Positions 1-64,000 of a stretch of 64,000 nt of DNA are shown piece after piece. Below the pieces are notes generated by a model, which was not told the DNA's origin, did no database searches, and saw only the letters and a program-made list of their open reading frames with translations. How positions within the stretch are numbered: position 1 is the stretch's first letter; the number at the start of each line of letters is the position of its first letter. The position numbers were made by a program, and so were the translations under genes. Source of the DNA: Alphaproteobacteria bacterium (GTDB lineage: Bacteria > Pseudomonadota > Alphaproteobacteria > Caulobacterales > Parvularculaceae); contig JAADIQ010000038.1 in the NCBI GenBank assembly GCA_013151255.1, forward strand, positions 1 through 64,000, in the 5' to 3' direction.

Positions 1-1
1 G

Positions 2-1243
2 AAAATTGAAATGGCCATGGGCGCCTTGCGCTGCCCGCCCGGCGACTGGTCGGTTGATAAATTATCCGGCGGTGAAAAACGCCGCGTCGCCTTAGCGGCG
101 TTGTTGCTGTCGAAGCCGGATTTGTTGTTGCTGGACGAGCCGACCAACCATCTCGATGCAGAATCGGTGGCCTGGCTTGAACACCATCTTCGTGAGTTTC
201 CGGGCGCGGTTGTTCTGGTGACCCATGACCGGTATTTCCTCGATAACGTCACCGGCTGGATACTGGAACTCGATCGGGCGAGGGGCATACCGTTTGAAGG
301 AAACTATTCGTCCTGGGTCGAACAAAAACGCAAACGCCTGGAACAGGAACAGCGCGAAGACGGTAATCGTAAAAAGACGCTCGACCGTGAAGTCGACTGG
401 ATCAACGCTTCCCCGCGTGCGCGCCAGGCAAAATCAAAAGCGCGCATCAACGCCTATGAGGAATTGCTCGCCAAAGCCGGCGCCCAGGACATCGGACAGG
501 CGCAAATTCAAATTCCGCCGGGCCCGCGTCTTGGCGGCGTGGTTATCGAGGTGGAAAACCTTAAAAAGGGCTTCGGCGACAAGCTGCTGTTTGATGGGTT
601 GAGTTTTCAGCTGCCGCCCGGCGGCATAGTCGGCGTGGTGGGGCCAAACGGCGCCGGCAAGACGACGCTGTTTCGGATGCTGACGGGGCAGGACACGCCT
701 GATAGCGGCGCCTTGCGGATCGGCGAGACCGTCAAAATGGGCTATATCGACCAGACCCGCGAGAACCTTGATGGCGGCAAAAATGTCTGGGAAGAAATTT
801 CCGGCGGCAATGACATCATTCAGCTGGGCAAGCGGGAAATCTCAAGCCGCGCTTATGTCGGCTGGTTCAATTTCAAGGGTGGTGACCAGCAAAAGAAAGT
901 CGGCAGTCTTTCCGGCGGTGAGCGCAACCGCGTGCAGTTGGCGAAGATGCTGAAAGAGGGCGCCAACCTTCTGCTGCTTGACGAGCCGACCAACGACCTC
1001 GACGTTGATACGCTGCGCGAGCTTGAGGGCGCGCTGGAGGATTTCGCTGGTTGCGCCGTCATCATCTCGCACGACCGCTGGTTCCTGGACCGGGTCGCCA
1101 CGCATATTCTGGCCTTTGAAGGCGACAGCCATGTGGAGTGGTTTGAAGGCAATTTTGAAGACTATATGGAAGATAAAAAACGCCGCCTGGGCAGCGCCGC
1201 CGACATCCCCAAACGCATCAAATACAAACCCCTGACCCGATAA
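2..1243 (+). CDS. ettA: Energy-dependent translational throttle protein EttA, 5'-truncated by the window edge
   Basis: This is the C-terminal about 410 residues of an ABC-F ATPase of the EttA type, a soluble ribosome-associated protein that gates the first elongation step according to ATP level. The visible part holds the end of ABC domain 1 (LSGGEKRR signature, Walker [13 protein letters not shown]), the linker with a charged arm ([11 protein letters not shown]), and a complete second ABC domain (Walker [10 protein letters not shown], signature LSGGERNR, Walker [13 protein letters not shown], switch His in ISHDRWFLD). There is no membrane domain. EttA is usually about 555 residues, so roughly 140 are missing upstream. 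The frame is open to the left edge, so the ATG at position 11 is not the true start. A hairpin with a T run overlaps the stop codon. Confidence 0.93.
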
Positions 1244-1259
1244 AAGGTCAGAGGTTTTT
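1229..1259 (+). terminator. Probable Rho-independent terminator of ettA
   Basis: The arms CCCCTGACC and GGTCAGAGG (one mismatch) enclose an 8-nt loop and are followed directly by TTTTT. The stem overlaps the ettA stop codon, as is common in compact genomes. Confidence 0.6.
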
Positions 1260-1284
1260 GTCTGCCCACGGATTAATCTACGAA

Positions 1285-1875
1285 CTACGTCGTGCAGTTG
1301 GCGCCGTTATTATCGCAAAGCTGGACCCTGCTGGCCAGGCGCGGCCAGCGGATCGAGGTTTTCGCAAACACCACCGGTGAGCTTATAAAGTAACTCGTGA
1401 AGGGCGGCGAGTAGGGATAAGTTATCTCTACAACGATGAGCGAGCCCAAGGCGCTCAACACCGTATTGTCATTGAGGCTGGTATATTGGTCGCCAGGCGT
1501 ATAGGGCTGGGCGCCCAATTCATCCCGACTCCAATGGACGACCGGACCATTGTTTGGATCTAAAATGACGCTGATGACATTCACATTAAGCACTGTACCG
1601 GCGGCCGGATCGAGGATTTGCAGGGCGCCGCCAATCAAATTATTGATGTCGTCGTAAGTGAGCATGGTCGATTGCGCGGCGAGGTCGGAGATGGTGTTAA
1701 CGGCGATGGCGACGCGTCGGTTTTCTGTTGCGACATCGGATGTCTCAAGCATGCCGAAAAAGAGGGTGAACATTACCGGCAGAAGCAAAGCAAACTCCGT
1801 TGCCGCCATGCCTTTTTTGCATGAGGAAAAATTTCGAAGGAGCCGGAAATTTTTTTTCATAATCATAATTTTCAC
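1285..1875 (-). CDS. TadE-like pilus assembly/pseudopilin-type protein
   Basis: The 196-residue protein has a short basic N-terminus (about residues 1-22), then KGMAATEFALLLPVMFTLFFG, the TadE signature: a prepilin-like Glu at the start of a single membrane helix. The rest is predicted to be extracytoplasmic. TadE proteins are minor pseudopilins of the tight-adherence (Flp) pilus system. This is the last gene of a three-gene minus-strand run (TadG-like, TadE-like, TadE-like) with 14- and 11-base spacers, so it is very likely cotranscribed. No Tad ATPase, secretin or Flp pilin gene is visible here. A start at the internal MKKNF is also possible. Confidence 0.82.
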   Translation of the reverse strand: MKIMIMKKNFRLLRNFSSCKKGMAATEFALLLPVMFTLFFGMLETSDVATENRRVAIAVNTISDLAAQSTMLTYDDINNLIGGALQILDPAAGTVLNVNVISVILDPNNGPVVHWSRDELGAQPYTPGDQYTSLNDNTVLSALGSLIVVEITYPYSPPFTSYFISSPVVFAKTSIRWPRLASRVQLCDNNGANCTT

Positions 1876-1889
1876 TCGCCTACGTTCCG

Positions 1890-2495
1890 CTATGGTGTAG
1901 CGCCTGTCTGATAAGGTTCGTTCCGGAAGATCATTGACGAAATTAACCGTCGTTTGCTGGTGCCTGGCTCAGAGAGATTAATCCCGATGGCAGGGTTGAT
2001 TGTGTTGTAGATGTAACAGACACGTACACGAACAATCTCAAGCTGGTCACCAGGAACGAATGGAATAGCGCTGACATTAGCCGGGGGCGCGTCTGCACAT
2101 GTTGGGGCAGTGGTGTCTGCTGCGAGATCGCTAAAGGTTGCATATTTTTGCACCTCGACAGTCAGGCTTGTATTGCACGCGCCAAACGCATCCAGGATAT
2201 CACAGAGCGTGTCATAGATGACGTCGAATTTCTGTTGCTCAGTGCCGGCCATTTGTTGAATCTGGCCCGTTTTGACAAGCCGCGCTGCTTCCGCGACCGA
2301 TGCATCGACAATGGAATTGGCGTAAAAGAACCAGCCAACTTCGAAAGTTGAAAACATCATCAACAGGAAAATTGGAGCAACCATGGAAAATTCCACGGCG
2401 GCGGCGCCGCTACTGTCTCCGGCAAAGCGTCGCCGCCTCGGGACGAGACGCAACCAGCGCGAGCGCTTTGGAGCCATTGGTTTGGATAAACTCAT
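1890..2495 (-). CDS. TadE-like pilus assembly/pseudopilin-type protein
   Basis: The 201-residue protein starts with a basic, cytoplasmic-looking segment (PKRSRWLRLVPRRRR) and then has SGAAAVEFSMVAPIFLLMMFSTFEVGW. This is the TadE motif with the conserved Glu at about residue 35 and one membrane helix. The remainder holds several Cys (CDILDAFGACN, TCADA, VRVCYIY) that could form disulfides outside the membrane. It sits between the TadG-like gene and the second TadE-like gene and probably works with both as minor pilus or surface-assembly subunits. Confidence 0.84.
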   Translation of the reverse strand: MSLSKPMAPKRSRWLRLVPRRRRFAGDSSGAAAVEFSMVAPIFLLMMFSTFEVGWFFYANSIVDASVAEAARLVKTGQIQQMAGTEQQKFDVIYDTLCDILDAFGACNTSLTVEVQKYATFSDLAADTTAPTCADAPPANVSAIPFVPGDQLEIVRVRVCYIYNTINPAIGINLSEPGTSKRRLISSMIFRNEPYQTGATP

Positions 2496-2506
2496 CGCAA
2501 CCCGCC

Positions 2507-4609
2507 CTACTTACTGATGTGAAGTTTGACGAGATCGTCGGCGATGTCGCCGAACGCTGTCGCTAGTTCATCGCCATCCGGTGCATTGAAGAAATATGGC
2601 GCGGTTGGTTCTGTTGCACAGGATTTAAAGATGTTTTCAATCGTGCTTCCCGCATTCACATCAAACACAATCGTATAGACGAGAACATTGTCCTCCTTCA
2701 TCCGGCGGCAGATGCGAAGAATTTTGTTATCGGCTTCGTTTTCCATGTCATTGCTTTGGTCAATGCCGTCGCCCATGCGTTCCTCAATCTCATAGCCAAA
2801 AGCTGAGATGGACGAGCCCCAATGGGTGTTGCGATTGCTGAAAACGTTTTCACCATCCGTCATGATGACAACCGCCTTCTGCCAGTCTTCGTAAACGCTG
2901 CTGCCAGGGCCGCTTTCTCCGGGGCCAATGGCTTCCTCAAAAGGGGCGTCAGGAGAAACAACGCGCCATCCCCAAATCACGCCAGCGGGAATGTTTGTGG
3001 CGCCGGTAGCGACCAACCGGTCCATGATGCCGCTGCTAGATCCATCTATATCATCGCGTGTGTCGGTTAGCGGAAGTATCGGTTCTGGACAGGCTCTGTA
3101 ATTAGGCCCTCGCGAGGAGCTATCCTTGGGCAGGTCATAACGATAATCATAGGTTTGGGTTGCCGGGTCCCACCAGCCGACATAGCCCGTGCGTATTATG
3201 TATTCCTGAGTCCCGTAACCATTAAGCGGTTGAACTCCTTGCTTTGTCATCCAGTTCAAAAATGGCGCATCGGTGATGTTGCCCTGGTTGACTTCTCTGA
3301 AGTGACTTACGATAGGCACATATTTATTAAACGGCGTACCCTGATTATAATTAGTAAAATCACGGTCGTCTATGTAATATCGATTTGAATATCTCGACTC
3401 TTGAACCGATGTAAGGATATTGTCATCATCGGGATCATCAAACCAGTATCCGTACCAGTTGACGCCATTGACAGTACCGGATTCATTGTAGTCGCCATTG
3501 TCGCAGTCATCTGAATTGTTGCAGTCAGGCTCGTCGGCGAGAAAGACCGGCACCCATCTGGAGTTATCAGCGGAGGCGAGATCTGCAACCGAGAATTCTA
3601 TGTTAATGTTTGGCATATTGCTGAATGCCGAGCGCATTAGCGGGTCGGGCTCATCAGCTGAGGACGGCGTTTGCATGGCTGTGTTTATAATTGATGTTGT
3701 TGTGGCCGAACCAGGCTCAGTGTCCAACTCGTCAAGCGGATAGGGCCTTGCCTCCATACACCCGTCCCAACTTCTGTCTGGATCAGAGTTGAAAAGGTCG
3801 TAGTGATTTACTTTTCGGTTTGCATCCACAACGCCGTTCTCATCGACGTGAAAGAACCGCGCCCCATTGTAAGCTGCAACGCCATTCAAATCACCCCAAC
3901 TATCGGTCCAACCGCTCGAAGCGCCAGAATTTACATGCTGGTTGAAGGGGACAACACCCACTCTTACATTGTCGCTTGTCGCGTTGCCCTCAAACAGAAC
4001 ATCGAGCAACGCCGTAACGGCGGTCCGTAGGCTGTTCAGTTTATTTTGACCGTTGGAATCGTTCCAACTCATCGAGCCGGTGACGTCGAGTACGAGCGCC
4101 AGTTCAATACGCCCCGAGCCTTGAGGGATAATCTCGACACATTTGTCGATATCAAGTTCAGTGATGCCGGTAACGCCCAGGAGAAAGGTCGATATCTGGC
4201 CGGTAATACAGGTCGAGATAACGGCTTGGCTGCTGAGGTTAAAATCTATATCCCAGCCGGTTAGGAGTTGGTCTTCATAATCAAAATTTTCCCTAAAAAA
4301 AGCATTGCCATAAGTCTCGAGCTGGGCAGGCGTTAGCGTGTCATCGGCTGCCGCGAGTTGAGCGACAGCGAGGCTGGCTGCGTCCATCGATTCAATCATA
4401 TCGGCTCTGACAGCGTTCCAGCGGCTATAATCAACGGCTCCGCCGACAAAAAGAAACAACACTGTCGACATAAAGACGAACAAGATCGCGATATTGCCGC
4501 TGCGGTCATGCGCGAAGCGGTTTAGGCTGCGCCGCCCTGATGGTTGTGGCGCAGACGCAATGCTGCGGTTGCTTTTCGAAACGCAAGACATTTTTTTCGG
4601 AATGAACAT
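2507..4609 (-). CDS. TadG-like protein with von Willebrand factor A domain
   Basis: The 700-residue protein starts with a basic leader, then RSGNIAILFVFMSTVLFLFVGG, the TadG-type single membrane helix (about residues 38-60). A vWA domain follows: the metal-binding MIDAS motif DVTGSMS lies near residue 175 and later core strands are VVIMTDGENVF and LVYTIVFDVN. About 250 residues between the MIDAS and those strands are rich in Asp, Asn and Tyr and look like a large insertion. TadG proteins anchor Flp/Tad machinery or act as surface adhesins. First gene of the TadG/TadE/TadE run. The large acidic insertion suggests metal or ligand binding outside the cell, which is inference. Confidence 0.88.
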   Translation of the reverse strand: MFIPKKMSCVSKSNRSIASAPQPSGRRSLNRFAHDRSGNIAILFVFMSTVLFLFVGGAVDYSRWNAVRADMIESMDAASLAVAQLAAADDTLTPAQLETYGNAFFRENFDYEDQLLTGWDIDFNLSSQAVISTCITGQISTFLLGVTGITELDIDKCVEIIPQGSGRIELALVLDVTGSMSWNDSNGQNKLNSLRTAVTALLDVLFEGNATSDNVRVGVVPFNQHVNSGASSGWTDSWGDLNGVAAYNGARFFHVDENGVVDANRKVNHYDLFNSDPDRSWDGCMEARPYPLDELDTEPGSATTTSIINTAMQTPSSADEPDPLMRSAFSNMPNINIEFSVADLASADNSRWVPVFLADEPDCNNSDDCDNGDYNESGTVNGVNWYGYWFDDPDDDNILTSVQESRYSNRYYIDDRDFTNYNQGTPFNKYVPIVSHFREVNQGNITDAPFLNWMTKQGVQPLNGYGTQEYIIRTGYVGWWDPATQTYDYRYDLPKDSSSRGPNYRACPEPILPLTDTRDDIDGSSSGIMDRLVATGATNIPAGVIWGWRVVSPDAPFEEAIGPGESGPGSSVYEDWQKAVVIMTDGENVFSNRNTHWGSSISAFGYEIEERMGDGIDQSNDMENEADNKILRICRRMKEDNVLVYTIVFDVNAGSTIENIFKSCATEPTAPYFFNAPDGDELATAFGDIADDLVKLHISK

Positions 4610-5180
4610 TTCACACCTTGATCAGCGTAATAACTAAGTACAAGCATGCGCCATTATCGCTGCTGCGGTTAACATCTTGTAATTGAACTTGGTTAATCGC
4701 CGAGGTTTTGGTTAGGCCGGTGTAATTGTTCTAAAATTTTATCTAGTTTTCTTTGTGTCTGATATGCGCCGTACACAAATTAACCATGTAACCACAGAAT
4801 GTGGCGGCCGCCGTGAGGGAAAACCATTAGCGCGCCCATCAAATGGCGCCTGGCGAGGCGCATGCTCGACGGTTGTTGTCCGCTAAATTTGTAGACATTG
4901 AGGTTGTTGGCGTGCGCCTGTTTTTATGGGGTTTGCCGCGCCGGGGGGCTAGCCAGACATTTTCAGCGCTGCGCGCGGCTCGGCTGGGTTAACATTGTCG
5001 GTTAGATTGAAATTTTCCGATAATGATAGTGCAAGAAATTCAGAGGCTTAAAGCGCAAGTCATGACCCTTGGGCAGATTCCAGCCGAACCGTCCGGCTTT
5101 AGAAAATATCGAAATTATCAGCCAAAGCATCTGAATCCGTGTTATTAACCATAACCAGAATCTCTTATGGAGGGGTCGTT
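4610..5180. other. Intergenic region, no recognised element
   Basis: About 570 bases separate the divergent TadG-like and LysM genes. It is the longest empty stretch in the window. It holds several AT-rich patches that could serve promoters for both directions, but no convincing -35/-10 pair, hairpin, RNA gene or coding frame could be supported. A GGAGG just before 5181 is the ribosome binding site for the LysM gene. Confidence 0.5.
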
Positions 5181-6281
5181 ATGAGCACTATCGGGACACT
5201 CAACATCGCTGGCTTTGGCGCCGTCGGCGCGGCGTTCTTCATCTTGGCGGCGCCGGCTTCGGCCGGGCGTTGCGGGCACTCCTACGCGGTTGATGCGCCG
5301 ACCACCCTGGTGACGGTGGCGCGCCAGTGCAATGTCAATCTGTCGGCGCTGTATGAGGCCAATCCGGGTGTCGATCCGAGTAATGTCCGGCCGGGCGAAT
5401 ATCTGGCGGTGCCCGATGAGATCACGGGCTCAACGCTATCGGTCGCGGACGCGCCCCTGGCGCAACCGTCCGCGGTTCAGCCTGCGGTAACCGATAGCCA
5501 GGCGCATGGTGTTAGCGGGACGATCATCAATGATGCGGGGCGCGCTGGAATGGGCGGTGATTTTTCCGGAGTGACACAACGCATTAGTTATCGCGATCAG
5601 TGGGGCTCTTCATCCTCAAGGTCGGCCTGGCGGCGCGAAGAGTCGCTTGGCGCGAGACAACACGCCAATTCAGACACGCTTAGCTATCAGCGACTTTCTG
5701 CATTGCGGATTGAAAGCGCCGGATTGCCAACGGCGCCGGCGAGGTTTGCCGGTGCGAATTCGTCTGCGGGCGTACAGCTCATCGAGTGCCAAGTGTTGCG
5801 CAAACGCGACGGCGGTAAAATTCATAAGCTACGGAAAATTATTTCAACGCCTGAAAATACGTTTGTCGAAATCAGTGCGATGAGCGAAGGCGAGGGGTCT
5901 GATTGCAGGTTGATCAGTGCATCCGCGCCGGTTCGGCTTACGCCGGGCGTGCCGGCGGCGCATTATACGACGCCGACTGCCGACACTGGCTATCGCCTTC
6001 CGGATTACTCCAAAATCGGCGACATCGTGGTAACGCCGCGATTGGTGCAGCGGCGTAAGATTTCTCTGCGCGGCGAAATCGTCGACAGCACCAATGGGTG
6101 TTTGTTGCTGAAAACCGACAATGACGTGTTGCGCAGGCTATCGACAACGCAGCCCGCTGACGACCTTCTGGGCAAGGAAGTCACGGTGTGGGGAACAATG
6201 TCGTCAAACGGCGCTTGCGGCGGCGGGGCGTCAATTTTGATCAGCCATGCGGTCTATGCCGAGCGCTGGCCGGCGCGATAG
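5181..6281 (+). CDS. Secreted LysM domain protein
   Basis: The predicted 366-residue exported protein has a signal-peptide-like N-terminus (GAVGAAFFILAAPASAGR). One LysM peptidoglycan-binding domain follows at about residues 35-80 (YAVDAPTTLVTVARQCNVNLSALYEANPG, ending RPGEYLAVP). The middle is low in recognisable features, and the C-terminal third has Cys-containing beta-rich sequence (GCLLLKTDND, VTVWGTMSSNGACGG) that I do not assign to a family. I placed the start at the ATG at 5181 because GGAGG precedes it at good distance and it gives a clean signal peptide. The ORF track start at 5139 would put 14 extra residues before it. It probably acts at the cell wall. Confidence 0.8.
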   Translation: MSTIGTLNIAGFGAVGAAFFILAAPASAGRCGHSYAVDAPTTLVTVARQCNVNLSALYEANPGVDPSNVRPGEYLAVPDEITGSTLSVADAPLAQPSAVQPAVTDSQAHGVSGTIINDAGRAGMGGDFSGVTQRISYRDQWGSSSSRSAWRREESLGARQHANSDTLSYQRLSALRIESAGLPTAPARFAGANSSAGVQLIECQVLRKRDGGKIHKLRKIISTPENTFVEISAMSEGEGSDCRLISASAPVRLTPGVPAAHYTTPTADTGYRLPDYSKIGDIVVTPRLVQRRKISLRGEIVDSTNGCLLLKTDNDVLRRLSTTQPADDLLGKEVTVWGTMSSNGACGGGASILISHAVYAERWPAR

Positions 6282-6302
6282 CAGCTGGTAAGCTGATAGC
6301 CC

Positions 6303-6968
6303 ATGCTGCATCCTGAAGCTGCGCTATCGCCGCGTTTTGCGTGGTTCATGCTCGCGGCGTCGCTGGCGGTATTCCTTTTTCTCAGCGTAACGGCGCCCAG
6401 TGGCGCGTTTGAAGCCGCTGAGCGCAGCTTCCTGTTGGCGCTGCGCAATGGCGACGACCCGGCTTTGCTGAACGGCCCCGGATGGCTGTTATACTTTGTA
6501 CAGAATATTACCGCGCTTGGCGGTTGGCCGGTGTTGACGGTGTTCAGCCTTCTGCTCGCCGGCGCGCTCATTATTCACAAACAATGGTCGTTTCTGTTTG
6601 TCCTCTTGGCCGTGGTGATCGGCGAGACGGTGATAACCGGCATGCTCAAAGATTTTTTCGGCCGTGTGCGTCCGGACTTTCTCCCCCATCTCACAGCAGC
6701 CAGCAGCGAAAGCTTTCCCAGCGGCCATTCGGCAAGTGCGGCGGCGATATATCTCACCTTTGGATTGGCGATTGCGAATGTGCTGAAACAGCGCGCCGCA
6801 CGGCGCTACGCTCTGGGCGCTTCGCTGGTGTTGGTGTTTCTGATTGGCGCCAGCCGGGTTTTTCTCGGCGTCCACTACCCAACCGACGTCATCGCCGGCT
6901 GGTGCGTCGGCGCCGCCTGGGCCAGCGCAGTGTGGCTGGCGGCGTGGCGTCTGAACAACAACGCCTAG
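6303..6968 (+). CDS. PAP2-family membrane phosphatase
   Basis: The 221-residue polytopic membrane protein carries the three PAP2 phosphatase motifs: KDFFGRVRPDF (motif 1, KX6RP), FPSGHSASAA (motif 2, PSGH) and SRVFLGVHYPTDVIAG (motif 3, SRX5HX3D with catalytic His). About five to six hydrophobic helices are visible. The family dephosphorylates lipid phosphates such as phosphatidic acid, phosphatidylglycerol phosphate or undecaprenyl diphosphate; which one cannot be told from sequence. Its 3' end overlaps the arsM 3' end by four bases (convergent genes). Confidence 0.92.
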   Translation: MLHPEAALSPRFAWFMLAASLAVFLFLSVTAPSGAFEAAERSFLLALRNGDDPALLNGPGWLLYFVQNITALGGWPVLTVFSLLLAGALIIHKQWSFLFVLLAVVIGETVITGMLKDFFGRVRPDFLPHLTAASSESFPSGHSASAAAIYLTFGLAIANVLKQRAARRYALGASLVLVFLIGASRVFLGVHYPTDVIAGWCVGAAWASAVWLAAWRLNNNA

Positions 6969-8011
6969 CAGCAGGCCCCGGCGCCTGTATCAGCGGAGCC
7001 CTGCCCAAACGGCGAGGCTGTCCCGCAGCCCGGAAATATCCCGTAATGGGTTGCGCCGTCGCCAATGAAGTCGAAATAGGGCGCAAACCGGCTTTCCTTC
7101 AGCATACGGTAGGTATTGCCGCAGACGGGAAATACCCGGCCCTTTTCAATAAGGTGGTGACTGTCCAGCGCGAGCGCATCGTCGCTATGGGCGAGCCCGC
7201 CTTTATAGATCACCGCCTGGCCGTAATCCTCGCAGGTTGGCTCCAGCCCGTCGATTTTGAACAGCCGATAGGTCGCGGAATGAAACCTCGCCTGGCCGAG
7301 CCTTTCACGCAGGGCGCGGTTGTTGATTTCGATCGGCTCATCACTCACCAGCCGCGGGTCGGCAAAGCCTGCTGTTTTGGCGATGTTCAAAAAATCATTC
7401 CAGTAAAGCGCGCCGCCGAGACACTCGCCTTGCGCCACCGGATCATGACGCAGCGCTTCCGGCAGACGGCGGTCAGCATAAACGTCGGAGAAATAAAACT
7501 CACCGCCTGGCTTCAACAACGCATGTGCGCTGCGGAAAACTTTTTCTTTGTCCGCAACCAGATTAATCACGCAATTGGATATGATGACATCGAAACTGGC
7601 CGGCTCAAGTTCCAGCGCCTCAAGGTCTTCAATATCGCCCTCGATGAAGCGAACATTGGAAAAGCCGAATTTCTCCGCGTGCCAGTCCAGATGGTCGCGC
7701 GCAACAGCGAGTTGTTCGGGCGTCATATCAACGCCGATCACCTCGCCCTCAGGCCCGACAAGCTGGGCCAGCGCATAGGCGTCCTGACCGGAGCCGGAAC
7801 CAAGATCGAGAACGCGCGCGCCTTCAAGCGCCATTGGCGCCACCAGCCCGCAGCCATAATACCGCGCCGAGACTTCCGGGTGAATATTGGCGAGGACGGT
7901 TTTGAGATAATCCGGCGGCGCATCCATCGTGCAGCAGGCGCTGGTCTGAAGGTCTGACGTCGCGGTCAACACCTTGCCGTAATAGTCTTTTACATTGTCC
8001 TGAATGTTCAT
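6965..8011 (-). CDS. arsM: Arsenite methyltransferase ArsM
   Basis: The 348-residue class I SAM methyltransferase would methylate trivalent arsenic to mono- to trimethylated forms, a cytoplasmic detoxification reaction. The SAM motif is VLDLGSGSGQDA. The As(III)-binding cysteines typical of ArsM are all present: an N-terminal Cys pair (SACCTM), YYGCG, the conserved SNCVINL and GECLGG. The C-terminal 100 residues (the ArsM C-terminal domain) end in a Cys pair (GAGACC). I chose the ATG at 8011 (MNIQDNV), preceded by AAAGG, over the upstream ATG at 8029. No arsR, arsB or arsC is nearby, so the gene stands alone between a PAP2 phosphatase and a beta-lactamase-fold gene. Confidence 0.93.
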   Translation of the reverse strand: MNIQDNVKDYYGKVLTATSDLQTSACCTMDAPPDYLKTVLANIHPEVSARYYGCGLVAPMALEGARVLDLGSGSGQDAYALAQLVGPEGEVIGVDMTPEQLAVARDHLDWHAEKFGFSNVRFIEGDIEDLEALELEPASFDVIISNCVINLVADKEKVFRSAHALLKPGGEFYFSDVYADRRLPEALRHDPVAQGECLGGALYWNDFLNIAKTAGFADPRLVSDEPIEINNRALRERLGQARFHSATYRLFKIDGLEPTCEDYGQAVIYKGGLAHSDDALALDSHHLIEKGRVFPVCGNTYRMLKESRFAPYFDFIGDGATHYGIFPGCGTASPFGQGSADTGAGACC

Positions 8012-8128
8012 CGTCAGCCTTTCAACCATGCCTGCGCCCTGAACATAGGGTTGAAAGATTTTTTAGCCAACCGCAAGGGCCTTATGGTGGTTCTCGCAAT
8101 TGTGTTCTAGCGATTCAGGCCAGGGTTG

Positions 8129-9613
8129 TTAATTGTCAATCCCGAGGCCCGTTAGCTTCAGGTCTTCTGTGCCGGCATAGCCAAGATGTACGATCGTTTG
8201 CGTTTTGTGAACGGGGTGGCGCATTTCAAGATTGATTTGACCGTCATCGGTAACGCGAATGCCCGTAACTTCCAGTTCTTTCAACTCCATATGTATCGAC
8301 TTGAATTTGTGCATATGGGCCTCCATGGGGGCAAGCGCGATGAATGCATCGGCGCCATAGTCCAGAATATATTTTTCCCAGTCTGCAGGATCATCGCTTT
8401 GCACGGCGCTTGTGAAAGCCGTTGCGAAGGCATTGATCTTTGCCGCCATCGCCGAGTTTGGCGCGGCGCCGTCCGCAGCCTCATCTGGCGCGTCCATCCG
8501 TTTTTCGGAAAGCTTGATATCCAATAGTGCCGAGATGATGATTAAGTAGGCAGTGTCTGCATCTATGTCTGGCGAACTCGAAGCTGTGAAGATGACTAAA
8601 CCTTTGTCACTATGATCTGTCCAGTTTGATGTGAAATGCATATTGGCGCCATTGTGCCAATAAAAATGGCCAAGCTTTGGATTATCTTGCACAACCAGGC
8701 CATAGCCATAAAAACTGGGCGCCCCTTCGCCTTCTCTGATATGCGCGGTTTGGATAATTTTGACGGATTGAGGAGAGACTATTTCGCCTCGTACGAACTT
8801 TGATCGGAACAATAGAAAATCTTTTGCCGTCGCGGTCAGGCCGCCATTACCCACAAGGTTCCAATAGGCTTGATCGCCGCCCCAGCTTACGGAGGCGATA
8901 TCGCCGCCATCTGATGACAGCAATGACCGGGCGCTATCATAGCCGTTTGCATATCCGATATTGTTTACGCCAGTCCCGGCGAATACATCTTCGCGCAGAA
9001 ATGCATCATATGATTTGCCTGAGCGTTTTTCGATAATGGCGGCGAGCACGGAGTACCCGACATTGGAGTAAGCATATGCCGAGCCTGGTGCGGAAATTAG
9101 CGGCGCGGCGAACATACGCTTAAGGAACGCATCCTTTTTTAATTTTTCATAATCATCACCAATCGCACCCGGCATTCCGGCGGAATGGGTCAGGAGTTGG
9201 TGGACGGTTATATTTGTCTTGTCTGCGGGTGCTTCCTCAAAGATATCGCCTAGCGTGTCTGCCGTATCCAGAAGGCCGTTATCGACAAGCTTCATGACGG
9301 CGACGGCGGTGATTGTCTTGGTAATGGATCCGATATCAACCAATCTATTCTTATCGGGAACACCGTTCTTTGCCGCACCCATGCCTCGAAAAACGGGCGC
9401 CTCGCCGTTCATGGCGACGCCGACGACGCCGGTAAATCCCTTTGCCTCCAGTTCATCAAAAGCCGCCTCTAAGCGGTCATGGTAAGCCTTGCGATTGGTC
9501 GCCCCGTCCGGGTCTGCGGCGCATGCCAACAGCCCGATCGCAGTTGAAATCACGGCCATAATGCACGCAATTTTCTGAAGCGTCCCGCGCCCAGGGTTGG
9601 TTGATATTGTCAT
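8129..9613 (-). CDS. Beta-lactamase-fold serine hydrolase lipoprotein (class C / PBP4*-like)
   Basis: The 494-residue serine hydrolase has the penicillin-binding/class C beta-lactamase fold: SITK is the SXXK nucleophile motif near residue 95, YSNVGY the YXN motif, and HNGANMHF supplies the HXG-type third motif. With the ATG at 9613 the N-terminus is a lipoprotein signal (CIMAVISTAIGLLAC, lipobox LLAC), so the enzyme is probably anchored on the periplasmic side. The ORF track start at 9691 would bury that signal. The C-terminal 110 residues form a separate domain that I do not recognise. Such proteins are often esterases or peptidases rather than true antibiotic hydrolases. It is divergent from a CadC/ToxR-like regulator gene about 90 bases away, which may control it. 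Confidence 0.85.
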   Translation of the reverse strand: MTISTNPGRGTLQKIACIMAVISTAIGLLACAADPDGATNRKAYHDRLEAAFDELEAKGFTGVVGVAMNGEAPVFRGMGAAKNGVPDKNRLVDIGSITKTITAVAVMKLVDNGLLDTADTLGDIFEEAPADKTNITVHQLLTHSAGMPGAIGDDYEKLKKDAFLKRMFAAPLISAPGSAYAYSNVGYSVLAAIIEKRSGKSYDAFLREDVFAGTGVNNIGYANGYDSARSLLSSDGGDIASVSWGGDQAYWNLVGNGGLTATAKDFLLFRSKFVRGEIVSPQSVKIIQTAHIREGEGAPSFYGYGLVVQDNPKLGHFYWHNGANMHFTSNWTDHSDKGLVIFTASSSPDIDADTAYLIIISALLDIKLSEKRMDAPDEAADGAAPNSAMAAKINAFATAFTSAVQSDDPADWEKYILDYGADAFIALAPMEAHMHKFKSIHMELKELEVTGIRVTDDGQINLEMRHPVHKTQTIVHLGYAGTEDLKLTGLGIDN

Positions 9614-9704
9614 TGACTTATGATCCTTACAAAATATCTCATGCTGAGACCTTTGTGACGCACCCTGCATGGAAATACCTGATCGAAACATTTAGAGATA
9701 TTTC

Positions 9705-10283
9705 ATGACAATCGTTGGATCGCCAATAACGGCGCTGGTTCGAGATGACAACGCCAAAGTCATTGGCGTTGGCGGCGCGCGTTATGAAACAGCGAGCCGA
9801 ATGCTCCATGGTCATGGCGAATCGCAAATGCTTGAGCCGCGGATTGGCGATTTGCTGATGGAACTCATTCGCGCAAACGGACCGGTGACGCGTGAGGCGT
9901 TGCTTGATAAGGTATGGGGCGTTGAAGGCTCTGACGAAGCGCTCACCCAGGCAATTTCCAAACTGCGCCGTGCATTGGGCGATACGGTCCGGCCGCACAG
10001 AATTGTCCAAACCGTGCCCAAAGAAGGGTACCGGCTAGGGGTGTCGCCAGATTTTAACACAACACAATCAGTCGACGCAGTAGCGCTTCAACCTTTAAAA
10101 ACTCGTGTTGTGGGATTGGCTGTGCGTCACAGGGTTTTCCTGTCAGGTTTTGTCGCCGGTATAATCGTTTCAATCATCGGCTTGGCAATATTGACGATTT
10201 TCAATCCGCCCAGGCAGGTGGAAACTGAAATCATCTGTCCGGCGAATATCGATCCTGAGGCCTGTGCGGCGTTGACAGACTAA
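9705..10283 (+). CDS. Membrane-bound winged-helix regulator, CadC/ToxR type
   Basis: The 192-residue protein has an OmpR/PhoB-type winged helix at about residues 35-110: the recognition-helix region ALTQAISKLRRALGD and the wing IVQTVPKEGYRL are typical. One hydrophobic helix follows (VFLSGFVAGIIVSIIGLAILTIF, about 148-170) and a very short tail with two Cys (IICPANIDPEACAALTD). There is no receiver domain. This is the CadC/ToxR layout, a DNA-binding domain tethered to the inner membrane, but the periplasmic sensor is only about 20 residues. The nearest candidate target is the divergent beta-lactamase-fold lipoprotein gene. Confidence 0.86.
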   Translation: MTIVGSPITALVRDDNAKVIGVGGARYETASRMLHGHGESQMLEPRIGDLLMELIRANGPVTREALLDKVWGVEGSDEALTQAISKLRRALGDTVRPHRIVQTVPKEGYRLGVSPDFNTTQSVDAVALQPLKTRVVGLAVRHRVFLSGFVAGIIVSIIGLAILTIFNPPRQVETEIICPANIDPEACAALTD

Positions 10284-10349
10284 CCCCATGGTTTGCACCA
10301 AAGCCGTAACCAGCCTATTGAGGCGACGCAGACTATTGACGGAATTTTC

Positions 10350-13079
10350 ATGACCACAATCACGCCAGAAATTGTCGCCGAGCATGGGCTGACGCCGGAA
10401 GAATATGACCGCGTCAAGGAGCATATGGGCCGTGAACCGAACCTGGTTGAGCTTGGGGTTTTCTCGGTGATGTGGTCGGAACATTGTTCTTACAAATCCT
10501 CGCGTAGGCATCTGAAAAAGCTTCCCACCAGCGCGCCGTGGGTGATATGCGGTCCGGGCGAGAATGCCGGCGTTATTGATATTGGCGAAGGCCTGGCCGC
10601 CATCTTCAAGATGGAGAGCCACAACCATCCGTCCTTTATTGAGCCCTATCAGGGGGCGGCGACCGGCGTTGGCGGGATCATGCGCGATGTCTTCACCATG
10701 GGCGCGCGGCCCGTGGCGAATTTGAACGCGCTGCGCTTTGGCGGCTGGGGCCATCCCAAAACCCGGCATCTGGTGTCCGGCGTTGTCGCCGGGATTGGCG
10801 GTTACGGCAATTGCATGGGCGTGCCGACGGTTGGCGGCGAGACAAATTTTCATGATGGCTATAATGGCAACATTCTGGTCAATGCGATGACGGTGGGCGT
10901 CGCGCAAAAGCACAAGATTTTTTATTCCGCCGCCCGCGGCGCCGGCAATCCGGTGGTTTATGTCGGCTCCAAGACTGGCCGCGACGGCATTCATGGCGCG
11001 ACCATGGCGTCGGCTGAGTTTGATGATGCGTCAGACGAGAAACGCCCAACCGTGCAGGTCGGCGATCCGTTCACGGAAAAGCTGTTGCTTGAGGCATGCC
11101 TGGAGCTGATGGCGTCCGATGCAATTATTGCCATCCAGGACATGGGCGCGGCGGGGCTGACATCCTCATCGGTCGAGATGGCGGCGAAAGGTGGAGGCGG
11201 GTTCGAGCTTGACCTTGATGCGGTCCCGCAACGCGAAGACAACATGACCGCCTATGAGATGCTGCTGTCGGAAAGCCAGGAGCGCATGCTGATGGTGCTG
11301 AAGCCGGGCCAGGAGGAGGGCGCCCGCGCGATCTTCGACAAATGGGGCGTTGATTTCGCGGTCATCGGCGTCACCACCGACACTGGCCGGCTGGTAATCA
11401 AACACAAAGGCGAGATCGCGGCGGATTTGCCGGTCCCGCCGCTGGCCGATGGCGCGCCGAATTATGACCGGCCCCATAGCGCGCTGGAAAAGCCCGCGCC
11501 GCTGGAAGATCCGACGGTAACCTATCGCGAAGCGCAAGCCGTCCTTAAAGCGCCCGGCAAGAGCGAAGAGGAAATGCGCGTCATTGCCGATGCGCTGATC
11601 GGCGACCGCCTCAGCGACGGCGATCTGGTGGACGCTGTGGGTTTGACAATCAGCGCCGGCGAGGCGCGAATTTATGCCCGTTCAAAACCGGAAGGCGTCG
11701 CTTTTTCAGGGTTTGAAGAAGCAGCAAACAACCTCGCCGCATCGGGCATGGTCGAGAGCGCGAAGGTTGAGCACAACGAAGAAACCGCAGCGCTTGCCGA
11801 GACTGCCGGCGGCGACACCATGCTGACAGCGCTGGCCAAACTGATGACCGCGCCGGATTTGTGTTCGCGCCGCTGGATCTGGGAGCAATATGACCACTCC
11901 GTGATGGGCGACACGGTGATCGCGCCCGGCGGCGATGCAGCGCTGGTGCGCGTTCACGGAACCTCGCGGGCGCTCGCCATCACTACCGATGTCACGCCGC
12001 GCTATGTCAAGGCTGACCCGCACGAAGGCGCCAAGCAAGCGGTGGCCGAAACCTATCGCAACATTTGCGCAACTGGCGCCGCGCCCTTGGCGATTACCAA
12101 TTGCCTCAACTTTGGCAATCCCGAACGCCCGGAAATCATGGCGCAATTTGTCGGCGCGATCGATGGCATTGCCGAGGCTTGCGAGACGCTCGGCTATCCG
12201 GTGGTCTCCGGCAATGTCTCGCTTTACAATGAAACCAATGGGGAGGCGATTGCGCCAACCCCGGCGATTGGCGGCGTTGGCGTTTTAGAAGATGTCTCCA
12301 AAGCGGTGCGCATTGGCGGCGCCGAGGCGGGCGAAGAGCTGATCGCGATTGGCATCACGCGCGGGCATCTCGGCCAGTCGCTATACTTGCGCGAGCTATT
12401 CGCCATCGAAGAGGGCGCGCCGCCTTCGGTTGACCTTGAGGCTGAACGCAAGACCGGCGAGTTAGTCCGCAAGCTGATTGACGAAGGCCTGGTCACCGCC
12501 TGCCACGATGTCGCCGATGGTGGGTTGCTGGTCGCGGCGGCGGAAATGGCGCTGGCGGCCGGGCGCGGGCTGAACCTTGCAACCCCGGTCAAGCAACGCA
12601 AAGCCGCGTTCTGGTTCGGGGAAGACCAGGCCCGCTATCTCGTCGCCACTGCGCCTGCCGCCGCCGACACGCTATTGCTGAAATCTGCAATGGCCGGCGT
12701 TCAGGCGTCAAAGCTTGGCCGTTTCGGCGGGCCGGATATTTTGCTGGACGAGACCGACGCCCTGTCGCTGCTTGATCTCAGCGACCTTTGGGAAGCCGTG
12801 CTGCCGGACTATATGAATGCCGCAATGGAAAAGGAGACGCGCGCGATGCCGATGGCCGCTGACGATATTAAAAAACTTATTCTCGACGCTATGCCCGATG
12901 CAGAAATCGAAATCGAGGACCTCGCCGGCGACGGCGATCACTACCGCGCCCGCATCATCTCGGCGGCGTTCAACGAAAAAACCCGCATCCAGCAACATCA
13001 GCTGGTGTACAAAGCCCTGAAAGGCCGCATGGGCGGAGAACTGCACGCACTGGCGCTGGAGACGGAGGCGCGGGAATAG
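10350..13079 (+). CDS. purL: Phosphoribosylformylglycinamidine synthase PurL with C-terminal BolA fusion
   Basis: The 909-residue PurL catalyses the ATP-dependent conversion of FGAR plus glutamine-derived ammonia to FGAM in purine synthesis. Hallmarks are [21 protein letters not shown], the glycine-rich [13 protein letters not shown], and [13 protein letters not shown] in the second half. Small-type PurL is usually about 740 residues, and two things make this one longer. Residues about 400-488 (from GKSEEEMRV to ETAGGD) are an insertion I cannot match to the family. The last about 77 residues ([30 protein letters not shown]..., ending [12 protein letters not shown]) are a complete BolA domain. 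No stop lies between [12 protein letters not shown] and BolA. Start 10350 gives MTTITPE; the track start at 10293 has no support. Needs PurS and PurQ partners, which are not in the window. Confidence 0.93.
12831..12848 (+). promoter_or_regulatory. Internal Shine-Dalgarno for BolA inside the purL-bolA frame
   Basis: AAGGAG at 12831-12836 is nine bases upstream of the ATG at 12846, which starts the BolA domain (MPMAADDI). A near-consensus ribosome binding site inside an open frame suggests bolA was, or still is, translated separately. Confidence 0.65.
12846..13079 (+). CDS. bolA: BolA-family protein, in frame with the PurL 3' end, possible independent start
   Basis: The 77-residue region is a BolA-family protein: [25 protein letters not shown], then [25 protein letters not shown]. 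The conserved His of HQLVY could bind a glutaredoxin-linked iron-sulfur cluster, as in BolA-monothiol glutaredoxin complexes. In many alphaproteobacteria bolA follows purL as a separate gene. Here it is in frame with purL with no stop between. AAGGAG lies nine bases before the ATG at 12846, so free BolA could still be made by internal initiation. The grxD gene usually found next to it is absent; an islet of unrelated genes lies there instead. Confidence 0.75.
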
Positions 13080-13118
13080 CGCCTCCTGCTGAGATTTTAC
13101 AAGGACCGGGGCGCAACG

Positions 13119-13985
13119 ATGAAGAAAAGACTGAACTTCCTTACCCTATTGGTATTGATACTGGCGCTAACGGCTGTTGCGGTGAGTTTTGCGCTGTTAT
13201 TTCTCCCGATAGGTAATTTGGTGACCGGCAGCGCGGAAAACTCAAACGCTGTCAGCGCATCGTTGGCGCTGATCATCGCCACTATCGGTTTCGTTATTGC
13301 GCTTTATATGCAGTCGGCGGAATATCGGCGGGAAACGGAAATTGTCGATGGCTTGCAGGAAGCGCGCATTCTCCTTGAGCTGATGGTATCGCGGGCGTCT
13401 GTTGCACAAACCGGAGGCCGCAAAAATCTAAATTTGCGATTCGAAAACGAAAAACAGCAGCTCATAGAAACCCTGAAAGGCCCAGCCGGCCGTTTCCTGA
13501 ATTATATCAGGATCACCAAGGACGTCGCCGCCTCTGAAAAAAAGACCCCCGAAATCTGGCGGCTATTATATGTGCATACCGGCAACTTATTAAACGCTGA
13601 GCACCTCAATGAGTGCGCAAGCGATCTTGTCGGGTTGCTCGCCTTGTTAAAGTCTATTTCTGGCGAAGATATTCACAAACACGCCAACAAAATTATTTCT
13701 GTAGATTCAATAGACGCGCTCAATGCAAAAGAGGACATCGTTATTCGGGCGTTTCGTGAGACCATTGAGGAAAATCGAGAGAAGATACGGACGCAGGACG
13801 CAGACATCGCCCCCGAAGAGCTTGCGCGCTTGATAGATGAGTTGCGCACCACAATGGGAAAGAGCGAGCAGGGACGCAAAGCCCTTGAGGAGCTTGAGGA
13901 TTCGTTTGCCAACGCAACAAAAGGCGACGTTAAGGCGGCCGCTTACGTTGTCTCCATTCACAAGATGATCATGAAGTCCGATTGA
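13119..13985 (+). CDS. Uncharacterised two-TM membrane protein with helical cytoplasmic domain
   Basis: The 288-residue protein is of no family I recognise. Two hydrophobic helices are visible (FLTLLVLILALTAVAVSFALLFL, about 7-29, and ASLALIIATIGFVIALYM, about 47-64). About 220 mostly charged, helix-prone residues follow, with coiled-coil-like stretches (REKIRTQDADIAPEELARLIDELR). This layout suggests a membrane-tethered sensor or scaffold with a cytoplasmic domain. It starts 40 bases after the purL-bolA stop. It is followed by a degenerate duplicate of the bolA 3' end and then a trypsin-like protease gene. Its composition is more AT-rich than purL, consistent with recent arrival. Partnership with the protease is inferred from position only. 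Confidence 0.7.
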   Translation: MKKRLNFLTLLVLILALTAVAVSFALLFLPIGNLVTGSAENSNAVSASLALIIATIGFVIALYMQSAEYRRETEIVDGLQEARILLELMVSRASVAQTGGRKNLNLRFENEKQQLIETLKGPAGRFLNYIRITKDVAASEKKTPEIWRLLYVHTGNLLNAEHLNECASDLVGLLALLKSISGEDIHKHANKIISVDSIDALNAKEDIVIRAFRETIEENREKIRTQDADIAPEELARLIDELRTTMGKSEQGRKALEELEDSFANATKGDVKAAAYVVSIHKMIMKSD

Positions 13986-13990
13986 TGGGG

Positions 13991-14048
13991 CGGCGGCGTT
14001 CAACGGAAAAGCTACACGCACGGCGCTGGAGACGGAAGCACGAGAATG
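13991..14048 (+). repeat. Degenerate duplicate of the bolA 3' end
   Basis: CGGCGGCGTTCAACG at 13991 repeats bolA bases at 12961. CGGCGCTGGAGACGGAAGCA at 14021-14040 matches bolA bases around 13052-13070, including the stretch that codes for its last residues (ALETEARE). About 60 bases between the two segments are missing from the copy, and scattered substitutions are present. It is a direct repeat of a core gene's end lying between two accessory genes, so the 13119 gene is bracketed by two bolA ends. Confidence 0.8.
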
Positions 14049-14079
14049 ACAGGGTTAGACTATTTGCGGAGGCTCAATA

Positions 14080-14769
14080 GTGGGTGTCTTTGTTGACATG
14101 AGAGGAATGGCCGCAGTTTTAAAAATTCGCTATGGTCAATCTATTGGCACATCGTTCTTGGTGGCAATAGACAAGCGCTCATTTCTGTTCACGGCAAAGC
14201 ATATTGTACAGGACTTTAGGCCTGGTGACAAAGTTGCACTGTTTCAGGAAAATACTTGGCGAACATTAGAAGTGATAAAGCATAAATTTTGTGAAAAAGG
14301 GAACGATGTTGCTGTCTTGCTAATTTCTGCGAGTCAAGAAAGCGGACTTAATGAAACTGATATGAGCGCAAATCTGGTCATGGGACAGGACATTGCATAT
14401 TGCGGTTTTCCGCTGAGGCTACAGATGCCGGACCACGATGATTCATTCGGAATGCCTATGCCGATTATGAAGTCTGGAATTTTCAGTGGCGTTAATGAAC
14501 TAGAGAATCGTGCAGAATTTTTGTTTGATACACATAACAACAAAGGATTTAGTGGTGGGCCAATATTTGTTGTAGATCACAAAGATAAAAAAACGAAAAT
14601 TGCCGCTATTGTGTCTGGATACAAATATGATGACCCAATTCCCGTTCTTACTAGAGATGAAAATAGTGAATTTGTAGAAACCGCGGAATACTGGGTGAGG
14701 CCCAACAGTGGTTTCATGGTAGGTTGTTCAGTAGCGATTGCTGTGGATATAGCGCGGCAGATGGTCTAG
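14080..14769 (+). CDS. Trypsin-like serine protease domain protein
   Basis: The 229-residue single-domain protein has a chymotrypsin-like peptidase pattern: GTSFLVAI, then FTAKHIV (catalytic His, about residue 41), GNDVAVLLI (catalytic Asp, about 74) and NKGFSGGPIF (nucleophile Ser in GFSGGP, about 158). No signal peptide, PDZ or membrane helix is seen, so it is probably cytoplasmic, unlike secreted HtrA/Deg proteases. The start is GTG with GGAGG eight bases upstream. Base composition is clearly AT-richer than the flanking purL and transporter genes. Stand-alone cytoplasmic trypsin-like domains occur in some conflict and defence systems, so with the upstream membrane protein it is a candidate accessory module; that role is speculative. 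Confidence 0.8.
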   Translation: MGVFVDMRGMAAVLKIRYGQSIGTSFLVAIDKRSFLFTAKHIVQDFRPGDKVALFQENTWRTLEVIKHKFCEKGNDVAVLLISASQESGLNETDMSANLVMGQDIAYCGFPLRLQMPDHDDSFGMPMPIMKSGIFSGVNELENRAEFLFDTHNNKGFSGGPIFVVDHKDKKTKIAAIVSGYKYDDPIPVLTRDENSEFVETAEYWVRPNSGFMVGCSVAIAVDIARQMV

Positions 14770-14791
14770 ATTGTGTTCACGCTTTTTAGTT

Positions 14792-16120
14792 CTAAAACTT
14801 CGCCGCAATCCCCAACACCAAAATCACCGCGACGGCCACGGGCGCCAGGTAACGGATTAAAAACCGCCAATAGCCGAAAAACCTGTTGCTGGAGTTGTGC
14901 AACTCATCGCGCATGACGGCGCGCGGGACGACCCAGCCGACGAAGATGGCGCCCAGCAGCCCGCCGAGCGGCAGGAATATATTGCCAGCGAGGAAATCGA
15001 TTATTTCAGCCAAGCCGTGAAACGATACGCTTGCGGCACCCGCCGCCCAGGCGACGATTGCAAGAATGACAACCGATTTAATGCGGCTCCAGCCCCACCA
15101 TTCCTGGATGAAAACGACAGTAATCAACAGCATGCTGATTGATGTTGTGAGTGCGGCGATAAAGGCGAGGAAGAAGAACAACCCGCCGATGATCGGGCCC
15201 GCCGGCATGCCCGCGAAGACTGCGGGCAGGGCGCTGAAAATCAGTCCCATGCCAGCGGCAGGATCGAGGCTGAAGGCGAACACAACCGGGAAGATCATCA
15301 GCCCGGCGACCAGCGCGACGGCAGTGTCGGCTGCTGCGATAACCGCGCTGTTCTCGGCGATGTTTTCTTTTCGGCCGAGATAGGCGCCATAAGTGATCAT
15401 CGCCGCCGATCCGACGGCCATGGAATAAAATGCCTGCCCCATCGCCGCGAGCAGGACGTCGGGCGTTAGTTCGTTAAACCGGGGCGCAAAGAGATAGTCG
15501 ATCGCCGCGCTCGCAGCGCCGGTGGTCAGTGCGTAAACGCTAAGCCCCGCGAGCATCACAAAAAACAGCGGCATCAAGATTGTCACCATTCGCTCGACGC
15601 CTTTGATAAGCCCGCGCGAGACAACCAGCGCCGTAATGCCGATAAAGATCGTATGCCAGAAAACCGCATGCCCGGTTCCGTTATAAAGCGAGCGCGGCGC
15701 CTCCGGTGCGGTATTGGCGAACTCTCCGGCAAACGACATCACCGAATAGGAAATGATCCGCCCGGCGATGACGCTATAGGTTGTCAGCACCATATAGCTC
15801 GCCAGGATGCCTATCAGGCCGATCACGCCCCATAGGGGCGAGGCGCCGACGTCTCTCGCCAGCTCGCGGGTTGATCCGACTGCGGATAGCCCCTTGCGCC
15901 GGCCGATGGCAATCTCGCCGACCAGGATCGGATAGACGATGAAGGCGACGCAGATGAGATAGACCAGCACAAACGCAGAACCGCCGTTTTGTCCGGTCTG
16001 GAACGGAAACCGCCACAGATTGCCAAGCCCAACCGCCGCGCCAACCGCCGCCATAAGGAACGCATAGCGCGAGGACCATTGCGGGGTTCCCGACTTGTCG
16101 CCGGGCTGTTGTGTCGTCAT
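14792..16120 (-). CDS. Sodium-dependent transporter of the neurotransmitter:sodium symporter (SNF) family
   Basis: The 442-residue inner-membrane protein has about 11-12 helices. The first helix carries the SNF/LeuT signature AVGLGNLWRFPFQTGQNGGSAF, with the unwound Gly-Leu-Gly that holds sodium and substrate. Bacterial members carry amino acids such as leucine, tryptophan or tyrosine, or related amines, with Na+. The length is normal for the bacterial branch. It is a single gene on the minus strand with no linked enzyme to reveal the substrate. Confidence 0.93.
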   Translation of the reverse strand: MTTQQPGDKSGTPQWSSRYAFLMAAVGAAVGLGNLWRFPFQTGQNGGSAFVLVYLICVAFIVYPILVGEIAIGRRKGLSAVGSTRELARDVGASPLWGVIGLIGILASYMVLTTYSVIAGRIISYSVMSFAGEFANTAPEAPRSLYNGTGHAVFWHTIFIGITALVVSRGLIKGVERMVTILMPLFFVMLAGLSVYALTTGAASAAIDYLFAPRFNELTPDVLLAAMGQAFYSMAVGSAAMITYGAYLGRKENIAENSAVIAAADTAVALVAGLMIFPVVFAFSLDPAAGMGLIFSALPAVFAGMPAGPIIGGLFFFLAFIAALTTSISMLLITVVFIQEWWGWSRIKSVVILAIVAWAAGAASVSFHGLAEIIDFLAGNIFLPLGGLLGAIFVGWVVPRAVMRDELHNSSNRFFGYWRFLIRYLAPVAVAVILVLGIAAKF

Positions 16121-16397
16121 GGGGAGAATTTCCTGATTAGCCGCGCGGCTCTGTGCTGGCGGCCTCTGAACGGGCGTGTTGGCCGCGATTATTGTCTGAC
16201 TTGTCCGATCTGAGAAGCGGTAATTCGGGTCGATGGCGCGCCAGGGCTGAAAAACGCCTTGCCCCCATGTCCGTTCGCCCTTGTCAGCGGCGCCAGACTC
16301 ACGCTCTAATCATTTGTTACGATTGTGATTTTGCAGATAACAGCCGCAGCGCCGCCAGCAGGCCGGCGCCGGACAGCACGAAACAGGAGATCAAAAA

Positions 16398-17009
16398 ATG
16401 GCGTCGATATTATCGAGTTTGCGCAACACTGTATTGGTGGGCTGCGTCCTCACGCTGTTGCTCTTCATTCTCTATGTCGCCGCCTGGGGCGGGACGATTG
16501 ACGGGGTGTTCTGGCGGTTTCTGTTTCGGTGGCTGCATGTCCTGTCCGCGGTGATGTGGATTGGCCTGTTGTGGTATTTCAATTTCGTCCAGATCCCGAC
16601 CATGCCGAGCATACCGGACGATCAAAAACCGGCGATCGGCAAACATATCGCGCCCAAGGCGCTGTTCTGGTTCCGCTGGGGCGCGATGGGGACCATCGTC
16701 ACCGGGCTCATTTTAGGCATGCTCAACGGCTATCTTATCAATGCGCTGACGCTTGGCCTCGCCGAAGGGTTTGTCCGCAACCAAGTGCTGATCGGCATCG
16801 GCATGTGGTTCGGGATTATCATGTGGTTCAATGTCTGGTTCATCATCTGGCCGAACCAGCAAAAAGCCCTCAACATCGATAACAAATATCCCGACATCGC
16901 CGCCGACGACAAAGCCAAAGCCGGCAAAACCGCGATGCTCTTTTCACGGACCAACACGCTATTGTCGATACCGATGCTGTTCGCCATGGTCGGCGCGCAG
17001 AACCTTTAA
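16398..17009 (+). CDS. PuuD-like (urate hydroxylase N-terminal type) membrane protein
   Basis: The 203-residue protein has about five hydrophobic helices (VGCVLTLLLFILYVAAW, WLHVLSAVMWIGLLWYF, WGAMGTIVTGLILGML, IGIGMWFGIIMWFNVWFIIWP and a last one near the C-terminus). WLHVLSAVMWIGLLWYFNF and the WPNQQKAL segment resemble the membrane domain of PuuD urate hydroxylases. Those carry a cytochrome c domain for electron transfer; none is present here. No other purine-catabolism gene is nearby, so urate oxidation should not be assumed. His residues in the second helix and around KHIAPK could be haem or metal ligands. Confidence 0.72.
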   Translation: MASILSSLRNTVLVGCVLTLLLFILYVAAWGGTIDGVFWRFLFRWLHVLSAVMWIGLLWYFNFVQIPTMPSIPDDQKPAIGKHIAPKALFWFRWGAMGTIVTGLILGMLNGYLINALTLGLAEGFVRNQVLIGIGMWFGIIMWFNVWFIIWPNQQKALNIDNKYPDIAADDKAKAGKTAMLFSRTNTLLSIPMLFAMVGAQNL

Positions 17010-17033
17010 GGCGGCGGAACGTTGAGACCCTTA

Positions 17034-17061
17034 AGGCCGGCCCGCTTCGGTGGGCCGGCCT
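17034..17061 (+). terminator. Strong hairpin after the PuuD-like gene
   Basis: AGGCCGGCCC and GGGCCGGCCT are perfect 10-base arms around GCTTCGGT, so the stem can extend to a TTCG tetraloop. It lies 25 bases after the stop at 17009. The downstream T run is weak (TCATT), so it may act partly as an mRNA-stabilising structure. Nothing else was recognised between it and 17307. Confidence 0.6.
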
Positions 17062-17307
17062 CATTGCATTAGGGAGGCATAGAGCAATAACCGTGGGATA
17101 ACAGCTTGCCGGCTATTGCTTGTTGTGACGCCTCGGCCAAATCGATCGATCAGAATGGGCCCCTGGCCGCCTGTCACGACTTTTTTGAATAGCTGAAATC
17201 ACCGAAAACTGGATATTAAAAGGTATGGCTCGAGGAACGCTTTGAACGTGGCGCTCCGTGAGTGACAAATCGATCGAATTGCTGTCGAATATCAATAGGA
17301 GGGGTGT

Positions 17308-18786
17308 TTGCAAAATTTCATCAAACAACTCTGGAAGCGACGGGTATTTCAGTTCGGCACACTCTATATTGGCGCCGCTTGGCTCATGCTTCAGGTTGCC
17401 GTCGTCATCGAACAGACGCTAGCGCTGCCAGACTGGCTGGACCAGTCTGTGCTGGTGCTTCTTCTTATCGGTTTTCCGCTGGTGCTGATCCTCGCCTGGG
17501 CGCAAGAGTCACGCGCCGCTGCGCCAACAACGCTCGACCTAAAACAGTCGGAACCAAAATCACAGATCGCGCCCGCGAATTTGGCGACCGATGAGCCATC
17601 GATCATCGTGTTGCCCTTCCGGTCTAGAGAGAGTGACGAAATCGAACAGCTGACAGCGGAAGGCTTGACCGATGATATCACGACGCTGCTGACCATGGTG
17701 AAGGGTGTCAAAGTTGTGCCTCGACAAGCGACCCCGCGCTCCTTGGGTCCCGGTGACGACGCGCTAAAGATCGCCAGCGATCTTGGAGGGCGTTATGCGG
17801 TTACCGGCAATGTTCGGCGCATCGGTGATAAGCTTCGGGTGTCCACCGAATTGACAGACATCACAGACAAACACCAAAAGTGGTCGCAAAAATTCGACCG
17901 GCCCGCTGACGACATCTTCGCCATTCAAGACGAAATCGCCAAAGGTGTCGTGAGCACACTCGGCGGCGTCATAATCCGCGTTGAGGCGGCCCGAGCGTTG
18001 CGCCAGCCACCGGACAATCTCGAAGCGTGGGAACTGACGCGCCGCGCCCTATCCATCGTGTGGGATTGGCGGCCCGAAACCCTGCATCAGGCTATGTTGG
18101 ATGCGCGCAAAGCGATGGAACTCGACCCGAACTATGCGCTTGCGCATGCATTACTCGCCATGATCTTGTCGTGGCGCACTGTGTCCGGTTGGACCGAAAA
18201 CGTTGCCGCTGAACGCGATGAAGCACTGCGAGAAGCCGATAAGGCAGCCAAGATCGGTTATGACAATGCCGACGCGTTATGGCCAACGATCAGTTCTTAC
18301 TGGGCAACGGCGCCTCAGCGATCTGTCGAACTTTATGAGCGATCCATTGAGCGCCAACCTGACATCTTTATGGCGGCACCGTTCGCAATCGCCCATGCAG
18401 GCGTCGCCTACGCAAAAATCGGACGTGAAGAAGAGGGTATCGCCCTCATCAAGCAGTATCAGGACACATTCCCGAATGATGAATACGGCGTCTGGACCCG
18501 CATTTTTTTCGGCTATAGCGAATTGTGTCGCCGAAATTATCCCTTGGTCGCCGACCTTCTGGCCAATACCAATTCAGAACATGACGGCATGTGCCGCGTC
18601 ATCGCCTTGATGAACTCAGGTCAACGCGATGAGGCCATAGCGGAGTTCAATCGCTGGAAGGCCGCCAATCCCGCCATCAAGCTCGATCACTATATCGAGT
18701 ATTTTAAGGGTTACCATATCGACAAATCCGTCGGCGCAGAGCTATCGGATGGCCTGGTGCGATTGAAAGCGGCTCTGTCGGCATAA
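17308..18786 (+). CDS. TolB-like / TPR membrane-anchored protein
   Basis: The 492-residue protein has two N-terminal hydrophobic helices (GTLYIGAAWLMLQVAVVIEQ, about 17-36, and QSVLVLLLIGFPLVLILAWA, about 46-65). A TolB-like amino-terminal domain follows at about 95-225 (IIVLPFRSRESDEIEQLTAEGLTDDI ... YAVTGNVRRIGDKLRVSTEL ... DDIFAIQDEIA), then TPR-type helical repeats (AMLDARKAMELDPNYALAHALLA). In related proteins this module is fused behind an adenylate cyclase or a CadC-type DNA-binding domain; here that output domain is missing. The start codon is TTG, supported by AGGAGG just upstream. Role unknown; possibly a sensor or scaffold. Confidence 0.82.
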   Translation: MQNFIKQLWKRRVFQFGTLYIGAAWLMLQVAVVIEQTLALPDWLDQSVLVLLLIGFPLVLILAWAQESRAAAPTTLDLKQSEPKSQIAPANLATDEPSIIVLPFRSRESDEIEQLTAEGLTDDITTLLTMVKGVKVVPRQATPRSLGPGDDALKIASDLGGRYAVTGNVRRIGDKLRVSTELTDITDKHQKWSQKFDRPADDIFAIQDEIAKGVVSTLGGVIIRVEAARALRQPPDNLEAWELTRRALSIVWDWRPETLHQAMLDARKAMELDPNYALAHALLAMILSWRTVSGWTENVAAERDEALREADKAAKIGYDNADALWPTISSYWATAPQRSVELYERSIERQPDIFMAAPFAIAHAGVAYAKIGREEEGIALIKQYQDTFPNDEYGVWTRIFFGYSELCRRNYPLVADLLANTNSEHDGMCRVIALMNSGQRDEAIAEFNRWKAANPAIKLDHYIEYFKGYHIDKSVGAELSDGLVRLKAALSA

Positions 18787-18958
18787 GACGCCAAATCAAG
18801 CCGGACCAACCAGTGCATCCTATAGTACCCAATATCAGATATTGCAGTTTCAAATTATTACGACGGCCATGGGCGATAAAATCCCGTTTCATTGCAAGGC
18901 ATCGCAAAAAGATTGCACAATCTATTGAGCACTGCGGCAGTGGCCTTATTCTGCCCCA

Positions 18959-21481
18959 ATGGCCGATAGCCCAGAAAATCCTGAAGCGATTTTGCCGCCC
19001 AAATTTGCGGACTGGTTTGCGTCGCGGGGTTGGCGGGCGCGTCCGCACCAGCTTGAGTGTGTCGCCGCTGACCAGGCCGGGCTGTCGCATCTGTTGATTG
19101 CGCCCACTGGCGGCGGCAAGACTTTGGCCGGGTTTTTGCCAAGCCTTGTTGCCCTGGATGGGCGCAAGGCGCCGCGTGAGGGCCGTCTGCACACGCTTTA
19201 TATTTCGCCGTTAAAAGCGCTGGCCGTCGATATTGCCCGCAACTTGCAAACGCCGGTCGAAGAGATGGGCCTCGATATCGCGATTGAGACCCGCACCGGG
19301 GATACGCCGCCGGCGCGGCGTCTGCGCCAGAAACATCAGCCGCCCGATATTTTAATGACCACGCCGGAGAGCCTGTCGCTGCTGCTCGCATCGCCTGATG
19401 CGGCCGGGTATTTCAAAGGCCTGCATCGTGTCATCCTCGATGAGTTGCATGCGCTGATCCCCAACAAGCGCGGGCATTTGCTGTCGCTGGCGCTGGCGCG
19501 GCTGCGCAAGTTGGCGCCGCAAATGCGCATGGCGGGGCTATCGGCCACCGTGCCCGATGCGCGCCCGTTGATTGATTATCTGACGCCGCAAAACACCCCC
19601 GGCGCCGTTTCCGCCAAACTCATTCGCGGCGCTTCCGGCGCCAGGCCGCAGGTCGATGTTCTGGTTTCCGAAGAGCGCATCCCGTGGTCCGGCCATTCCG
19701 GCCGGCATGCGTTCATGGAAGTCTATGCGGCGATCAAAAGCGCCGGGCTGACGCTGGTTTTCGTCAACACCCGCAGCCAGGCCGAGGCGACATTCGCGGC
19801 GCTGTGGCGATTGAACGAAGACAATCTGCCGATCGCGTTGCATCACGGATCGCTTGAAGTTGAACGTCGTCGCAAGGTTGAGGCGGCGATGGTTGCGGGG
19901 CGATTGCGCGCGGTGGTCGCCACATCGACGCTCGATCTCGGCATTGACTGGGGCGATGTTGACCTCGTCATTCAGATGGGCGCGCCGAAAGGCGCCAGCC
20001 GTCTCACCCAGCGCATCGGCAGAGCCAATCACCGCATGAACGAGCCGAGCCGGGCGCTGCTGGTGCCGGCAAACCGCATGGAAGTGCTCGAATGTATAGC
20101 CGCGAAACAGGCGATAGACGAGGGCGCGCTCGATGGCGCCCCGCCGCGCAAAGGAACGCTTGATGTGCTGGCGCAGCATATTCTCGGCATGGCTTGCGCG
20201 GCGCCTTTCGAGCCTGATGCTCTTTATGCGGAGATATGCTCCGCTGCGCCTTACGCCGATCTTACCCGCAAGGACTTTGACGACGCCGTCGAATTCGTCG
20301 CCACCGGCGGCTATGCGTTGAAGCGCTATGACCGCTACCGCCGGATTGTCAAAACCCCGGACGGGCTATACGCCGCGCGCGACGGCCGCGCGGCGCAACA
20401 ATATAAGATGAATGTCGGAACCATCGTCGAGGCGCCGGCGCTGAATGTCCGGCTGGCGAGCGGAAAGGGGCCGAAAAGACCCGGCCGCGAAGGTGGCCCA
20501 AATAATAAGAGCGCGCCTTTGCGCGCGGGACGTAAGCTTGGCACGCTCGAAGAATGGTTCTTCGAAAGCCTGACGCCGGGCGATGCGTTTTACTTTGCTG
20601 GTGAGATTTTGCGGCTGGAACGCATTGAGGGCGGCGACGCGATTGTCTCGCGCACGGTGAGCGAGGCGCCGCGCATTCCAACCTGGGGCGGCAATAAATT
20701 TCCGTGGTCGACTTATTTGGCCGAACGCGTGCGCGCGATGCTGTCTGACCCGGAAAGCTGGAACGCCTATCCGGAGCAGGTGCGCGCCTGGCTCGAAAAA
20801 CAGCGCGAGGTGGCGCGCATTCCCAAACCCGGTGAGCTGCTGGTCGAGACCTTTCCGTATCAGGACAGATATTTTCTTGTCTGCTACCCATTTGACGGAT
20901 GGCTGGCGCACCAGACGTTGGCGATGTTGCTGACGCGCCGGCTGGAGCGGCTTGGCAAGCAGCCGATTGGTTTTGCGCCAACCGAATACGCGTTGTCGAT
21001 ATGGAGCCGTCAGGATATGAGCGATGTTGATATGGCGGCGCTGTTTGACGAGGACATGCTCGGCGATGATCTCGAAAGCTGGCTTGCGGAAGCTGTGTTG
21101 ATGAAACGCACCTTCAGAAATTGCGCGGTGATCGCCGGGCTGATTGAGCGCAAATATCCCGGTCAGGAAAAAACCGGACGACAAATCGCTTTCTCAGCGG
21201 ACCTTATTTACGACGTGTTGCGCGAGCACGAGCCAGACCATCTGTTGATGCGCGCGGCGTGGGAGGATGCCTCGAGCGGATTTCTTGACCTCAAACGCCT
21301 GCAAGCGCTGCTGGCGCGGGTGCAAACCCGCATCGATCACGCTGCGTTGGCGCAGGTCTCGCCGCTGGCGGTGCCGGTGATGCTGGAAATCGGCCGCGAG
21401 AACGTCGCCAAGGACGCCAGCGAGGCGATGTTGAAAACCGCCTCCGCCGATCTCATTGCCGTGGCGATGAGAACGCCGTAA
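18959..21481 (+). CDS. Ligase-associated DNA damage response DEXH-box helicase (Lhr-like)
   Basis: The 840-residue SF2 helicase of the Lhr-like, ligase-associated branch is an ATP-dependent 3'-5' DNA/RNA unwinding enzyme used in repair. Motif I is APTGGGKTLAGF (about 49), motif II DELHAL (DEXH), motif III SATVPD, and the helicase C-terminal motifs are STLDLGIDWGDVDLV and QRIGRANHR. A long C-terminal region (about 430-840) carries the winged-helix and Lhr-core parts. The gene is 10 bases upstream of pdeM, its usual partner; the ligase and exonuclease genes of that cluster are not in the window. Start ATG at 18959 with the MADSPENPE N-terminus. Confidence 0.93.
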   Translation: MADSPENPEAILPPKFADWFASRGWRARPHQLECVAADQAGLSHLLIAPTGGGKTLAGFLPSLVALDGRKAPREGRLHTLYISPLKALAVDIARNLQTPVEEMGLDIAIETRTGDTPPARRLRQKHQPPDILMTTPESLSLLLASPDAAGYFKGLHRVILDELHALIPNKRGHLLSLALARLRKLAPQMRMAGLSATVPDARPLIDYLTPQNTPGAVSAKLIRGASGARPQVDVLVSEERIPWSGHSGRHAFMEVYAAIKSAGLTLVFVNTRSQAEATFAALWRLNEDNLPIALHHGSLEVERRRKVEAAMVAGRLRAVVATSTLDLGIDWGDVDLVIQMGAPKGASRLTQRIGRANHRMNEPSRALLVPANRMEVLECIAAKQAIDEGALDGAPPRKGTLDVLAQHILGMACAAPFEPDALYAEICSAAPYADLTRKDFDDAVEFVATGGYALKRYDRYRRIVKTPDGLYAARDGRAAQQYKMNVGTIVEAPALNVRLASGKGPKRPGREGGPNNKSAPLRAGRKLGTLEEWFFESLTPGDAFYFAGEILRLERIEGGDAIVSRTVSEAPRIPTWGGNKFPWSTYLAERVRAMLSDPESWNAYPEQVRAWLEKQREVARIPKPGELLVETFPYQDRYFLVCYPFDGWLAHQTLAMLLTRRLERLGKQPIGFAPTEYALSIWSRQDMSDVDMAALFDEDMLGDDLESWLAEAVLMKRTFRNCAVIAGLIERKYPGQEKTGRQIAFSADLIYDVLREHEPDHLLMRAAWEDASSGFLDLKRLQALLARVQTRIDHAALAQVSPLAVPVMLEIGRENVAKDASEAMLKTASADLIAVAMRTP

Positions 21482-21491
21482 ATCTCATCTC

Positions 21492-22214
21492 ATGCCTGAT
21501 GCGCCGACCATCATCACCCTCCGCGGAGAACACCTGACGCCCGACCCCCTCGGCGCGCTCTATTGGCGCGCGCGCGAAACGCTGATTGTTTCGGATTTGC
21601 ATTTCGAAAAGGGCTCAAGCTTTGCGGCGCGCGGGGTGATGTTGCCGCCCTATGATACGCGCACGACGCTGATGCGGCTGGCGGCGCTGGTCAAGAAATA
21701 TACTCCCGCTTGCGTCATCTCTCTCGGCGATGCGTTTCATGACCGCGAGGCGGAAGCCAGGATGGAGAGCCAGGACGCCGACGCGCTGCAAGCGCTGTTG
21801 CGCCAGACCGACTGGCTGTGGATTTTAGGCAATCACGACCCGGCGCCCTCGGCGCGGTTTGTTGCCGCGACTGCGCATGAAAAGCAGATCGGCCCTTTAA
21901 CTTTCCGGCACGAGCCGCAAGCCGGTTCGGCGCCCGGAGAAATCGCCGGCCACCTCCACCCTTGCGCAAGGGTCGCCGCCGAGGGGCGGATGCTCCGCAG
22001 GCGTTGTTTTGCGGTTGGTGGTGAAGACAATCAACGCCTGGTGATGCCGGCGCTGGGCGCTTATACCGGCGGGTTGAATGTGCTTGATGCGGCCTATGCG
22101 CCTTTGTTTGACAGCGTCACCGCCTGGGTGATGGGTGCTGAAGGGGTTTACCCGATTGGGCGGGAGATGCTGGCGCCGGATCCGGGGAATGTTGTGAGTG
22201 TCCGAACTGGTTAG
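21492..22214 (+). CDS. pdeM: Ligase-associated DNA damage response endonuclease PdeM
   Basis: The 240-residue calcineurin-like metallophosphoesterase has the two-metal motifs VSDLHFEKGSSFAARG, SLGDAFHDREA, LGNHDP and GHLHP. PdeM acts with the neighbouring DEXH helicase and an ATP-dependent DNA ligase in repair, and has phosphodiesterase/endonuclease activity. Normal length. It is cotranscribed with the helicase gene (10 bases apart). A palindromic repeat (family A) follows the stop. Confidence 0.92.
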   Translation: MPDAPTIITLRGEHLTPDPLGALYWRARETLIVSDLHFEKGSSFAARGVMLPPYDTRTTLMRLAALVKKYTPACVISLGDAFHDREAEARMESQDADALQALLRQTDWLWILGNHDPAPSARFVAATAHEKQIGPLTFRHEPQAGSAPGEIAGHLHPCARVAAEGRMLRRRCFAVGGEDNQRLVMPALGAYTGGLNVLDAAYAPLFDSVTAWVMGAEGVYPIGREMLAPDPGNVVSVRTG

Positions 22215-22243
22215 AGTTGGTACGGAATTCAAATGGAGCAGAA

Positions 22244-22410
22244 CCCCCTCCGTCCCTTCGGGACACCTCCCCCGTAAACGGGGGAGGAATAGGTTGAGCT
22301 TGAGGCAAGCTCTTTCTTCCCCCCGCCGACCGCGAAGGCGGTCGAATCATAATCTGCGCGCATTCGCGCGCGGGCGGGGGAAGTGGCCGCGAAGCGGTCG
22401 AAGGGGGTCT
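22244..22410. repeat. Intergenic palindromic repeat family A, copy 1 (with nested element D)
   Basis: It starts CCCCCTCCGTC and ends AAGGGGGTCT. Inside are CCTCCCCCGTAAACGGGGGAGG and a second CTTCCCCC / GGGGGAAG hairpin whose loop is replaced by a roughly 50-base element (family D). The same framework recurs at 49935-50057. It fills most of the gap between pdeM and the flavin-protein gene. Confidence 0.85.
22326..22374 (+). repeat. Nested mini-element family D, copy 1
   Basis: CCGACCGCGAAGGCGGTCG followed by a CGCGCATTCGCGCGCG hairpin sits in the loop of repeat A copy 1. Its reverse complement, about 90% identical by eye, is inside repeat C copy 2 at 63109-63158. Repeat A copy 2 has only GTTTA in this place. 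Confidence 0.7.
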
Positions 22411-22519
22411 CCGCGTTTTCACAATGTGCTGGACTTGCAGTTAAATCCCCCACCAACGGATTCGTGAATTGCCGTGCTATAAACGCCTCGCCATATCAGC
22501 GGTTTTGGAGGCCCGAGCG

Positions 22520-23140
22520 ATGAAAAACTTCGGCGATATCATGTTCACCGACACGGTGAAGGCGGAGCAGGCGCGGCGCGGCTCGCGCGAGGGCTATGCG
22601 AGAATGACCGCGCGCCCGGCGCCCGATGGTTTGGGTGAGCGCGAGGCGGCGTTTATCGCTGCGCGCGACAGTTTTTATATGGCCAGCGTAACCGAGACCG
22701 GCTGGCCCTATGTGCAGCATCGTGGCGGGCCGGCGGGGTTTTTGCGGGTGCTTTCTCCAACCCAGCTCGGCTTTGCCGATTATCGCGGCAACCGCCAATA
22801 TGTCTCGACCGGCAACTTCAAAACCGAAGACCGCGCATCGTTGTTTTTGATGGACTACCCGAACAAGGCGCGGCTCAAAATTCTGGCGCGGGTGCGGGGG
22901 CAATCCGCTGATGAGGCGCCCGAGCTTGCCGCGCGGCTGCATGTTGAAGGCGAGGGGCGGGTTGAACGGGTCTTCACCCTTGAGGTTGAAGCGTTTGACT
23001 GGAACTGCCCGCAATTCATCACCCCGCGTTTTACCGCCGAGCAGGTGCGTGAACTGATCGCGCCGCAAATTGAGCAGTTGGCCGCGGAGAACGAAGGCCT
23101 CAAGGCGCGGCTTGCTATGCTGGAAGGAAAACAGGACTAA
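22520..23140 (+). CDS. Pyridoxamine 5'-phosphate oxidase-fold flavin-binding protein
   Basis: The 206-residue FMN-binding split-barrel protein has DSFYMASVTETGWPYVQHRGGPAGFLRV, GFADYRGNRQYVSTGNF, RASLFLMDYP and a C-terminal helical tail (IEQLAAENEGLKARLAMLEG) that could form a short coiled coil. This branch of the pyridoxamine oxidase superfamily usually reduces small molecules with flavin; the substrate is unknown. The start at 22520 is preceded by GGAGG; the track start at 22469 lacks support. Confidence 0.86.
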   Translation: MKNFGDIMFTDTVKAEQARRGSREGYARMTARPAPDGLGEREAAFIAARDSFYMASVTETGWPYVQHRGGPAGFLRVLSPTQLGFADYRGNRQYVSTGNFKTEDRASLFLMDYPNKARLKILARVRGQSADEAPELAARLHVEGEGRVERVFTLEVEAFDWNCPQFITPRFTAEQVRELIAPQIEQLAAENEGLKARLAMLEGKQD

Positions 23141-23218
23141 GAGCCCTACTGTGAAGGCGCTCGTACTAGAGCATTACGCGTTCTAACGAAGCCAGCTAAC
23201 CGCTATACATAAACCTCA

Positions 23219-23285
23219 CTCATCCCGGCGAAAGCCGGGATCCATATGAACCTGCGGTCTGGATCCCGGCTTTCGCCGGGATGAG
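23219..23285. repeat. Intergenic inverted repeat family B, copy 1
   Basis: The 25-base arms are perfect inverted copies (CTCATCCCGGCGAAAGCCGG... and its complement at 23261-23285) separated by 17 bases. A diverged copy lies at 61043-61108. It sits between the flavin protein and the convergent metallophosphoesterase gene, so it may also end transcripts. Confidence 0.88.
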
Positions 23286-23313
23286 CGGTGTGAGAGATGC
23301 GATCCATGTCATG

Positions 23314-24411
23314 TCAATCGCCCGGGGCCGATTTTGCCTTTGGGGACTTGCCCGTGAGTAGCCCTTGCGCCGAGACCGGTTTGTCCGCTGACGGATTAAT
23401 CGTGACGATGGTTACGTCTCTGGTTCCATAAGCCTGCCCCGTGCGCCCAACGCCGGCGTCGCCGGCGGCGTTGAGGCGCCAGAGATTTTTCACCTCCTCG
23501 CCGGCGAAGCTTTGGCCGAGCGTGAACGGCGCGGTGTCGCCATGGATCACCAGGACCGGGCCGTCAAAGCTGCGCGCCGCATTGCGGATGGCCGCGCGTA
23601 AATTAGTGAAGCCGTCGCAAGGGTGCGCGTCGTTTGCCGCGACACCCTCGCACATCACGTCTTCGGGCTTGTCATCAATGTCGGTCATGTCCGCCTGCAT
23701 GGCGATCACCACCGCGCGGGCGCCATTGGCCTTCGCGGCGGCGAAAGTCTTGCCAAGCCAGGCGAGATTGGCGGCGTCGCGGGCGTCTGCCGCCTCGGCG
23801 GCGCGCTCTAAAGGATCGCCCACGACCCAGTCACGGCCGTTATTTGTGCCGACAATATGCAAGGTCGCGAACTGAACCCCGCCATAGCGCCAGGCTGCGT
23901 TTTCCGGCTGCGTCTCCTGGTGACGCGCCCCAAGCGCGGCGGGCGCGGTTAGCGGTGCGGAGAAAAACCGCGTCCGCAAACCCGCCAGCCGGTCGAGGTC
24001 GGAAGTGCGCAGGCCGGTGTCTTCGTCTTTGAAGCGGTCGCAATCGGTCCAGTCATTGTCGCCGGGCGTATAGAATACCGGCGTTGGCGCGAGCGTTGCG
24101 ATCAACGTCTCCAGGCGTTCTTCAAGCGCGTCGGTGCAGGGCGCGCCGCCGCCCTTGAAGTCGCCGACATGGATGATGAACGGATAGGCGTCGGCGCGAA
24201 TTTTCGGCAGCGCTTGGGCGAGCATCACCTCATCCGGCGGGCCATAGGGCGTATCACCGATGACGATGAAGGAAAATCCGCCGGGTTCGCTAGGCTCCGT
24301 GGCCTCGCTGGCGCAGGCGGTGAGCAGGGTGAGCGAAAAAAATAAAATAATTTTTTTCAAATGTTGCGTGGCGCGTGACACTTCTCGTGTTGTGGTTGTT
24401 TTATACGCCAT
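23314..24411 (-). CDS. Metallophosphoesterase-like lipoprotein
   Basis: The 365-residue protein has a lipoprotein signal (IILFFSLTLLTACASE, lipobox LTAC) with the ATG at 24411. The mature part opens with FSFIVIGDTPYGPPDE and continues with IIHVGDFKGGG and VFYTPGDNDWTDC, the calcineurin-type metal-binding segments (D, GD, GDND in place of GNH). VLVIHGDTAPF supplies the late His. It is probably an envelope phosphoesterase of unknown substrate. The track start at 24495 would hide the signal peptide. Confidence 0.84.
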   Translation of the reverse strand: MAYKTTTTREVSRATQHLKKIILFFSLTLLTACASEATEPSEPGGFSFIVIGDTPYGPPDEVMLAQALPKIRADAYPFIIHVGDFKGGGAPCTDALEERLETLIATLAPTPVFYTPGDNDWTDCDRFKDEDTGLRTSDLDRLAGLRTRFFSAPLTAPAALGARHQETQPENAAWRYGGVQFATLHIVGTNNGRDWVVGDPLERAAEAADARDAANLAWLGKTFAAAKANGARAVVIAMQADMTDIDDKPEDVMCEGVAANDAHPCDGFTNLRAAIRNAARSFDGPVLVIHGDTAPFTLGQSFAGEEVKNLWRLNAAGDAGVGRTGQAYGTRDVTIVTINPSADKPVSAQGLLTGKSPKAKSAPGD

Positions 24412-24633
24412 GAGTTTCCGCTCTCGTTGTGCGCCATCAGGCTTTTGGCGAATATTGCGCCCGCGCTGGGCAAAACTATGAATTCTCATCCTCATGGTTT
24501 CAAGCGGTCTTAAAGTTCAAATTGCGCGTCGTTCGATTTCAGGCGCGATCGTGAACGGAAAGGAGAACCATCGAAGATGCTCGCCTTGGCTTTTGCATAC
24601 TGGCCGCGTTTTGCCTGCGCAGAAATGCGCCTG

Positions 24634-25698
24634 CTAGTCGCCGGCGACCTGTGCCTGCAATCCTTTGGCCGACGTTGTGTGCTGGAATTTAAGCTTTTTG
24701 TCGGGAAACACATAATGAAACGCGCCATGAGACATCAGCGCGGCTTCGTGGAAGCCGGACAGGATGAGCTTCAGCTTGCCGGGATAGTTGGCCATGTCGC
24801 CGATGCAAAAAATCCCCGGAACCGAGCTTTCGAATTTTTCGGTATCGACCGCGACGCGGTTCTCCACCAGGTTGAGCCCGAAATCAGCGATCGGCCCGAG
24901 CTTCATGGTCAGGCCATAAAAGGCGAGGAGGTTCTCGCACGGGATGTCATAGTCGCCATCGGCCTCACTGGTGACCGCGACCGCTTCGATTTGCCGGTCC
25001 GCGCCTTTAAGGCCTTTGATTTGCGCGACGTGGACCTCAATTTTTCCGGCGTCGGCCAGCGCGCGCATTTTCTCAACGCTGTCGGGCGCGCCGCGAAACT
25101 CTTTGCGCCGATGCACCAGCGTGATCTTTTTCGCGATGGGTTGAAGGTTGATCGTCCAGTCGAGCGCGGAATCGCCGCCGCCGGCGATGACCAGCTCCTT
25201 GCCCTCAAACATCTGGCGCTGGCGCACCGCATAAAAGACGCTGCCGCCTTCATAGTCGTCAACACCGGGGATCGGCGGCTTTTTCGGTTGAAACGAACCG
25301 CCGCCCGCTGCGACGCAAATCGCCGGCGCAGTAATCGACGTTCCCATATCGGTGTCGACGCGCCATTTCCCGTCATCGGTTTTGGCGACAGAGACGGCCA
25401 TCTCATTGAGGTGAAATTCCGGCCCGAAGGGTTCAATCTGCTCCAGCAGCTGGCGCGTCAGCTGCTCGCCGGAGATGGTTTTGATCGCCGGAATATCGAG
25501 GATCGGTTTTTCCGGATAAAGCTCGATACATTGCCCGCCGGGATGGTCGAGAATATCGATGATGCGGGCCTTGATGCCGAGCAGGCCAAGTTCGAACACC
25601 GCAAACAGGCCGACCGGCCCCGCGCCGATAATAATGACATCCGTTTCGTGGGCGCCGCCGGGAGGGACGCTGTCCACCAATATTGTCGGCATCGCCAT
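24634..25698 (-). CDS. Ferredoxin/flavodoxin-NADP(+) reductase, thioredoxin-reductase-like type
   Basis: The 354-residue flavoprotein binds FAD (VIIIGAGPVGLFAVFELG) and NADPH (LVIAGGGDSALDWTINL, then LVHRRKEFRGA), with the C-terminal FAD motif GIFCIGDMANYPGKLKLILSGFHEAALM. It lacks the CXXC pair of thioredoxin reductase, which marks the homodimeric ferredoxin-NADP reductase branch. It passes electrons between NADPH and ferredoxin or flavodoxin. Start at 25698 or 25692 (MAMPTILVD); the track start at 25842 reads into the intergenic space. Confidence 0.92.
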   Translation of the reverse strand: MAMPTILVDSVPPGGAHETDVIIIGAGPVGLFAVFELGLLGIKARIIDILDHPGGQCIELYPEKPILDIPAIKTISGEQLTRQLLEQIEPFGPEFHLNEMAVSVAKTDDGKWRVDTDMGTSITAPAICVAAGGGSFQPKKPPIPGVDDYEGGSVFYAVRQRQMFEGKELVIAGGGDSALDWTINLQPIAKKITLVHRRKEFRGAPDSVEKMRALADAGKIEVHVAQIKGLKGADRQIEAVAVTSEADGDYDIPCENLLAFYGLTMKLGPIADFGLNLVENRVAVDTEKFESSVPGIFCIGDMANYPGKLKLILSGFHEAALMSHGAFHYVFPDKKLKFQHTTSAKGLQAQVAGD

Positions 25699-25766
25699 CG
25701 CCCCGCCACAAATAATTCTTTGCGACAGGTTAGACGTATTTTGCCGGTGAGGGGAAGCGGCAAATG

Positions 25767-26297
25767 TCAGCCTTCGACGGCCAAGTCCTTCGGCGTTGCA
25801 AAAAGCCGCAATGCTCCGCGCCGCCGCAACGGCGCATTCCATCCGTCGATGTCAAACTCGAAATGCGCCAGCGCAGCAGTGGGGAATTTCTCCGCCAGAC
25901 GGCCAAGGTCCGGCGCGGACGAGCGCGCCGGGTCGGCAATCTCCATGGCCAGCATGTGCAGGCCCGGATTATGGGCGATGACCAGGATATGCGCATATTG
26001 CTGCGACGCGGCGCCGATAGCTCCTAGGATGTCTGCCGGCGAGGAGAGATATAGCCCGCGGCTGTATTCAATGTCGGGCCGGGCGCTGAACAGCGGCGCC
26101 ATAATATCAAGCGTTTCGCGCGTGCGCACCGCGGAAGAACATAAAACACAGTCCGGCGCGCCGGCGTTTTCCTCCATGAAAGCGCCCATCAACACCGCCG
26201 CCTCGCGTCCGCGCCGGTTCAAGGGACGGTCAAAGTCACCTTTGACATTGTCATCCCAGCTCGACTTGGCGTGCCGCAAAAGAGAAAGGCGCTTCAT
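25767..26297 (-). CDS. SixA-like histidine phosphatase
   Basis: The 176-residue histidine phosphatase-fold protein begins KRLSLLRHAKSSWDD, the RHG-type motif in the RHAKS form of the SixA branch, with later RETLDIM and VIAHNPGLHML (second catalytic His). SixA removes phosphate from histidine-phosphotransfer domains; other members have different substrates. It lies between the ferredoxin reductase and the broken quinone oxidoreductase gene. Confidence 0.88.
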   Translation of the reverse strand: MKRLSLLRHAKSSWDDNVKGDFDRPLNRRGREAAVLMGAFMEENAGAPDCVLCSSAVRTRETLDIMAPLFSARPDIEYSRGLYLSSPADILGAIGAASQQYAHILVIAHNPGLHMLAMEIADPARSSAPDLGRLAEKFPTAALAHFEFDIDGWNAPLRRRGALRLFATPKDLAVEG

Positions 26298-26331
26298 GCG
26301 AGACTTATAGATGAACGAGCGCTCTTTGTCT

Positions 26332-27326
26332 CTATCCTACCGTAAGCACGATTTTGCCGGTGGCTTTGCGCTCCTGCAGCAGGGCGAGCGCCTTGGCGGC
26401 GTCTTCAAGCGGGAACTTAGCGGTAATCCGTGGGCGGATTTTGCCGTCCTTGTAGAATTGAAACAGCTCCGCAACATAGTCGGCGTTCTTCACCGGCTCG
26501 CGCATAGTGAAAGCGCCCCAGAAGACGCCGATAATCTGACAGCTTTTGAGCAGCGTAAGGTTCAGCGGAATTTTTGGAATGCCCGCCGGGAAGCCGACCA
26601 CCAGATAGCGCCCATTCCAGGCCAGCGCCCGCACCGACGGTTCAGCGTAGTCGCCGCCGACCGCATCATAGACGACATTGGCGCCTTCGCCGCCGCACAA
26701 TTTTTTGATCGCGCCGGAAAGCTCTTTCTGCGCCGGGCGTTCCAGCGCGCCTGTGGGATAGACAAGCGTTTCATCGGCGCCGAGGTCTTTGCAGAACGCG
26801 GCTTTTTCTTCAGACGAAACGCCGGCGACGACTTTCGCGCCCATCGCCTTGCCAAGCTCGATTGCCGCCGCGCCAACGCCGCCGGCGGCGCCAAGAATGA
26901 ACAACGCCTCGCCAGGCTGGACTGCCGCGCGATCCTTCAGCGCATAATGCGAGGTGCCATAGGTAAGCATGAAACCGGCGGCTTCATCGAACGGCATTGC
27001 GTCCGGAATTTTGTAGCTGCGCGCCGCATCGGCGATAAAATGTGTGGCGAAGCCGCCATTGATCCCGCCCGAAAGCACCCGCCGACGGCAAAATCACTGA
27101 CGCCGTCGCCGACCGCCTCGATAATGCCGGCAACCTCGCCGCCCGGCGCAAACGGGCGCGGCGGCTTGAACTGATAAAGATCGCGAATAATCAGCGTATC
27201 GGGAAAATTGACCCCCGCCGCCTTGACCGCAATGCGCAACTGGCCGGGGCCGGGTTCTGGCGTTTCCACCTCAGTCAGTTCAAGCGTTTCCGGTCCGCCC
27301 GGCGCGTGGCTCATCATCGCTTTCAT
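26332..27326 (-). pseudogene. NADPH:quinone oxidoreductase (zinc-less MDR family), frameshifted
   Basis: Two minus-strand frames together make one MDR-family quinone oxidoreductase of about 330 residues. The N-terminal part starts at 27326 (MKAMMSHAPGGPETL ... FAPGGEVAGIIEAVGDGVSDFAVG). The C-terminal part is LSGGINGGFATHFIADAARSY ... FILGAAGGVGAAAIELGKAMG, the NADPH-binding Rossmann motif, running to the stop at 26332. They join near 27080, where family members read GDRVLSGG. About four bases (GACC on the coding strand) look to be lost, which shifts the frame. Everything else is intact and well preserved, so this is either a very recent lesion or an assembly indel. Confidence 0.85.
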
Positions 27327-27425
27327 AGCAATCCCATGTCCTTCTTTCTTGCTCTTGCGGGCGATCTTACGCATTGTTGCCCCGCCCATAAACAACCAAT
27401 GACAGAAATCGGGCGGGAGGGCTTT

Positions 27426-27758
27426 ATGCAGCATCAACATGCAGCGCCGATACGGGCAGCGCTGGTTTTGGGCGTGGTTTTGATGATAGCCGGGTGCGCA
27501 ACCGCCGCCCGTTATACGCTCCAGGATAGATTTCGGGCGATTGGCCTGCCGGCGCAAACCGCCGACTGCATGGTCGATGAGCTGGAACAGCGCCTGTCGA
27601 GCGAGGATGTTCAGGATCTGGCGCGCTACACGCTGCAACTATCGCGCGCCAATTCCACGCTCGGCGCCATTCGCCTGTTGATGGGCATCGATAATCCGCG
27701 CGCCGTCGCGGCGATCGGCCGGTCCGGCATAAGTTGCGTTTCCGGGTTCCGCTTGTGA
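27426..27758 (+). CDS. Small hypothetical lipoprotein
   Basis: The 110-residue protein has a lipoprotein signal (ALVLGVVLMIAGCATA, lipobox IAGC at about 24). The short mature part has two Cys (ADCMVDELEQRL, ISCVSGF) that could pair. No family recognised. Start chosen at 27426 after GGGAGG. Its stop overlaps a possible GTG start of the next gene (GTGA), so the two are probably translated together. Confidence 0.72.
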   Translation: MQHQHAAPIRAALVLGVVLMIAGCATAARYTLQDRFRAIGLPAQTADCMVDELEQRLSSEDVQDLARYTLQLSRANSTLGAIRLLMGIDNPRAVAAIGRSGISCVSGFRL

Positions 27759-29176
27759 GCGATGCAAGCATTGCAGCAGGCGCAGGGGCGGCGCAACCGA
27801 CACGCGCTTATCGGACTTACGTTCTGATCCTGCTGACCGGTGTTTACACCTTCAATTTTATTGACCGTCAGATCATTGGCATCCTGTCGCCGGCGATCAA
27901 AGCGGACCTCGGTCTCGCTGACTGGCAGTTGGGTATTTTAAAAGGATTTGCGTTCGCAGTCCTTTATACGACATTGGGCATTCCCATTGCACGCCTTGCC
28001 GACCGCAAAAACCGGGTGACAATCATCGCGATTGCGCTTGGGCTTTGGTCGGGCTTTACAGCGATTTCCGGCGCTGCAACGAATTTCGTGCAACTGACGC
28101 TGGCAAGGGTTGGCGTCGGCATTGGCGAGGCGGGCGGCTCGCCGCCTTCGCATTCTCTGATCTCGGATTATTATCCAAAAGAAAAACGCGCCGGCGCCCT
28201 GGCGATTTACGCCATGGGCATTCCTATCGGCATTGCGCTTGCTTATCTTGGCGGCGGCTGGGTGATGCAAACATTCGGCTGGCGTGTGGCGTTTGTGGTG
28301 ATCGGGCTGCCGGGGATAGCCATGGCGGTGTTGTTAAAACTCACCGTGCGAGAGCCGCAACGCGGCGGCATGGAAAGCGGCGCTGACCATACGGATGCTT
28401 TCAAGGCGCTACGCATCGGCGAGCCAGAAGGACGATTTGAACGGCTGTTGTTTAGCGGGTGCAAATTGTTTCCCGTGACTATGCGCGCCTCCGCATTCAG
28501 TGAAATGGCCACCATCTGGCGTGCGGCCAAACACCTGTTTTCGATTCCCACCTATCGCGCCGTTGTCATCGCCACCACGGCAGTGTCGTTTACATCTTAT
28601 GCAAACGGGACATGGATCGTTGATTTCTACTCGCGCTCGCATCCGGAGTTCTCGCTCCTGAGGGTATTATTCTGGCTCGGGATTATTTCCGGCACGGCTT
28701 ATTCTGCGGGGACTTTTCTTGGCGGGTATATCGTCGATAAACTCTCCAAGCGCGACAAGCGGATGTATGGTTTTGTTCCGGCAATCGCGCTGGCGTTAAG
28801 TGTTCCGTGTTTTCTGATTTCTCTTTGGATCGGTAGTCCCGTTCTCTCCCTCATATTTATGGTGCCGGTGAACCTCGCTATTGGGTTTTACCTGGGTCCC
28901 TGTTTTGCGTTAGCGCAAACGCTTGCGCCGGTATCGATCCGCGCGCTGTCGACGGCGATCTTTTTCTTTGTCTTGAATATGATCGCGCTTGGCTTCGGCC
29001 CCACTCTGACGGGCATTTTGTCAAGCGTATTGGCGGAGGGGCTAGGCGAAGAGCTATCTTTGCGCGTCTCGCTGACAGCCGCCTCGTTTGTTTCGCTTTA
29101 CGGCGCCTGGATGTTTTATGAGACCGGCAAGCGCGCGCCTGCGGACTGGGCGAAAGCGACGGGAGAGGACGCGTAA
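27755..29176 (+). CDS. MFS transporter, spinster-like
   Basis: The roughly 473-residue major facilitator protein has 12 helices, opening YVLILLTGVYTFNFIDRQIIGILSPAIKADLG, with the MFS loop 2-3 motif as GIPIARLADRKNRV. The FIDRQ segment and general pattern fit the spinster-like branch, often near sphingolipid- or aromatic-degradation genes; the substrate is unknown. A GTG start at 27755 overlaps the stop of the lipoprotein gene (GTGA). The ORF track places a TTG start at 27734. Confidence 0.9.
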   Translation: MSDASIAAGAGAAQPTRAYRTYVLILLTGVYTFNFIDRQIIGILSPAIKADLGLADWQLGILKGFAFAVLYTTLGIPIARLADRKNRVTIIAIALGLWSGFTAISGAATNFVQLTLARVGVGIGEAGGSPPSHSLISDYYPKEKRAGALAIYAMGIPIGIALAYLGGGWVMQTFGWRVAFVVIGLPGIAMAVLLKLTVREPQRGGMESGADHTDAFKALRIGEPEGRFERLLFSGCKLFPVTMRASAFSEMATIWRAAKHLFSIPTYRAVVIATTAVSFTSYANGTWIVDFYSRSHPEFSLLRVLFWLGIISGTAYSAGTFLGGYIVDKLSKRDKRMYGFVPAIALALSVPCFLISLWIGSPVLSLIFMVPVNLAIGFYLGPCFALAQTLAPVSIRALSTAIFFFVLNMIALGFGPTLTGILSSVLAEGLGEELSLRVSLTAASFVSLYGAWMFYETGKRAPADWAKATGEDA

Positions 29177-29179
29177 GCC

Positions 29180-29605
29180 ATGGCGAAAGCGGAGAACAAG
29201 ACCAAGCCGGAAAAGGCGAGCGTCGCCGCTTTTATCAACGCCGTTGAAAATGAAACCCGTAAGCGGGATGCAAAAACTATCCTCGCCATGATGAAAAAAG
29301 TCACTGGCGAAAAGCCGGTAATGTGGGGCCCGTCGATTATCGGTTTTGGGCGGCATCACTATAAATATGAGAGCGGGCGAGAGGGCGACGGCTTGACCGT
29401 AGGCTTTTCCCCACGCAAAGCGAATATGGTGCTGTATGTGCTCGGCTCGCTTGGCGGTGACGCCCCACTCCTTGCGAAACTGGGCAAATACAAGACCGGG
29501 CGGTCATGCCTGTACATTAATAAAATGGAAGATGTTGACGAAAAAATCCTTATAAAGATTATTGAAAAATCCTATAAGGCGACCAAAAAGAAATGGGACG
29601 CATAA
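29180..29605 (+). CDS. DUF1801 domain protein
   Basis: The 141-residue soluble protein is of the DUF1801 type: VTGEKPVMWGPSIIGFGRHHYKYESGREGDGLTVGFSPRKANMVLY and LGKYKTGRSCLYINKMEDVDEKIL are characteristic. Function unknown. It starts three bases after the MFS stop, so it is in the same transcript. Its last codons overlap a terminator for the convergent methyltransferase gene. Confidence 0.88.
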   Translation: MAKAENKTKPEKASVAAFINAVENETRKRDAKTILAMMKKVTGEKPVMWGPSIIGFGRHHYKYESGREGDGLTVGFSPRKANMVLYVLGSLGGDAPLLAKLGKYKTGRSCLYINKMEDVDEKILIKIIEKSYKATKKKWDA

Positions 29606-29622
29606 ACGCAGCGCCCCATTTC
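29585..29622 (-). terminator. Rho-independent terminator of the minus-strand methyltransferase gene
   Basis: Read on the minus strand, GAAATGGG...GCG pairs with CGC...CCCATTTC (one unpaired base) and is followed by TTTTT. It overlaps the last codons of the DUF1801 gene, so it serves the convergent gene. Confidence 0.65.
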
Positions 29623-29645
29623 CTACTGCCGGCTAATCGTAACGA

Positions 29646-30407
29646 TTACTTGGCCGGCTTTACATAACGATGGACAAGCCGTGTGGTCTTGCCTCTAAGT
29701 CCGGTGTCGCCCCAGAAGTTTTTCATGTCGTCTTCCGGGTTCATGTGAATTTTCTTGGCGCTGCCGTCAAAGACAAAACCTGCCGAGGTGACGTCCGCCT
29801 TCATCGTTGCTTCGGGAATGCGGTGCCAGCCGGCGCTTTCGGCGCGTGATGATCCGTCTGCGGCTTTGTGCTCGATGACGCCGAAGACGCCGCCGGGTTT
29901 GAGAACACGCATGACGTCTGCATAAATTCCGGCGGAGCTTGCCGGCATGGTTTCGCCTGCTTCTTCTGAATAGTGCAGATGATGGATAATCAGCGACAAC
30001 ATCACCACGTCTACGGAATTGTCTGCATAGGGAAGCGGCGTTCCCGGTTCTGTAATATCGAGCGTGATGTTTCCAAATTGTGCGAAATGCGCGGTTAATT
30101 CGTCAATCCGATCATCAATGCGCGGCCCGGCGCGATTCTGGGCGCGCACTTCGCCATCTGGTCCGACGGCGCCGGAAAATATTTCCGTAAAATAACCGCC
30201 GCTGGATGCAAGATCGACGACGGTCATGCCTTCTTTGACGCCGTAAAATGCAAGCACTTTGCCTGGCTTTCTATCCTCGTCACGCGCACGGTTTTCTTCA
30301 GTGCGCAGAGGGTTATCGATAGCGGTTTGAATGTTCGCCGGTATGTCGCCGGCAAACGCGGTTGACAACATGCAGGCGGAAACGGCGATGGATATTAATG
30401 GTTTCAT
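29646..30407 (-). CDS. Class I SAM-dependent methyltransferase with N-terminal signal peptide
   Basis: The 253-residue methyltransferase fold protein has motif I VVDLASSGGYFTEIFSGAVG, motif II around TLDITEPGTPLPY, DVVMLSLIIHHLHYSE and a late VLKPGGVFGVIEH. The N-terminus MKPLISIAVSACMLSTAFAGD is a signal peptide with an AFA cleavage site, which would send the enzyme to the periplasm, where SAM is not expected. Similar predicted-secreted methyltransferase-fold proteins are widespread in Proteobacteria; their activity is unknown. Note ASSGG in place of the usual GXGXG. Start 30407 gives the signal directly; the track start is 30461. Confidence 0.85.
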   Translation of the reverse strand: MKPLISIAVSACMLSTAFAGDIPANIQTAIDNPLRTEENRARDEDRKPGKVLAFYGVKEGMTVVDLASSGGYFTEIFSGAVGPDGEVRAQNRAGPRIDDRIDELTAHFAQFGNITLDITEPGTPLPYADNSVDVVMLSLIIHHLHYSEEAGETMPASSAGIYADVMRVLKPGGVFGVIEHKAADGSSRAESAGWHRIPEATMKADVTSAGFVFDGSAKKIHMNPEDDMKNFWGDTGLRGKTTRLVHRYVKPAK

Positions 30408-30619
30408 ATTTGAGCCCCGTTGGTTGAGAGAAGAACGCCATAATGCGCAGTTTAAGATCATATAGCGCCGCTATTGCGATGAAGCGCAGCTTCCATGCGA
30501 TGAACTGCGTCAGCGATCACAATCGCGTGTGGCGCCTTTGGGCCACAATTTCGCCACCGATAATTCCCCGTTGCGATGACACTGTGAGATTGCGGGTGAT
30601 ACAGACAATGGAGGCAGAC

Positions 30620-31138
30620 ATGGCGTTGGCGATAAGAGGCAGAGGCGCAGCCTATGATGTGCGCCCGGCAGGTGAGAGCGGCTTTGGCTTTGCCGGGCCT
30701 TTCGCTGGCCTTATCGGGTTTGTCAAAGACGCGATACAGGGCTCATGTTCCGGTCTATTGGCGCTAGTGGGCGTCTCCCAATTGTCTGGCGCATCAGGCC
30801 TCGCAACCGTCGGCAGCGAGATCGAAAGCCTTGACGGCCTTTGGCAGTCGCTATCGGCGAGCGGTCTTGCCGGTCCGGTGGAACTCTTCGCCGGGATTGT
30901 GTTGTTCTTCGCTGCAAGACGCACCATCGCCCGCACGCTTGGATTGCTAGTATTTATCGCCGGTGTCGTGGCCTATGCGCAAGGCTATACCGTTACAGAT
31001 ATGGAGCGTATTGTCGTCATTGCTCGAAAATGCAGCGCTATTGTTGCAATCAATATCTGCCGGAACCCATGCATAAGCGCAGGCAATCTTGCAGCGCCTT
31101 GCCTCAGTAGGCATTCGGCGCGACATTGCACAGTATGA
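30620..31138 (+). CDS. Hypothetical small membrane protein, possible C-terminal frameshift
   Basis: The 172-residue protein starts at 30620, where GGAGG lies six bases upstream of MALAIRGRG. The middle is Gly/Ser/Ala-rich; two hydrophobic stretches follow (LAGPVELFAGIVLFFAA and LGLLVFIAGVVAYAQG). I recognise no family. After MERIVVIA the annotated frame becomes Cys-rich and unlike the rest. A one-base shift near 31024 would read ENAALLLQSISAGTHA and stop at 31076, which looks like a natural amphipathic end. The C-terminus is therefore uncertain. Confidence 0.55.
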   Translation: MALAIRGRGAAYDVRPAGESGFGFAGPFAGLIGFVKDAIQGSCSGLLALVGVSQLSGASGLATVGSEIESLDGLWQSLSASGLAGPVELFAGIVLFFAARRTIARTLGLLVFIAGVVAYAQGYTVTDMERIVVIARKCSAIVAINICRNPCISAGNLAAPCLSRHSARHCTV

Positions 31139-31632
31139 AATTGAGCGTTGCAGAACAAACGGAAACTGACTGGCCGGATGTGTGGTCGGTTCTGGAACCG
31201 GCCTTTCGCGCCGGCGAATCCTATCCGTTGCCGCGCGACGTTAGCGAAGCGGACGCAAAGACATACTGGATAAAAACCGACGGCTATAACGCAATTGCAC
31301 GCGATGATACGGGCGGTATCGTTGGCGTGTATTCTCTGCGCCCGGATCAGGGCGGGCCTGGCGATCATATCTGCAATGCCGGCTATGTCATCGCCGAGGC
31401 GGCGCGGGGCAGGGGATATGCGGTTGCGCTATGCAGGCATTCGCAAGAGCAAGCCTTGGCAATGGGCTTTCGGGGCATGAAGTTCAATCTGGTTGTCGCC
31501 TCCAACACAGCCGCAATCGCCGCCTGGCAAAAAGCAGGGATGGCGATCATCGGCACTGTCCCGCGCGCCTTTCGTCATCCGCATTTGGGCTTGGTTGACG
31601 CCCATATTATGTTTAGACGGTTAGACGGATGA
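31135..31632 (+). CDS. GNAT-family N-acetyltransferase
   Basis: The 165-residue GNAT protein has GVYSLRPDQGG, NAGYVIAEAARGRGYAVALC (acetyl-CoA loop RGRGYA) and the late NTAAIAAWQKAGMAIIGTVPRAF motif. It transfers an acetyl group from acetyl-CoA to an amine; the substrate is unknown. The ATG at 31135 is preferred to the TTG at 31126. It is 146 bases upstream of metG. Confidence 0.88.
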   Translation: MKLSVAEQTETDWPDVWSVLEPAFRAGESYPLPRDVSEADAKTYWIKTDGYNAIARDDTGGIVGVYSLRPDQGGPGDHICNAGYVIAEAARGRGYAVALCRHSQEQALAMGFRGMKFNLVVASNTAAIAAWQKAGMAIIGTVPRAFRHPHLGLVDAHIMFRRLDG

Positions 31633-31778
31633 GCCGTGGTTTTTCTAACTCGCGATTGCACTAACCCTTTCGAGGGCAACCGGGCGGGAGCGCCCTCCAT
31701 TAAAGACCGCGCTTGCGCCTTGCCGCCGCACGCCGCTTGCCGCTATAGACCGGGGTCAGATCCTGGAAAGCTCCCCCA

Positions 31779-33485
31779 ATGTCTCGCATTCTGATTACGT
31801 CAGCGCTTCCATACATTAATGGAATCAAGCATTTGGGGAACCTTGTTGGCTCCATGCTTCCGGCTGATGTTTATGCCCGGTTTCAGCGTCAACGCGGGCG
31901 CGAAGTGCTATTCCTCTGCGCCACCGACGAGCACGGAACCCCGGCGGAGTTGGCGGCGCGGGCGGCGGGTCAAACGGTGCGGGACTATTGCAAAGAGCAG
32001 CACGATATTCAGGCCCGGGCGGGCGAGGCGTTCGGGCTTTCCTTCGATCATTTCGGGCGCTCGTCAAACCCGCCCAATCATCGCCTGACGCAACATTTCG
32101 CCGCGGTGTTGGAAGACAACGGATTGATTGAAGAGCGCGTCGACGAACAAATCTATTCGGTCGAAGACCAGCGCTATCTCCCCGACCGCTATGTCGAGGG
32201 AACCTGTCCTCATTGCGACTATGAAAAAGCGCGCGGCGACCAGTGCGATAATTGCGGGCGTCTGCTTGACCCGATTGAATTGAAAGATCCGTATTCGGCA
32301 ATTTCCGGTTCAAAAAATGTCGAGGTGCGCCAAACCCGTCATCTCTATCTGTTGCAGTCGAAGATGCAGGACAGGATTGCGCAATGGGTCAATTCAAAAC
32401 CGAACTGGCCGCATCTGACAAAATCAATTGCCCAAAAATGGCTCAAGGAAGGATTGCGCGATCGCTCAATCACGCGCGACTTGCAATGGGGCATTTCCGT
32501 CGAGCGTGAAGGTGAGAAACGTCCGGGCTTTGAAAACAAGGTTTTCTATGTCTGGTTTGACGCGCCCATAGAATATATTGGCGCCACGGAAGAGTGGGCG
32601 ATCGCGCATAACGAAAACTGGGAACGCTGGTGGCGCACCGATAAAGGCGCTGATGATGTCAGCTATGTTGAAGTGATGGGTAAGGATAACGTAGCGTTTC
32701 ATGCGGTGAGCTTTCCGTGCACAATTTTGGGTTCCGAGGAGCCCTGGAAAACCGTTGATACGCTGAAATCGTTGAACTGGCTCACCTGGTATGGCGGTAA
32801 ATTCTCCACTAGCGAGAACCGCGGCATTTTTATGGACCAGGCGTTAGAAATTTTGCCGGCCGATTACTGGCGCTGGCACCTGATGGCGAATGCGCCGGAG
32901 TCTGATGATGCATCCTTCACGCTGGAACATTTCGCCAGTGTTGTGAATAAAGACCTTGCCGATGTGTTGGGGAATTTCGTCAACCGCATCACCCGGTTCT
33001 GCAATGCGCGTTTCGGTCTGGCCGTTCCTTCGGCGGGCGTCTATGGCGACGCTGAAAACGACCTGATTGCCGAACTCGATAAGCGTATCAATGCCTATAC
33101 TAGTTACCTAGAGGAAATGGAGTTTCGCAAAGCCTTCGTTGAGCTTCGTGCTATATGGGTTGCGGGAAATGAATATCTACAGATTGCAGCGCCCTGGGTC
33201 GCCATCAAGACAGACGAAGACAAGGCGGCGGCCTCTGTGCGATGTGCGCTCAATTTAATCGTTCTGTTTGCAGTGCTTTCACGGCCGGTCATCCCCTTTA
33301 CCGCCGATAAGATGTTTGCCATCTTCAGTCTCGACCCGGAGGGCGCCTCGCGCTGGCCGTCGGATGCGAGCGAGGCTTTATCTTTATTTAAGGGCGGTGA
33401 AAAATTCACGTTGCCGGACCTGCTGTTCTCAAAAATCGAGGACGAGCAGGTTGACGAATGGCGTCAGAAATTTGGTGCGGAGTAG
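31779..33485 (+). CDS. metG: Methionyl-tRNA synthetase
   Basis: The 568-residue class I enzyme charges tRNA-Met. It has [17 protein letters not shown] (HIGH motif as HLGN), a zinc-binding Cys set ([18 protein letters not shown]), the KMSKS equivalent KFSTSENRG and the anticodon-binding helical C-terminus. There is no C-terminal tRNA-binding EMAP-like dimerisation domain, as in the shorter MetG forms. It heads a tight run with a small NTF2-like lipoprotein, DUF3995 and an SDR gene. Confidence 0.96.
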
Positions 33486-33495
33486 GGTGGGCGTC

Positions 33496-33933
33496 ATGCG
33501 GATGATACTGTTTGCGATTGTGGGGCTGCTCGCAGCATGCGCGCCGGATGCGGAACGCGCAGCGCCGGCGCAAGCGGTTGGCGATAATGTTGATGTCGTC
33601 AACGGACTGATGACGGCGTTTAATGACCATGACGCCGATACGATGCGTGAGTTCTGGCATGGCGATGTCGCCTGGATCGAAATAACCGGCGAGCAGTCGC
33701 GCGTGGTCACCTCCAGCGCCAGTCAGTTGCGCAACGAACTGGTATCCTATTTTGAAGCCTTCTCGACGGTGTCGTCGAGCCTTACAAAAATATCGGTGAA
33801 CGGGGATTATGTTACGGCTGTTGAAACCACGGTCTGGGACCAGGACGGAACCCGCAAAAGCCAGTCGTCAATTGTCGTCTATGAAATTACCGACGGGAAA
33901 GTAAAACGCTTCTGGTATTTTCCGCCGCAATAA
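33496..33933 (+). CDS. NTF2/SnoaL-like lipoprotein
   Basis: The 145-residue protein has a lipoprotein signal (ILFAIVGLLAACAPDAERA, lipobox LAAC) followed by an NTF2-like fold (VVNGLMTAFNDHDADTMREFWHGDVAWIEI ... VYEITDGKVKRFWYF). Members bind small ligands or are catalytic; no residues settle this here. The start at 33496 lies 11 bases after metG; the track start at 33268 is inside metG. Confidence 0.83.
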   Translation: MRMILFAIVGLLAACAPDAERAAPAQAVGDNVDVVNGLMTAFNDHDADTMREFWHGDVAWIEITGEQSRVVTSSASQLRNELVSYFEAFSTVSSSLTKISVNGDYVTAVETTVWDQDGTRKSQSSIVVYEITDGKVKRFWYFPPQ

Positions 33934-33946
33934 GGGGCGAGTAGTT

Positions 33947-34399
33947 GTGAGAATTCTTTCTATTATCGTCTTTGTTTTGTTAACGGCGATCGCTGCACTT
34001 CATGCCTATTGGGCCTTCGGCGGACTTTGGCCGGCGACGACGGAGCAGGGCTTGGTTGCAATGGTGATCGGCGCGCCGGAATGGTCGCGGATGCCGTCAA
34101 TGCTGCTGACGATGATGGTCGCCGGCCTCATCTTTGCGGCGGGCATTATCGCACTGTCAGCAGGCGGTGTTTTCTCGCTGGCGCCGAAATGGTTCATACG
34201 CATTGGGGCTGGCGTTTTGGCGTTGGTTTTTATTGGCCGGGGCCTGGCCGGTTATAGTTCCGCGTTTGCCAGTCCTGAAAAGACCGAGCCTTTTGCGACA
34301 CTTAATTTCTGGTATTACTCGCCCTTATGCCTTGCCATTGGCGGCGCCTTTGTCGTGCTGATTTTTGCGACGCGGCCATCTCAAAGGAATACGATATGA
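33947..34399 (+). CDS. DUF3995 membrane protein
   Basis: The 150-residue protein has four hydrophobic helices (IIVFVLLTAIAALHAYWAF, MLLTMMVAGLIFAAGIIAL, IRIGAGVLALVFIGRG and CLAIGGAFVVLIFA). The first helix HAYWAFGG pattern fits DUF3995. Function unknown. GTG start. Its TGA overlaps the ATG of the SDR gene (ATGA), so the two are coupled. Confidence 0.83.
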   Translation: MRILSIIVFVLLTAIAALHAYWAFGGLWPATTEQGLVAMVIGAPEWSRMPSMLLTMMVAGLIFAAGIIALSAGGVFSLAPKWFIRIGAGVLALVFIGRGLAGYSSAFASPEKTEPFATLNFWYYSPLCLAIGGAFVVLIFATRPSQRNTI

Positions 34400-35184
34400 T
34401 GAAAGACCTCTTCTCGCTTGCCGGCCGTGTTGCCGTCGTCACTGGCGGTTCGCGCGGTATCGGGAAAATGATTGCGCAAGGTTTCGTTGAACAGGGCGCC
34501 AAGGTTTATATTACCGCCCGCAAGGCGCCGGCCTGCGATCAGACTGCCGAGGAGTTGTCGAAACTTGGGGCCTGCATATCTCTGCCGCACGACCTCGCAA
34601 CCGTTGATGGTTGCAAGGCGTTTGCTGCGGACTATGCGCAATACGAGAACAGCCTCGACATTCTGGTCAACAATGCCGGCGCTGCCTGGGGCGCGGCATT
34701 TGAAGAATTTCCCGAAAGCGGTTGGGACAAGACCATGGATTTAAACGTCAAGTCGCTATTCTTTCTGACGCAAGCCTTGTTCCAGCCGCTTAAGAAAGCG
34801 GCGTCCGCCGAGCGCCCGGCAAAGGTCATCAATATTGCATCAATCGATGGGATTAAAATTAATCCGTGGGAGACTTATCCCTACCAGGCGTCAAAGGCGG
34901 CGGTGATTCATCTGACGCGCCGCCTCGCCGCGCAACTCATCCGCGACAATATCTGTGTCAGCGCCATTGCGCCCGGCGCCTTCGCTTCTGAAATGAACAA
35001 AGCGGCGAAAGACATGGGAGATGCGGTCGCTAAGATGGTGCCAGCGGGCCGGATTGGCTCGGCAACGGATATGGCGGGCGCGGCGGTATTCCTGGCATCG
35101 AAAGCCGGGGACTATGTGGTGGGCGATACGCTGGCCGTTGACGGCGGGGTTGCCTATTCCAGCCTTGGGGAGGCTTGGGGGTAG
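34396..35184 (+). CDS. SDR-family oxidoreductase (3-oxoacyl-ACP reductase-like)
   Basis: The 262-residue classical short-chain dehydrogenase has the cofactor motif VTGGSRGIGKMIAQ, the NNAGAAWG motif and catalytic YQASK (Tyr-X3-Lys), with Ser in IASIDG. The C-terminal FLASKAGDYVVGDTLAVDGG is standard. NADP(H) is the likely cofactor from the TGGSRGIG/TARKA pattern. It is probably in a lipid or secondary reduction step; the substrate is unknown. Start at 34396 (ATGA overlap with DUF3995). Confidence 0.92.
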   Translation: MMKDLFSLAGRVAVVTGGSRGIGKMIAQGFVEQGAKVYITARKAPACDQTAEELSKLGACISLPHDLATVDGCKAFAADYAQYENSLDILVNNAGAAWGAAFEEFPESGWDKTMDLNVKSLFFLTQALFQPLKKAASAERPAKVINIASIDGIKINPWETYPYQASKAAVIHLTRRLAAQLIRDNICVSAIAPGAFASEMNKAAKDMGDAVAKMVPAGRIGSATDMAGAAVFLASKAGDYVVGDTLAVDGGVAYSSLGEAWG

Positions 35185-35272
35185 CAACAAAATGCGATGA
35201 GCTGGCGTTGCTGCATCGTTTGACGTTTAGTCGTTTTCGTTTTTAACGTGCGCAAAAAATTGGAAGAGTGTT

Positions 35273-36241
35273 ATGGCTGTAGAAAATCAAAAATCGCTTG
35301 GCTCCGGCTTTGGCGCAAAATCCAGCGCTGAAGAGGTTATGCGCGGCGTCGATTTGTCCGGTAAAAACGCCATCGTCACCGGGGGCTATTCCGGCATTGG
35401 ACTTGAAACCACCAAGGCGCTGAAAGCGGCGGGCGCAAATGTGATTGTTCCGGTCAGAAACAAAACCAAAGCCGATGAGAATTTTAACGCGGTCGGGTTG
35501 ACTGTCGAGACGCATGAGATGGACCTCGCCGACCTTGCGAGCGTTCAGGCCTTTGCGGCGGATGTCATGTCTCACTGGGACAAGGTTGATTTACTCATCA
35601 ACAATGCGGGCATAATGGCGTGTCCGGAAACAAGGGTCGGACCGGGGTGGGAGGCGCAGTTCGCGGTCAATCATATCGGTCATTTTGTGCTAACCCGAGA
35701 GCTCGCGTCTTGCCTGAAGAAGGCGCAAGGCGCGCGCGTAGTAAGCCTTTCCTCACTGGCGCATAAGAATTCGCCGATACGCTTTGATGATATTCACTTC
35801 GGGGAAAGCGACTACCAAAAATGGGAGGCCTATGGGCAGTCCAAAACGGCAAACGCCCTGTTCGCTTTAGAACTTAACCGCCGGATGGAGCGCGATGGCG
35901 TTAAAGCATTCTCGCTGCATCCGGGCGGCATCATGACGCCGTTGCAGCGACACCTCGAAACTGAAGAGATGGTGGCGCTTGGCTGGATTGATGAAACCGG
36001 CGAGGTCGCGCAAGAGGCCAAGGCGATGTTCAAAACGCCGGAGCAGGGCTGCACGACGACGCTTTGGTGTGCGACCAACGCTCAGCTTAATGATCGCGGC
36101 GGAGAATATTGTGAGGACTGCGATATTGCGCAGCTCATGGATGAAAACTCGCCGCGCTATCTGCATGTTGCGCCGTGGGCGGCGGATGAGGAAGCGGCGG
36201 CGCGATTGTGGGTTGAGACTGAAAAGATGTTGGCGGCGTAG
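35273..36241 (+). CDS. SDR-family oxidoreductase (retinol dehydrogenase/WWOX-like)
   Basis: The 322-residue short-chain dehydrogenase has VTGGYSGIGLETTKALKAAGA, LLINNAGIM, VSLSSLAHK and the active site YGQSKTANALF (Tyr-X3-Lys). The long C-terminal region and the NHIGHFVLTRELA segment resemble the retinol dehydrogenase/WWOX-like group, which acts on lipophilic alcohols or ketones. It is 88 bases after the previous SDR gene, so cotranscription is likely. Confidence 0.9.
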   Translation: MAVENQKSLGSGFGAKSSAEEVMRGVDLSGKNAIVTGGYSGIGLETTKALKAAGANVIVPVRNKTKADENFNAVGLTVETHEMDLADLASVQAFAADVMSHWDKVDLLINNAGIMACPETRVGPGWEAQFAVNHIGHFVLTRELASCLKKAQGARVVSLSSLAHKNSPIRFDDIHFGESDYQKWEAYGQSKTANALFALELNRRMERDGVKAFSLHPGGIMTPLQRHLETEEMVALGWIDETGEVAQEAKAMFKTPEQGCTTTLWCATNAQLNDRGGEYCEDCDIAQLMDENSPRYLHVAPWAADEEAAARLWVETEKMLAA

Positions 36242-36263
36242 CCGGTATTTATCCGAAGGCGGT

Positions 36264-36581
36264 TTATTTTTTCTCCAGCAGCAGGCGGCCCTGTTTTTCA
36301 ACTTTGCCGGTAATGGTCTCGGCAATGGTCGCCAGCAGACTAGGCAGGACAACCTCGATGCGGACATGGTTCGGGAAAATGTCGATCTGACCAGTAATGT
36401 TCTGCCCAAGACCTTTGGCGTCAAATGTCAGCGTGTCTTCGCTCGACCATTCTTCTGAGAACTTGAACATCAAGCCGCCAGTCATCTGGCTTTTCAGCTT
36501 TTCAAAACCATCGCGCACGCGGTTGCGCGCCTCGTCTTTGCCAAGCTCATGAGCAATCGTGATGGTAACGGGTCGCGACAT
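36264..36581 (-). CDS. Polyhydroxyalkanoic acid system family protein
   Basis: The 105-residue small soluble protein carries VTITIAHELGKDEARNRVRDGFEKLKSQM and EVVLPSLLATIAETITGKVEKQGRLLLEKK, the pattern of the polyhydroxyalkanoic acid system (PHA_gran_rgn) family. No PHA synthase or phasin is in the window, so a storage-granule role is only by family name. It is convergent with the SDR gene and divergent from DUF1499. Confidence 0.88.
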   Translation of the reverse strand: MSRPVTITIAHELGKDEARNRVRDGFEKLKSQMTGGLMFKFSEEWSSEDTLTFDAKGLGQNITGQIDIFPNHVRIEVVLPSLLATIAETITGKVEKQGRLLLEKK

Positions 36582-36718
36582 ATCCGGGCCTCATCAAAGA
36601 AACAGAAATAAGCCAAAATGGCAAAATTTCAAGGAGTTCAGTTATTTACGAGCGCATAGTGGCAAAAGCGCGCTAACCATGTAGCGTGTAGGTTGAACAA
36701 CCTTGCTCGGGGAAGAAA

Positions 36719-37462
36719 ATGCTAAGATCACTGATATTGCTTGTCTCACTGGCGGCCGTTGCTCTGGCGCTGGCTATTGTCGCTGCCGGGCCGGGCACGC
36801 GTTTTGGTCTGTGGGACTACGGGACTGGGCTGCAAATTATTCGCACCGTAGCTTTGCCGGTTTTGATTGCCGCCGGGCTGAGTGCGGCGGCTTTCATCAT
36901 TTCCCTGATCGCCGTGCGCGAGGTTGCATTGATGGCGTTTCTGGCGGCTGTGATGGCGGGGACAGCCGGATATGTTCCGATAAAGATGAAGGCGCTGTTT
37001 GAAGCCAACCCGATTATTCACGACATTACCACGGACTTCGATAATCCGCCGCCGATTATTATGGGCGCGAGTTTTGAGCGGAAAAATCCGGCGGGTTATG
37101 TTGGCGACGAAAAAGCGCCCGGCGGCGAGACAACCATTGCAGAAGCGCAACGCGAGGCTTTTCCGGATATCAAGCCGTTATTGTTGGATGGTTCCGTTGA
37201 CGCCAATACAGAGAAAGTTCGCCGCGCCATCGCAGCCATGGGCATGGTCATTCTCAGCGATGCGTCAAGCGATGACGGCCAACTCATTGAAGCGACTTAT
37301 ACCAGTGCATGGTTCGGGTTCGTTGATGATTTTGTCGTGCGTCTGCAAGCAGAAGACGCAAAGACGCGCATTGATGTCCGGTCGAAGTCGCGGGTTGGAT
37401 TGTCAGATCTCGGCGCCAATGCGCGGCGCGTGCAGGAGTTTTTTGAAAAACTACAGGAATGA
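36719..37462 (+). CDS. DUF1499 domain membrane protein
   Basis: The 247-residue protein has three hydrophobic segments in the first 90 residues (LILLVSLAAVALALAIVAAG, ALPVLIAAGLSAAAFIISLIA and VALMAFLAAVMAGTAGYVP), then a DUF1499 domain (about 110-247: ITTDFDNPPPI ... GQLIEATYTSAWFGFVDDFVVRLQ ... SKSRVGLSDLGANARRVQEFF). Function unknown. It converges on purN with five bases between the stops. Confidence 0.88.
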   Translation: MLRSLILLVSLAAVALALAIVAAGPGTRFGLWDYGTGLQIIRTVALPVLIAAGLSAAAFIISLIAVREVALMAFLAAVMAGTAGYVPIKMKALFEANPIIHDITTDFDNPPPIIMGASFERKNPAGYVGDEKAPGGETTIAEAQREAFPDIKPLLLDGSVDANTEKVRRAIAAMGMVILSDASSDDGQLIEATYTSAWFGFVDDFVVRLQAEDAKTRIDVRSKSRVGLSDLGANARRVQEFFEKLQE

Positions 37463-37467
37463 GTAAA

Positions 37468-38124
37468 TCAGTCTGAGGCAGGCGGGTTTATCAAATTTCC
37501 GGAGGTTGTAATGCCTGTATTATAGGCGACCACGGCGCCGGAAATCCGCGCTTTGCCTTCAACAATCAACCTCATACAGCGCGGGTATAGTTTGTGTTCC
37601 AGCTCCAATATGCGCGCTGACAGCGTCTCGACTGTGTCGCCCGGCAGCACAGGAGTTGCCGCCTGGCCGATGATGGGGCCGGCGTCCATTTCCGGCGTTA
37701 CGAAATGCACCGTGCACCCGGCGATTTTCACGCCGGAGTCGAGCATGCGCTCCTGGACATGAAGGCCGCGGAACGCTGGCAACAAAGACGGATGAATGTT
37801 GAGGAGTTTACCGCGCCAGTCATCGACAAACTTATCCGATAACATCCGCATGAAGCCTGCCAGACACACATAATCGACATCTTTCATGTGCAAGGCGGCG
37901 TCGAGCGCGGCGTCAAAATCTTCCCTGGTTTGAAAGTCGCGATGATCGATGGTGGCCTGTGGGATGCCGGCTTTGGCGGCGTGTCGTAGTCCGGGGGCTT
38001 TTGGCTTGCTTGAGATAACCAGCGCTATTTCTGCAGGAAAATCTTCCGCCGCAACGGCGTCAATCAATGATTTGAGATTGCTGCCGCGCCCGGAAATCAA
38101 AATGCCGATTTTAGTTTTCGCCAT
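37468..38124 (-). CDS. purN: Phosphoribosylglycinamide formyltransferase
   Basis: The 218-residue enzyme transfers a formyl group from 10-formyltetrahydrofolate to GAR, the third step of purine synthesis. It carries ILISGRGSNLKSLIDA near the N-terminus, the catalytic Asn-His-Asp region LNIHPSLLPAF, and CTVHFVTPEMDAGPIIGQ. It follows purM by two bases on the minus strand, so the two are cotranscribed and catalyse nearby steps of the pathway that also uses the purL gene at 10350. Confidence 0.96.
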   Translation of the reverse strand: MAKTKIGILISGRGSNLKSLIDAVAAEDFPAEIALVISSKPKAPGLRHAAKAGIPQATIDHRDFQTREDFDAALDAALHMKDVDYVCLAGFMRMLSDKFVDDWRGKLLNIHPSLLPAFRGLHVQERMLDSGVKIAGCTVHFVTPEMDAGPIIGQAATPVLPGDTVETLSARILELEHKLYPRCMRLIVEGKARISGAVVAYNTGITTSGNLINPPASD

Positions 38125-38126
38125 GA

Positions 38127-39131
38127 TTATATCTCAACGATGTCGCCAATGATGCGCGCATCTTCGCCGTTTTCTTTAAGGGTGGAAATAACATCATCAA
38201 CGGCGTCGGCAGAGGTGACGAGAACCCCGCCGATACCGCAATTAAAAGTTCGCCGCATTTCATCGCTACTCAGATGACCGACGTCGCGCAGCCATTCAAA
38301 TAAGGGAGGAAGGCCAAGAGCGTCATCATCGAAACGCGGTAGCAGGTTATCATTCAGCACCCGCGGAACATTATCGCTCAGCCCGCCGCCGGTAATATGG
38401 GCGAACGCCTTTACCCGGTTGTCAGTTAAAACTGGTAGCACTGACTTCACATATATCCGCGTCGGCGCGAGCAGCGCCTCGCCGAGTGTAACGGCGCTTT
38501 TAAAAGGCGCCGGGTCATCGAAGGCGAAGCCGCTATCTGCCGCAACCTTACGGATTAGAGAATATCCGTTGGAATGCGCGCCCGAGGAGGCAAGTCCGAT
38601 CATAACGTCGCCAGGCTCGGTGCGGCGCGGAAGCATATTGTTGCGTTCCACAGCGCCGACGCAAAAGCCCGCCAGGTCATATTCGCCGGGCCCATACATC
38701 CCCGGCATTTCCGCCGTTTCGCCGCCGACCAGCGCACAGCCGGCCTGGCGACAGCCTTCGGCAATGCCGCTGACAACCTGTGTCGCGGTTTTTTGAGAGA
38801 GCTTGCTTGTGGAAAAATAATCCAGGAAAAACAACGGCTCAGCGCCCTGTGCTAAGACGTCGTTGGCGCACATGGCGACCAGATCGATGCCGATTGTATC
38901 ATGCCTGTCGAGGTCAAACGCAATTTTCAGCTTGGTGCCGACGCCATCAGCGCCTGAGACCAGAATGGGGTCGGCAAACCCTGCAGCCTTGAGGTCAAAA
39001 AGGCCGCCAAACCCGCCCAACGCCGCGTCTGCGCCCGGGCGGACAGTTGACTTCGCCAGCGGTTTTATCGCGTTTACGAGCCGTTCGCCCGCATCGATAT
39101 CGACCCCAGCCTGTTTGTAAGCATCGCCCAT
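38127..39131 (-). CDS. purM: Phosphoribosylformylglycinamidine cyclo-ligase (AIR synthetase)
   Basis: The 334-residue ATP-dependent enzyme turns FGAM (the PurL product) into AIR. Characteristic segments are [72 protein letters not shown] and [16 protein letters not shown] used the ATG at 39131 ([11 protein letters not shown]), with AGGAGAG upstream; the track start at 39167 adds 12 residues without a site. It is the promoter-proximal gene of the purM-purN pair and divergent from the DUF2066 gene. Confidence 0.96.
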
Positions 39132-39273
39132 AAAGGCTCTCCTAGCCAAAACCGGACGCTGCGCCAACTATTTGCGCGCGGACGGGTAAAATAGGGTCGT
39201 TTCTTAGGGCGGCGCGGTTATATTAGACCCGGTAACGCCGCCTTGCGGCTGTAGAAATAGGGTTCTCCATATC

Positions 39274-40665
39274 ATGGATCGGATGGCTGCAATATTTGGA
39301 TCGGTTATGTTTGTGATGGCGAGCTATGCCGCGCCGGCATATGCTGCGGGCGAGGATGTCTTCGTGGTGCCGCGGGTGACCGTTCAGGCCAAGGCGAAAA
39401 GCGCGACCTCCGCCAAAGCGACCGCTCAGCTCCAGGGCCGGCGACGGGCAATCGATATCCTCTTGCGGCGGCTCACGGTGGAAGAAGATTGGGTCTACCT
39501 GCCAACCTTGGCGACGGGGGAGCCGGCCGTAGCGATCAGCGACCTTGAGCGCGGCGTGATCACATTGACCGACCGCGATCTTGAGCTCCTGGAATCCGGG
39601 TTTGAGGTTTATAACGAAAAAAGTTCGTCATCGACCTATCGCGCCTTCATCACCTACCGGTTCAAACCCGACACCATCCGCAAACTGCTGCGTGATGCGC
39701 GCATCCCCTATAGCGAGGTGCAAACCCGCACCGCGCTGGTTATACCGGTTCTGCAAACGAAGAACGGCACGTATTTGTGGGAGGAAAATAATCCGTGGAT
39801 GGCTGCGTGGAAAATACGTCCCTATGACAACGAGTTGACGCCGATGATTGCGCCACTGGGCGATCTTGAAGACACCGCCACCATTACTGCGCGCCAAGCG
39901 CTAGCGCTCAATGAAAATGCGCTTTATGAAATCGCGCAGCGTTATTCGGTCAGCCAGGTGATTGTTGCGCATGCCTTCCTGCAACAGATCGACGGTGAAG
40001 ACCGGCTCCGGGTTCGATTGATTAACGGGTTTAGAGAATCCGGCAATGTCGATAGTCTCGATGAGCTGGGCCAATTTGAAGGCGACGAGCAATTTGCCGG
40101 AACCTACCGGCAGGGGCCTGCGACGAACGAATATATCCCGGCCAAGGTTGGAGAGATCATTTCAGAAAGCTGGTACAAGCAACCCTCGGGGAACTTCCCA
40201 ACGCTGGCGGAACGCTCCATCGAAGGGGCGATTGCAAAATATGCAAAGCCGTGGAAAACCCGGACGCTGATTGATCATTCCGCGTCTGCATTGTTGAGCG
40301 TTAGCGCGCATTATCGCTCCTTAGGCGAGTGGGGGAAAATCCGCTCGGCGCTCGTTTCAACGCCGCTTATTGGCTATGTGCAAGTGCGGTCATTTTCGCG
40401 GCGTGGCGCAGAAATGTTGATCCAGGCTTATGGCGATCCCACAAAGCTGATTGTCGCGATGGAAGCGCAAGGGTTGGCGCTGTGGTCCGACGATGGGGAT
40501 TTTTGGATGATCGCAACGCCGGGTGCTGCGCGTGAAGTGCAACGCGGCAGCCGTCGCAAGGGGCGGGGACGATTGGGCGATGCCGGCAGCGAAGATTATC
40601 GCTATCGCCCGGCGTCGTTTGACGAGCAGGGCGAGCAACCGGCAAAGACCGAGCAGGGTTATTGA
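39274..40665 (+). CDS. DUF2066 domain protein
   Basis: The 463-residue protein has a signal peptide (FGSVMFVMASYAAPAYAAGE) and a DUF2066 body (TAQLQGRRRAIDILLRRLTVEEDW ... YRAFITYRFKPDTIRKLLRDARIPYSE). It is probably periplasmic. In alphaproteobacteria this gene sits between purM and the DnaA-inactivator gene, as here. Its function is unknown. The C-terminal tail is basic and low in complexity. Confidence 0.9.
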   Translation: MDRMAAIFGSVMFVMASYAAPAYAAGEDVFVVPRVTVQAKAKSATSAKATAQLQGRRRAIDILLRRLTVEEDWVYLPTLATGEPAVAISDLERGVITLTDRDLELLESGFEVYNEKSSSSTYRAFITYRFKPDTIRKLLRDARIPYSEVQTRTALVIPVLQTKNGTYLWEENNPWMAAWKIRPYDNELTPMIAPLGDLEDTATITARQALALNENALYEIAQRYSVSQVIVAHAFLQQIDGEDRLRVRLINGFRESGNVDSLDELGQFEGDEQFAGTYRQGPATNEYIPAKVGEIISESWYKQPSGNFPTLAERSIEGAIAKYAKPWKTRTLIDHSASALLSVSAHYRSLGEWGKIRSALVSTPLIGYVQVRSFSRRGAEMLIQAYGDPTKLIVAMEAQGLALWSDDGDFWMIATPGAAREVQRGSRRKGRGRLGDAGSEDYRYRPASFDEQGEQPAKTEQGY

Positions 40666-40702
40666 AACCGATAGTCGACCCTTTAGAGCGTTTGGCGAAG
40701 TT

Positions 40703-41377
40703 ATGACGGGCCCACAAAAAGACCCAGCGACACCGGCAAAGGCGCAGCTGCCATTGCCATTACCGGCGTTTACGCCAAGCTATGAGCGCGAATCCTTCAT
40801 CGTCTCAGCTTCCAATGAAGCGGCGTGGCGTGCTGCGCAGACATGGCGCTCCTCGCGCGAGCCGTTGCTGGTGATTTGCGGACCGGAGGGCTCTGGCAAG
40901 ACCCATCTTGCGAGTATTCTTGCAATCGATGGCGGGGTTTTTTGTTCGGCGACGGCGCCGCCGGAAAACCACGCCACCCTCACTCTGTTTGACGACATGC
41001 CGGCCGGTGAGCCTAAAGCTTTTCTTGGGCTTATTGATGACCTGATGGATGGCGGAACCCGTGTGGTCCTGATCGGAAACAGGCCACCGGCGGGTTGGGC
41101 GGGCGGATTTGAGGATCTGCGCACGCGCATTGAATCGGCGCCGCGGGCGACAATCTTGGAGCCAGACGAAGCGTTGATCGAGACGGTTATCGCCAAAGGC
41201 TTTCGCGACCGCCAGCTTGAGGTTGACCGGTCGGTGGTTGTTTTTGCCGCTCCGCGTCTTCCGCGCACTTTCGCCGCCGCGCATGCATTTGTTGCGCGCG
41301 CCGATGCGCTGGCATTGAAGGCCAAGCGGGGGATTACCGTACACTTGGCTCAACAGCTGGTTGACAGTATTTCGTAA
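40703..41377 (+). CDS. hdaA: DnaA-related replication regulator HdaA
   Basis: The 224-residue DnaA-homologous AAA+ protein carries AQLPLPLPAF near the N-terminus, a clamp-binding motif for DnaN (QLxLPL type). A Walker A CGPEGSGKTHLA and a degenerate Walker B (LTLFDDM) follow; the region after it is DnaA domain III-like. There is no DNA-binding domain IV. HdaA works with the sliding clamp to turn DnaA-ATP to DnaA-ADP, limiting re-initiation. Start at 40703; the track start at 40523 overlaps the DUF2066 gene. It is followed by ppk. Confidence 0.9.
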   Translation: MTGPQKDPATPAKAQLPLPLPAFTPSYERESFIVSASNEAAWRAAQTWRSSREPLLVICGPEGSGKTHLASILAIDGGVFCSATAPPENHATLTLFDDMPAGEPKAFLGLIDDLMDGGTRVVLIGNRPPAGWAGGFEDLRTRIESAPRATILEPDEALIETVIAKGFRDRQLEVDRSVVVFAAPRLPRTFAAAHAFVARADALALKAKRGITVHLAQQLVDSIS

Positions 41378-41450
41378 CCAACTTTGGTTAGATATGATGG
41401 TGAGATCGTAAGGGCGCTATGGCGTCTTGATTGAAACTTTGGAGAGCAAT

Positions 41451-43643
41451 GTGCCTGGTGCGGATGATGGAATGAGACCCGGCGCCGTCGGTGATGTGCT
41501 ATCATCAAGCATCGACGACAGCGCGCCGGAGCGGTTTATCAACCGGGAACTTTCCTGGCTTTCCTTCAATTCGCGGGTTCTCGAAGAGGCGTTCAACAAA
41601 TCTCACCCATTGCTTGAGCGGTTGAGGTTTCTTTCGATCTCCGCCAGCAATCTAGATGAATTCTACATGGTGCGCGTTGCCGGTTTGCGCGGACAGGTGC
41701 GCGAGGGCGTTAGCGTTGCTAGCCAGGATGGGATGACGCCGCAAGAACAATTGAACCTTATCAACGAGCACGCGCTAACGCTGATGGACGAACAGCAAAG
41801 ATGCTGGTGCGACCTGATGCCAGCGCTTCGCGACGAGGGCGTCAGTTTGCTTGGCGATAATGAATTAACCGACGACGATGTCGAGTGGTTGGAGAATGAA
41901 TTTCAATCAAACATCTTTCCCATATTAACGCCGCTGGCGCTCGATCCCGCGCATCCGTTTCCGTTCGTCCCTAACCTCGGATTTGTGCTTTGTTTTGAGC
42001 TCTGTCGCCCCGACGGCCGTATCTCACAAGCGCTTCTACCGGTGCCAACAAAGATTGGCCGCTTCATCAGGCTGCCAAGCCGCCCCGACAAAGAAGGCGC
42101 GCCTGCGCCAATTCGTTTTATAACCCTTGAGCAGACGATTGTTCGCTTCATCCATCATATTTTCCCAGGCTTCGTGTTGAAGGCGCACGGAGCTTTCCGA
42201 GTTTTGCGCGATTCTGATGTTGAAATTGAGGAGGAGGCCGAAGACCTCGTCCGGGTGTTTGAAACGATGCTAAAGCGTCGCCGCCGCGGCGACGTTATTC
42301 GCATTAAAATTGATTCTAAAACACCGCCGCGTTTGCGCGACATGGTCCAGGATCGCCTCCACGCCTTAACCCAGGATATGGTTTATGTTGATGGGCTATT
42401 AGGCCTTTCACAGATTGATGAGATGATCCCTGCGGACAGGCCTGATTTGCAATTTGAACCCTATGAGCCGCGCTTTCCCGAGCGCATCCGCGAGCATGGC
42501 GGCAATTGTTTTTCCGCCATTCGCGAAAAAGATATTCTTGTCCATCATCCATATGAGTCCTTTGACGTCGTTGTGCAGTTCTTGAAGCAGGCGGCGGCCG
42601 ACCCAAAAGTTGTCGCCGTCAAACAAACGCTTTACCGCACCTCAAAGCAGTCGCCAATTGTCGAGGCGCTTATTGAAGCGGCTGAAGCCGGCAAGAACGT
42701 GACGGCGCTGGTGGAGCTGAAGGCGCGCTTTGATGAGGAGGCGAATATCCGCTGGGCGCGCGCGCTGGAGCGCGCCGGCGTCAATGTGGTCTACGGCTTC
42801 GTTGAATATAAGACGCATGCCAAATTGTCTTTAGTGGTGCGTCAGGAGGCTGACGGCGCGCGCACCTATACCCATGTCGGGACTGGTAATTACCACCCGA
42901 TTACCGCAAAGATTTATACCGACTTGTCACTTTTTACTTACGATCAAACCATCGGCCGCGATGCAGCGAAGGTGTTCAACTACATCACCGGCTACGCCGC
43001 GCCAGAGAAGTTTGAAAAATTTGCCGTGGCGCCGTTAACCGGCCGCTCGTATATCAATCAACTCATCGACAAAGAAATAAAAAACGCCGGCAAAGGCCGT
43101 AAAGCGGCAATTTGGGCGAAGATGAATGCATTGGTGGATGGCGATATTATCGACAGGTTTTATAAAGCCTCGCAAGCTGGCGTTCAGATAGATTTGGTGG
43201 TGCGCGGTGTTTGCTGTTTAAGGCCGGGTGTTCCGGGCCTGTCGGAAAACATTCGCGTAAAAAGCATCATCGGCCGTTTTCTGGAGCATGCGCGCATCTA
43301 TTGTTTTGGCAATGGTGATGCATTGCCCAATGCCGGCGCCAAGGTTTATCTCTCATCGGCTGATTTGATGCCGCGCAACCTCAACCGCCGGGTTGAGGTT
43401 TTTTGTCCGGTTGAAAACCCGACCGTGCATCGGCAGATACTGAATTATATCATGGTTGCGAACATGAAAGACCAGGCGCAAAGCTGGACGATGTCGGCGA
43501 ATGGCGACTATACGCGCGTCACCTCGAAAGGGTCCGGGGAGCCGTTTAATATACACACCTATATGATGACCAATCCCAGCCTGTCTGGGCGCGGCGCGGC
43601 GATTAAATATAGTGCGCCAAAAGAAATCAAATCCCGCAAATAA
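41451..43643 (+). CDS. ppk: Polyphosphate kinase 1
   Basis: The roughly 730-residue enzyme reversibly polymerises ATP gamma-phosphate into polyphosphate. PPK1 landmarks are [18 protein letters not shown] (N domain), [18 protein letters not shown], the catalytic region [17 protein letters not shown] with its His, [20 protein letters not shown] and [18 protein letters not shown]. The most likely start is GTG 41451 (GGAGAG five bases before); the track TTG is at 41427. It forms a likely unit with ppx downstream, the opposing enzyme, so the two set polyphosphate level. Confidence 0.95.
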
Positions 43644-43707
43644 GAGATCGGCGCGTGCGTTACTATGCGAACAGCGTATAATGTAACCCGCATGAGAAAA
43701 GCTGACG

Positions 43708-45207
43708 GTGACCGCCTTGGATAAACGCTCAAAAGATGCAGGCGCAAACCGGCGGGCGGTTGTCGATATCGGTTCGAACTCGGTCCGTCTGGTAATTTAC
43801 GATGGCCCGTTGCGCGCGCCAGTGGCGATAGTCAACGAAAAAGCGTTGTGCGGGCTTGGGCGCGACATGACCGAGGATGGGATGTTGAATTCCAAATCGG
43901 TTGCGCAGGCGTTAACGACCTTGTCGCGTTTTCGGCGATTGCTGGGAGAATATGGCGCGCCGCCAACGCATGTGATTGCAACAGCGGCGGTTCGCGAAGC
44001 GGCCGATGGTGATGCGTTTGTCGCTGCGGTTCGCGACCTTGGGTTTAAGGTATCGGTGCTTTCCGGAGAGGAAGAGGCCGGCCTTGCCGCGCTCGGCGTC
44101 GTCTCTTTTGAGCCGGGCGCTACCGGTATTGCCGGTGATATGGGCGGCGGCAGTCTTGAGTTGGCGGCGCTGAAAAATGGCGCGAGAACGCAATCGGCCA
44201 GCCTGCAAATCGGCCCCTTAAGCATCATGCAAAAGGTTGGCGACAACCGCAAAGACGCGCGCAAGCTAATCGAAAAAGAGCTCGACAAGGTTGATTTTTT
44301 CACGAAGAAACCATACCGCACCTTGTATGCCGTCGGCGGCGCATGGCGGGCGATTGGCCGCATTCATATGAATTTGCGACGCTATCCGCTTTCCATTCTC
44401 CATCATTATGAAATGAGCGTGGGCCAGGCGTTTGAAATCTGCGATTTGGTATCGCAACAAAGCCAACGCTCGCTCGAAACTATTCCCGGTATTCCACGGC
44501 GCCGGATTGATACGCTGCCTTTCGCGGCGATGGCGCTGAAGTCGGTGTTGCGCAGAATGGATGCTGCAAATGTAGTGGTGTCGGCTGGCGGCGTGCGCGA
44601 AGGAATTTTGTACCGTGACTTGTCAAAGAAGGAACGCATCGAAGACCCACTATTTGCCGCCTGCCGGTTTTATGCGCAAAGGCTGTCTCCGGACCCGCAA
44701 TTTGGCGCTGCCGCTGCGGCGGTTATCATGGCGTTGTTTGAAGGCTTTACTGATAATGAGCAGCGCCTGGCAAAGGCCGCCTGTCAGCTGATTGATATCG
44801 GCGCCTATTTCCATCCCGATTTGCGCGGGCGCCAGGCGTTTGATGCGGCGTTGAGCGCGCCGTTTGTCGGCGTTAGTCACCAGGACCGCGTATGGATAGC
44901 GCTGGCGCTTTATTGCCGCCATGAGGGGCGTTCGAATTCATTGCCATATGGGCAAGTGGTCAGCCTGCTTAAATGGGAAGACCAGCAAAACGCGATGCAG
45001 CTTGGTCTTGCGATGCGGTTTGTGGCGGCGTTTGCGCCGAAGGCCTATGCGTTGCTGGATGGCTGCGCACTTGAGCGCGACGGCGCCCGCGTGATTTTTC
45101 GTGCGCCGGCGGACCGCAAAGAATTAATGGGCGAGGCGCCGCGCAAACGCCTGGAGGCTTTGGCTGCAAGCTTTGAAGCAGAGGCGGTTGAGATTTACGA
45201 GACTTGA
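43708..45207 (+). CDS. ppx: Exopolyphosphatase / guanosine pentaphosphate phosphohydrolase family
   Basis: The 499-residue ASKHA-fold phosphatase has VVDIGSNSVRLVIYDG (phosphate 1), ATAAVREAADGDAFV, LSGEEEAGLAALGV, GDMGGGSLELAALKNG and VSAGGVREGILYRDL. It shortens polyphosphate chains and may also hydrolyse pppGpp. GTG start at 43708. It lies 64 bases after ppk. A hairpin terminator follows at 45242. Confidence 0.94.
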   Translation: MTALDKRSKDAGANRRAVVDIGSNSVRLVIYDGPLRAPVAIVNEKALCGLGRDMTEDGMLNSKSVAQALTTLSRFRRLLGEYGAPPTHVIATAAVREAADGDAFVAAVRDLGFKVSVLSGEEEAGLAALGVVSFEPGATGIAGDMGGGSLELAALKNGARTQSASLQIGPLSIMQKVGDNRKDARKLIEKELDKVDFFTKKPYRTLYAVGGAWRAIGRIHMNLRRYPLSILHHYEMSVGQAFEICDLVSQQSQRSLETIPGIPRRRIDTLPFAAMALKSVLRRMDAANVVVSAGGVREGILYRDLSKKERIEDPLFAACRFYAQRLSPDPQFGAAAAAVIMALFEGFTDNEQRLAKAACQLIDIGAYFHPDLRGRQAFDAALSAPFVGVSHQDRVWIALALYCRHEGRSNSLPYGQVVSLLKWEDQQNAMQLGLAMRFVAAFAPKAYALLDGCALERDGARVIFRAPADRKELMGEAPRKRLEALAASFEAEAVEIYET

Positions 45208-45241
45208 GCGCGTCTGCACACTGACAAAACCCACGCAATAA

Positions 45242-45269
45242 AAAACGGCGGCCCGAAGGCCGCCGTTTT
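45242..45269. terminator. Bidirectional hairpin terminator between ppx and TonB receptor genes
   Basis: AAAACGGCGGCC and GGCCGCCGTTTT are perfect 12-base arms around a CGAA tetraloop, with A-run and T-run sides. It lies between two convergent genes and can end transcripts from both. Confidence 0.85.
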
Positions 45270-45291
45270 CGTTGTTGTTTAAACGCTTGGC

Positions 45292-48111
45292 TTAAAGCTC
45301 AGCACGCAGACGGAAGTAGAAAAATCCGCCATTATACCCAGCCGGCGAGAGCGGCGGGAACTGGGAACCAGCAACGCCGGCATTTACGGCGTTAAGTGGA
45401 TCCGGCGTTGAGTCGAATACATTTTGCGCGCCGGCAATCAGCTCGACGCCTTCAACGACCTCATACCCAAGCTCGATATCGATTGGGAATTGAGAGCTGC
45501 CAAAATGCGCCAGGTCGCAAGGAAGAGCTGGCGGCGCATTGTTATTGGTGGCGTCAAGATGGCACTCGAAGAACTTGCCATAATAGTTGACGCGCAACAA
45601 ACCACGCAGAGGACCATCTGTGTGGTTGAAGGTGATATTGCCGCGGGTCGCAGGCGTTGAGTCCTCAATTTGTTTCGCCCGGCCATATGATAGTGGCGCA
45701 GCTGTACCAACACCGCGATCGGTGACTTTGGTGTCGGTCCAGTTGAAAGCGAGTGCGACATTGGTGTTCGAACCCTGATAGGCTTCGAAATTGGTGCTGG
45801 CGACAACGTCGATCCCTTGCGTACGCGTATCAAACGCATTCTGGAAGAAGCCAAAGCTCGTCAGGTCCTCAGAGCCGGCAAAGTCAGAAGCGGTGATAAT
45901 ACCAGCGGCATCCAGCAAGTTAATAACCTGGCTGGTTGTCGAGCCGCCCGGGATAGCAACGGCGTTTTCTCCCGCAACGGCTAGCAGTTCGGTGAGGAAG
46001 CTCTGCTGATCAGAAATCGAGATACGATTATCGACCTTGATATTGAAGTAATCGACCGTGAGATCAATTGCGCCAAGGCCAATTGCTACACCAGCGGTGA
46101 AGTTTTTGGACTCTTCCGGCCCGAGGGTTGGACGTGAGCCGGTGGAGAGCTCAAGCCGGTCGGCGATGAACTGGCCAGCCGGAGACGATAGCGGGATCGT
46201 GCCCTGGTCTACCAATTGTCCGCCGCTGAACTGCGTCGTGATGTTCGTGACGTTTGCCTGACCGGCCGTCGGAGCGTGGAAACCCGTGCTCCAGGTTGAG
46301 CGGAATGTCAGGTTGTCATTGAGCGCATATAGAGCACCGATTTTGTAGTTCAGCGTATCGCCGAATGACGTGTAGAAGTCTTCATACCGTACAGCGCCTT
46401 GGACAATGAGCTGGTCGGTGACGTCGACTTCCGTGTCGAAATATACGGCGTAGTTTTTCTGCGCCGTCGTGCCGGCGCTGGCTGGCGTGAAGCCGCCAAA
46501 ACCGTTTGAGCTGGACGCAAAGCCTTGGCCGCCTGGGAATGCAGGTGAGGCTACAGCAAGGGGGCCCAGGGTGAAAGATGCATCATCGCCCTGGCGGATT
46601 GTGAACTGCTCTCTGCGATGCTCAAAACCCATGGCGATGTTGATATCCGACGCGAACATGGAGTTCGGAACACCATAAGACAGATCTAGATTGAAGTTGG
46701 CGTCTTCTTGGGTGTATCCGCCCGGCGTGAACATCGTCGGCGTGTTCGGTCCAAGGCTGGCGTTTATGGTGTTGTTGATGAAGAAATTAACATCATTTTG
46801 ACCATAGGTGTAGCTGACATCATAAAACAGGCCGTTGCCAACTGGTAATTCGCCGCGCAGGCCGACAACGACAGATCGGTCTTCGAGGTCGCCGCCGAAC
46901 CGAGGCGTAAAGCCGCCCGGGAACATTTCGACAAACGAGAAGCAGTTTGCGTCGGCTGTAACGGTGCCGAGGATAGTCGGGTCTGGAACCAGACCGCCGC
47001 CGGACGTTAATGGAATGCCAGCCGGGCAAGCCGACGCATCCACGCCGGCAAGATTGCCAACGAGCACGGAGGCTGATGGGCTTGCCACAGGTGCGCTTGT
47101 TATAGCGTCCAGGAAGCCGCCCATTCCATCGTCAACGAGTGCGTTGCCTGTCGCCGGATTAACCTGCGGTCCTGCAAAAACACCACTGCGATTGGTTGGG
47201 TTACGGAAGAAGAACCCGCCTTCAACCTGGCGTTCAGCGTAGTTTCCGAATGCGTAAAACTCAACCTGATCGGAAAACGGAATGGCCATGTTGGCGAACA
47301 GCGACAAATCGTCGTTGATATTCGGCTGGCCCCATATTTGTGCGGGGTTGGCGACAGCAGTGTTGCCGGCCGCTATCAATGCTGCAGCGTCGTCGCGTTG
47401 CACCGAACGGCTGGTGGCGTCTACTTCACCGAACCTACCGCTGATATTTAAAAAGCCGCCTTCGCCAACCGGAATGGGCAGGCCGACATTGGCTTGGACG
47501 TTCCAGCTATCGCCGTCGCCTTTATAAGTTGAACCCCACTTGGCTTCGAACGAGGCGCCTTCCGCATCATCACGCAGCACGAAGTTAATCACGCCGGCAA
47601 TCGCGTCAGAACCATATTGAGAGGCAGCGCCATCGCGCAGAACTTCAACCTGCTTAAGGGCGATAGAAGGAATGACCGAGATATCGGCGCCTTGCGAGCC
47701 GTCGGAAATACCGTCGCCGAGGAAGGTGATAACCGCAGCGCGGTGGCGGCGTTTGCCGTTAACCAGGACCAAAGTTTTGTCCGGAGCCAGGCCGCGCAAC
47801 GTAGCCGGGCGAATAAGCGTCGCTGCATCGGAAATGGGCTGTGTGTTGGCGTTATAGGACGGAACCGAGGTCCGCAGGATATTGACAAGATCAGTGTCAC
47901 CCTGATTGCGGAGCTCATCATTGCCGATGACGTCAACCGGCGCCGGCGTATTCGCCGCTGACCGGGCGCTACGGCGCGAACCCACTGAAATGACAACATC
48001 CGTGGTGGCAGCGTCTCCACTGTCTTGTGCGTAGACAGCGCCTGTTGGCGCGCCCAAGGCGATCAAGATTGCCGCCCCCGCCGCAGATCTTTTTAGTATC
48101 GTTTTTCTCAC
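45292..48111 (-). CDS. TonB-dependent outer-membrane receptor
   Basis: The 939-residue protein has a signal peptide (AILIALGAPTGAVYAQD) and a plug domain at about residues 45-175 (ANTPAPVDVIGNDELRNQGDTDLVNILRTSVPSYN ... LNGKRRHRAA-type segment, QYGSDAIAGVINFVLRDDAEG). A large beta-barrel follows (GLRGELPVGNGLFYDVSYTYG, LTFRSTWSTGFHAPTAGQ), ending FFYFRLRAEL. It imports a nutrient across the outer membrane using ExbBD-TonB energy. The substrate is unknown, with no linked transport or degradation gene. The barrel has long Ser/Gly-rich loops. Confidence 0.94.
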   Translation of the reverse strand: MRKTILKRSAAGAAILIALGAPTGAVYAQDSGDAATTDVVISVGSRRSARSAANTPAPVDVIGNDELRNQGDTDLVNILRTSVPSYNANTQPISDAATLIRPATLRGLAPDKTLVLVNGKRRHRAAVITFLGDGISDGSQGADISVIPSIALKQVEVLRDGAASQYGSDAIAGVINFVLRDDAEGASFEAKWGSTYKGDGDSWNVQANVGLPIPVGEGGFLNISGRFGEVDATSRSVQRDDAAALIAAGNTAVANPAQIWGQPNINDDLSLFANMAIPFSDQVEFYAFGNYAERQVEGGFFFRNPTNRSGVFAGPQVNPATGNALVDDGMGGFLDAITSAPVASPSASVLVGNLAGVDASACPAGIPLTSGGGLVPDPTILGTVTADANCFSFVEMFPGGFTPRFGGDLEDRSVVVGLRGELPVGNGLFYDVSYTYGQNDVNFFINNTINASLGPNTPTMFTPGGYTQEDANFNLDLSYGVPNSMFASDINIAMGFEHRREQFTIRQGDDASFTLGPLAVASPAFPGGQGFASSSNGFGGFTPASAGTTAQKNYAVYFDTEVDVTDQLIVQGAVRYEDFYTSFGDTLNYKIGALYALNDNLTFRSTWSTGFHAPTAGQANVTNITTQFSGGQLVDQGTIPLSSPAGQFIADRLELSTGSRPTLGPEESKNFTAGVAIGLGAIDLTVDYFNIKVDNRISISDQQSFLTELLAVAGENAVAIPGGSTTSQVINLLDAAGIITASDFAGSEDLTSFGFFQNAFDTRTQGIDVVASTNFEAYQGSNTNVALAFNWTDTKVTDRGVGTAAPLSYGRAKQIEDSTPATRGNITFNHTDGPLRGLLRVNYYGKFFECHLDATNNNAPPALPCDLAHFGSSQFPIDIELGYEVVEGVELIAGAQNVFDSTPDPLNAVNAGVAGSQFPPLSPAGYNGGFFYFRLRAEL

Positions 48112-48508
48112 GTCGAACTCCCTCTTTATTAATCGTCTAAGCGACCGATTCGGTTAGTAGTTTTGCGAAGCTATGCTGTTCGTTCCGGATAGAAAACCTG
48201 TATCGACAGCAGTTAAACAGCCGAGAAGTTGACAAAAGGTTGACAAATTCTTTCTGGCTCCATTTTCTTTAATAATTACAATGCAGTATAATGTTATAGC
48301 GCTGATTAGGCGGCTGTACCTATTCTGCAACATTCCAAAACGAATTATCCTTGGGCGATATTTAGCTATATCGGGGCTTCGAATTAGCCAAAACACGCCT
48401 TCTAAAATTCAAAAAATGATGACGTATGGATAGCAAAACATAGCCGGGCGCCAGAACATTATGTCATCGCCTTGACATCGGTTGCGATCACAGCTGAGCG
48501 TTTTGTTC
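48112..48508. other. Intergenic region between TonB receptor and permease genes
   Basis: About 400 AT-rich bases between divergent genes. A tandem TTGACA pair 11 bases apart (48229 and 48240) and a TATAAT at 48287 are present, but their spacing does not make a clear promoter. The minus-strand 80-residue ORF at 48154-48396 has no family signal and is not called. Confidence 0.4.
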
Positions 48509-49864
48509 ATGGGCGCTCAATCCTCCAAAAGGCCGGTTGCGGACGAGGCGGGCGCGCAGCGCAGCCAATACGGGTTTGCCACCGCGATTGCCGTGGTCAT
48601 CGCCAACATGATCGGGACCGGGGTTTTCACCAGCCTCGGATTTCAGCTGGTCCAGATCCAGTCCGGTTTCGCCATCCTCGCGTTGTGGACGGTTGGCGGG
48701 GTCGCGGCGCTGTGCGGGGCGATGAGCTACGCCGAGCTTGGCGCGGCGTTGCCGCGGTCGGGCGGCGAGTATAATTTCCTCACCCGCATCTATCATCCCG
48801 CCGCCGGCTTTGTTTCCGGCTGGGTGTCGGCGACCATTGGCTTTGCCGCGCCGGTGGCGCTGGCGGCGATTACCTTTGCGGCCTATGCGACGTCGGTGGT
48901 TGACGAAGGCGGCGCCTATTGGCGCCAGCAAGCGCTCGCCATCGCCTTGATCATTGTCATGGCCGGCATTCATGGCGGACGCCGCGGCGCCAGCGGCGCG
49001 ATGCAGAAGATTTTTACGCTGATTAAACTCCTAGTTATTATCGCCTTTTGCAGCGCTGCTGTCTTTGTTCTGAAGACACCGCAGCCAATATCATTCATGC
49101 CGTCGTCAGCTGATGTCGGCGTTATCACCAGCGGCGCTTTTGCAGTTTCGCTGATCTATGTCAGCTTTGCTTATGCCGGCTGGAATGCAGCGACGTATCT
49201 GAGCGGCGAAATCGAAAACCCGCAAAACTACCTGCCGCGGATTTTGACGCTTGGAACGCTCATCGTCATGCTCGCCTATATCGCGCTCAACGCCGTGTTC
49301 CTTAAAGCCGCGCCCATAGAAGACATGGTTGGCAAGGTTGAGATCGGTTTCATCGCCGCTAAAGCGCTGTTTGGCAAAACCGGCGCTGATCTCACCGGTC
49401 TGGTAATGGCGAGCCTGTTGATTTCAACCGTCAGCGCCATGACCATTGCCGGCCCGCGCGTGTTGCAGATGATCGGCCAGGACTTTGCGGCGTTTGCGCG
49501 TCTGGCGCGGGTCAACCGCGACGGCATTCCGTCGATGGCGATTTATTTTCAGTCCGCGATTGCGATTGTCTTTATTATAACCTCCAGCTTTGATTTCATT
49601 TTGGTGTTCGCCGGCTTTACGCTGGCCTTGAATACGTTTTTTACAGTTCTTGGCGTTTATGTTTTGCGCTGGCGCGAACCCAAACTGGCGCGGCCCTATA
49701 AGACATTCGGCTACCCGTTCACGCCGCTGGTGTTTCTGGCGCTAACAGGATGGACACTGACATATGTGCTTATCCAACGGCCTGTCGAAGGGCTGTTTGG
49801 GTTGGCGCTGATTGTTGGGGGTGTTTTGTTTTATGTAGTGGCAAAGAGTGTACGGGGTAATTAA
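48509..49864 (+). CDS. APC-superfamily amino acid permease
   Basis: The 451-residue polytopic protein has about 12 helices. The first membrane segment IAVVIANMIGTGVFTSLGFQL has the G(A/T)G(V/I)F motif of APC transporters, followed by GAMSYAELGAALPRSGGEYNFL. The middle has FTLIKLLVIIAFCS and YVSFAYAGWNAATYLSGEI. It probably exchanges or imports amino acids; the substrate is unknown. The ATG at 48509 is preferred over the TTG at 48482. It is not linked to an amino-acid catabolic gene. Confidence 0.92.
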   Translation: MGAQSSKRPVADEAGAQRSQYGFATAIAVVIANMIGTGVFTSLGFQLVQIQSGFAILALWTVGGVAALCGAMSYAELGAALPRSGGEYNFLTRIYHPAAGFVSGWVSATIGFAAPVALAAITFAAYATSVVDEGGAYWRQQALAIALIIVMAGIHGGRRGASGAMQKIFTLIKLLVIIAFCSAAVFVLKTPQPISFMPSSADVGVITSGAFAVSLIYVSFAYAGWNAATYLSGEIENPQNYLPRILTLGTLIVMLAYIALNAVFLKAAPIEDMVGKVEIGFIAAKALFGKTGADLTGLVMASLLISTVSAMTIAGPRVLQMIGQDFAAFARLARVNRDGIPSMAIYFQSAIAIVFIITSSFDFILVFAGFTLALNTFFTVLGVYVLRWREPKLARPYKTFGYPFTPLVFLALTGWTLTYVLIQRPVEGLFGLALIVGGVLFYVVAKSVRGN

Positions 49865-49934
49865 GTAAAAGTCAAGTAAAACTAAAGTGTATCTTAGTAT
49901 AAATTTTCTTCACTGCTTTCTTTCCACGCCGCAG

Positions 49935-50057
49935 CCCCCTCCGTCAGCTTCGCTGACACCTCCCCCGTAAACGGGGGAGGGATTAGGTTGCGCTTGCGGT
50001 GAGGGTAATTCTTCCCCCGTTTACGGGGGAAGTGGCCCGAAGGGCCGATAGGGGTCT
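49935..50057. repeat. Intergenic palindromic repeat family A, copy 2
   Basis: It matches copy 1 at 22244-22410: CCCCCTCCGTC, CACCTCCCCCGTAAACGGG, CTTCCCCCGTTTACGGGG, ATAGGGGTCT. It occupies most of the 320-base gap between the permease and rnd genes. It lacks the nested element D. Confidence 0.85.
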
Positions 50058-50184
50058 GCGGCGGTTCATCATGCTCTGGCGTCTCGGCTTCCTTAGGCGG
50101 CAAAATGAGATATGCGAATGCGGGTTGCTCCCCTTTGCAAGAGGAAGGAATTATCGCGGCTCAGTATTTCAAACGGCGGCTATC

Positions 50185-51330
50185 TCAAATCTCCACCAAC
50201 TCCACCGCGCCATTTTTCAGCTTCAGCGCCAGCTCGCCGCGTTTTAGCTTGAGCGCTGCATCGCCAAAGACTTCGCGCCGCCAACCGGACAGCGCCTTGA
50301 CGTCGGCATTGTCATCAAGCGCGATGGCTTCAATATCGGCGCTCCCGGCGATCAGCTTTGGCGCGACGTCATATTTATCGCATTGGCGTTTCAACAATAC
50401 CTTCAGCAAATCCACAACATCGGCAGGCGGGCGATTGCGATCGGGTTTTGCTAGCGTCGGCAGCTGGTCCTGCGGTGTCTTTATACCCTCAGCGATAGCA
50501 GCGAGGATTGCTGCGCCCGCCGCTGATTTTTCAAAGCCTGACGGGATGCTGCGCGCCCGGCCAAGATCGCTGACGCTTGCCGGTCGCAACCGCGCCAGCT
50601 CATAAATCGCATCGTCCTTCAAAACCCGGTTGCGCGGCGTGTCTCTGGTCTGCGCTTCGCGCTCGCGCCACTGCGCCAGCTTCATCACCGGGCCGAGCTC
50701 CTTCGGGCGCACGCCTTTCAGCTTCAGCCGCTTCCAGGCGTTTTCCGGTTTTACGAAATAGAGACCCGGCGCGTAAAGCGCTTCCAGTTCCGCCTCGACC
50801 CAATGGTCGCGTTCATTCTCGTCGAGCTTTTGTTTGAGAAGAGGATAAGCGTCGCGCAGAAAGGTGGCGTCGCTCAAGGCATAGGTGAGCTGAGCCGACG
50901 ACAACGGCCGGCGCGCCCAATCGGTAAAACGCGAGCCTTTGTCGACATTAGCGTTCAGCAGCGCGCGCATCAGCGGCTCATAACCGATTTGATCGCCGAA
51001 ACCGCAGGCCATGGCGGCAATCTGGCTGTCAAACAACGGCGCCGGCACCTGGTTCATCAGCTGATAGAAGATTTCCAAATCCTGGCGTGCGGCGTGGAAC
51101 ACCTTAATGACGGATTTATTCGCCATCACCTCCAGAAACGGAGCGAGGTCAATGTCTTTGGCGAGCGGGTCGATGATCGCTTCAACGCCCTCGGCCGCCG
51201 CCTGGATCAGGCAGAGGATTGGCCAATAGGTTTTCTCGCGCATGAACTCGGTGTCGACGGCGAAAAACGGCTTTGTTGCGAGGGCGGCGGAGAATTCTTC
51301 AAGCTCAGCGGTGGTGGTGATAATATGCAT
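50185..51330 (-). CDS. rnd: Ribonuclease D
   Basis: The 381-residue 3'-5' exoribonuclease matures tRNA 3' ends. DEDDy residues are seen: FAVDTEFMREKTYW (D, E), VIKVFHAARQDLEIF (D) and AQLTYALSDATFLRD (Y...D). The middle carries an HRDC domain (VMKLAQWREREAQTRDTPRNRVLKDDAIYELA). I used MHIITTT at 51330; the track start is 51357. Divergent from aspS, as often found in alphaproteobacteria. Confidence 0.94.
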   Translation of the reverse strand: MHIITTTAELEEFSAALATKPFFAVDTEFMREKTYWPILCLIQAAAEGVEAIIDPLAKDIDLAPFLEVMANKSVIKVFHAARQDLEIFYQLMNQVPAPLFDSQIAAMACGFGDQIGYEPLMRALLNANVDKGSRFTDWARRPLSSAQLTYALSDATFLRDAYPLLKQKLDENERDHWVEAELEALYAPGLYFVKPENAWKRLKLKGVRPKELGPVMKLAQWREREAQTRDTPRNRVLKDDAIYELARLRPASVSDLGRARSIPSGFEKSAAGAAILAAIAEGIKTPQDQLPTLAKPDRNRPPADVVDLLKVLLKRQCDKYDVAPKLIAGSADIEAIALDDNADVKALSGWRREVFGDAALKLKRGELALKLKNGAVELVEI

Positions 51331-51515
51331 GGGCGCGGCTTCTATCAGCGTCTGCATGAGGCGTCACCTATAATAAGTGATCCTATAACCGGTCCTGGCC
51401 TCGCCTGGCCGAAAACGGCCGTTGCGGCGGCCCGCACTCTTGACAATACCGCGCGCTGAGGCCACTCCGGCGGCTCATCTTTTCCGGTCATTTTGAGCCC
51501 CCAACGAGAAGTCTT

Positions 51516-53315
51516 ATGCATTCTTATCGCAGCCACCATTGCGGCGCCTTGCGCCAGTCCGAAGTTGGCGAGGCGGTCCGCCTGTCGGGCTGGGTGCACC
51601 GCAAGCGTGACCATGGCGGGCTGTTGTTTATTGACCTGCGCGATCATCACGGGCTGACCCAGCTGGTGGTTGAGCCGGAGATGGGGTTTTTCGCCGATGT
51701 CGAGGCGGTGCGTCAGGAAAGCGTTATCCGGGTCGAGGGCAAGGTGGTGGCGCGCGAGGCTGAGGTGATTAACCCGAACCTGCCGACCGGCGCGGTTGAA
51801 ATCCGGATTTCCTCGTTCGAGGTGCTGTCGGCAGCCGAAGAATTGCCGCTGCCGGTGTTTGGCGAGCCGGACTATCCCGAAGACATCCGCATGACCTATC
51901 GCTATCTCGACCTGCGGCGCGAGACATTGCACGCCAACATCATGTTGCGCGCGGCGGTGACGCGTGAAATCCGCCGCGGCATGGAGGGCCAGGGTTTTAC
52001 CGATTTTCAAACCCCGATCCTGACGGCGTCGTCGCCGGAGGGCGCGCGCGACTTTCTGGTGCCGTCGCGGCTGCATCCGGGGAAGTTTTATGCGCTGCCC
52101 CAGGCGCCGCAAATCTTCAAACAGCTGATCATGGTCTCCGGCTTTGACCGCTACTATCAGATCGCCCCGTGCTTCCGCGATGAAGACGCCCGAGCTGACC
52201 GCTCGGCGGGGGAGTTTTATCAGCTCGACATGGAAATGAGTTTTGTCGAGCGCCAGGACGTGTTCGATGCGGTGGGGACGATGACCCGCGATGTGTTTGC
52301 AAAGTTCGCCGGCGAGCGCAGCGTTTCCTCGTATCCGTTCGTGCAGATCCCGTTTGATGAAGCGATGCAAAAATACGGCACCGACAAGCCGGATTTGCGG
52401 TGCCCGATTGTGATGCAGACCGTCTCCGATCATTTCCGCGGCGCTGGCTTTAAGGTGTTTACCTCTATCCTCGACGCTGACCCGGCCCATGAAATTCGCG
52501 CCATCCCCGCGCCCGGCGGCGGCAGCCGCGCGTTTTGCGACCGGATGAATGTCTGGGCGCAAAAACAGGGCCTGCCCGGCATGGGCTATATGATTTTTGC
52601 CGAAGGCGAAGCCAAAGGCCCGCTGGCGAAAAATATCGGGCCGGAGCGCTCCGACGCAGTGCGCGAACAGCTCGGTTTGAGCGCCGGCGACGCCGCGTTC
52701 TTCCTCGCTGGCAAGCCGGAGGACTTCCTCGCCGTCGCCGCCAAGGCGCGCGTTCTCATCGGCGAGGAATTGAAACTCACCGATACGGACAGCTTCGCGC
52801 TCGCCTGGATCGTCGATTTTCCGATGTATGAGTGGGACGAGGAAAACAAAAAAGTCGAGTTCGGGCACAACCCGTTCTCGATGCCCCAAGGCGGGCTTGA
52901 TGCGCTCAACGACGCCAAGACGGACGCCGACTATCTCGCCATCAAGGCGTTCCAATACGACCTTGTCTGTAACGGTTATGAGCTGGGCTCCGGCGCCATT
53001 CGTAATCATCGCCCGGACATTATGTATAAAGCCTTCGAGATTGCCGGCTATGGCGCGGAAGTGGTGGAAGAAAAGTTCGGCGGTATGTTGAATGCGTTTA
53101 AATATGGCGCGCCGCCCCATGGCGGTTGTGCGCTCGGGCTTGAGCGCATCGTTATGTTGCTTGCCGAGCAGGAAAACATCCGTGAAGTGACGATGTTCCC
53201 CATGAACCAGCAGGCCGAAGACCTTCTTCTGGGCGCGCCGGCCGAGCCGAGCGCAGCGCAGCTCAAAGAAACCCATATTCGCGTCGCGCCGCAGATTACG
53301 GAGAAAAAAGCGTAG
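51516..53315 (+). CDS. aspS: Aspartyl-tRNA synthetase
   Basis: The 599-residue class II bacterial-type AspRS has an N-terminal OB fold ([32 protein letters not shown]), motif 2 ([24 protein letters not shown]), the GAD insertion domain about residues 290-420, and motif 3 [19 protein letters not shown]. It charges tRNA-Asp, and possibly tRNA-Asn in organisms that lack AsnRS. Normal length and clean start at 51516. Confidence 0.97.
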
Positions 53316-53431
53316 GCGCGCGATTACGTTTCTTGGCTGGCAGCGTCGCCTGCGGCCGATAAACGCCATATGGCGCCTGGGGAGAGAGCGTCTTGTCATA
53401 GAGTAACAGTAACCCCAGGTAGAAAACCGTA

Positions 53432-54547
53432 ATGATTAAGATCTCCAGTGACTTCGACCACGGCAATATCGATTGCCTCGACGCCTCGGACGCGTCCGAT
53501 ATTCGCCTCAAGATCAAGCCCGACGGCAAGGCCGATTTTTTCCAATGGTTTAATTTCCGGGTTGAAGGCGCGGCCGGCGCGGCGTTGACGATGCGCATCT
53601 TGAATGTGGACGCGTCGTCTTATGTCGCCGGCTGGCGCGATTATCGCGCGGTCGCTTCTTATGATGGCGAGACCTGGTTCCGCGTCGATACGGCGTTTGA
53701 CGGCCAGACGCTGACGATTGAACACACGCCTGACGCCGACGCCATTCAGTATGCGTATTTCGGCGCCTATCCGACGACGCGCTACCGGGAGCTTGTCGCG
53801 CGGGTGAAGCAATCCCCGCTGGTCGACGCCAAGGTTCTGGGCGAGACGCTGGACGGCCAGGCGATTGATTACTTCCGCATCGGCGAGGGCGCCTATCAGC
53901 TGTGGGTGATCGCCCGCCAGCATCCCGGCGAGCCCATGGGCTCGTGGTGGGTGGAAGGCTTTCTCGACCGCCTGACGGAAGAAAACGATGAAACTGCGAA
54001 ATCGTTGCGTAACAACGCTACGTTGCATGTGGTGCCTTGCATGAACCTTGACGGCGTCAGGCGCGGTCATTTGCGCACCAACGCCGCCGGCGTTGACCTC
54101 AACCGCGCGTGGCAAAACACCAGCATGGACAAAAGCCCGGAAGTGTTTGTCGTGCGCGAGGAAATGCGCAAAACCGGCGTTGATTTTTTCCTCGACGCCC
54201 ATGGTGATGAGGCGATCGCCAATAATTTCCTCGACAGCGCCGCCGGCATTCCGTCCTGGGATGAGCGCCATCGTTCGATATTTGAGCGCTACAGCACGCT
54301 GTTGTTGCAGGCGAGCAAAGACTTTCAAACCAAGGACGGCTACCCGTCGCCGCCGCCGCGCGGCGCCAATCTCGCGATTGCCAACAACTATGTCGCCGAG
54401 ACATGGAACTGCCTGGCGATGACGCTTGAGATGCCGTTCAAGGACGCAACCGTAAACCCGGAGCCGGTGCATGGCTGGTCGCCGCAACGCTGCCGAAATT
54501 TTGCGCGCGAACATATCGATGTGATGGCGCAGATCGTCGATGTCTGA
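53432..54547 (+). CDS. M14-family zinc carboxypeptidase, cytosolic carboxypeptidase-like
   Basis: The 371-residue protein has an N-terminal beta-sandwich (about 1-110: FFQWFNFRVEGAAGAALTMRI ... AYFGAYPTTRYREL), typical of cytosolic carboxypeptidases, then the peptidase domain. Zinc ligands HXXE are in IARQHPGEPMGSWW and the later FFLDAHGDE; VDLNRAW gives the substrate-binding Asn-Arg. The catalytic Glu is probably in LEMPFKD. There is no signal peptide. It removes C-terminal residues from peptides or proteins; the target is unknown. It follows aspS by 117 bases. Confidence 0.9.
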   Translation: MIKISSDFDHGNIDCLDASDASDIRLKIKPDGKADFFQWFNFRVEGAAGAALTMRILNVDASSYVAGWRDYRAVASYDGETWFRVDTAFDGQTLTIEHTPDADAIQYAYFGAYPTTRYRELVARVKQSPLVDAKVLGETLDGQAIDYFRIGEGAYQLWVIARQHPGEPMGSWWVEGFLDRLTEENDETAKSLRNNATLHVVPCMNLDGVRRGHLRTNAAGVDLNRAWQNTSMDKSPEVFVVREEMRKTGVDFFLDAHGDEAIANNFLDSAAGIPSWDERHRSIFERYSTLLLQASKDFQTKDGYPSPPPRGANLAIANNYVAETWNCLAMTLEMPFKDATVNPEPVHGWSPQRCRNFAREHIDVMAQIVDV

Positions 54548-54742
54548 CAGTAGGCGGCGCGAGAAACACAAATTTTGAGCCATTAGAGTTTTTTCCATAC
54601 ACGCAGAATACGGCCGCTCAAACGCGTGAGGATAACTTTTCACCAAATATAGGTTTTATGGCCAACGACCCTCTCTGGGTTGTAAAATCAAAGAATCGAT
54701 TCGTGTGGGGGTTGTGCGGGTTTTGGCTAATGTCACCATACT

Positions 54743-54893
54743 CGTCATCCCGTGCGCAATGCGGCATGAAATGCCGCTTTGCAGGCCTCGACGATAGTTG
54801 GGGCGGATCGCTAACGGCAAACTCCAACCCGATGCGGGAGATCCCGGACCAGCGAAGCAGCATTTCATGCTGCATCGCATCCGGGATGACGGC
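54743..54893. repeat. Intergenic repeat family C, copy 1
   Basis: It begins CGTCATCCCGTG and ends CATCCGGGATGACGGC, with GATCCCGGACCAGCGAAGCA before a TTTCATGCTGCATCG hairpin. The ends are complementary (GTCATCCCG / CGGGATGAC). A related copy is at 63088-63264. It fills the gap between the M14 gene and the acyltransferase gene; the rest of 54548-54923 shows nothing. Confidence 0.85.
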
Positions 54894-54923
54894 GACGATG
54901 TAAGCGTGGTCTCCAGCCAACCC

Positions 54924-55954
54924 TCAGACCACCAACCGCCGCTGATCTTCCCGGCCCATGGCAAGCAGGAACGGAACGTCTTTCTGGCGCGCTGAAAAAT
55001 CAGCTTTCGTGGCGAGCCCGAGCCAGCGGTGGTGGATGAGTTCCTGCGCGATGGCGGCGCCCAGCGTTGCGCCGGGGCCGGCTAGGATCAACACGTCCGG
55101 CGCAAATTCCTTGATGGCGACTTCTACCGATTTGGAAAAGTCGTAAGTCTCGGTGATTTGCTGGCCGAGCGTATAGCGATGGAGTTCATCCGTTTCGGTC
55201 GCGGCGCCGGTCCAGATTGCGCCGCGCCCGTCGATTATCGGCGTTGTTGGCGCGGTGAAGAGTTCGGGCCCTAGCTGCTCTAAGGCGGTGTCCGATACCG
55301 GCGCCAGGAGCGATGTGTGAAACGCCGCGTGCCGTGCGAGGCGAAACGGGTATCGACCCTCGACTTTTGGCAGTGACTTCTCCATCGCCGCGATGCCGGC
55401 CTCGTCGCCGGCCAATACCGCCATGCCGCCCAGCCGGATGGAGAGGAACGCGTTGCCCGCGGTGCGGCCCGCATGCAGGGCGTCGCCAATCGCTTTTTCA
55501 TTTGCGCGGCTGGCGCGCCAGTCCTCGTCGACAAACGGATAGATGATTTGCCCGCCGACGCCGCTTGTCTCCATCAGCGCGCCCATCGTATCGACCAGAC
55601 GAATGGCGTTCGCCGGATTGAGCGCGCCGGATGCGGCAAGCGTTAAATACCAGCCGAGGATAAGGCGGAAATTTCAAACTGGTCGCGATTGATGGCGGCG
55701 AAATCCGCAAGCGCGCAAGCATAGATGATCGCCGAGGCGTTGATGCTGGAGGCGTGCTTTGCCGCTGAATATGTTTTGGCGTTATCGAGTGATGAGATTG
55801 TCTCGCGCCCGGCGCCCTCGCGCCATTGGTCGACGCCTGAGATGAACCCGGCCTTGTCGCTGTGATGACGTGCAAGATAGCCAAGCTCGTCCTTGCCATA
55901 AGTTCCGCGGCCCGGAAATATGACGACGGCGGATTGTTTTTTCGCCGGGCTCAT
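54924..55954 (-). pseudogene. ACP S-malonyltransferase-like acyltransferase, frameshifted
   Basis: Two minus-strand frames together give a FabD-like acyltransferase of about 340 residues. The N-terminal part begins MSPAKKQSAVVIFPGRGTYG (55954) and runs to ISALSSAG, then a stop near 55643. The second frame supplies WYLTLAASGALNPANAIRLV-like sequence, LVDTMGALMETSGVGGQIIYP and a C-terminal AAFHTSLLAPVS, with its His, ending ALILAGPGATLG-type residues. The break is at about 55650, exactly at the nucleophile elbow (the SxG Ser). Loss of one base, or of one TGGT unit, would explain it. The ATG overlaps the TGA of the upstream E1 gene (ATGA). Confidence 0.82.
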
Positions 55955-58170
55955 TGCGCCGCCTGCTGGTTTTGCGTGGCCGTCAGCGCCAGCGCCAGCG
56001 CCAGCGCCGCGGCGACAATGTCGTCCTCGCCGACCAGGACGGTGTTGGCCGCCGGGCCGAGCGGGATGAAACTATCGGCGCCGGTGATGCGGGCGATATT
56101 GTAATCGAGGCCGCGGTCGACAAATCCGGTGATGATTTCCTCAGCCGGCCCGCCGGTCTTGCGGCACTCATCGACCACCAGAACATGACGCCGCTTGCCA
56201 ATTGCTGCGACCATCGCATCCATCGGCAACGGCGCCAGCCAGCGCAGATCGATAATCCGCGCAGCGACGCCTTTGGCTTTGAGTGTTTGCGCCGCACGTT
56301 GTGAAAGATAGGTTCCGTTGCCATAGGTGAGGATGGCGATATCCTCGCCATCGCCGATAATGTTCACCGCGCCAAATGGCGCCTCGGCGTCAATCTCGTC
56401 AAACACTGCCGCCATCTTGCCGTCGCCATCATGGAGATCGCGGGTTCCGTAAAGCGCAATAGGCTCCAGGAATACCACCACGCGGCCATCTTCGCGCGCA
56501 AGACGAAACGCTTCGCGCATCATTTTGACGGCCTCCGCGCCGCTCGACGGACAGGCGAGGATGAGCCCTGGAATATCGCGAAACACCGCGAGCGAATTGT
56601 CATTGTGGAAATGACCGCCAAAGCCTTTTTGATAGGCGAGCCCGGCGATGCGCACGACCATAGGGTTTGTATACAGACCATTAGAGAAGAACGACAAGGA
56701 AGCGGCCTCACCGCGCAGCTGGTCTTCGGCGTTGTGGACATAAGCGAGGAACTGAATTTCCGGCACGGGCAAAAACCCGTTATGGGCAAGGCCGATGGCG
56801 GTTCCGAGGATCGACTGCTCGTCGAGCAACGTATCAAACACCCGCGCCGGTCCGAACCTCTGTTGCAGCCGCGTGGTGGCGCCATAGACGCCGCCCTTGT
56901 GGCCGACATCCTCGCCGAACACCGTCACATTGCGGTCGCGCGCCATTTGTTCGCTGAGGGCTAACGAGATGAGCCGCGACATATGTTGCGGCTCGCTGCG
57001 GGCGCGGCTGTCGTCGGGCGCGGTGGCGAGGGGCTTTGCGGCGCGTATTGCGCGCGTTGTCGGCGGCGGCGTCAGCGCGGCGATAACGTCTTGCGCGGTG
57101 GTGAGTTTCGGGCGCGTGCAAGCGGCCTCCATAGCGCGGCGCACCTGCGCGCCGATGGCGTCATATAACGCCTCGATATCGTCTTTCGCCATCACGCCAG
57201 CCTCGATGATGCGCCGGGCCGTGTGGAGCAGCGGGTCGTGGTCGGCCTCTGCTTCAATCTCAGCGCGGGGGCGATAGCTGGTCTCAAGGTCAGAGCCCGC
57301 ATGGCCCATCAGCCGTACGGAGCGCAAATGTAAAAAGACCGGTTTGCGTTGCATCCGCGCGCAGTGTTCGGCCATGTGCGCGGCGCGCATGGCATCGGCG
57401 ATGTCGCGCCCGTCGCCATATATATAAGTCAGGCCCGGCCGGGCGCTGTAATTGGCCGCGACCCACCCTTGCGGCGTCTTCACCGATATGCCGATGCCGT
57501 TATCCTCGCACACGAAAACCAACGGCAAGGGCAGGCCGCGATAGGCGGTGAGCGCGGCGGTGTTGATGGCGCCTTGTGCGGTGGAATGGTTCGCCGACGC
57601 ATCGCCAAAGCTACATAGAACAACCGCATCATGGGGCATCACCGCATCATGTTTTTTCTGTGTGCGCGCCAGCGGAACCGAGAACGCCGCGCCCATCGCC
57701 TTTGGCAGATGCGATGCGATGGTGCTGGTCTGTGGGGGGATGAATAAAGTCTTTGAACCGATGACTTTATGGCGCCCGCCGGAGATCGGGTCATCCGCGG
57801 ACGCGACAAACGACAGCGCCATGTTCCATATGGGCGTTTCACCGGGGATTTTGCTTGCGCGCTCGATGTAAAACGCGCCGCTGCGGTAATGCAAAAACGC
57901 CATATCGTCGGTGCGGAAGACGCGCGCGATGGCGGCGTTGCCTTCATGACCGGCGCTGCCGATCGAATAAAAGCCGCGCTTTTCCGCGCCGAGCCGGCGC
58001 GCCTCAAGGTCAAGCCGGCGGCTTTTTAGCTGGGTCTCAAACAGCGCGGCGAGGGCGTGCGCATCCAGTCCGGCCTCGTCCAGCGTTGTCTTGGTCAGCG
58101 CTTGCGGTAGGCGCCCGGCCTGAAGCCGCTCCAGAAAGCCATCCGCCGATGCCGCAATTGCGCCCGCCAT
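55951..58170 (-). CDS. Fused alpha-beta E1 of a 2-oxoacid dehydrogenase-type TPP enzyme
   Basis: The 739-residue protein has an alpha half (about 1-370) with thiamine pyrophosphate binding (VVLCSFGDASANHSTAQGAINTA, TAYRGLPLPLVFVCEDNGIGIS) and RSVRLMGHAGSDLETSYR. The beta half (about 385-739) has VTVFGEDVGHKGGVYGATTRLQQRFG and DTLLDEQSILGTAIGLAHNGFLPVPEIQF. The two halves are separate subunits in most E1 enzymes. It decarboxylates a 2-oxoacid and passes the acyl group to a lipoyl E2; no E2 or E3 is in the window. The C-terminus has an Ala-Leu run coded by GCCAGC repeats. Coupled by ATGA to an acyltransferase gene, which hints at a joint acyl-transfer pathway. Confidence 0.88.
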   Translation of the reverse strand: MAGAIAASADGFLERLQAGRLPQALTKTTLDEAGLDAHALAALFETQLKSRRLDLEARRLGAEKRGFYSIGSAGHEGNAAIARVFRTDDMAFLHYRSGAFYIERASKIPGETPIWNMALSFVASADDPISGGRHKVIGSKTLFIPPQTSTIASHLPKAMGAAFSVPLARTQKKHDAVMPHDAVVLCSFGDASANHSTAQGAINTAALTAYRGLPLPLVFVCEDNGIGISVKTPQGWVAANYSARPGLTYIYGDGRDIADAMRAAHMAEHCARMQRKPVFLHLRSVRLMGHAGSDLETSYRPRAEIEAEADHDPLLHTARRIIEAGVMAKDDIEALYDAIGAQVRRAMEAACTRPKLTTAQDVIAALTPPPTTRAIRAAKPLATAPDDSRARSEPQHMSRLISLALSEQMARDRNVTVFGEDVGHKGGVYGATTRLQQRFGPARVFDTLLDEQSILGTAIGLAHNGFLPVPEIQFLAYVHNAEDQLRGEAASLSFFSNGLYTNPMVVRIAGLAYQKGFGGHFHNDNSLAVFRDIPGLILACPSSGAEAVKMMREAFRLAREDGRVVVFLEPIALYGTRDLHDGDGKMAAVFDEIDAEAPFGAVNIIGDGEDIAILTYGNGTYLSQRAAQTLKAKGVAARIIDLRWLAPLPMDAMVAAIGKRRHVLVVDECRKTGGPAEEIITGFVDRGLDYNIARITGADSFIPLGPAANTVLVGEDDIVAAALALALALTATQNQQAAQ

Positions 58171-58278
58171 CTATTTGATTCCCAAGTGAAAAACATGCTT
58201 CAGCAATCGCGGCTTGTGAAATGCGCCGCTTCCCGTCTATCTCCATAACATTCGCCGATTGTTTGCAAGTGGAGAGCA

Positions 58279-58917
58279 GTGGTTTTGCAGAAAAATTTGA
58301 AGGCTCCAGGCCCCGGGCCGCAGCTTGGCGACCCCTTGCCAGCCAGCCGGGCGAGCGCTGAGACCCTGGAACTCATGCGCCTGCGCCGTTCGACCCCGGC
58401 GGATTGCCTTACCGAGCCCGGCCCGGACGCGCAAACGCTCGCCTCTATTTTAACCATCGCCGCACGCGCGCCCGACCATCGCCGGGTGACGCCGTTTCGC
58501 TTTGTCACCTTTGAAGGCGATGCGCGGACGCGCTTTGGCGAGGTTTTACGCGAGGCTTTCATCGCGCGTGAGCCGGATGCGGATGAAAAGAAACTCGCCT
58601 TCGAGCAGCGCCGGTTTATGCGCGCGCCGGTTGTTGTGGCGGTGATTTCAAAAGTCGACCGCGACCATCGCACGCCGGAATGGGAGCAGATCCTTACCGC
58701 CGGCGCCGTCTGTCAGAACATGTTGATTGCCGCTTCGGCGGAAGGCTTCGCCGCGCAATGGATTACCGAATGGTATGCTTATGACGCGCGCGTCCTTGCA
58801 GCGCTTGGTTTAGACAAGAGCGAACGCATTGCCGGCTATATTTATATGGGCTCTGCAAACGCGGACCCGAAAGAGCGGGCGCGGCCAGTAATGGCGCAGA
58901 TTGTGACGCGGTTTTAG
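58279..58917 (+). CDS. Nitroreductase-family protein
   Basis: The 212-residue flavin oxidoreductase has ELMRLRRSTPADCL, LTIAARAPDHRRVTPFRFVTFEG, AGAVCQNMLIAASAEGFAAQWITEWYAYD and GYIYMGSA, the nitroreductase (RutE/YdjA-like) pattern. It would bind FMN and reduce nitro-aromatics or other electrophiles; the physiological substrate is unknown. GTG start at 58279 with GGAGAG upstream. It is divergent from the fused E1 gene. Confidence 0.9.
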   Translation: MVLQKNLKAPGPGPQLGDPLPASRASAETLELMRLRRSTPADCLTEPGPDAQTLASILTIAARAPDHRRVTPFRFVTFEGDARTRFGEVLREAFIAREPDADEKKLAFEQRRFMRAPVVVAVISKVDRDHRTPEWEQILTAGAVCQNMLIAASAEGFAAQWITEWYAYDARVLAALGLDKSERIAGYIYMGSANADPKERARPVMAQIVTRF

Positions 58918-59015
58918 CGCCGATCACGTCGGCGTGATCCCGGTCGAGTGCGCGCCGGAAAGCTGATAGGATGAGCGTCTGGGTTTGAATTTGGTTTTGC
59001 TGCAACAGGAATGGA

Positions 59016-59624
59016 ATGAATATGAAAAAGCACGGGTTTATTTTTGCGAGCGTCATCAGCCTCGCGCTGGGCGTCGCCGCATCGGGGGCTGGCGCTGAAG
59101 ACGCGGTGTCGGGAACCTATCAGGCCGATCCGGGCCATCGTTACATTACTTTCAGCTACCTGCATTTAGGATATTCGCACCCGATGCTGCGCTGGCGCGA
59201 TTGGGATGCAACGCTTGAATGGGATGCGGACAATCCTTCCGCATCCAGCATCTCGGTTGTGATTGACGCAACATCAATCGATTCTGGCGTTGATCTCTTT
59301 GACGGTCATCTTAATAGCGACAAGTTTTTTGACACCGCCAAATATCCTGAAATTACTTTTGTCAGCACCAAGCTCACCAAGACCAGCGACACTACCGGCG
59401 TGATGACCGGTGATTTGACCATTAAGGGCATCACCAAGCCGGTCGATCTCGATGTCACGTTGAACCGCACGGCGCTGGATGATTTTGTCCAGGCCTATAA
59501 AATCGGGTTTACCGCAACCGGCACAGTAAAGCGCACCGACTTTGGCGTGGATACTTATGTTCCAGCTGTCGGCGATGAGGTGGCGATTACTATTCAGGCG
59601 GAATTTTTAAAGCCGCTTGAGTAG
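59016..59624 (+). CDS. YceI-family periplasmic protein
   Basis: The 202-residue protein has a signal peptide (FIFASVISLALGVAASGAGAED) and a YceI lipocalin-like barrel (YQADPGHRYITFSYLHLGYSHPMLRWRDWDATLEW ... GDLTIKGITKPVDLDVTLNRT). YceI proteins bind isoprenoid-type lipids such as polyprenols or ubiquinone-like molecules. It lies 10 bases before a cytochrome b561 gene that carries a second YceI domain. Confidence 0.92.
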   Translation: MNMKKHGFIFASVISLALGVAASGAGAEDAVSGTYQADPGHRYITFSYLHLGYSHPMLRWRDWDATLEWDADNPSASSISVVIDATSIDSGVDLFDGHLNSDKFFDTAKYPEITFVSTKLTKTSDTTGVMTGDLTIKGITKPVDLDVTLNRTALDDFVQAYKIGFTATGTVKRTDFGVDTYVPAVGDEVAITIQAEFLKPLE

Positions 59625-59634
59625 AGGGCGCGTT

Positions 59635-60993
59635 ATGGTCTTGGGAGAAAAACGATATTCAAGCGTAGCGGTCGCCCTGCATTGGGCGATTGCGCTTTTA
59701 ATCCTGACACAGATTGCCAGCGGGCTGTATATGGAAGGATTGCCGAATTCATCATCGGTGAAGTTCGACCTCTATCAGCTCCACAAGTCCTTTGGCCTGT
59801 CTATCTTTGGGCTGACCCTCATTCGGCTCGGCTGGCGGCTCGCCCATAAGCCGCCGGCGCTGCCGGGCGCTATGCCCGGATGGCAAAAGCTGATTGCGCG
59901 CCTTACCCATTGGGCGTTTTACGCGCTGATGCTGATAACGCCGCTGGCGGGGCTGGCGATTGTGTCGGTCTCGCCGTTGAATGTGACGACGTTTTGGTTT
60001 GGCCTGGTCGAAGTCCCGCATCTGCCGTTTTTCAATGGCGTTGCTGATCGCGCCGCAGCTGCGGAAGCGTTTGTGGAGGTGCATGAGTATTTAGCATTTT
60101 CAATTTTGTTTTTGTTTGTGCTCCATGTTGGCGCCGCGCTAAAGCACGGCTTTGTCAATCGCGACGGCGTGTTGCGCAGCATGGCGCCGCGCGTTGTTGC
60201 ACTGATTGGCGTCGCCCTCATTTTCGGCGTGCTGGGGCTGGCGGCTTTTGCATACCTACAAAAGGGTGGGGACGTAGAACGCGATAGCGTCGCTCCGCTT
60301 GATGTTGTGTTGCCAGAGACAACACCGGCCGCCGCTGTGGCCGTTGAACCGGCGCCACTGCCAGCGACCGAGCCCGCGCCGATGAATACCGACAGTGTTG
60401 CGCCTGAAGCTGTCACAACCGCCGAGCCCGAAGCCGAAACGGCTATAGAACCGGCGTCGCCCGCAGAGGCGGTTGCCTCAATTGCGCCGCCGCCCGTTTG
60501 GACGGTTGATAACGCCGCCAGCACGTTGCGGTTTATCGGCGAGGAAGGCGGCGCGCAGTTTGAGGGGCGGTTTTCCGAATTTACCGCGCAGATTGTGTTC
60601 GATCCGGACAATCTTGGCGCCTCGTCAATCCGTGTTGACGTCAAACCCGCCTCCGCCGGCTCTGGCAATCCGTTTCGCGATGACACGATGAAGGACCGCG
60701 CGTGGTTCGATGTCAAAAAACATGAGGGCGCGCAGTTCACGTCAAACACTATCCGCAAAACTGGCGCGAACGCCTATGAGGCCGACGGAACGCTGACCAT
60801 CAAGGACTTCTCCCACGACGTCACGCTGGTCTTTACGCTGGATATTGACGGCGACCGCGCACACGCTGCCGGCGGCGCGGATCTCATCCGCACCGATTAC
60901 GGCCTCGGCATGGGCGCCTCATGGCTGGAGAGCGAAAAGGTCGCCTTGGCGGTTCGCGTGGCATTTGAAATTAATGCCGTGCGCGCTGACTAG
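59635..60993 (+). CDS. Cytochrome b561 fused to a YceI domain
   Basis: The 452-residue two-domain protein is made of a diheme cytochrome b561-type membrane domain (about 5-210, four to five helices) with His ligands in VALHWAIALLIL, LYQLHKSFGL and FVLHVGAALKHGFVNRDG. A Pro/Ala/Glu-rich linker of about 70 residues follows, and then a YceI domain (about 280-452: VWTVDNAASTLRFIGEEGGAQFEGRFSEF ... DGTLTIKDFSHDVTLVFTLD). It probably moves electrons across the inner membrane to a quinone or lipid carrier bound by YceI. In E. coli yceJ and yceI are separate neighbours; here they are joined, and a second YceI gene precedes it. TTG 59617 is an alternative start. Confidence 0.93.
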   Translation: MVLGEKRYSSVAVALHWAIALLILTQIASGLYMEGLPNSSSVKFDLYQLHKSFGLSIFGLTLIRLGWRLAHKPPALPGAMPGWQKLIARLTHWAFYALMLITPLAGLAIVSVSPLNVTTFWFGLVEVPHLPFFNGVADRAAAAEAFVEVHEYLAFSILFLFVLHVGAALKHGFVNRDGVLRSMAPRVVALIGVALIFGVLGLAAFAYLQKGGDVERDSVAPLDVVLPETTPAAAVAVEPAPLPATEPAPMNTDSVAPEAVTTAEPEAETAIEPASPAEAVASIAPPPVWTVDNAASTLRFIGEEGGAQFEGRFSEFTAQIVFDPDNLGASSIRVDVKPASAGSGNPFRDDTMKDRAWFDVKKHEGAQFTSNTIRKTGANAYEADGTLTIKDFSHDVTLVFTLDIDGDRAHAAGGADLIRTDYGLGMGASWLESEKVALAVRVAFEINAVRAD

Positions 60994-61042
60994 AACACTT
61001 CGTGTTCAAACGAACCTCACCAGCCACGACATTTAAACACCG

Positions 61043-61108
61043 CTCATCCCGGCAAAAGCCGGGATCCAACACTGACATGGACTAGATTCCGGCTTTCGCC
61101 GGAATGAG
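61043..61108. repeat. Intergenic inverted repeat family B, copy 2
   Basis: It matches copy 1 at 23219-23285: CTCATCCCGGCAAAAGCCGG... and CCGGCTTTCGCCGGAATGAG, with a few mismatches between arms. It lies between the convergent b561-YceI and cobT genes, where it may also end transcripts. Confidence 0.85.
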
Positions 61109-61149
61109 CGGGGATATGGGTATGCGATACATCTTCATCGCCCAGCGCT

Positions 61150-63009
61150 CTAGGCGACGCGGGTTTTGCTTCGGCGGTTGGATTGCTTGAGCGCTTCTTC
61201 GTCAAACAGTTCCGCGAGCTTGTCGACTATTGCGCCGCCGAGCTGGTCGACATCGACAATTGTCAGGGCGCGGCGATAATATCGCGTCACATCATGGCCA
61301 ATGCCGATGGCCAGCAATTCGACCGGCGAGCGGGTCTCGATGAACGAGATAACCTCGCGCAGATGCCGCTCCAGATAGGCGCCGCCATTGGCTGATGACG
61401 TGGTGTCATCAACCGGGGCGCCGTCGGAGATCACCATCATAATCCGCCGCGCTTCGGGCCGCGCCAGTAAGCGCTGATGCGCCCACATCAGGGCCTCGCC
61501 GTCGATATTTTCTTTTAACAAACCCTCTTTCATCATCAGCCCGAGAGAAGTGCGTGCGCGCCGCCAGGGCGCGTTGGCGGGTTTGTAAATCACATGGCGC
61601 AATTCGTTGAGGCGTCCGGGCTTGGCCGGGCGTCCATCTTCCACCCATTTCTCGCGCGCCCGCCCGCCTTTCCAGGCGCGGGTGGTGAACCCCAGAATTT
61701 CCACCTTAACGCCGCAGCGCTCCAGCGTGCGCGCAAGAATATCGGCGCAAATCGCAGCGATGGTAATCGGCCGTCCACGCATCGAACCGGAATTGTCGAT
61801 TAACAGCGTCACCACCGTGTCGCGAAACTCCTGGTCGCGCTCCATTTTGTAAGACAGCGGCTGCATCGGGTCGACGACGACGCGGGTGAGGCGCGCAGCG
61901 TCAAGCACGCCTTCTTCAAGGTCAAACGCCCAGGAGCGGTTTTGTTGCGCCATCAACTTGCGTTGCAGCTTATTGGCGAGCCGGGCGACGACCGTATGCA
62001 GATTATCCAACTGCCGGTCGAGCGACTTGCGAAGCCTTAGCAGTTCATCGGGGTCGCAAAGGTCCGCCGCCTCGGCGATTTCATCGAACGCCGTCGTATA
62101 GGCGCGATAGGCCACGCCCGTGTCGCCCTCAAATTTCGTGCGCAAAGACGAGATGCGGGCGTTTTCCGCCGCGCCGTCCTCGTCTTCAGCGCCGTCCTCC
62201 ATATCCTGTTCAGATTGGTCCGCCTCGCCGTCTTCATTCTCGCCGGCGCCCGGCTCTTCCGGCATATCCGCGCCGTCGGTCTCGGCGTCCTCATCGGCGC
62301 TGTCATCGTTCTCGTTGTCGGCGTCCTCGTCATTGGCGTTGTCGCTGTCTTCGCGGTCGCCCTGATCGTCATCATCGAGGTCGAGATCGTGAATGAAGTT
62401 GTGCGCCAGCGCTGCGAAGGCCTGTTGATTGCCGAGACCGGCAGCCGCCGCCATCGCATCAAGCGAGGCGCCGGCGCGTGCTTCGAGGTCGTCGCGCCAG
62501 GTCTCCATAATCGATGACGCCGCCGGCGGCGGGGTGCGGCCGGTGAGGCGTTCGCGCAACATCAGCGCGGCGACATCGCCAACCGCGGCGTCGTCTTTTG
62601 CGCCCAGCTGTTCATAGCCCTTGTCGCTAATCGTCTTGTCGAGCGCGGCGGCGAGATTGTCGCCGACGCCTTTGAGCGCGCGCGCGCCGATTGCCTCGCA
62701 GCGGGCGTTTTCCAGCGCTGCAAAGATTGCGCGTGCTTCCGCGCCGCGCGGCGACAGCGCATCGTGGGCCGCCTCATCATGATGGGCGAGGCGCAGCGCC
62801 GCCGCATCGCCTTCGCCGCGGGCGATAGCCGCGCTCTCGGCGTCAATCACGCGGGCGGGCAGGGGAATGCGCGCATTCTTGCCGCGCACGCTCGCATGCT
62901 CGCCGCCAAAGGCGACCTCGACATCATGCTGCGCCGACAGCGCGCGCGTGGTGTGGAGCAGCGCGCGCTTGAAGGCCTCGCGGATTTGTTCCTTTGGCGT
63001 CATAGACAT
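61150..63009 (-). CDS. cobT: Cobaltochelatase CobT subunit
   Basis: The 619-residue subunit belongs to the aerobic cobaltochelatase that inserts cobalt into hydrogenobyrinic acid a,c-diamide in vitamin B12 synthesis, with CobN and CobS. A helical N-terminal region is followed by a very acidic linker (about residues 205-280, runs of Asp/Glu), then a vWA domain from about 395 with a MIDAS motif [14 protein letters not shown]-terminal [24 protein letters not shown] is typical. Start at 63009 (MSMTPKEQ) or 63003; the track start at 63093 includes part of a repeat. cobS is not next to it. Confidence 0.93.
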
Positions 63010-63087
63010 TACATAAGCGCCGCCCGGCAAAATCCCAAGCGCGATATGCATGGGGGGGATCGTAATCGGCCGTATTCCAAGTGACGC

Positions 63088-63264
63088 CGTCATCCCGTGT
63101 GCTGCGCGGCCCCGCGCGCGAATGCGCGCAAACCATGATGCGACCGCCTTCGCGGTCGGGGTGACGCGCTGCTAGCACGGGATCTCGTGCGGCAGGTTCT
63201 CTAACCGATAGCGATCCCGGACCAGCGCAGCAGTGTTTCACACCGCAGCGCATCCGGGATGACG
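63088..63264. repeat. Intergenic repeat family C, copy 2 (with nested element D)
   Basis: The ends CGTCATCCCGTG and CATCCGGGATGACGGC and the inner GATCCCGGACCAGCGCAGCA match copy 1 at 54743-54893. It is 26 bases longer because a roughly 50-base element (family D) lies inside. It fills the gap between cobT and the M13 gene. Confidence 0.82.
63109..63158 (-). repeat. Nested mini-element family D, copy 2
   Basis: CCGCGCGCGAATGCGCGC and CGACCGCCTTCGCGGTCGG are the reverse complement of the element at 22326-22374, with a few changes in the middle (CAAACCATGATG against CAGATTATGATT). It is absent from repeat C copy 1. Confidence 0.7.
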
Positions 63265-63296
63265 GCGTTGATTTGGGTTACGCAACGCTCCGACGT

Positions 63297-64000
63297 CTAC
63301 CAAATCTGCACGCGTTCCTCCGGCGGCAGGTAGAGCGCGTCGCCCTCGGTAATGCCGAACGCCTCGTACCAGGCGTCCATATTGCGCACCACGCCGTTGA
63401 CGCGGTATTGCGCCGGCGAGTGGGGATCGGTGGCGATCTGGTTTTTAAGCGCCTCTTCGCGGGTCTTGCGCTTCCAGACTTGCGCCCAGGCGAGGAAGAA
63501 GCGCTGATCGCCGGTATAGCCGTCAATCACCGGCGCCTCTGCGCCGTTCAACGACAGCTTGTAGGCGTGATACGCCATGGCGAGGCCGCCAATGTCGCCG
63601 ATATTTTCGCCCATCGTCAGCTTGGGATTGATCGGAAACCCTTCAATCGGCTCGTAGGAGGCGTATTGTGCGCCGAGCGCATCGGCGAGCTTTTGGAAGC
63701 TCTCTTTATCGGCCTCGGTCCACCAATCGCGCAACAGGCCCGTGCCATCAGATTTTCGGCCCTGATCGTCAAATCCGTGGCCAATCTCATGGCCGATTAC
63801 CGCGCCGATACCGCCATAGTTCACCGCAGCATCCGCATTCGGATCAAAAAACGGCGCTTGTAAAATCGCCGCTGGAAAGACGATTTCGTTGCGGGTTGGC
63901 GAGTAATAGGCGTTGACCCGTTGCGGGTTCATGCCCCATTCGGTCTTGTCGATCGGACCGCCGAGCTTGGAGATTTGGTCGTTCCAGCCAAATGCGTTGG
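63297..64000 (-). CDS. M13-family metallopeptidase (neprilysin/PepO-like), 5' part beyond the window
   Basis: The C-terminal 235 residues of an M13 zinc endopeptidase are seen. Zinc ligands are in IGAVIGHEIGHGFDDQG (HEXXH), with the third ligand Glu in TMGENIGDIGGLAMAYHAY. Late residues AWAQVWKRKTREEALKNQIATDPHSPAQYRVNG and the C-terminal W are family-typical. The frame is open to the right edge (NAFGWNDQISKLGG... upstream of MNPQRVNAYYSPTRN), so the ATG at 63932 is not the start. Such enzymes are exported and cut peptides in the envelope; a signal peptide would lie outside the window. Confidence 0.94.
   Translation of the reverse strand, partial: NAFGWNDQISKLGGPIDKTEWGMNPQRVNAYYSPTRNEIVFPAAILQAPFFDPNADAAVNYGGIGAVIGHEIGHGFDDQGRKSDGTGLLRDWWTEADKESFQKLADALGAQYASYEPIEGFPINPKLTMGENIGDIGGLAMAYHAYKLSLNGAEAPVIDGYTGDQRFFLAWAQVWKRKTREEALKNQIATDPHSPAQYRVNGVVRNMDAWYEAFGITEGDALYLPPEERVQIW

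What the first reader, a model, noticed from the sequence alone, without database searches (positions are those of the whole stretch)
22326..22374. Roughly 50-bp hairpin element nested in opposite orientations inside two different repeat families
The element in the loop of repeat A copy 1 appears reverse-complemented inside repeat C copy 2 at 63109-63158, while the second copies of A and C lack it. That gives two independent filled/empty comparisons within one window, which is good evidence that the element moved. It has two internal palindromes and no coding capacity.
Basis: seen in the sequence. Interest (0 to 1): 0.62.

Follow-up and report, generated by a model that had tools for sequence, protein, structure and literature searches.

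The report
Mobile 45-bp double-hairpin DNA element
A 45-50-base double-hairpin sequence with no gene of its own has copied itself around the genomes of one group of marine bacteria, landing in the loops of other repeats and, exactly in frame, inside working genes, without any of the enzyme families tested that could explain its movement.

Summary
The element (22325-22374 +; 63111-63160 -) is a 50-nt double hairpin with a fixed 44-nt core: CCC-GACCGC(gaag)GCGGTC-12 nt linker-GCGCGC(mttc)GCGCGC-GGG. Repeat copies A2 and C1 lack it. Equivalent 45-bp in-frame insertions sit in pcrA/uvrD of a one-contig relative genome and in a small membrane-protein gene of a third. The orthologue of site A in the closest relative has the host repeat without the element. 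There are 28 loci in this genome, up to about 100 model matches in relatives, many in tandem arrays of 45/46-bp units. The family is nearly confined to one genus (Hyphococcus/"Marinicaulis", Parvularculaceae). Sites show no duplication over 2 bp; in host hairpins the element replaces the loop. No Y1/RAYT, IS110 or reverse-transcriptase gene was detected in this genome or in a complete element-rich relative. Best reading: a new REP/RPE-like selfish palindromic element, possibly spread by microhomology-guided template switching at hairpins. Mobility is well supported; the mechanism is inferred. Kindred elements (Rickettsia palindromic elements, CGTC REPs, mitochondrial double-hairpin elements) are known.

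The parts
22325..22374 (+). element copy 1 (the finding), in the loop of the second hairpin of repeat A
   Evidence: DNA fold -27.1 kcal/mol, z -4.8 with host stem
63111..63160 (-). element copy 2, in the loop of the first hairpin of repeat C copy 2
18959..21481 (+). Lhr-type DEAD/DEAH helicase gene (DEAD, Helicase_C, WH_Lhr, DEAD_assoc) carrying element copy 3 at about residues 508-523, within the WH_Lhr match
22244..22408 (.). host repeat A copy 1 (two GC-rich hairpins), filled
49935..50055 (.). repeat A copy 2, inverted relative to copy 1, empty loop CCCCCGTTTACGGGGG
63088..63264 (.). repeat C copy 2 (CGTC...GACG-bounded pair of palindromes, REP-dimer-like), filled
54743..54891 (.). repeat C copy 1 (CGTC...GACG), empty
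23157..23288 (.). repeat B copy (CATCCCGGCGAAAGCCGGGATCCAG hairpins), empty here; host of the element elsewhere in this genome
60981..61111 (.). second repeat B copy in the window, empty

Best explanation
It is a genus-specific, non-coding, selfish palindromic element: a 44-nt core of two 6-bp hairpins joined by a 12-13-nt linker, inside a CCC...GGG clamp, that multiplies within lineages. Shown: dispersed copies, orthologous empty sites, both orientations in host repeats, exact 45-bp in-frame insertions in genes, tandem arrays of 45/46-bp units, no target duplication over 2 bp, loop replacement in host hairpins, and no detected Y1, IS110 or reverse-transcriptase gene in element-rich G000 and G014. 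Inferred: copies are made during replication or repair, when a single-stranded element folds into its clamped double hairpin and the nascent strand switches template at short G/C-rich homology (element 3' end GCGCGGG or CGGG against the target; CC/GG stem bases of host hairpins). This would swap a host loop for the element, add 45 bp at a CCGGG or GCGCGGG site, or create a tandem copy. Copies in essential genes survive because 45 bp is a multiple of three and the frame used is free of stops. My confidence is about 0.9 for a mobile palindromic family and about 0.4 for the transposase-free mechanism; the number below is for the whole statement.
For: 28 loci in G000. Presence in nearly all congeners and near-absence elsewhere. 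Exact 45-bp in-frame insertions with many empty orthologues: helicase, pcrA/uvrD in a one-contig genome, small membrane-protein gene. A four-unit 45-bp in-frame array in a nuclease-like ORF. Site A empty in G007. Hosts A, B, C, D and E plus unique sites, with both orientations in A and B. Loop replacement: CCCCC-GTTTAC-GGGGG and CCCGGC-TTTC-GCCGGG empties. Junction homology 1-2 bp, with targets reading CCGGG or GCGCGGG. Linkers more alike within than between genomes, 0.36 against 0.44, 0 of 500 permutations. No PF01797, PF01548 or PF00078 match in G000 or G014.
Against: No movement has been observed. The enzyme may be of an untested family, lost after the spread, or in the missing 8% of this MAG. 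The 3-nt-loop subtype occurs mostly in B hosts, so many filled hosts are descendants of a few composite events. Loop replacement is inferred from paralogous empties except at site A, where the host repeat is also flipped relative to G007. The microhomology is too short to exceed chance in three junctions. The flank-stem enrichment is modest overall (20% against 7% with a stem score of at least 7) and absent for host D.
Confidence: 0.5

Rival explanations
1. A transposase of a family not tested here (for example an IS resident in the genus) moves the element in trans as a MITE; the double hairpin is the recognised end pair.
For: Element ends are complementary (CCCG...CGGG) and copy numbers vary strongly between species; REPs are known IS targets (PMC1525189).
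Against: No target duplication over 2 bp at three in-gene sites; no longer terminal inverted repeat than the clamp; tandem arrays and loop replacement are not typical DDE outcomes.
Confidence: 0.2
2. A REP-like element mobilised by a Y1 tyrosine transposase (RAYT/IS200-IS605 family), which leaves no target duplication.
For: Hairpins and absence of target duplication fit; Y1 domains exist in 9 of 28 genus genomes.
Against: No match in G000 or in 100%-complete G014 with 49 model matches; G037, with about 40, has only a marginal hit. No GTAG tag and no conserved tetranucleotide at the left junction.
Confidence: 0.1
3. The element does not move by itself: it is a loop module of the host repeats A-D, which spread as composites by their own mobility, recombination or gene conversion.
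For: Composite insertions occur (rsmB-like gene of G010 with B+element; D+element in OFTM294), and the 3-nt-loop subtype occurs mostly in B hosts.
Against: Bare element insertions in unique coding DNA without any host repeat, and the same element in five unrelated hosts in both orientations.
Confidence: 0.1
4. A functional RNA or terminator-like element retained for regulation.
For: Stems are well conserved with a few compensatory changes (GATCGC/GCGATC, GGCCGC/GCGGCC, GCGCCC/GGGCGC); strong fold at site A.
Against: Lineage-specific, in both orientations, in genes and repeats; no Rfam match at E <= 1 in the one stretch searched; stem conservation is inflated because many copies were fetched with an exact pattern.
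Confidence: 0.05

Closest known systems
Rickettsia palindromic elements (RPE)
   Same: Palindromic, dispersed, alphaproteobacterial, inserted in frame in unrelated protein genes (PMC10969869, PMC3733652).
   Different: RPEs about 150 bp (review); this one adds 45 bp, has two hairpins with a clamp, forms tandem arrays, occurs in free-living marine bacteria and nests in other repeats. No RPE sequence was compared here.
CGTC-tagged REPs (dRS3, RPE-4, RPE-6)
   Same: Short palindromes, alphaproteobacterial bias, no dedicated transposase, in frame in repair genes including UvrD helicases (PMC3733652). Repeat C here has CGTC...GACG ends.
   Different: The element has no CGTC tag and is a double hairpin; it inserts into such REP-like repeats.
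REP/REPIN with RAYT
   Same: Small hairpin repeats amplified per lineage.
   Different: No GTAG tag; no RAYT detected in this genome or in G014.
Mitochondrial double-hairpin elements (Allomyces) and yeast GC clusters
   Same: Tens of bases, GC-rich hairpins, mobile, in genes and spacers; lack of flanking duplication reported for Allomyces, tandem arrays for yeast (PMC2800124, PMC4478555).
   Different: Bacterial chromosome; in frame in genes; no sequence relation tested.
A. variabilis GTAG-15 dimers inside long palindromes
   Same: A palindromic repeat nested within another palindrome (PMC3733652).
   Different: One host family there; at least five hosts here.

Membership tests
REP with RAYT (REPIN) | GTAG tag next to the hairpin | tested here: not met
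   no GTAG in the consensus or as a shared flank of the listed copies
REP with RAYT (REPIN) | RAYT/Y1 transposase in the genome | tested here: not met
   no PF01797 match in G000 or G014; G000 is 92% complete
CGTC-tagged REP | unpaired CGTC tag at one end | tested here: not met
   absent from the element consensus; present on host repeat C
Rickettsia palindromic elements | palindromic repeat inserted in frame in unrelated genes | tested here: met
   Lhr, PcrA, small membrane protein, nuclease-like ORF array
Rickettsia palindromic elements | sequence homology to an RPE family | not tested
   no RPE sequences were compared
MITE of a DDE transposon | target-site duplication | tested here: not met
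   at most 1-2 bp at three reconstructed in-gene sites
MITE of a DDE transposon | long terminal inverted repeats shared with an IS | tested here: inconclusive
   only a 3-4 bp clamp (CCC...GGG); no IS ends were compared
Mitochondrial-type double-hairpin element | two short GC hairpins, mobile, no target duplication | tested here: met
   architecture and junctions only; this is likeness, not descent

The most novel reading that the evidence does not exclude
A bacterial DNA element that spreads without any dedicated enzyme: a clamped double hairpin copied by host replication/repair template switching, which swaps the loops of other palindromes for itself and adds 45-bp in-frame peptides to essential genes.
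Probability: 0.35. Interest if true: 0.75.

Novelty: new variant of a known kind. Interest (0 to 1): 0.55.

Why it matters
How transposase-less palindromic repeats (CGTC REPs, RPEs, mitochondrial double-hairpin elements) move is an open question. This family is small, apparently young, has clean filled/empty orthologues in several species of a genus with cultured members, and is abundant in genomes lacking the usual candidate enzymes, so the transposase-free hypothesis becomes directly testable. It also shows insertion of a fixed-length 15-residue peptide into DNA-repair-type helicases.

Tried and rejected
RAYT/Y1 as the mover, IS110 and reverse transcriptase: not detected in this genome or in G014. 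Assembly artefact: rejected, since the element is in a one-contig genome (G004) and in the cultured Marinicaulis flavus SY-3-19 record. Rfam family: no match in the stretch searched. Covariation: only a handful of compensatory pairs, and the sample is biased by the exact-pattern scan. Alignment A2 mixes both strands and was not used.

Full report
OBSERVATION. Aligned copies give a 50-nt consensus: a CCC...GGG clamp, hairpin 1 GACCGC-GAAG-GCGGTC, a 12-nt AT-richer linker, and hairpin 2 GCGCGC-MTTC-GCGCGC. The covariance model R1 finds exactly three strong copies in the window, the third at 20480-20529. Repeat copies A2 (49935-50055) and C1 (54743-54891) are empty.

ABUNDANCE AND RANGE. In the window's own genome (G000, 3.12 Mb, 131 contigs, 92% complete) there are 28 loci (counts in the R1 tables include reverse-strand matches, because the element is nearly its own reverse complement, so raw match numbers overstate copies). 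Sixteen of 17 congeners searched have matches (1 to 108 matches, none in G002). In a draw of 150 genomes of the order, hits occur in the genus and in three genomes of two other genera of the same family, none in other families. A pattern scan of public genomes returned Marinicaulis/Parvularculaceae records almost only, including cultured Marinicaulis flavus SY-3-19, which NCBI now calls Hyphococcus luteus. Single hits on contigs labelled Opitutales and Deltaproteobacteria come from the same MAG series and are probably misbinned.

HOSTS. Copies sit in at least five unrelated repeat contexts (A: CCCCCGTTTACGGGGG hairpins; B: CCCGGCTTTCGCCGGG hairpins; C: CGTC-bounded palindrome pairs; D: GGGCGAAAAAGTGGAAACCGGTTTTTCG...; E: GCGCTTATGCGC...) and in unique DNA. 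Repeat A holds the element in either of its two hairpins and in both orientations, C in either hairpin, B in both orientations, so repeated independent entry is needed. On the other side, composites also travel: B plus element in an rsmB-like gene of G010 and D plus element in OFTM294, and the 3-nt-loop subtype is mostly B-associated. In A and B the loop of the empty hairpin is missing from the filled one.

FILLED AND EMPTY ORTHOLOGUES. The window copy 3 is the cleanest case. The Lhr-type helicase gene 18959-21481 carries 45 extra bases, in frame, that are absent from 14 congeneric orthologues, including G007 at about 92-95% protein identity. In the one-contig genome G004, pcrA/uvrD (named from its sequence, no family search run) carries 45 in-frame bases absent from 20 relatives. 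In G005 a small membrane protein (DUF6460-like, from memory) carries the same kind of insert, GREGGQSMISAHSRA. A nuclease-like ORF in G000 carries four 45-bp units in frame. At site A itself, closest relative G007 has repeat A at the same place, flipped, with an empty loop; other relatives whose sequence could be read there lack repeat A altogether. Reconstructed empty sites show 1-2 bp of junction homology and targets CCGGG or GCGCGGG that match the element's 3' end. So there is no target duplication longer than 2 bp.

DYNAMICS. Linkers are more alike within than between genomes (0.36 against 0.44 distance, 0 of 500 label permutations as low), and the 13-nt linker marks G017 and OFTM294. Nineteen array loci were seen among the fetched DNA, with 45- or 46-bp units (a few may be the same array seen at contig ends).

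WHAT MOVES IT. No PF01797 (Y1/RAYT), PF01548 (IS110) or PF00078 (reverse transcriptase) match was found in G000 or in 100%-complete G014. G037, about 40 matches, has only a marginal Y1 hit. Absence in a 92%-complete MAG is weaker evidence than absence in G014. I infer copying by template switching at folded hairpins, because it accounts together for loop replacement, lack of duplications, G/C-rich junction homology and arrays; it is not demonstrated.

COMPARISON. Palindromic repeats in frame in genes, repair helicases included, and lacking a dedicated transposase are known: RPEs and CGTC REPs (PMC10969869, PMC3733652). Mobile double-hairpin elements without flanking duplications are known from Allomyces mitochondria, and mobile GC clusters from yeast mitochondria (PMC2800124, PMC4478555). 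A search for papers on such repeats in Parvularculaceae found none on point. I therefore rate this a new variant of a known kind.

LIMITS. The host-repeat counts are ascertainment-biased. The pre-insertion sequence of each gene is inferred from relatives.

Noticed in passing
window 22244-22408 versus L061 around 4795-4840: Repeat A at the same intergenic site is in opposite orientation in the closest relative, as if the repeat had flipped between its inverted arms.
   Followed up: partly
L027 1412-1624 (G000:C56): A 2.4-unit array separates a diverged stub of the era gene start from a complete second era start, as if the interrupted gene had been replaced by a duplicate or a transferred copy.
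   Followed up: partly
window 54743-54891 versus L128 about 6031-6480: The same intergenic site holds an empty repeat C in this genome and a repeat A with the element in OFTM183: spacers seem to be shared landing sites for several repeat families.
   Followed up: partly
L087 12654-14144: rsmB-like gene of G010 contains a composite repeat B plus element in frame; G007 lacks it.
   Followed up: partly
L177 1-518: Element in an RHS-type gene of OFTM310 where the reading frame changes across the insertion: an apparent out-of-frame case.
   Followed up: no
L111 4573-4621; L118 1108-1155: Element on contigs labelled Opitutales (OFTM35) and Deltaproteobacteria (OFTM47), probably misbinned Marinicaulis contigs.
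   Followed up: no
window 23157-23288 and 60981-61111: Repeat B pairs (hairpin CATCCCGGCGAAAGCCGGGATCCAG) resemble CGTC-1/dRS3-type REPs but with a GCTC tag.
   Followed up: no
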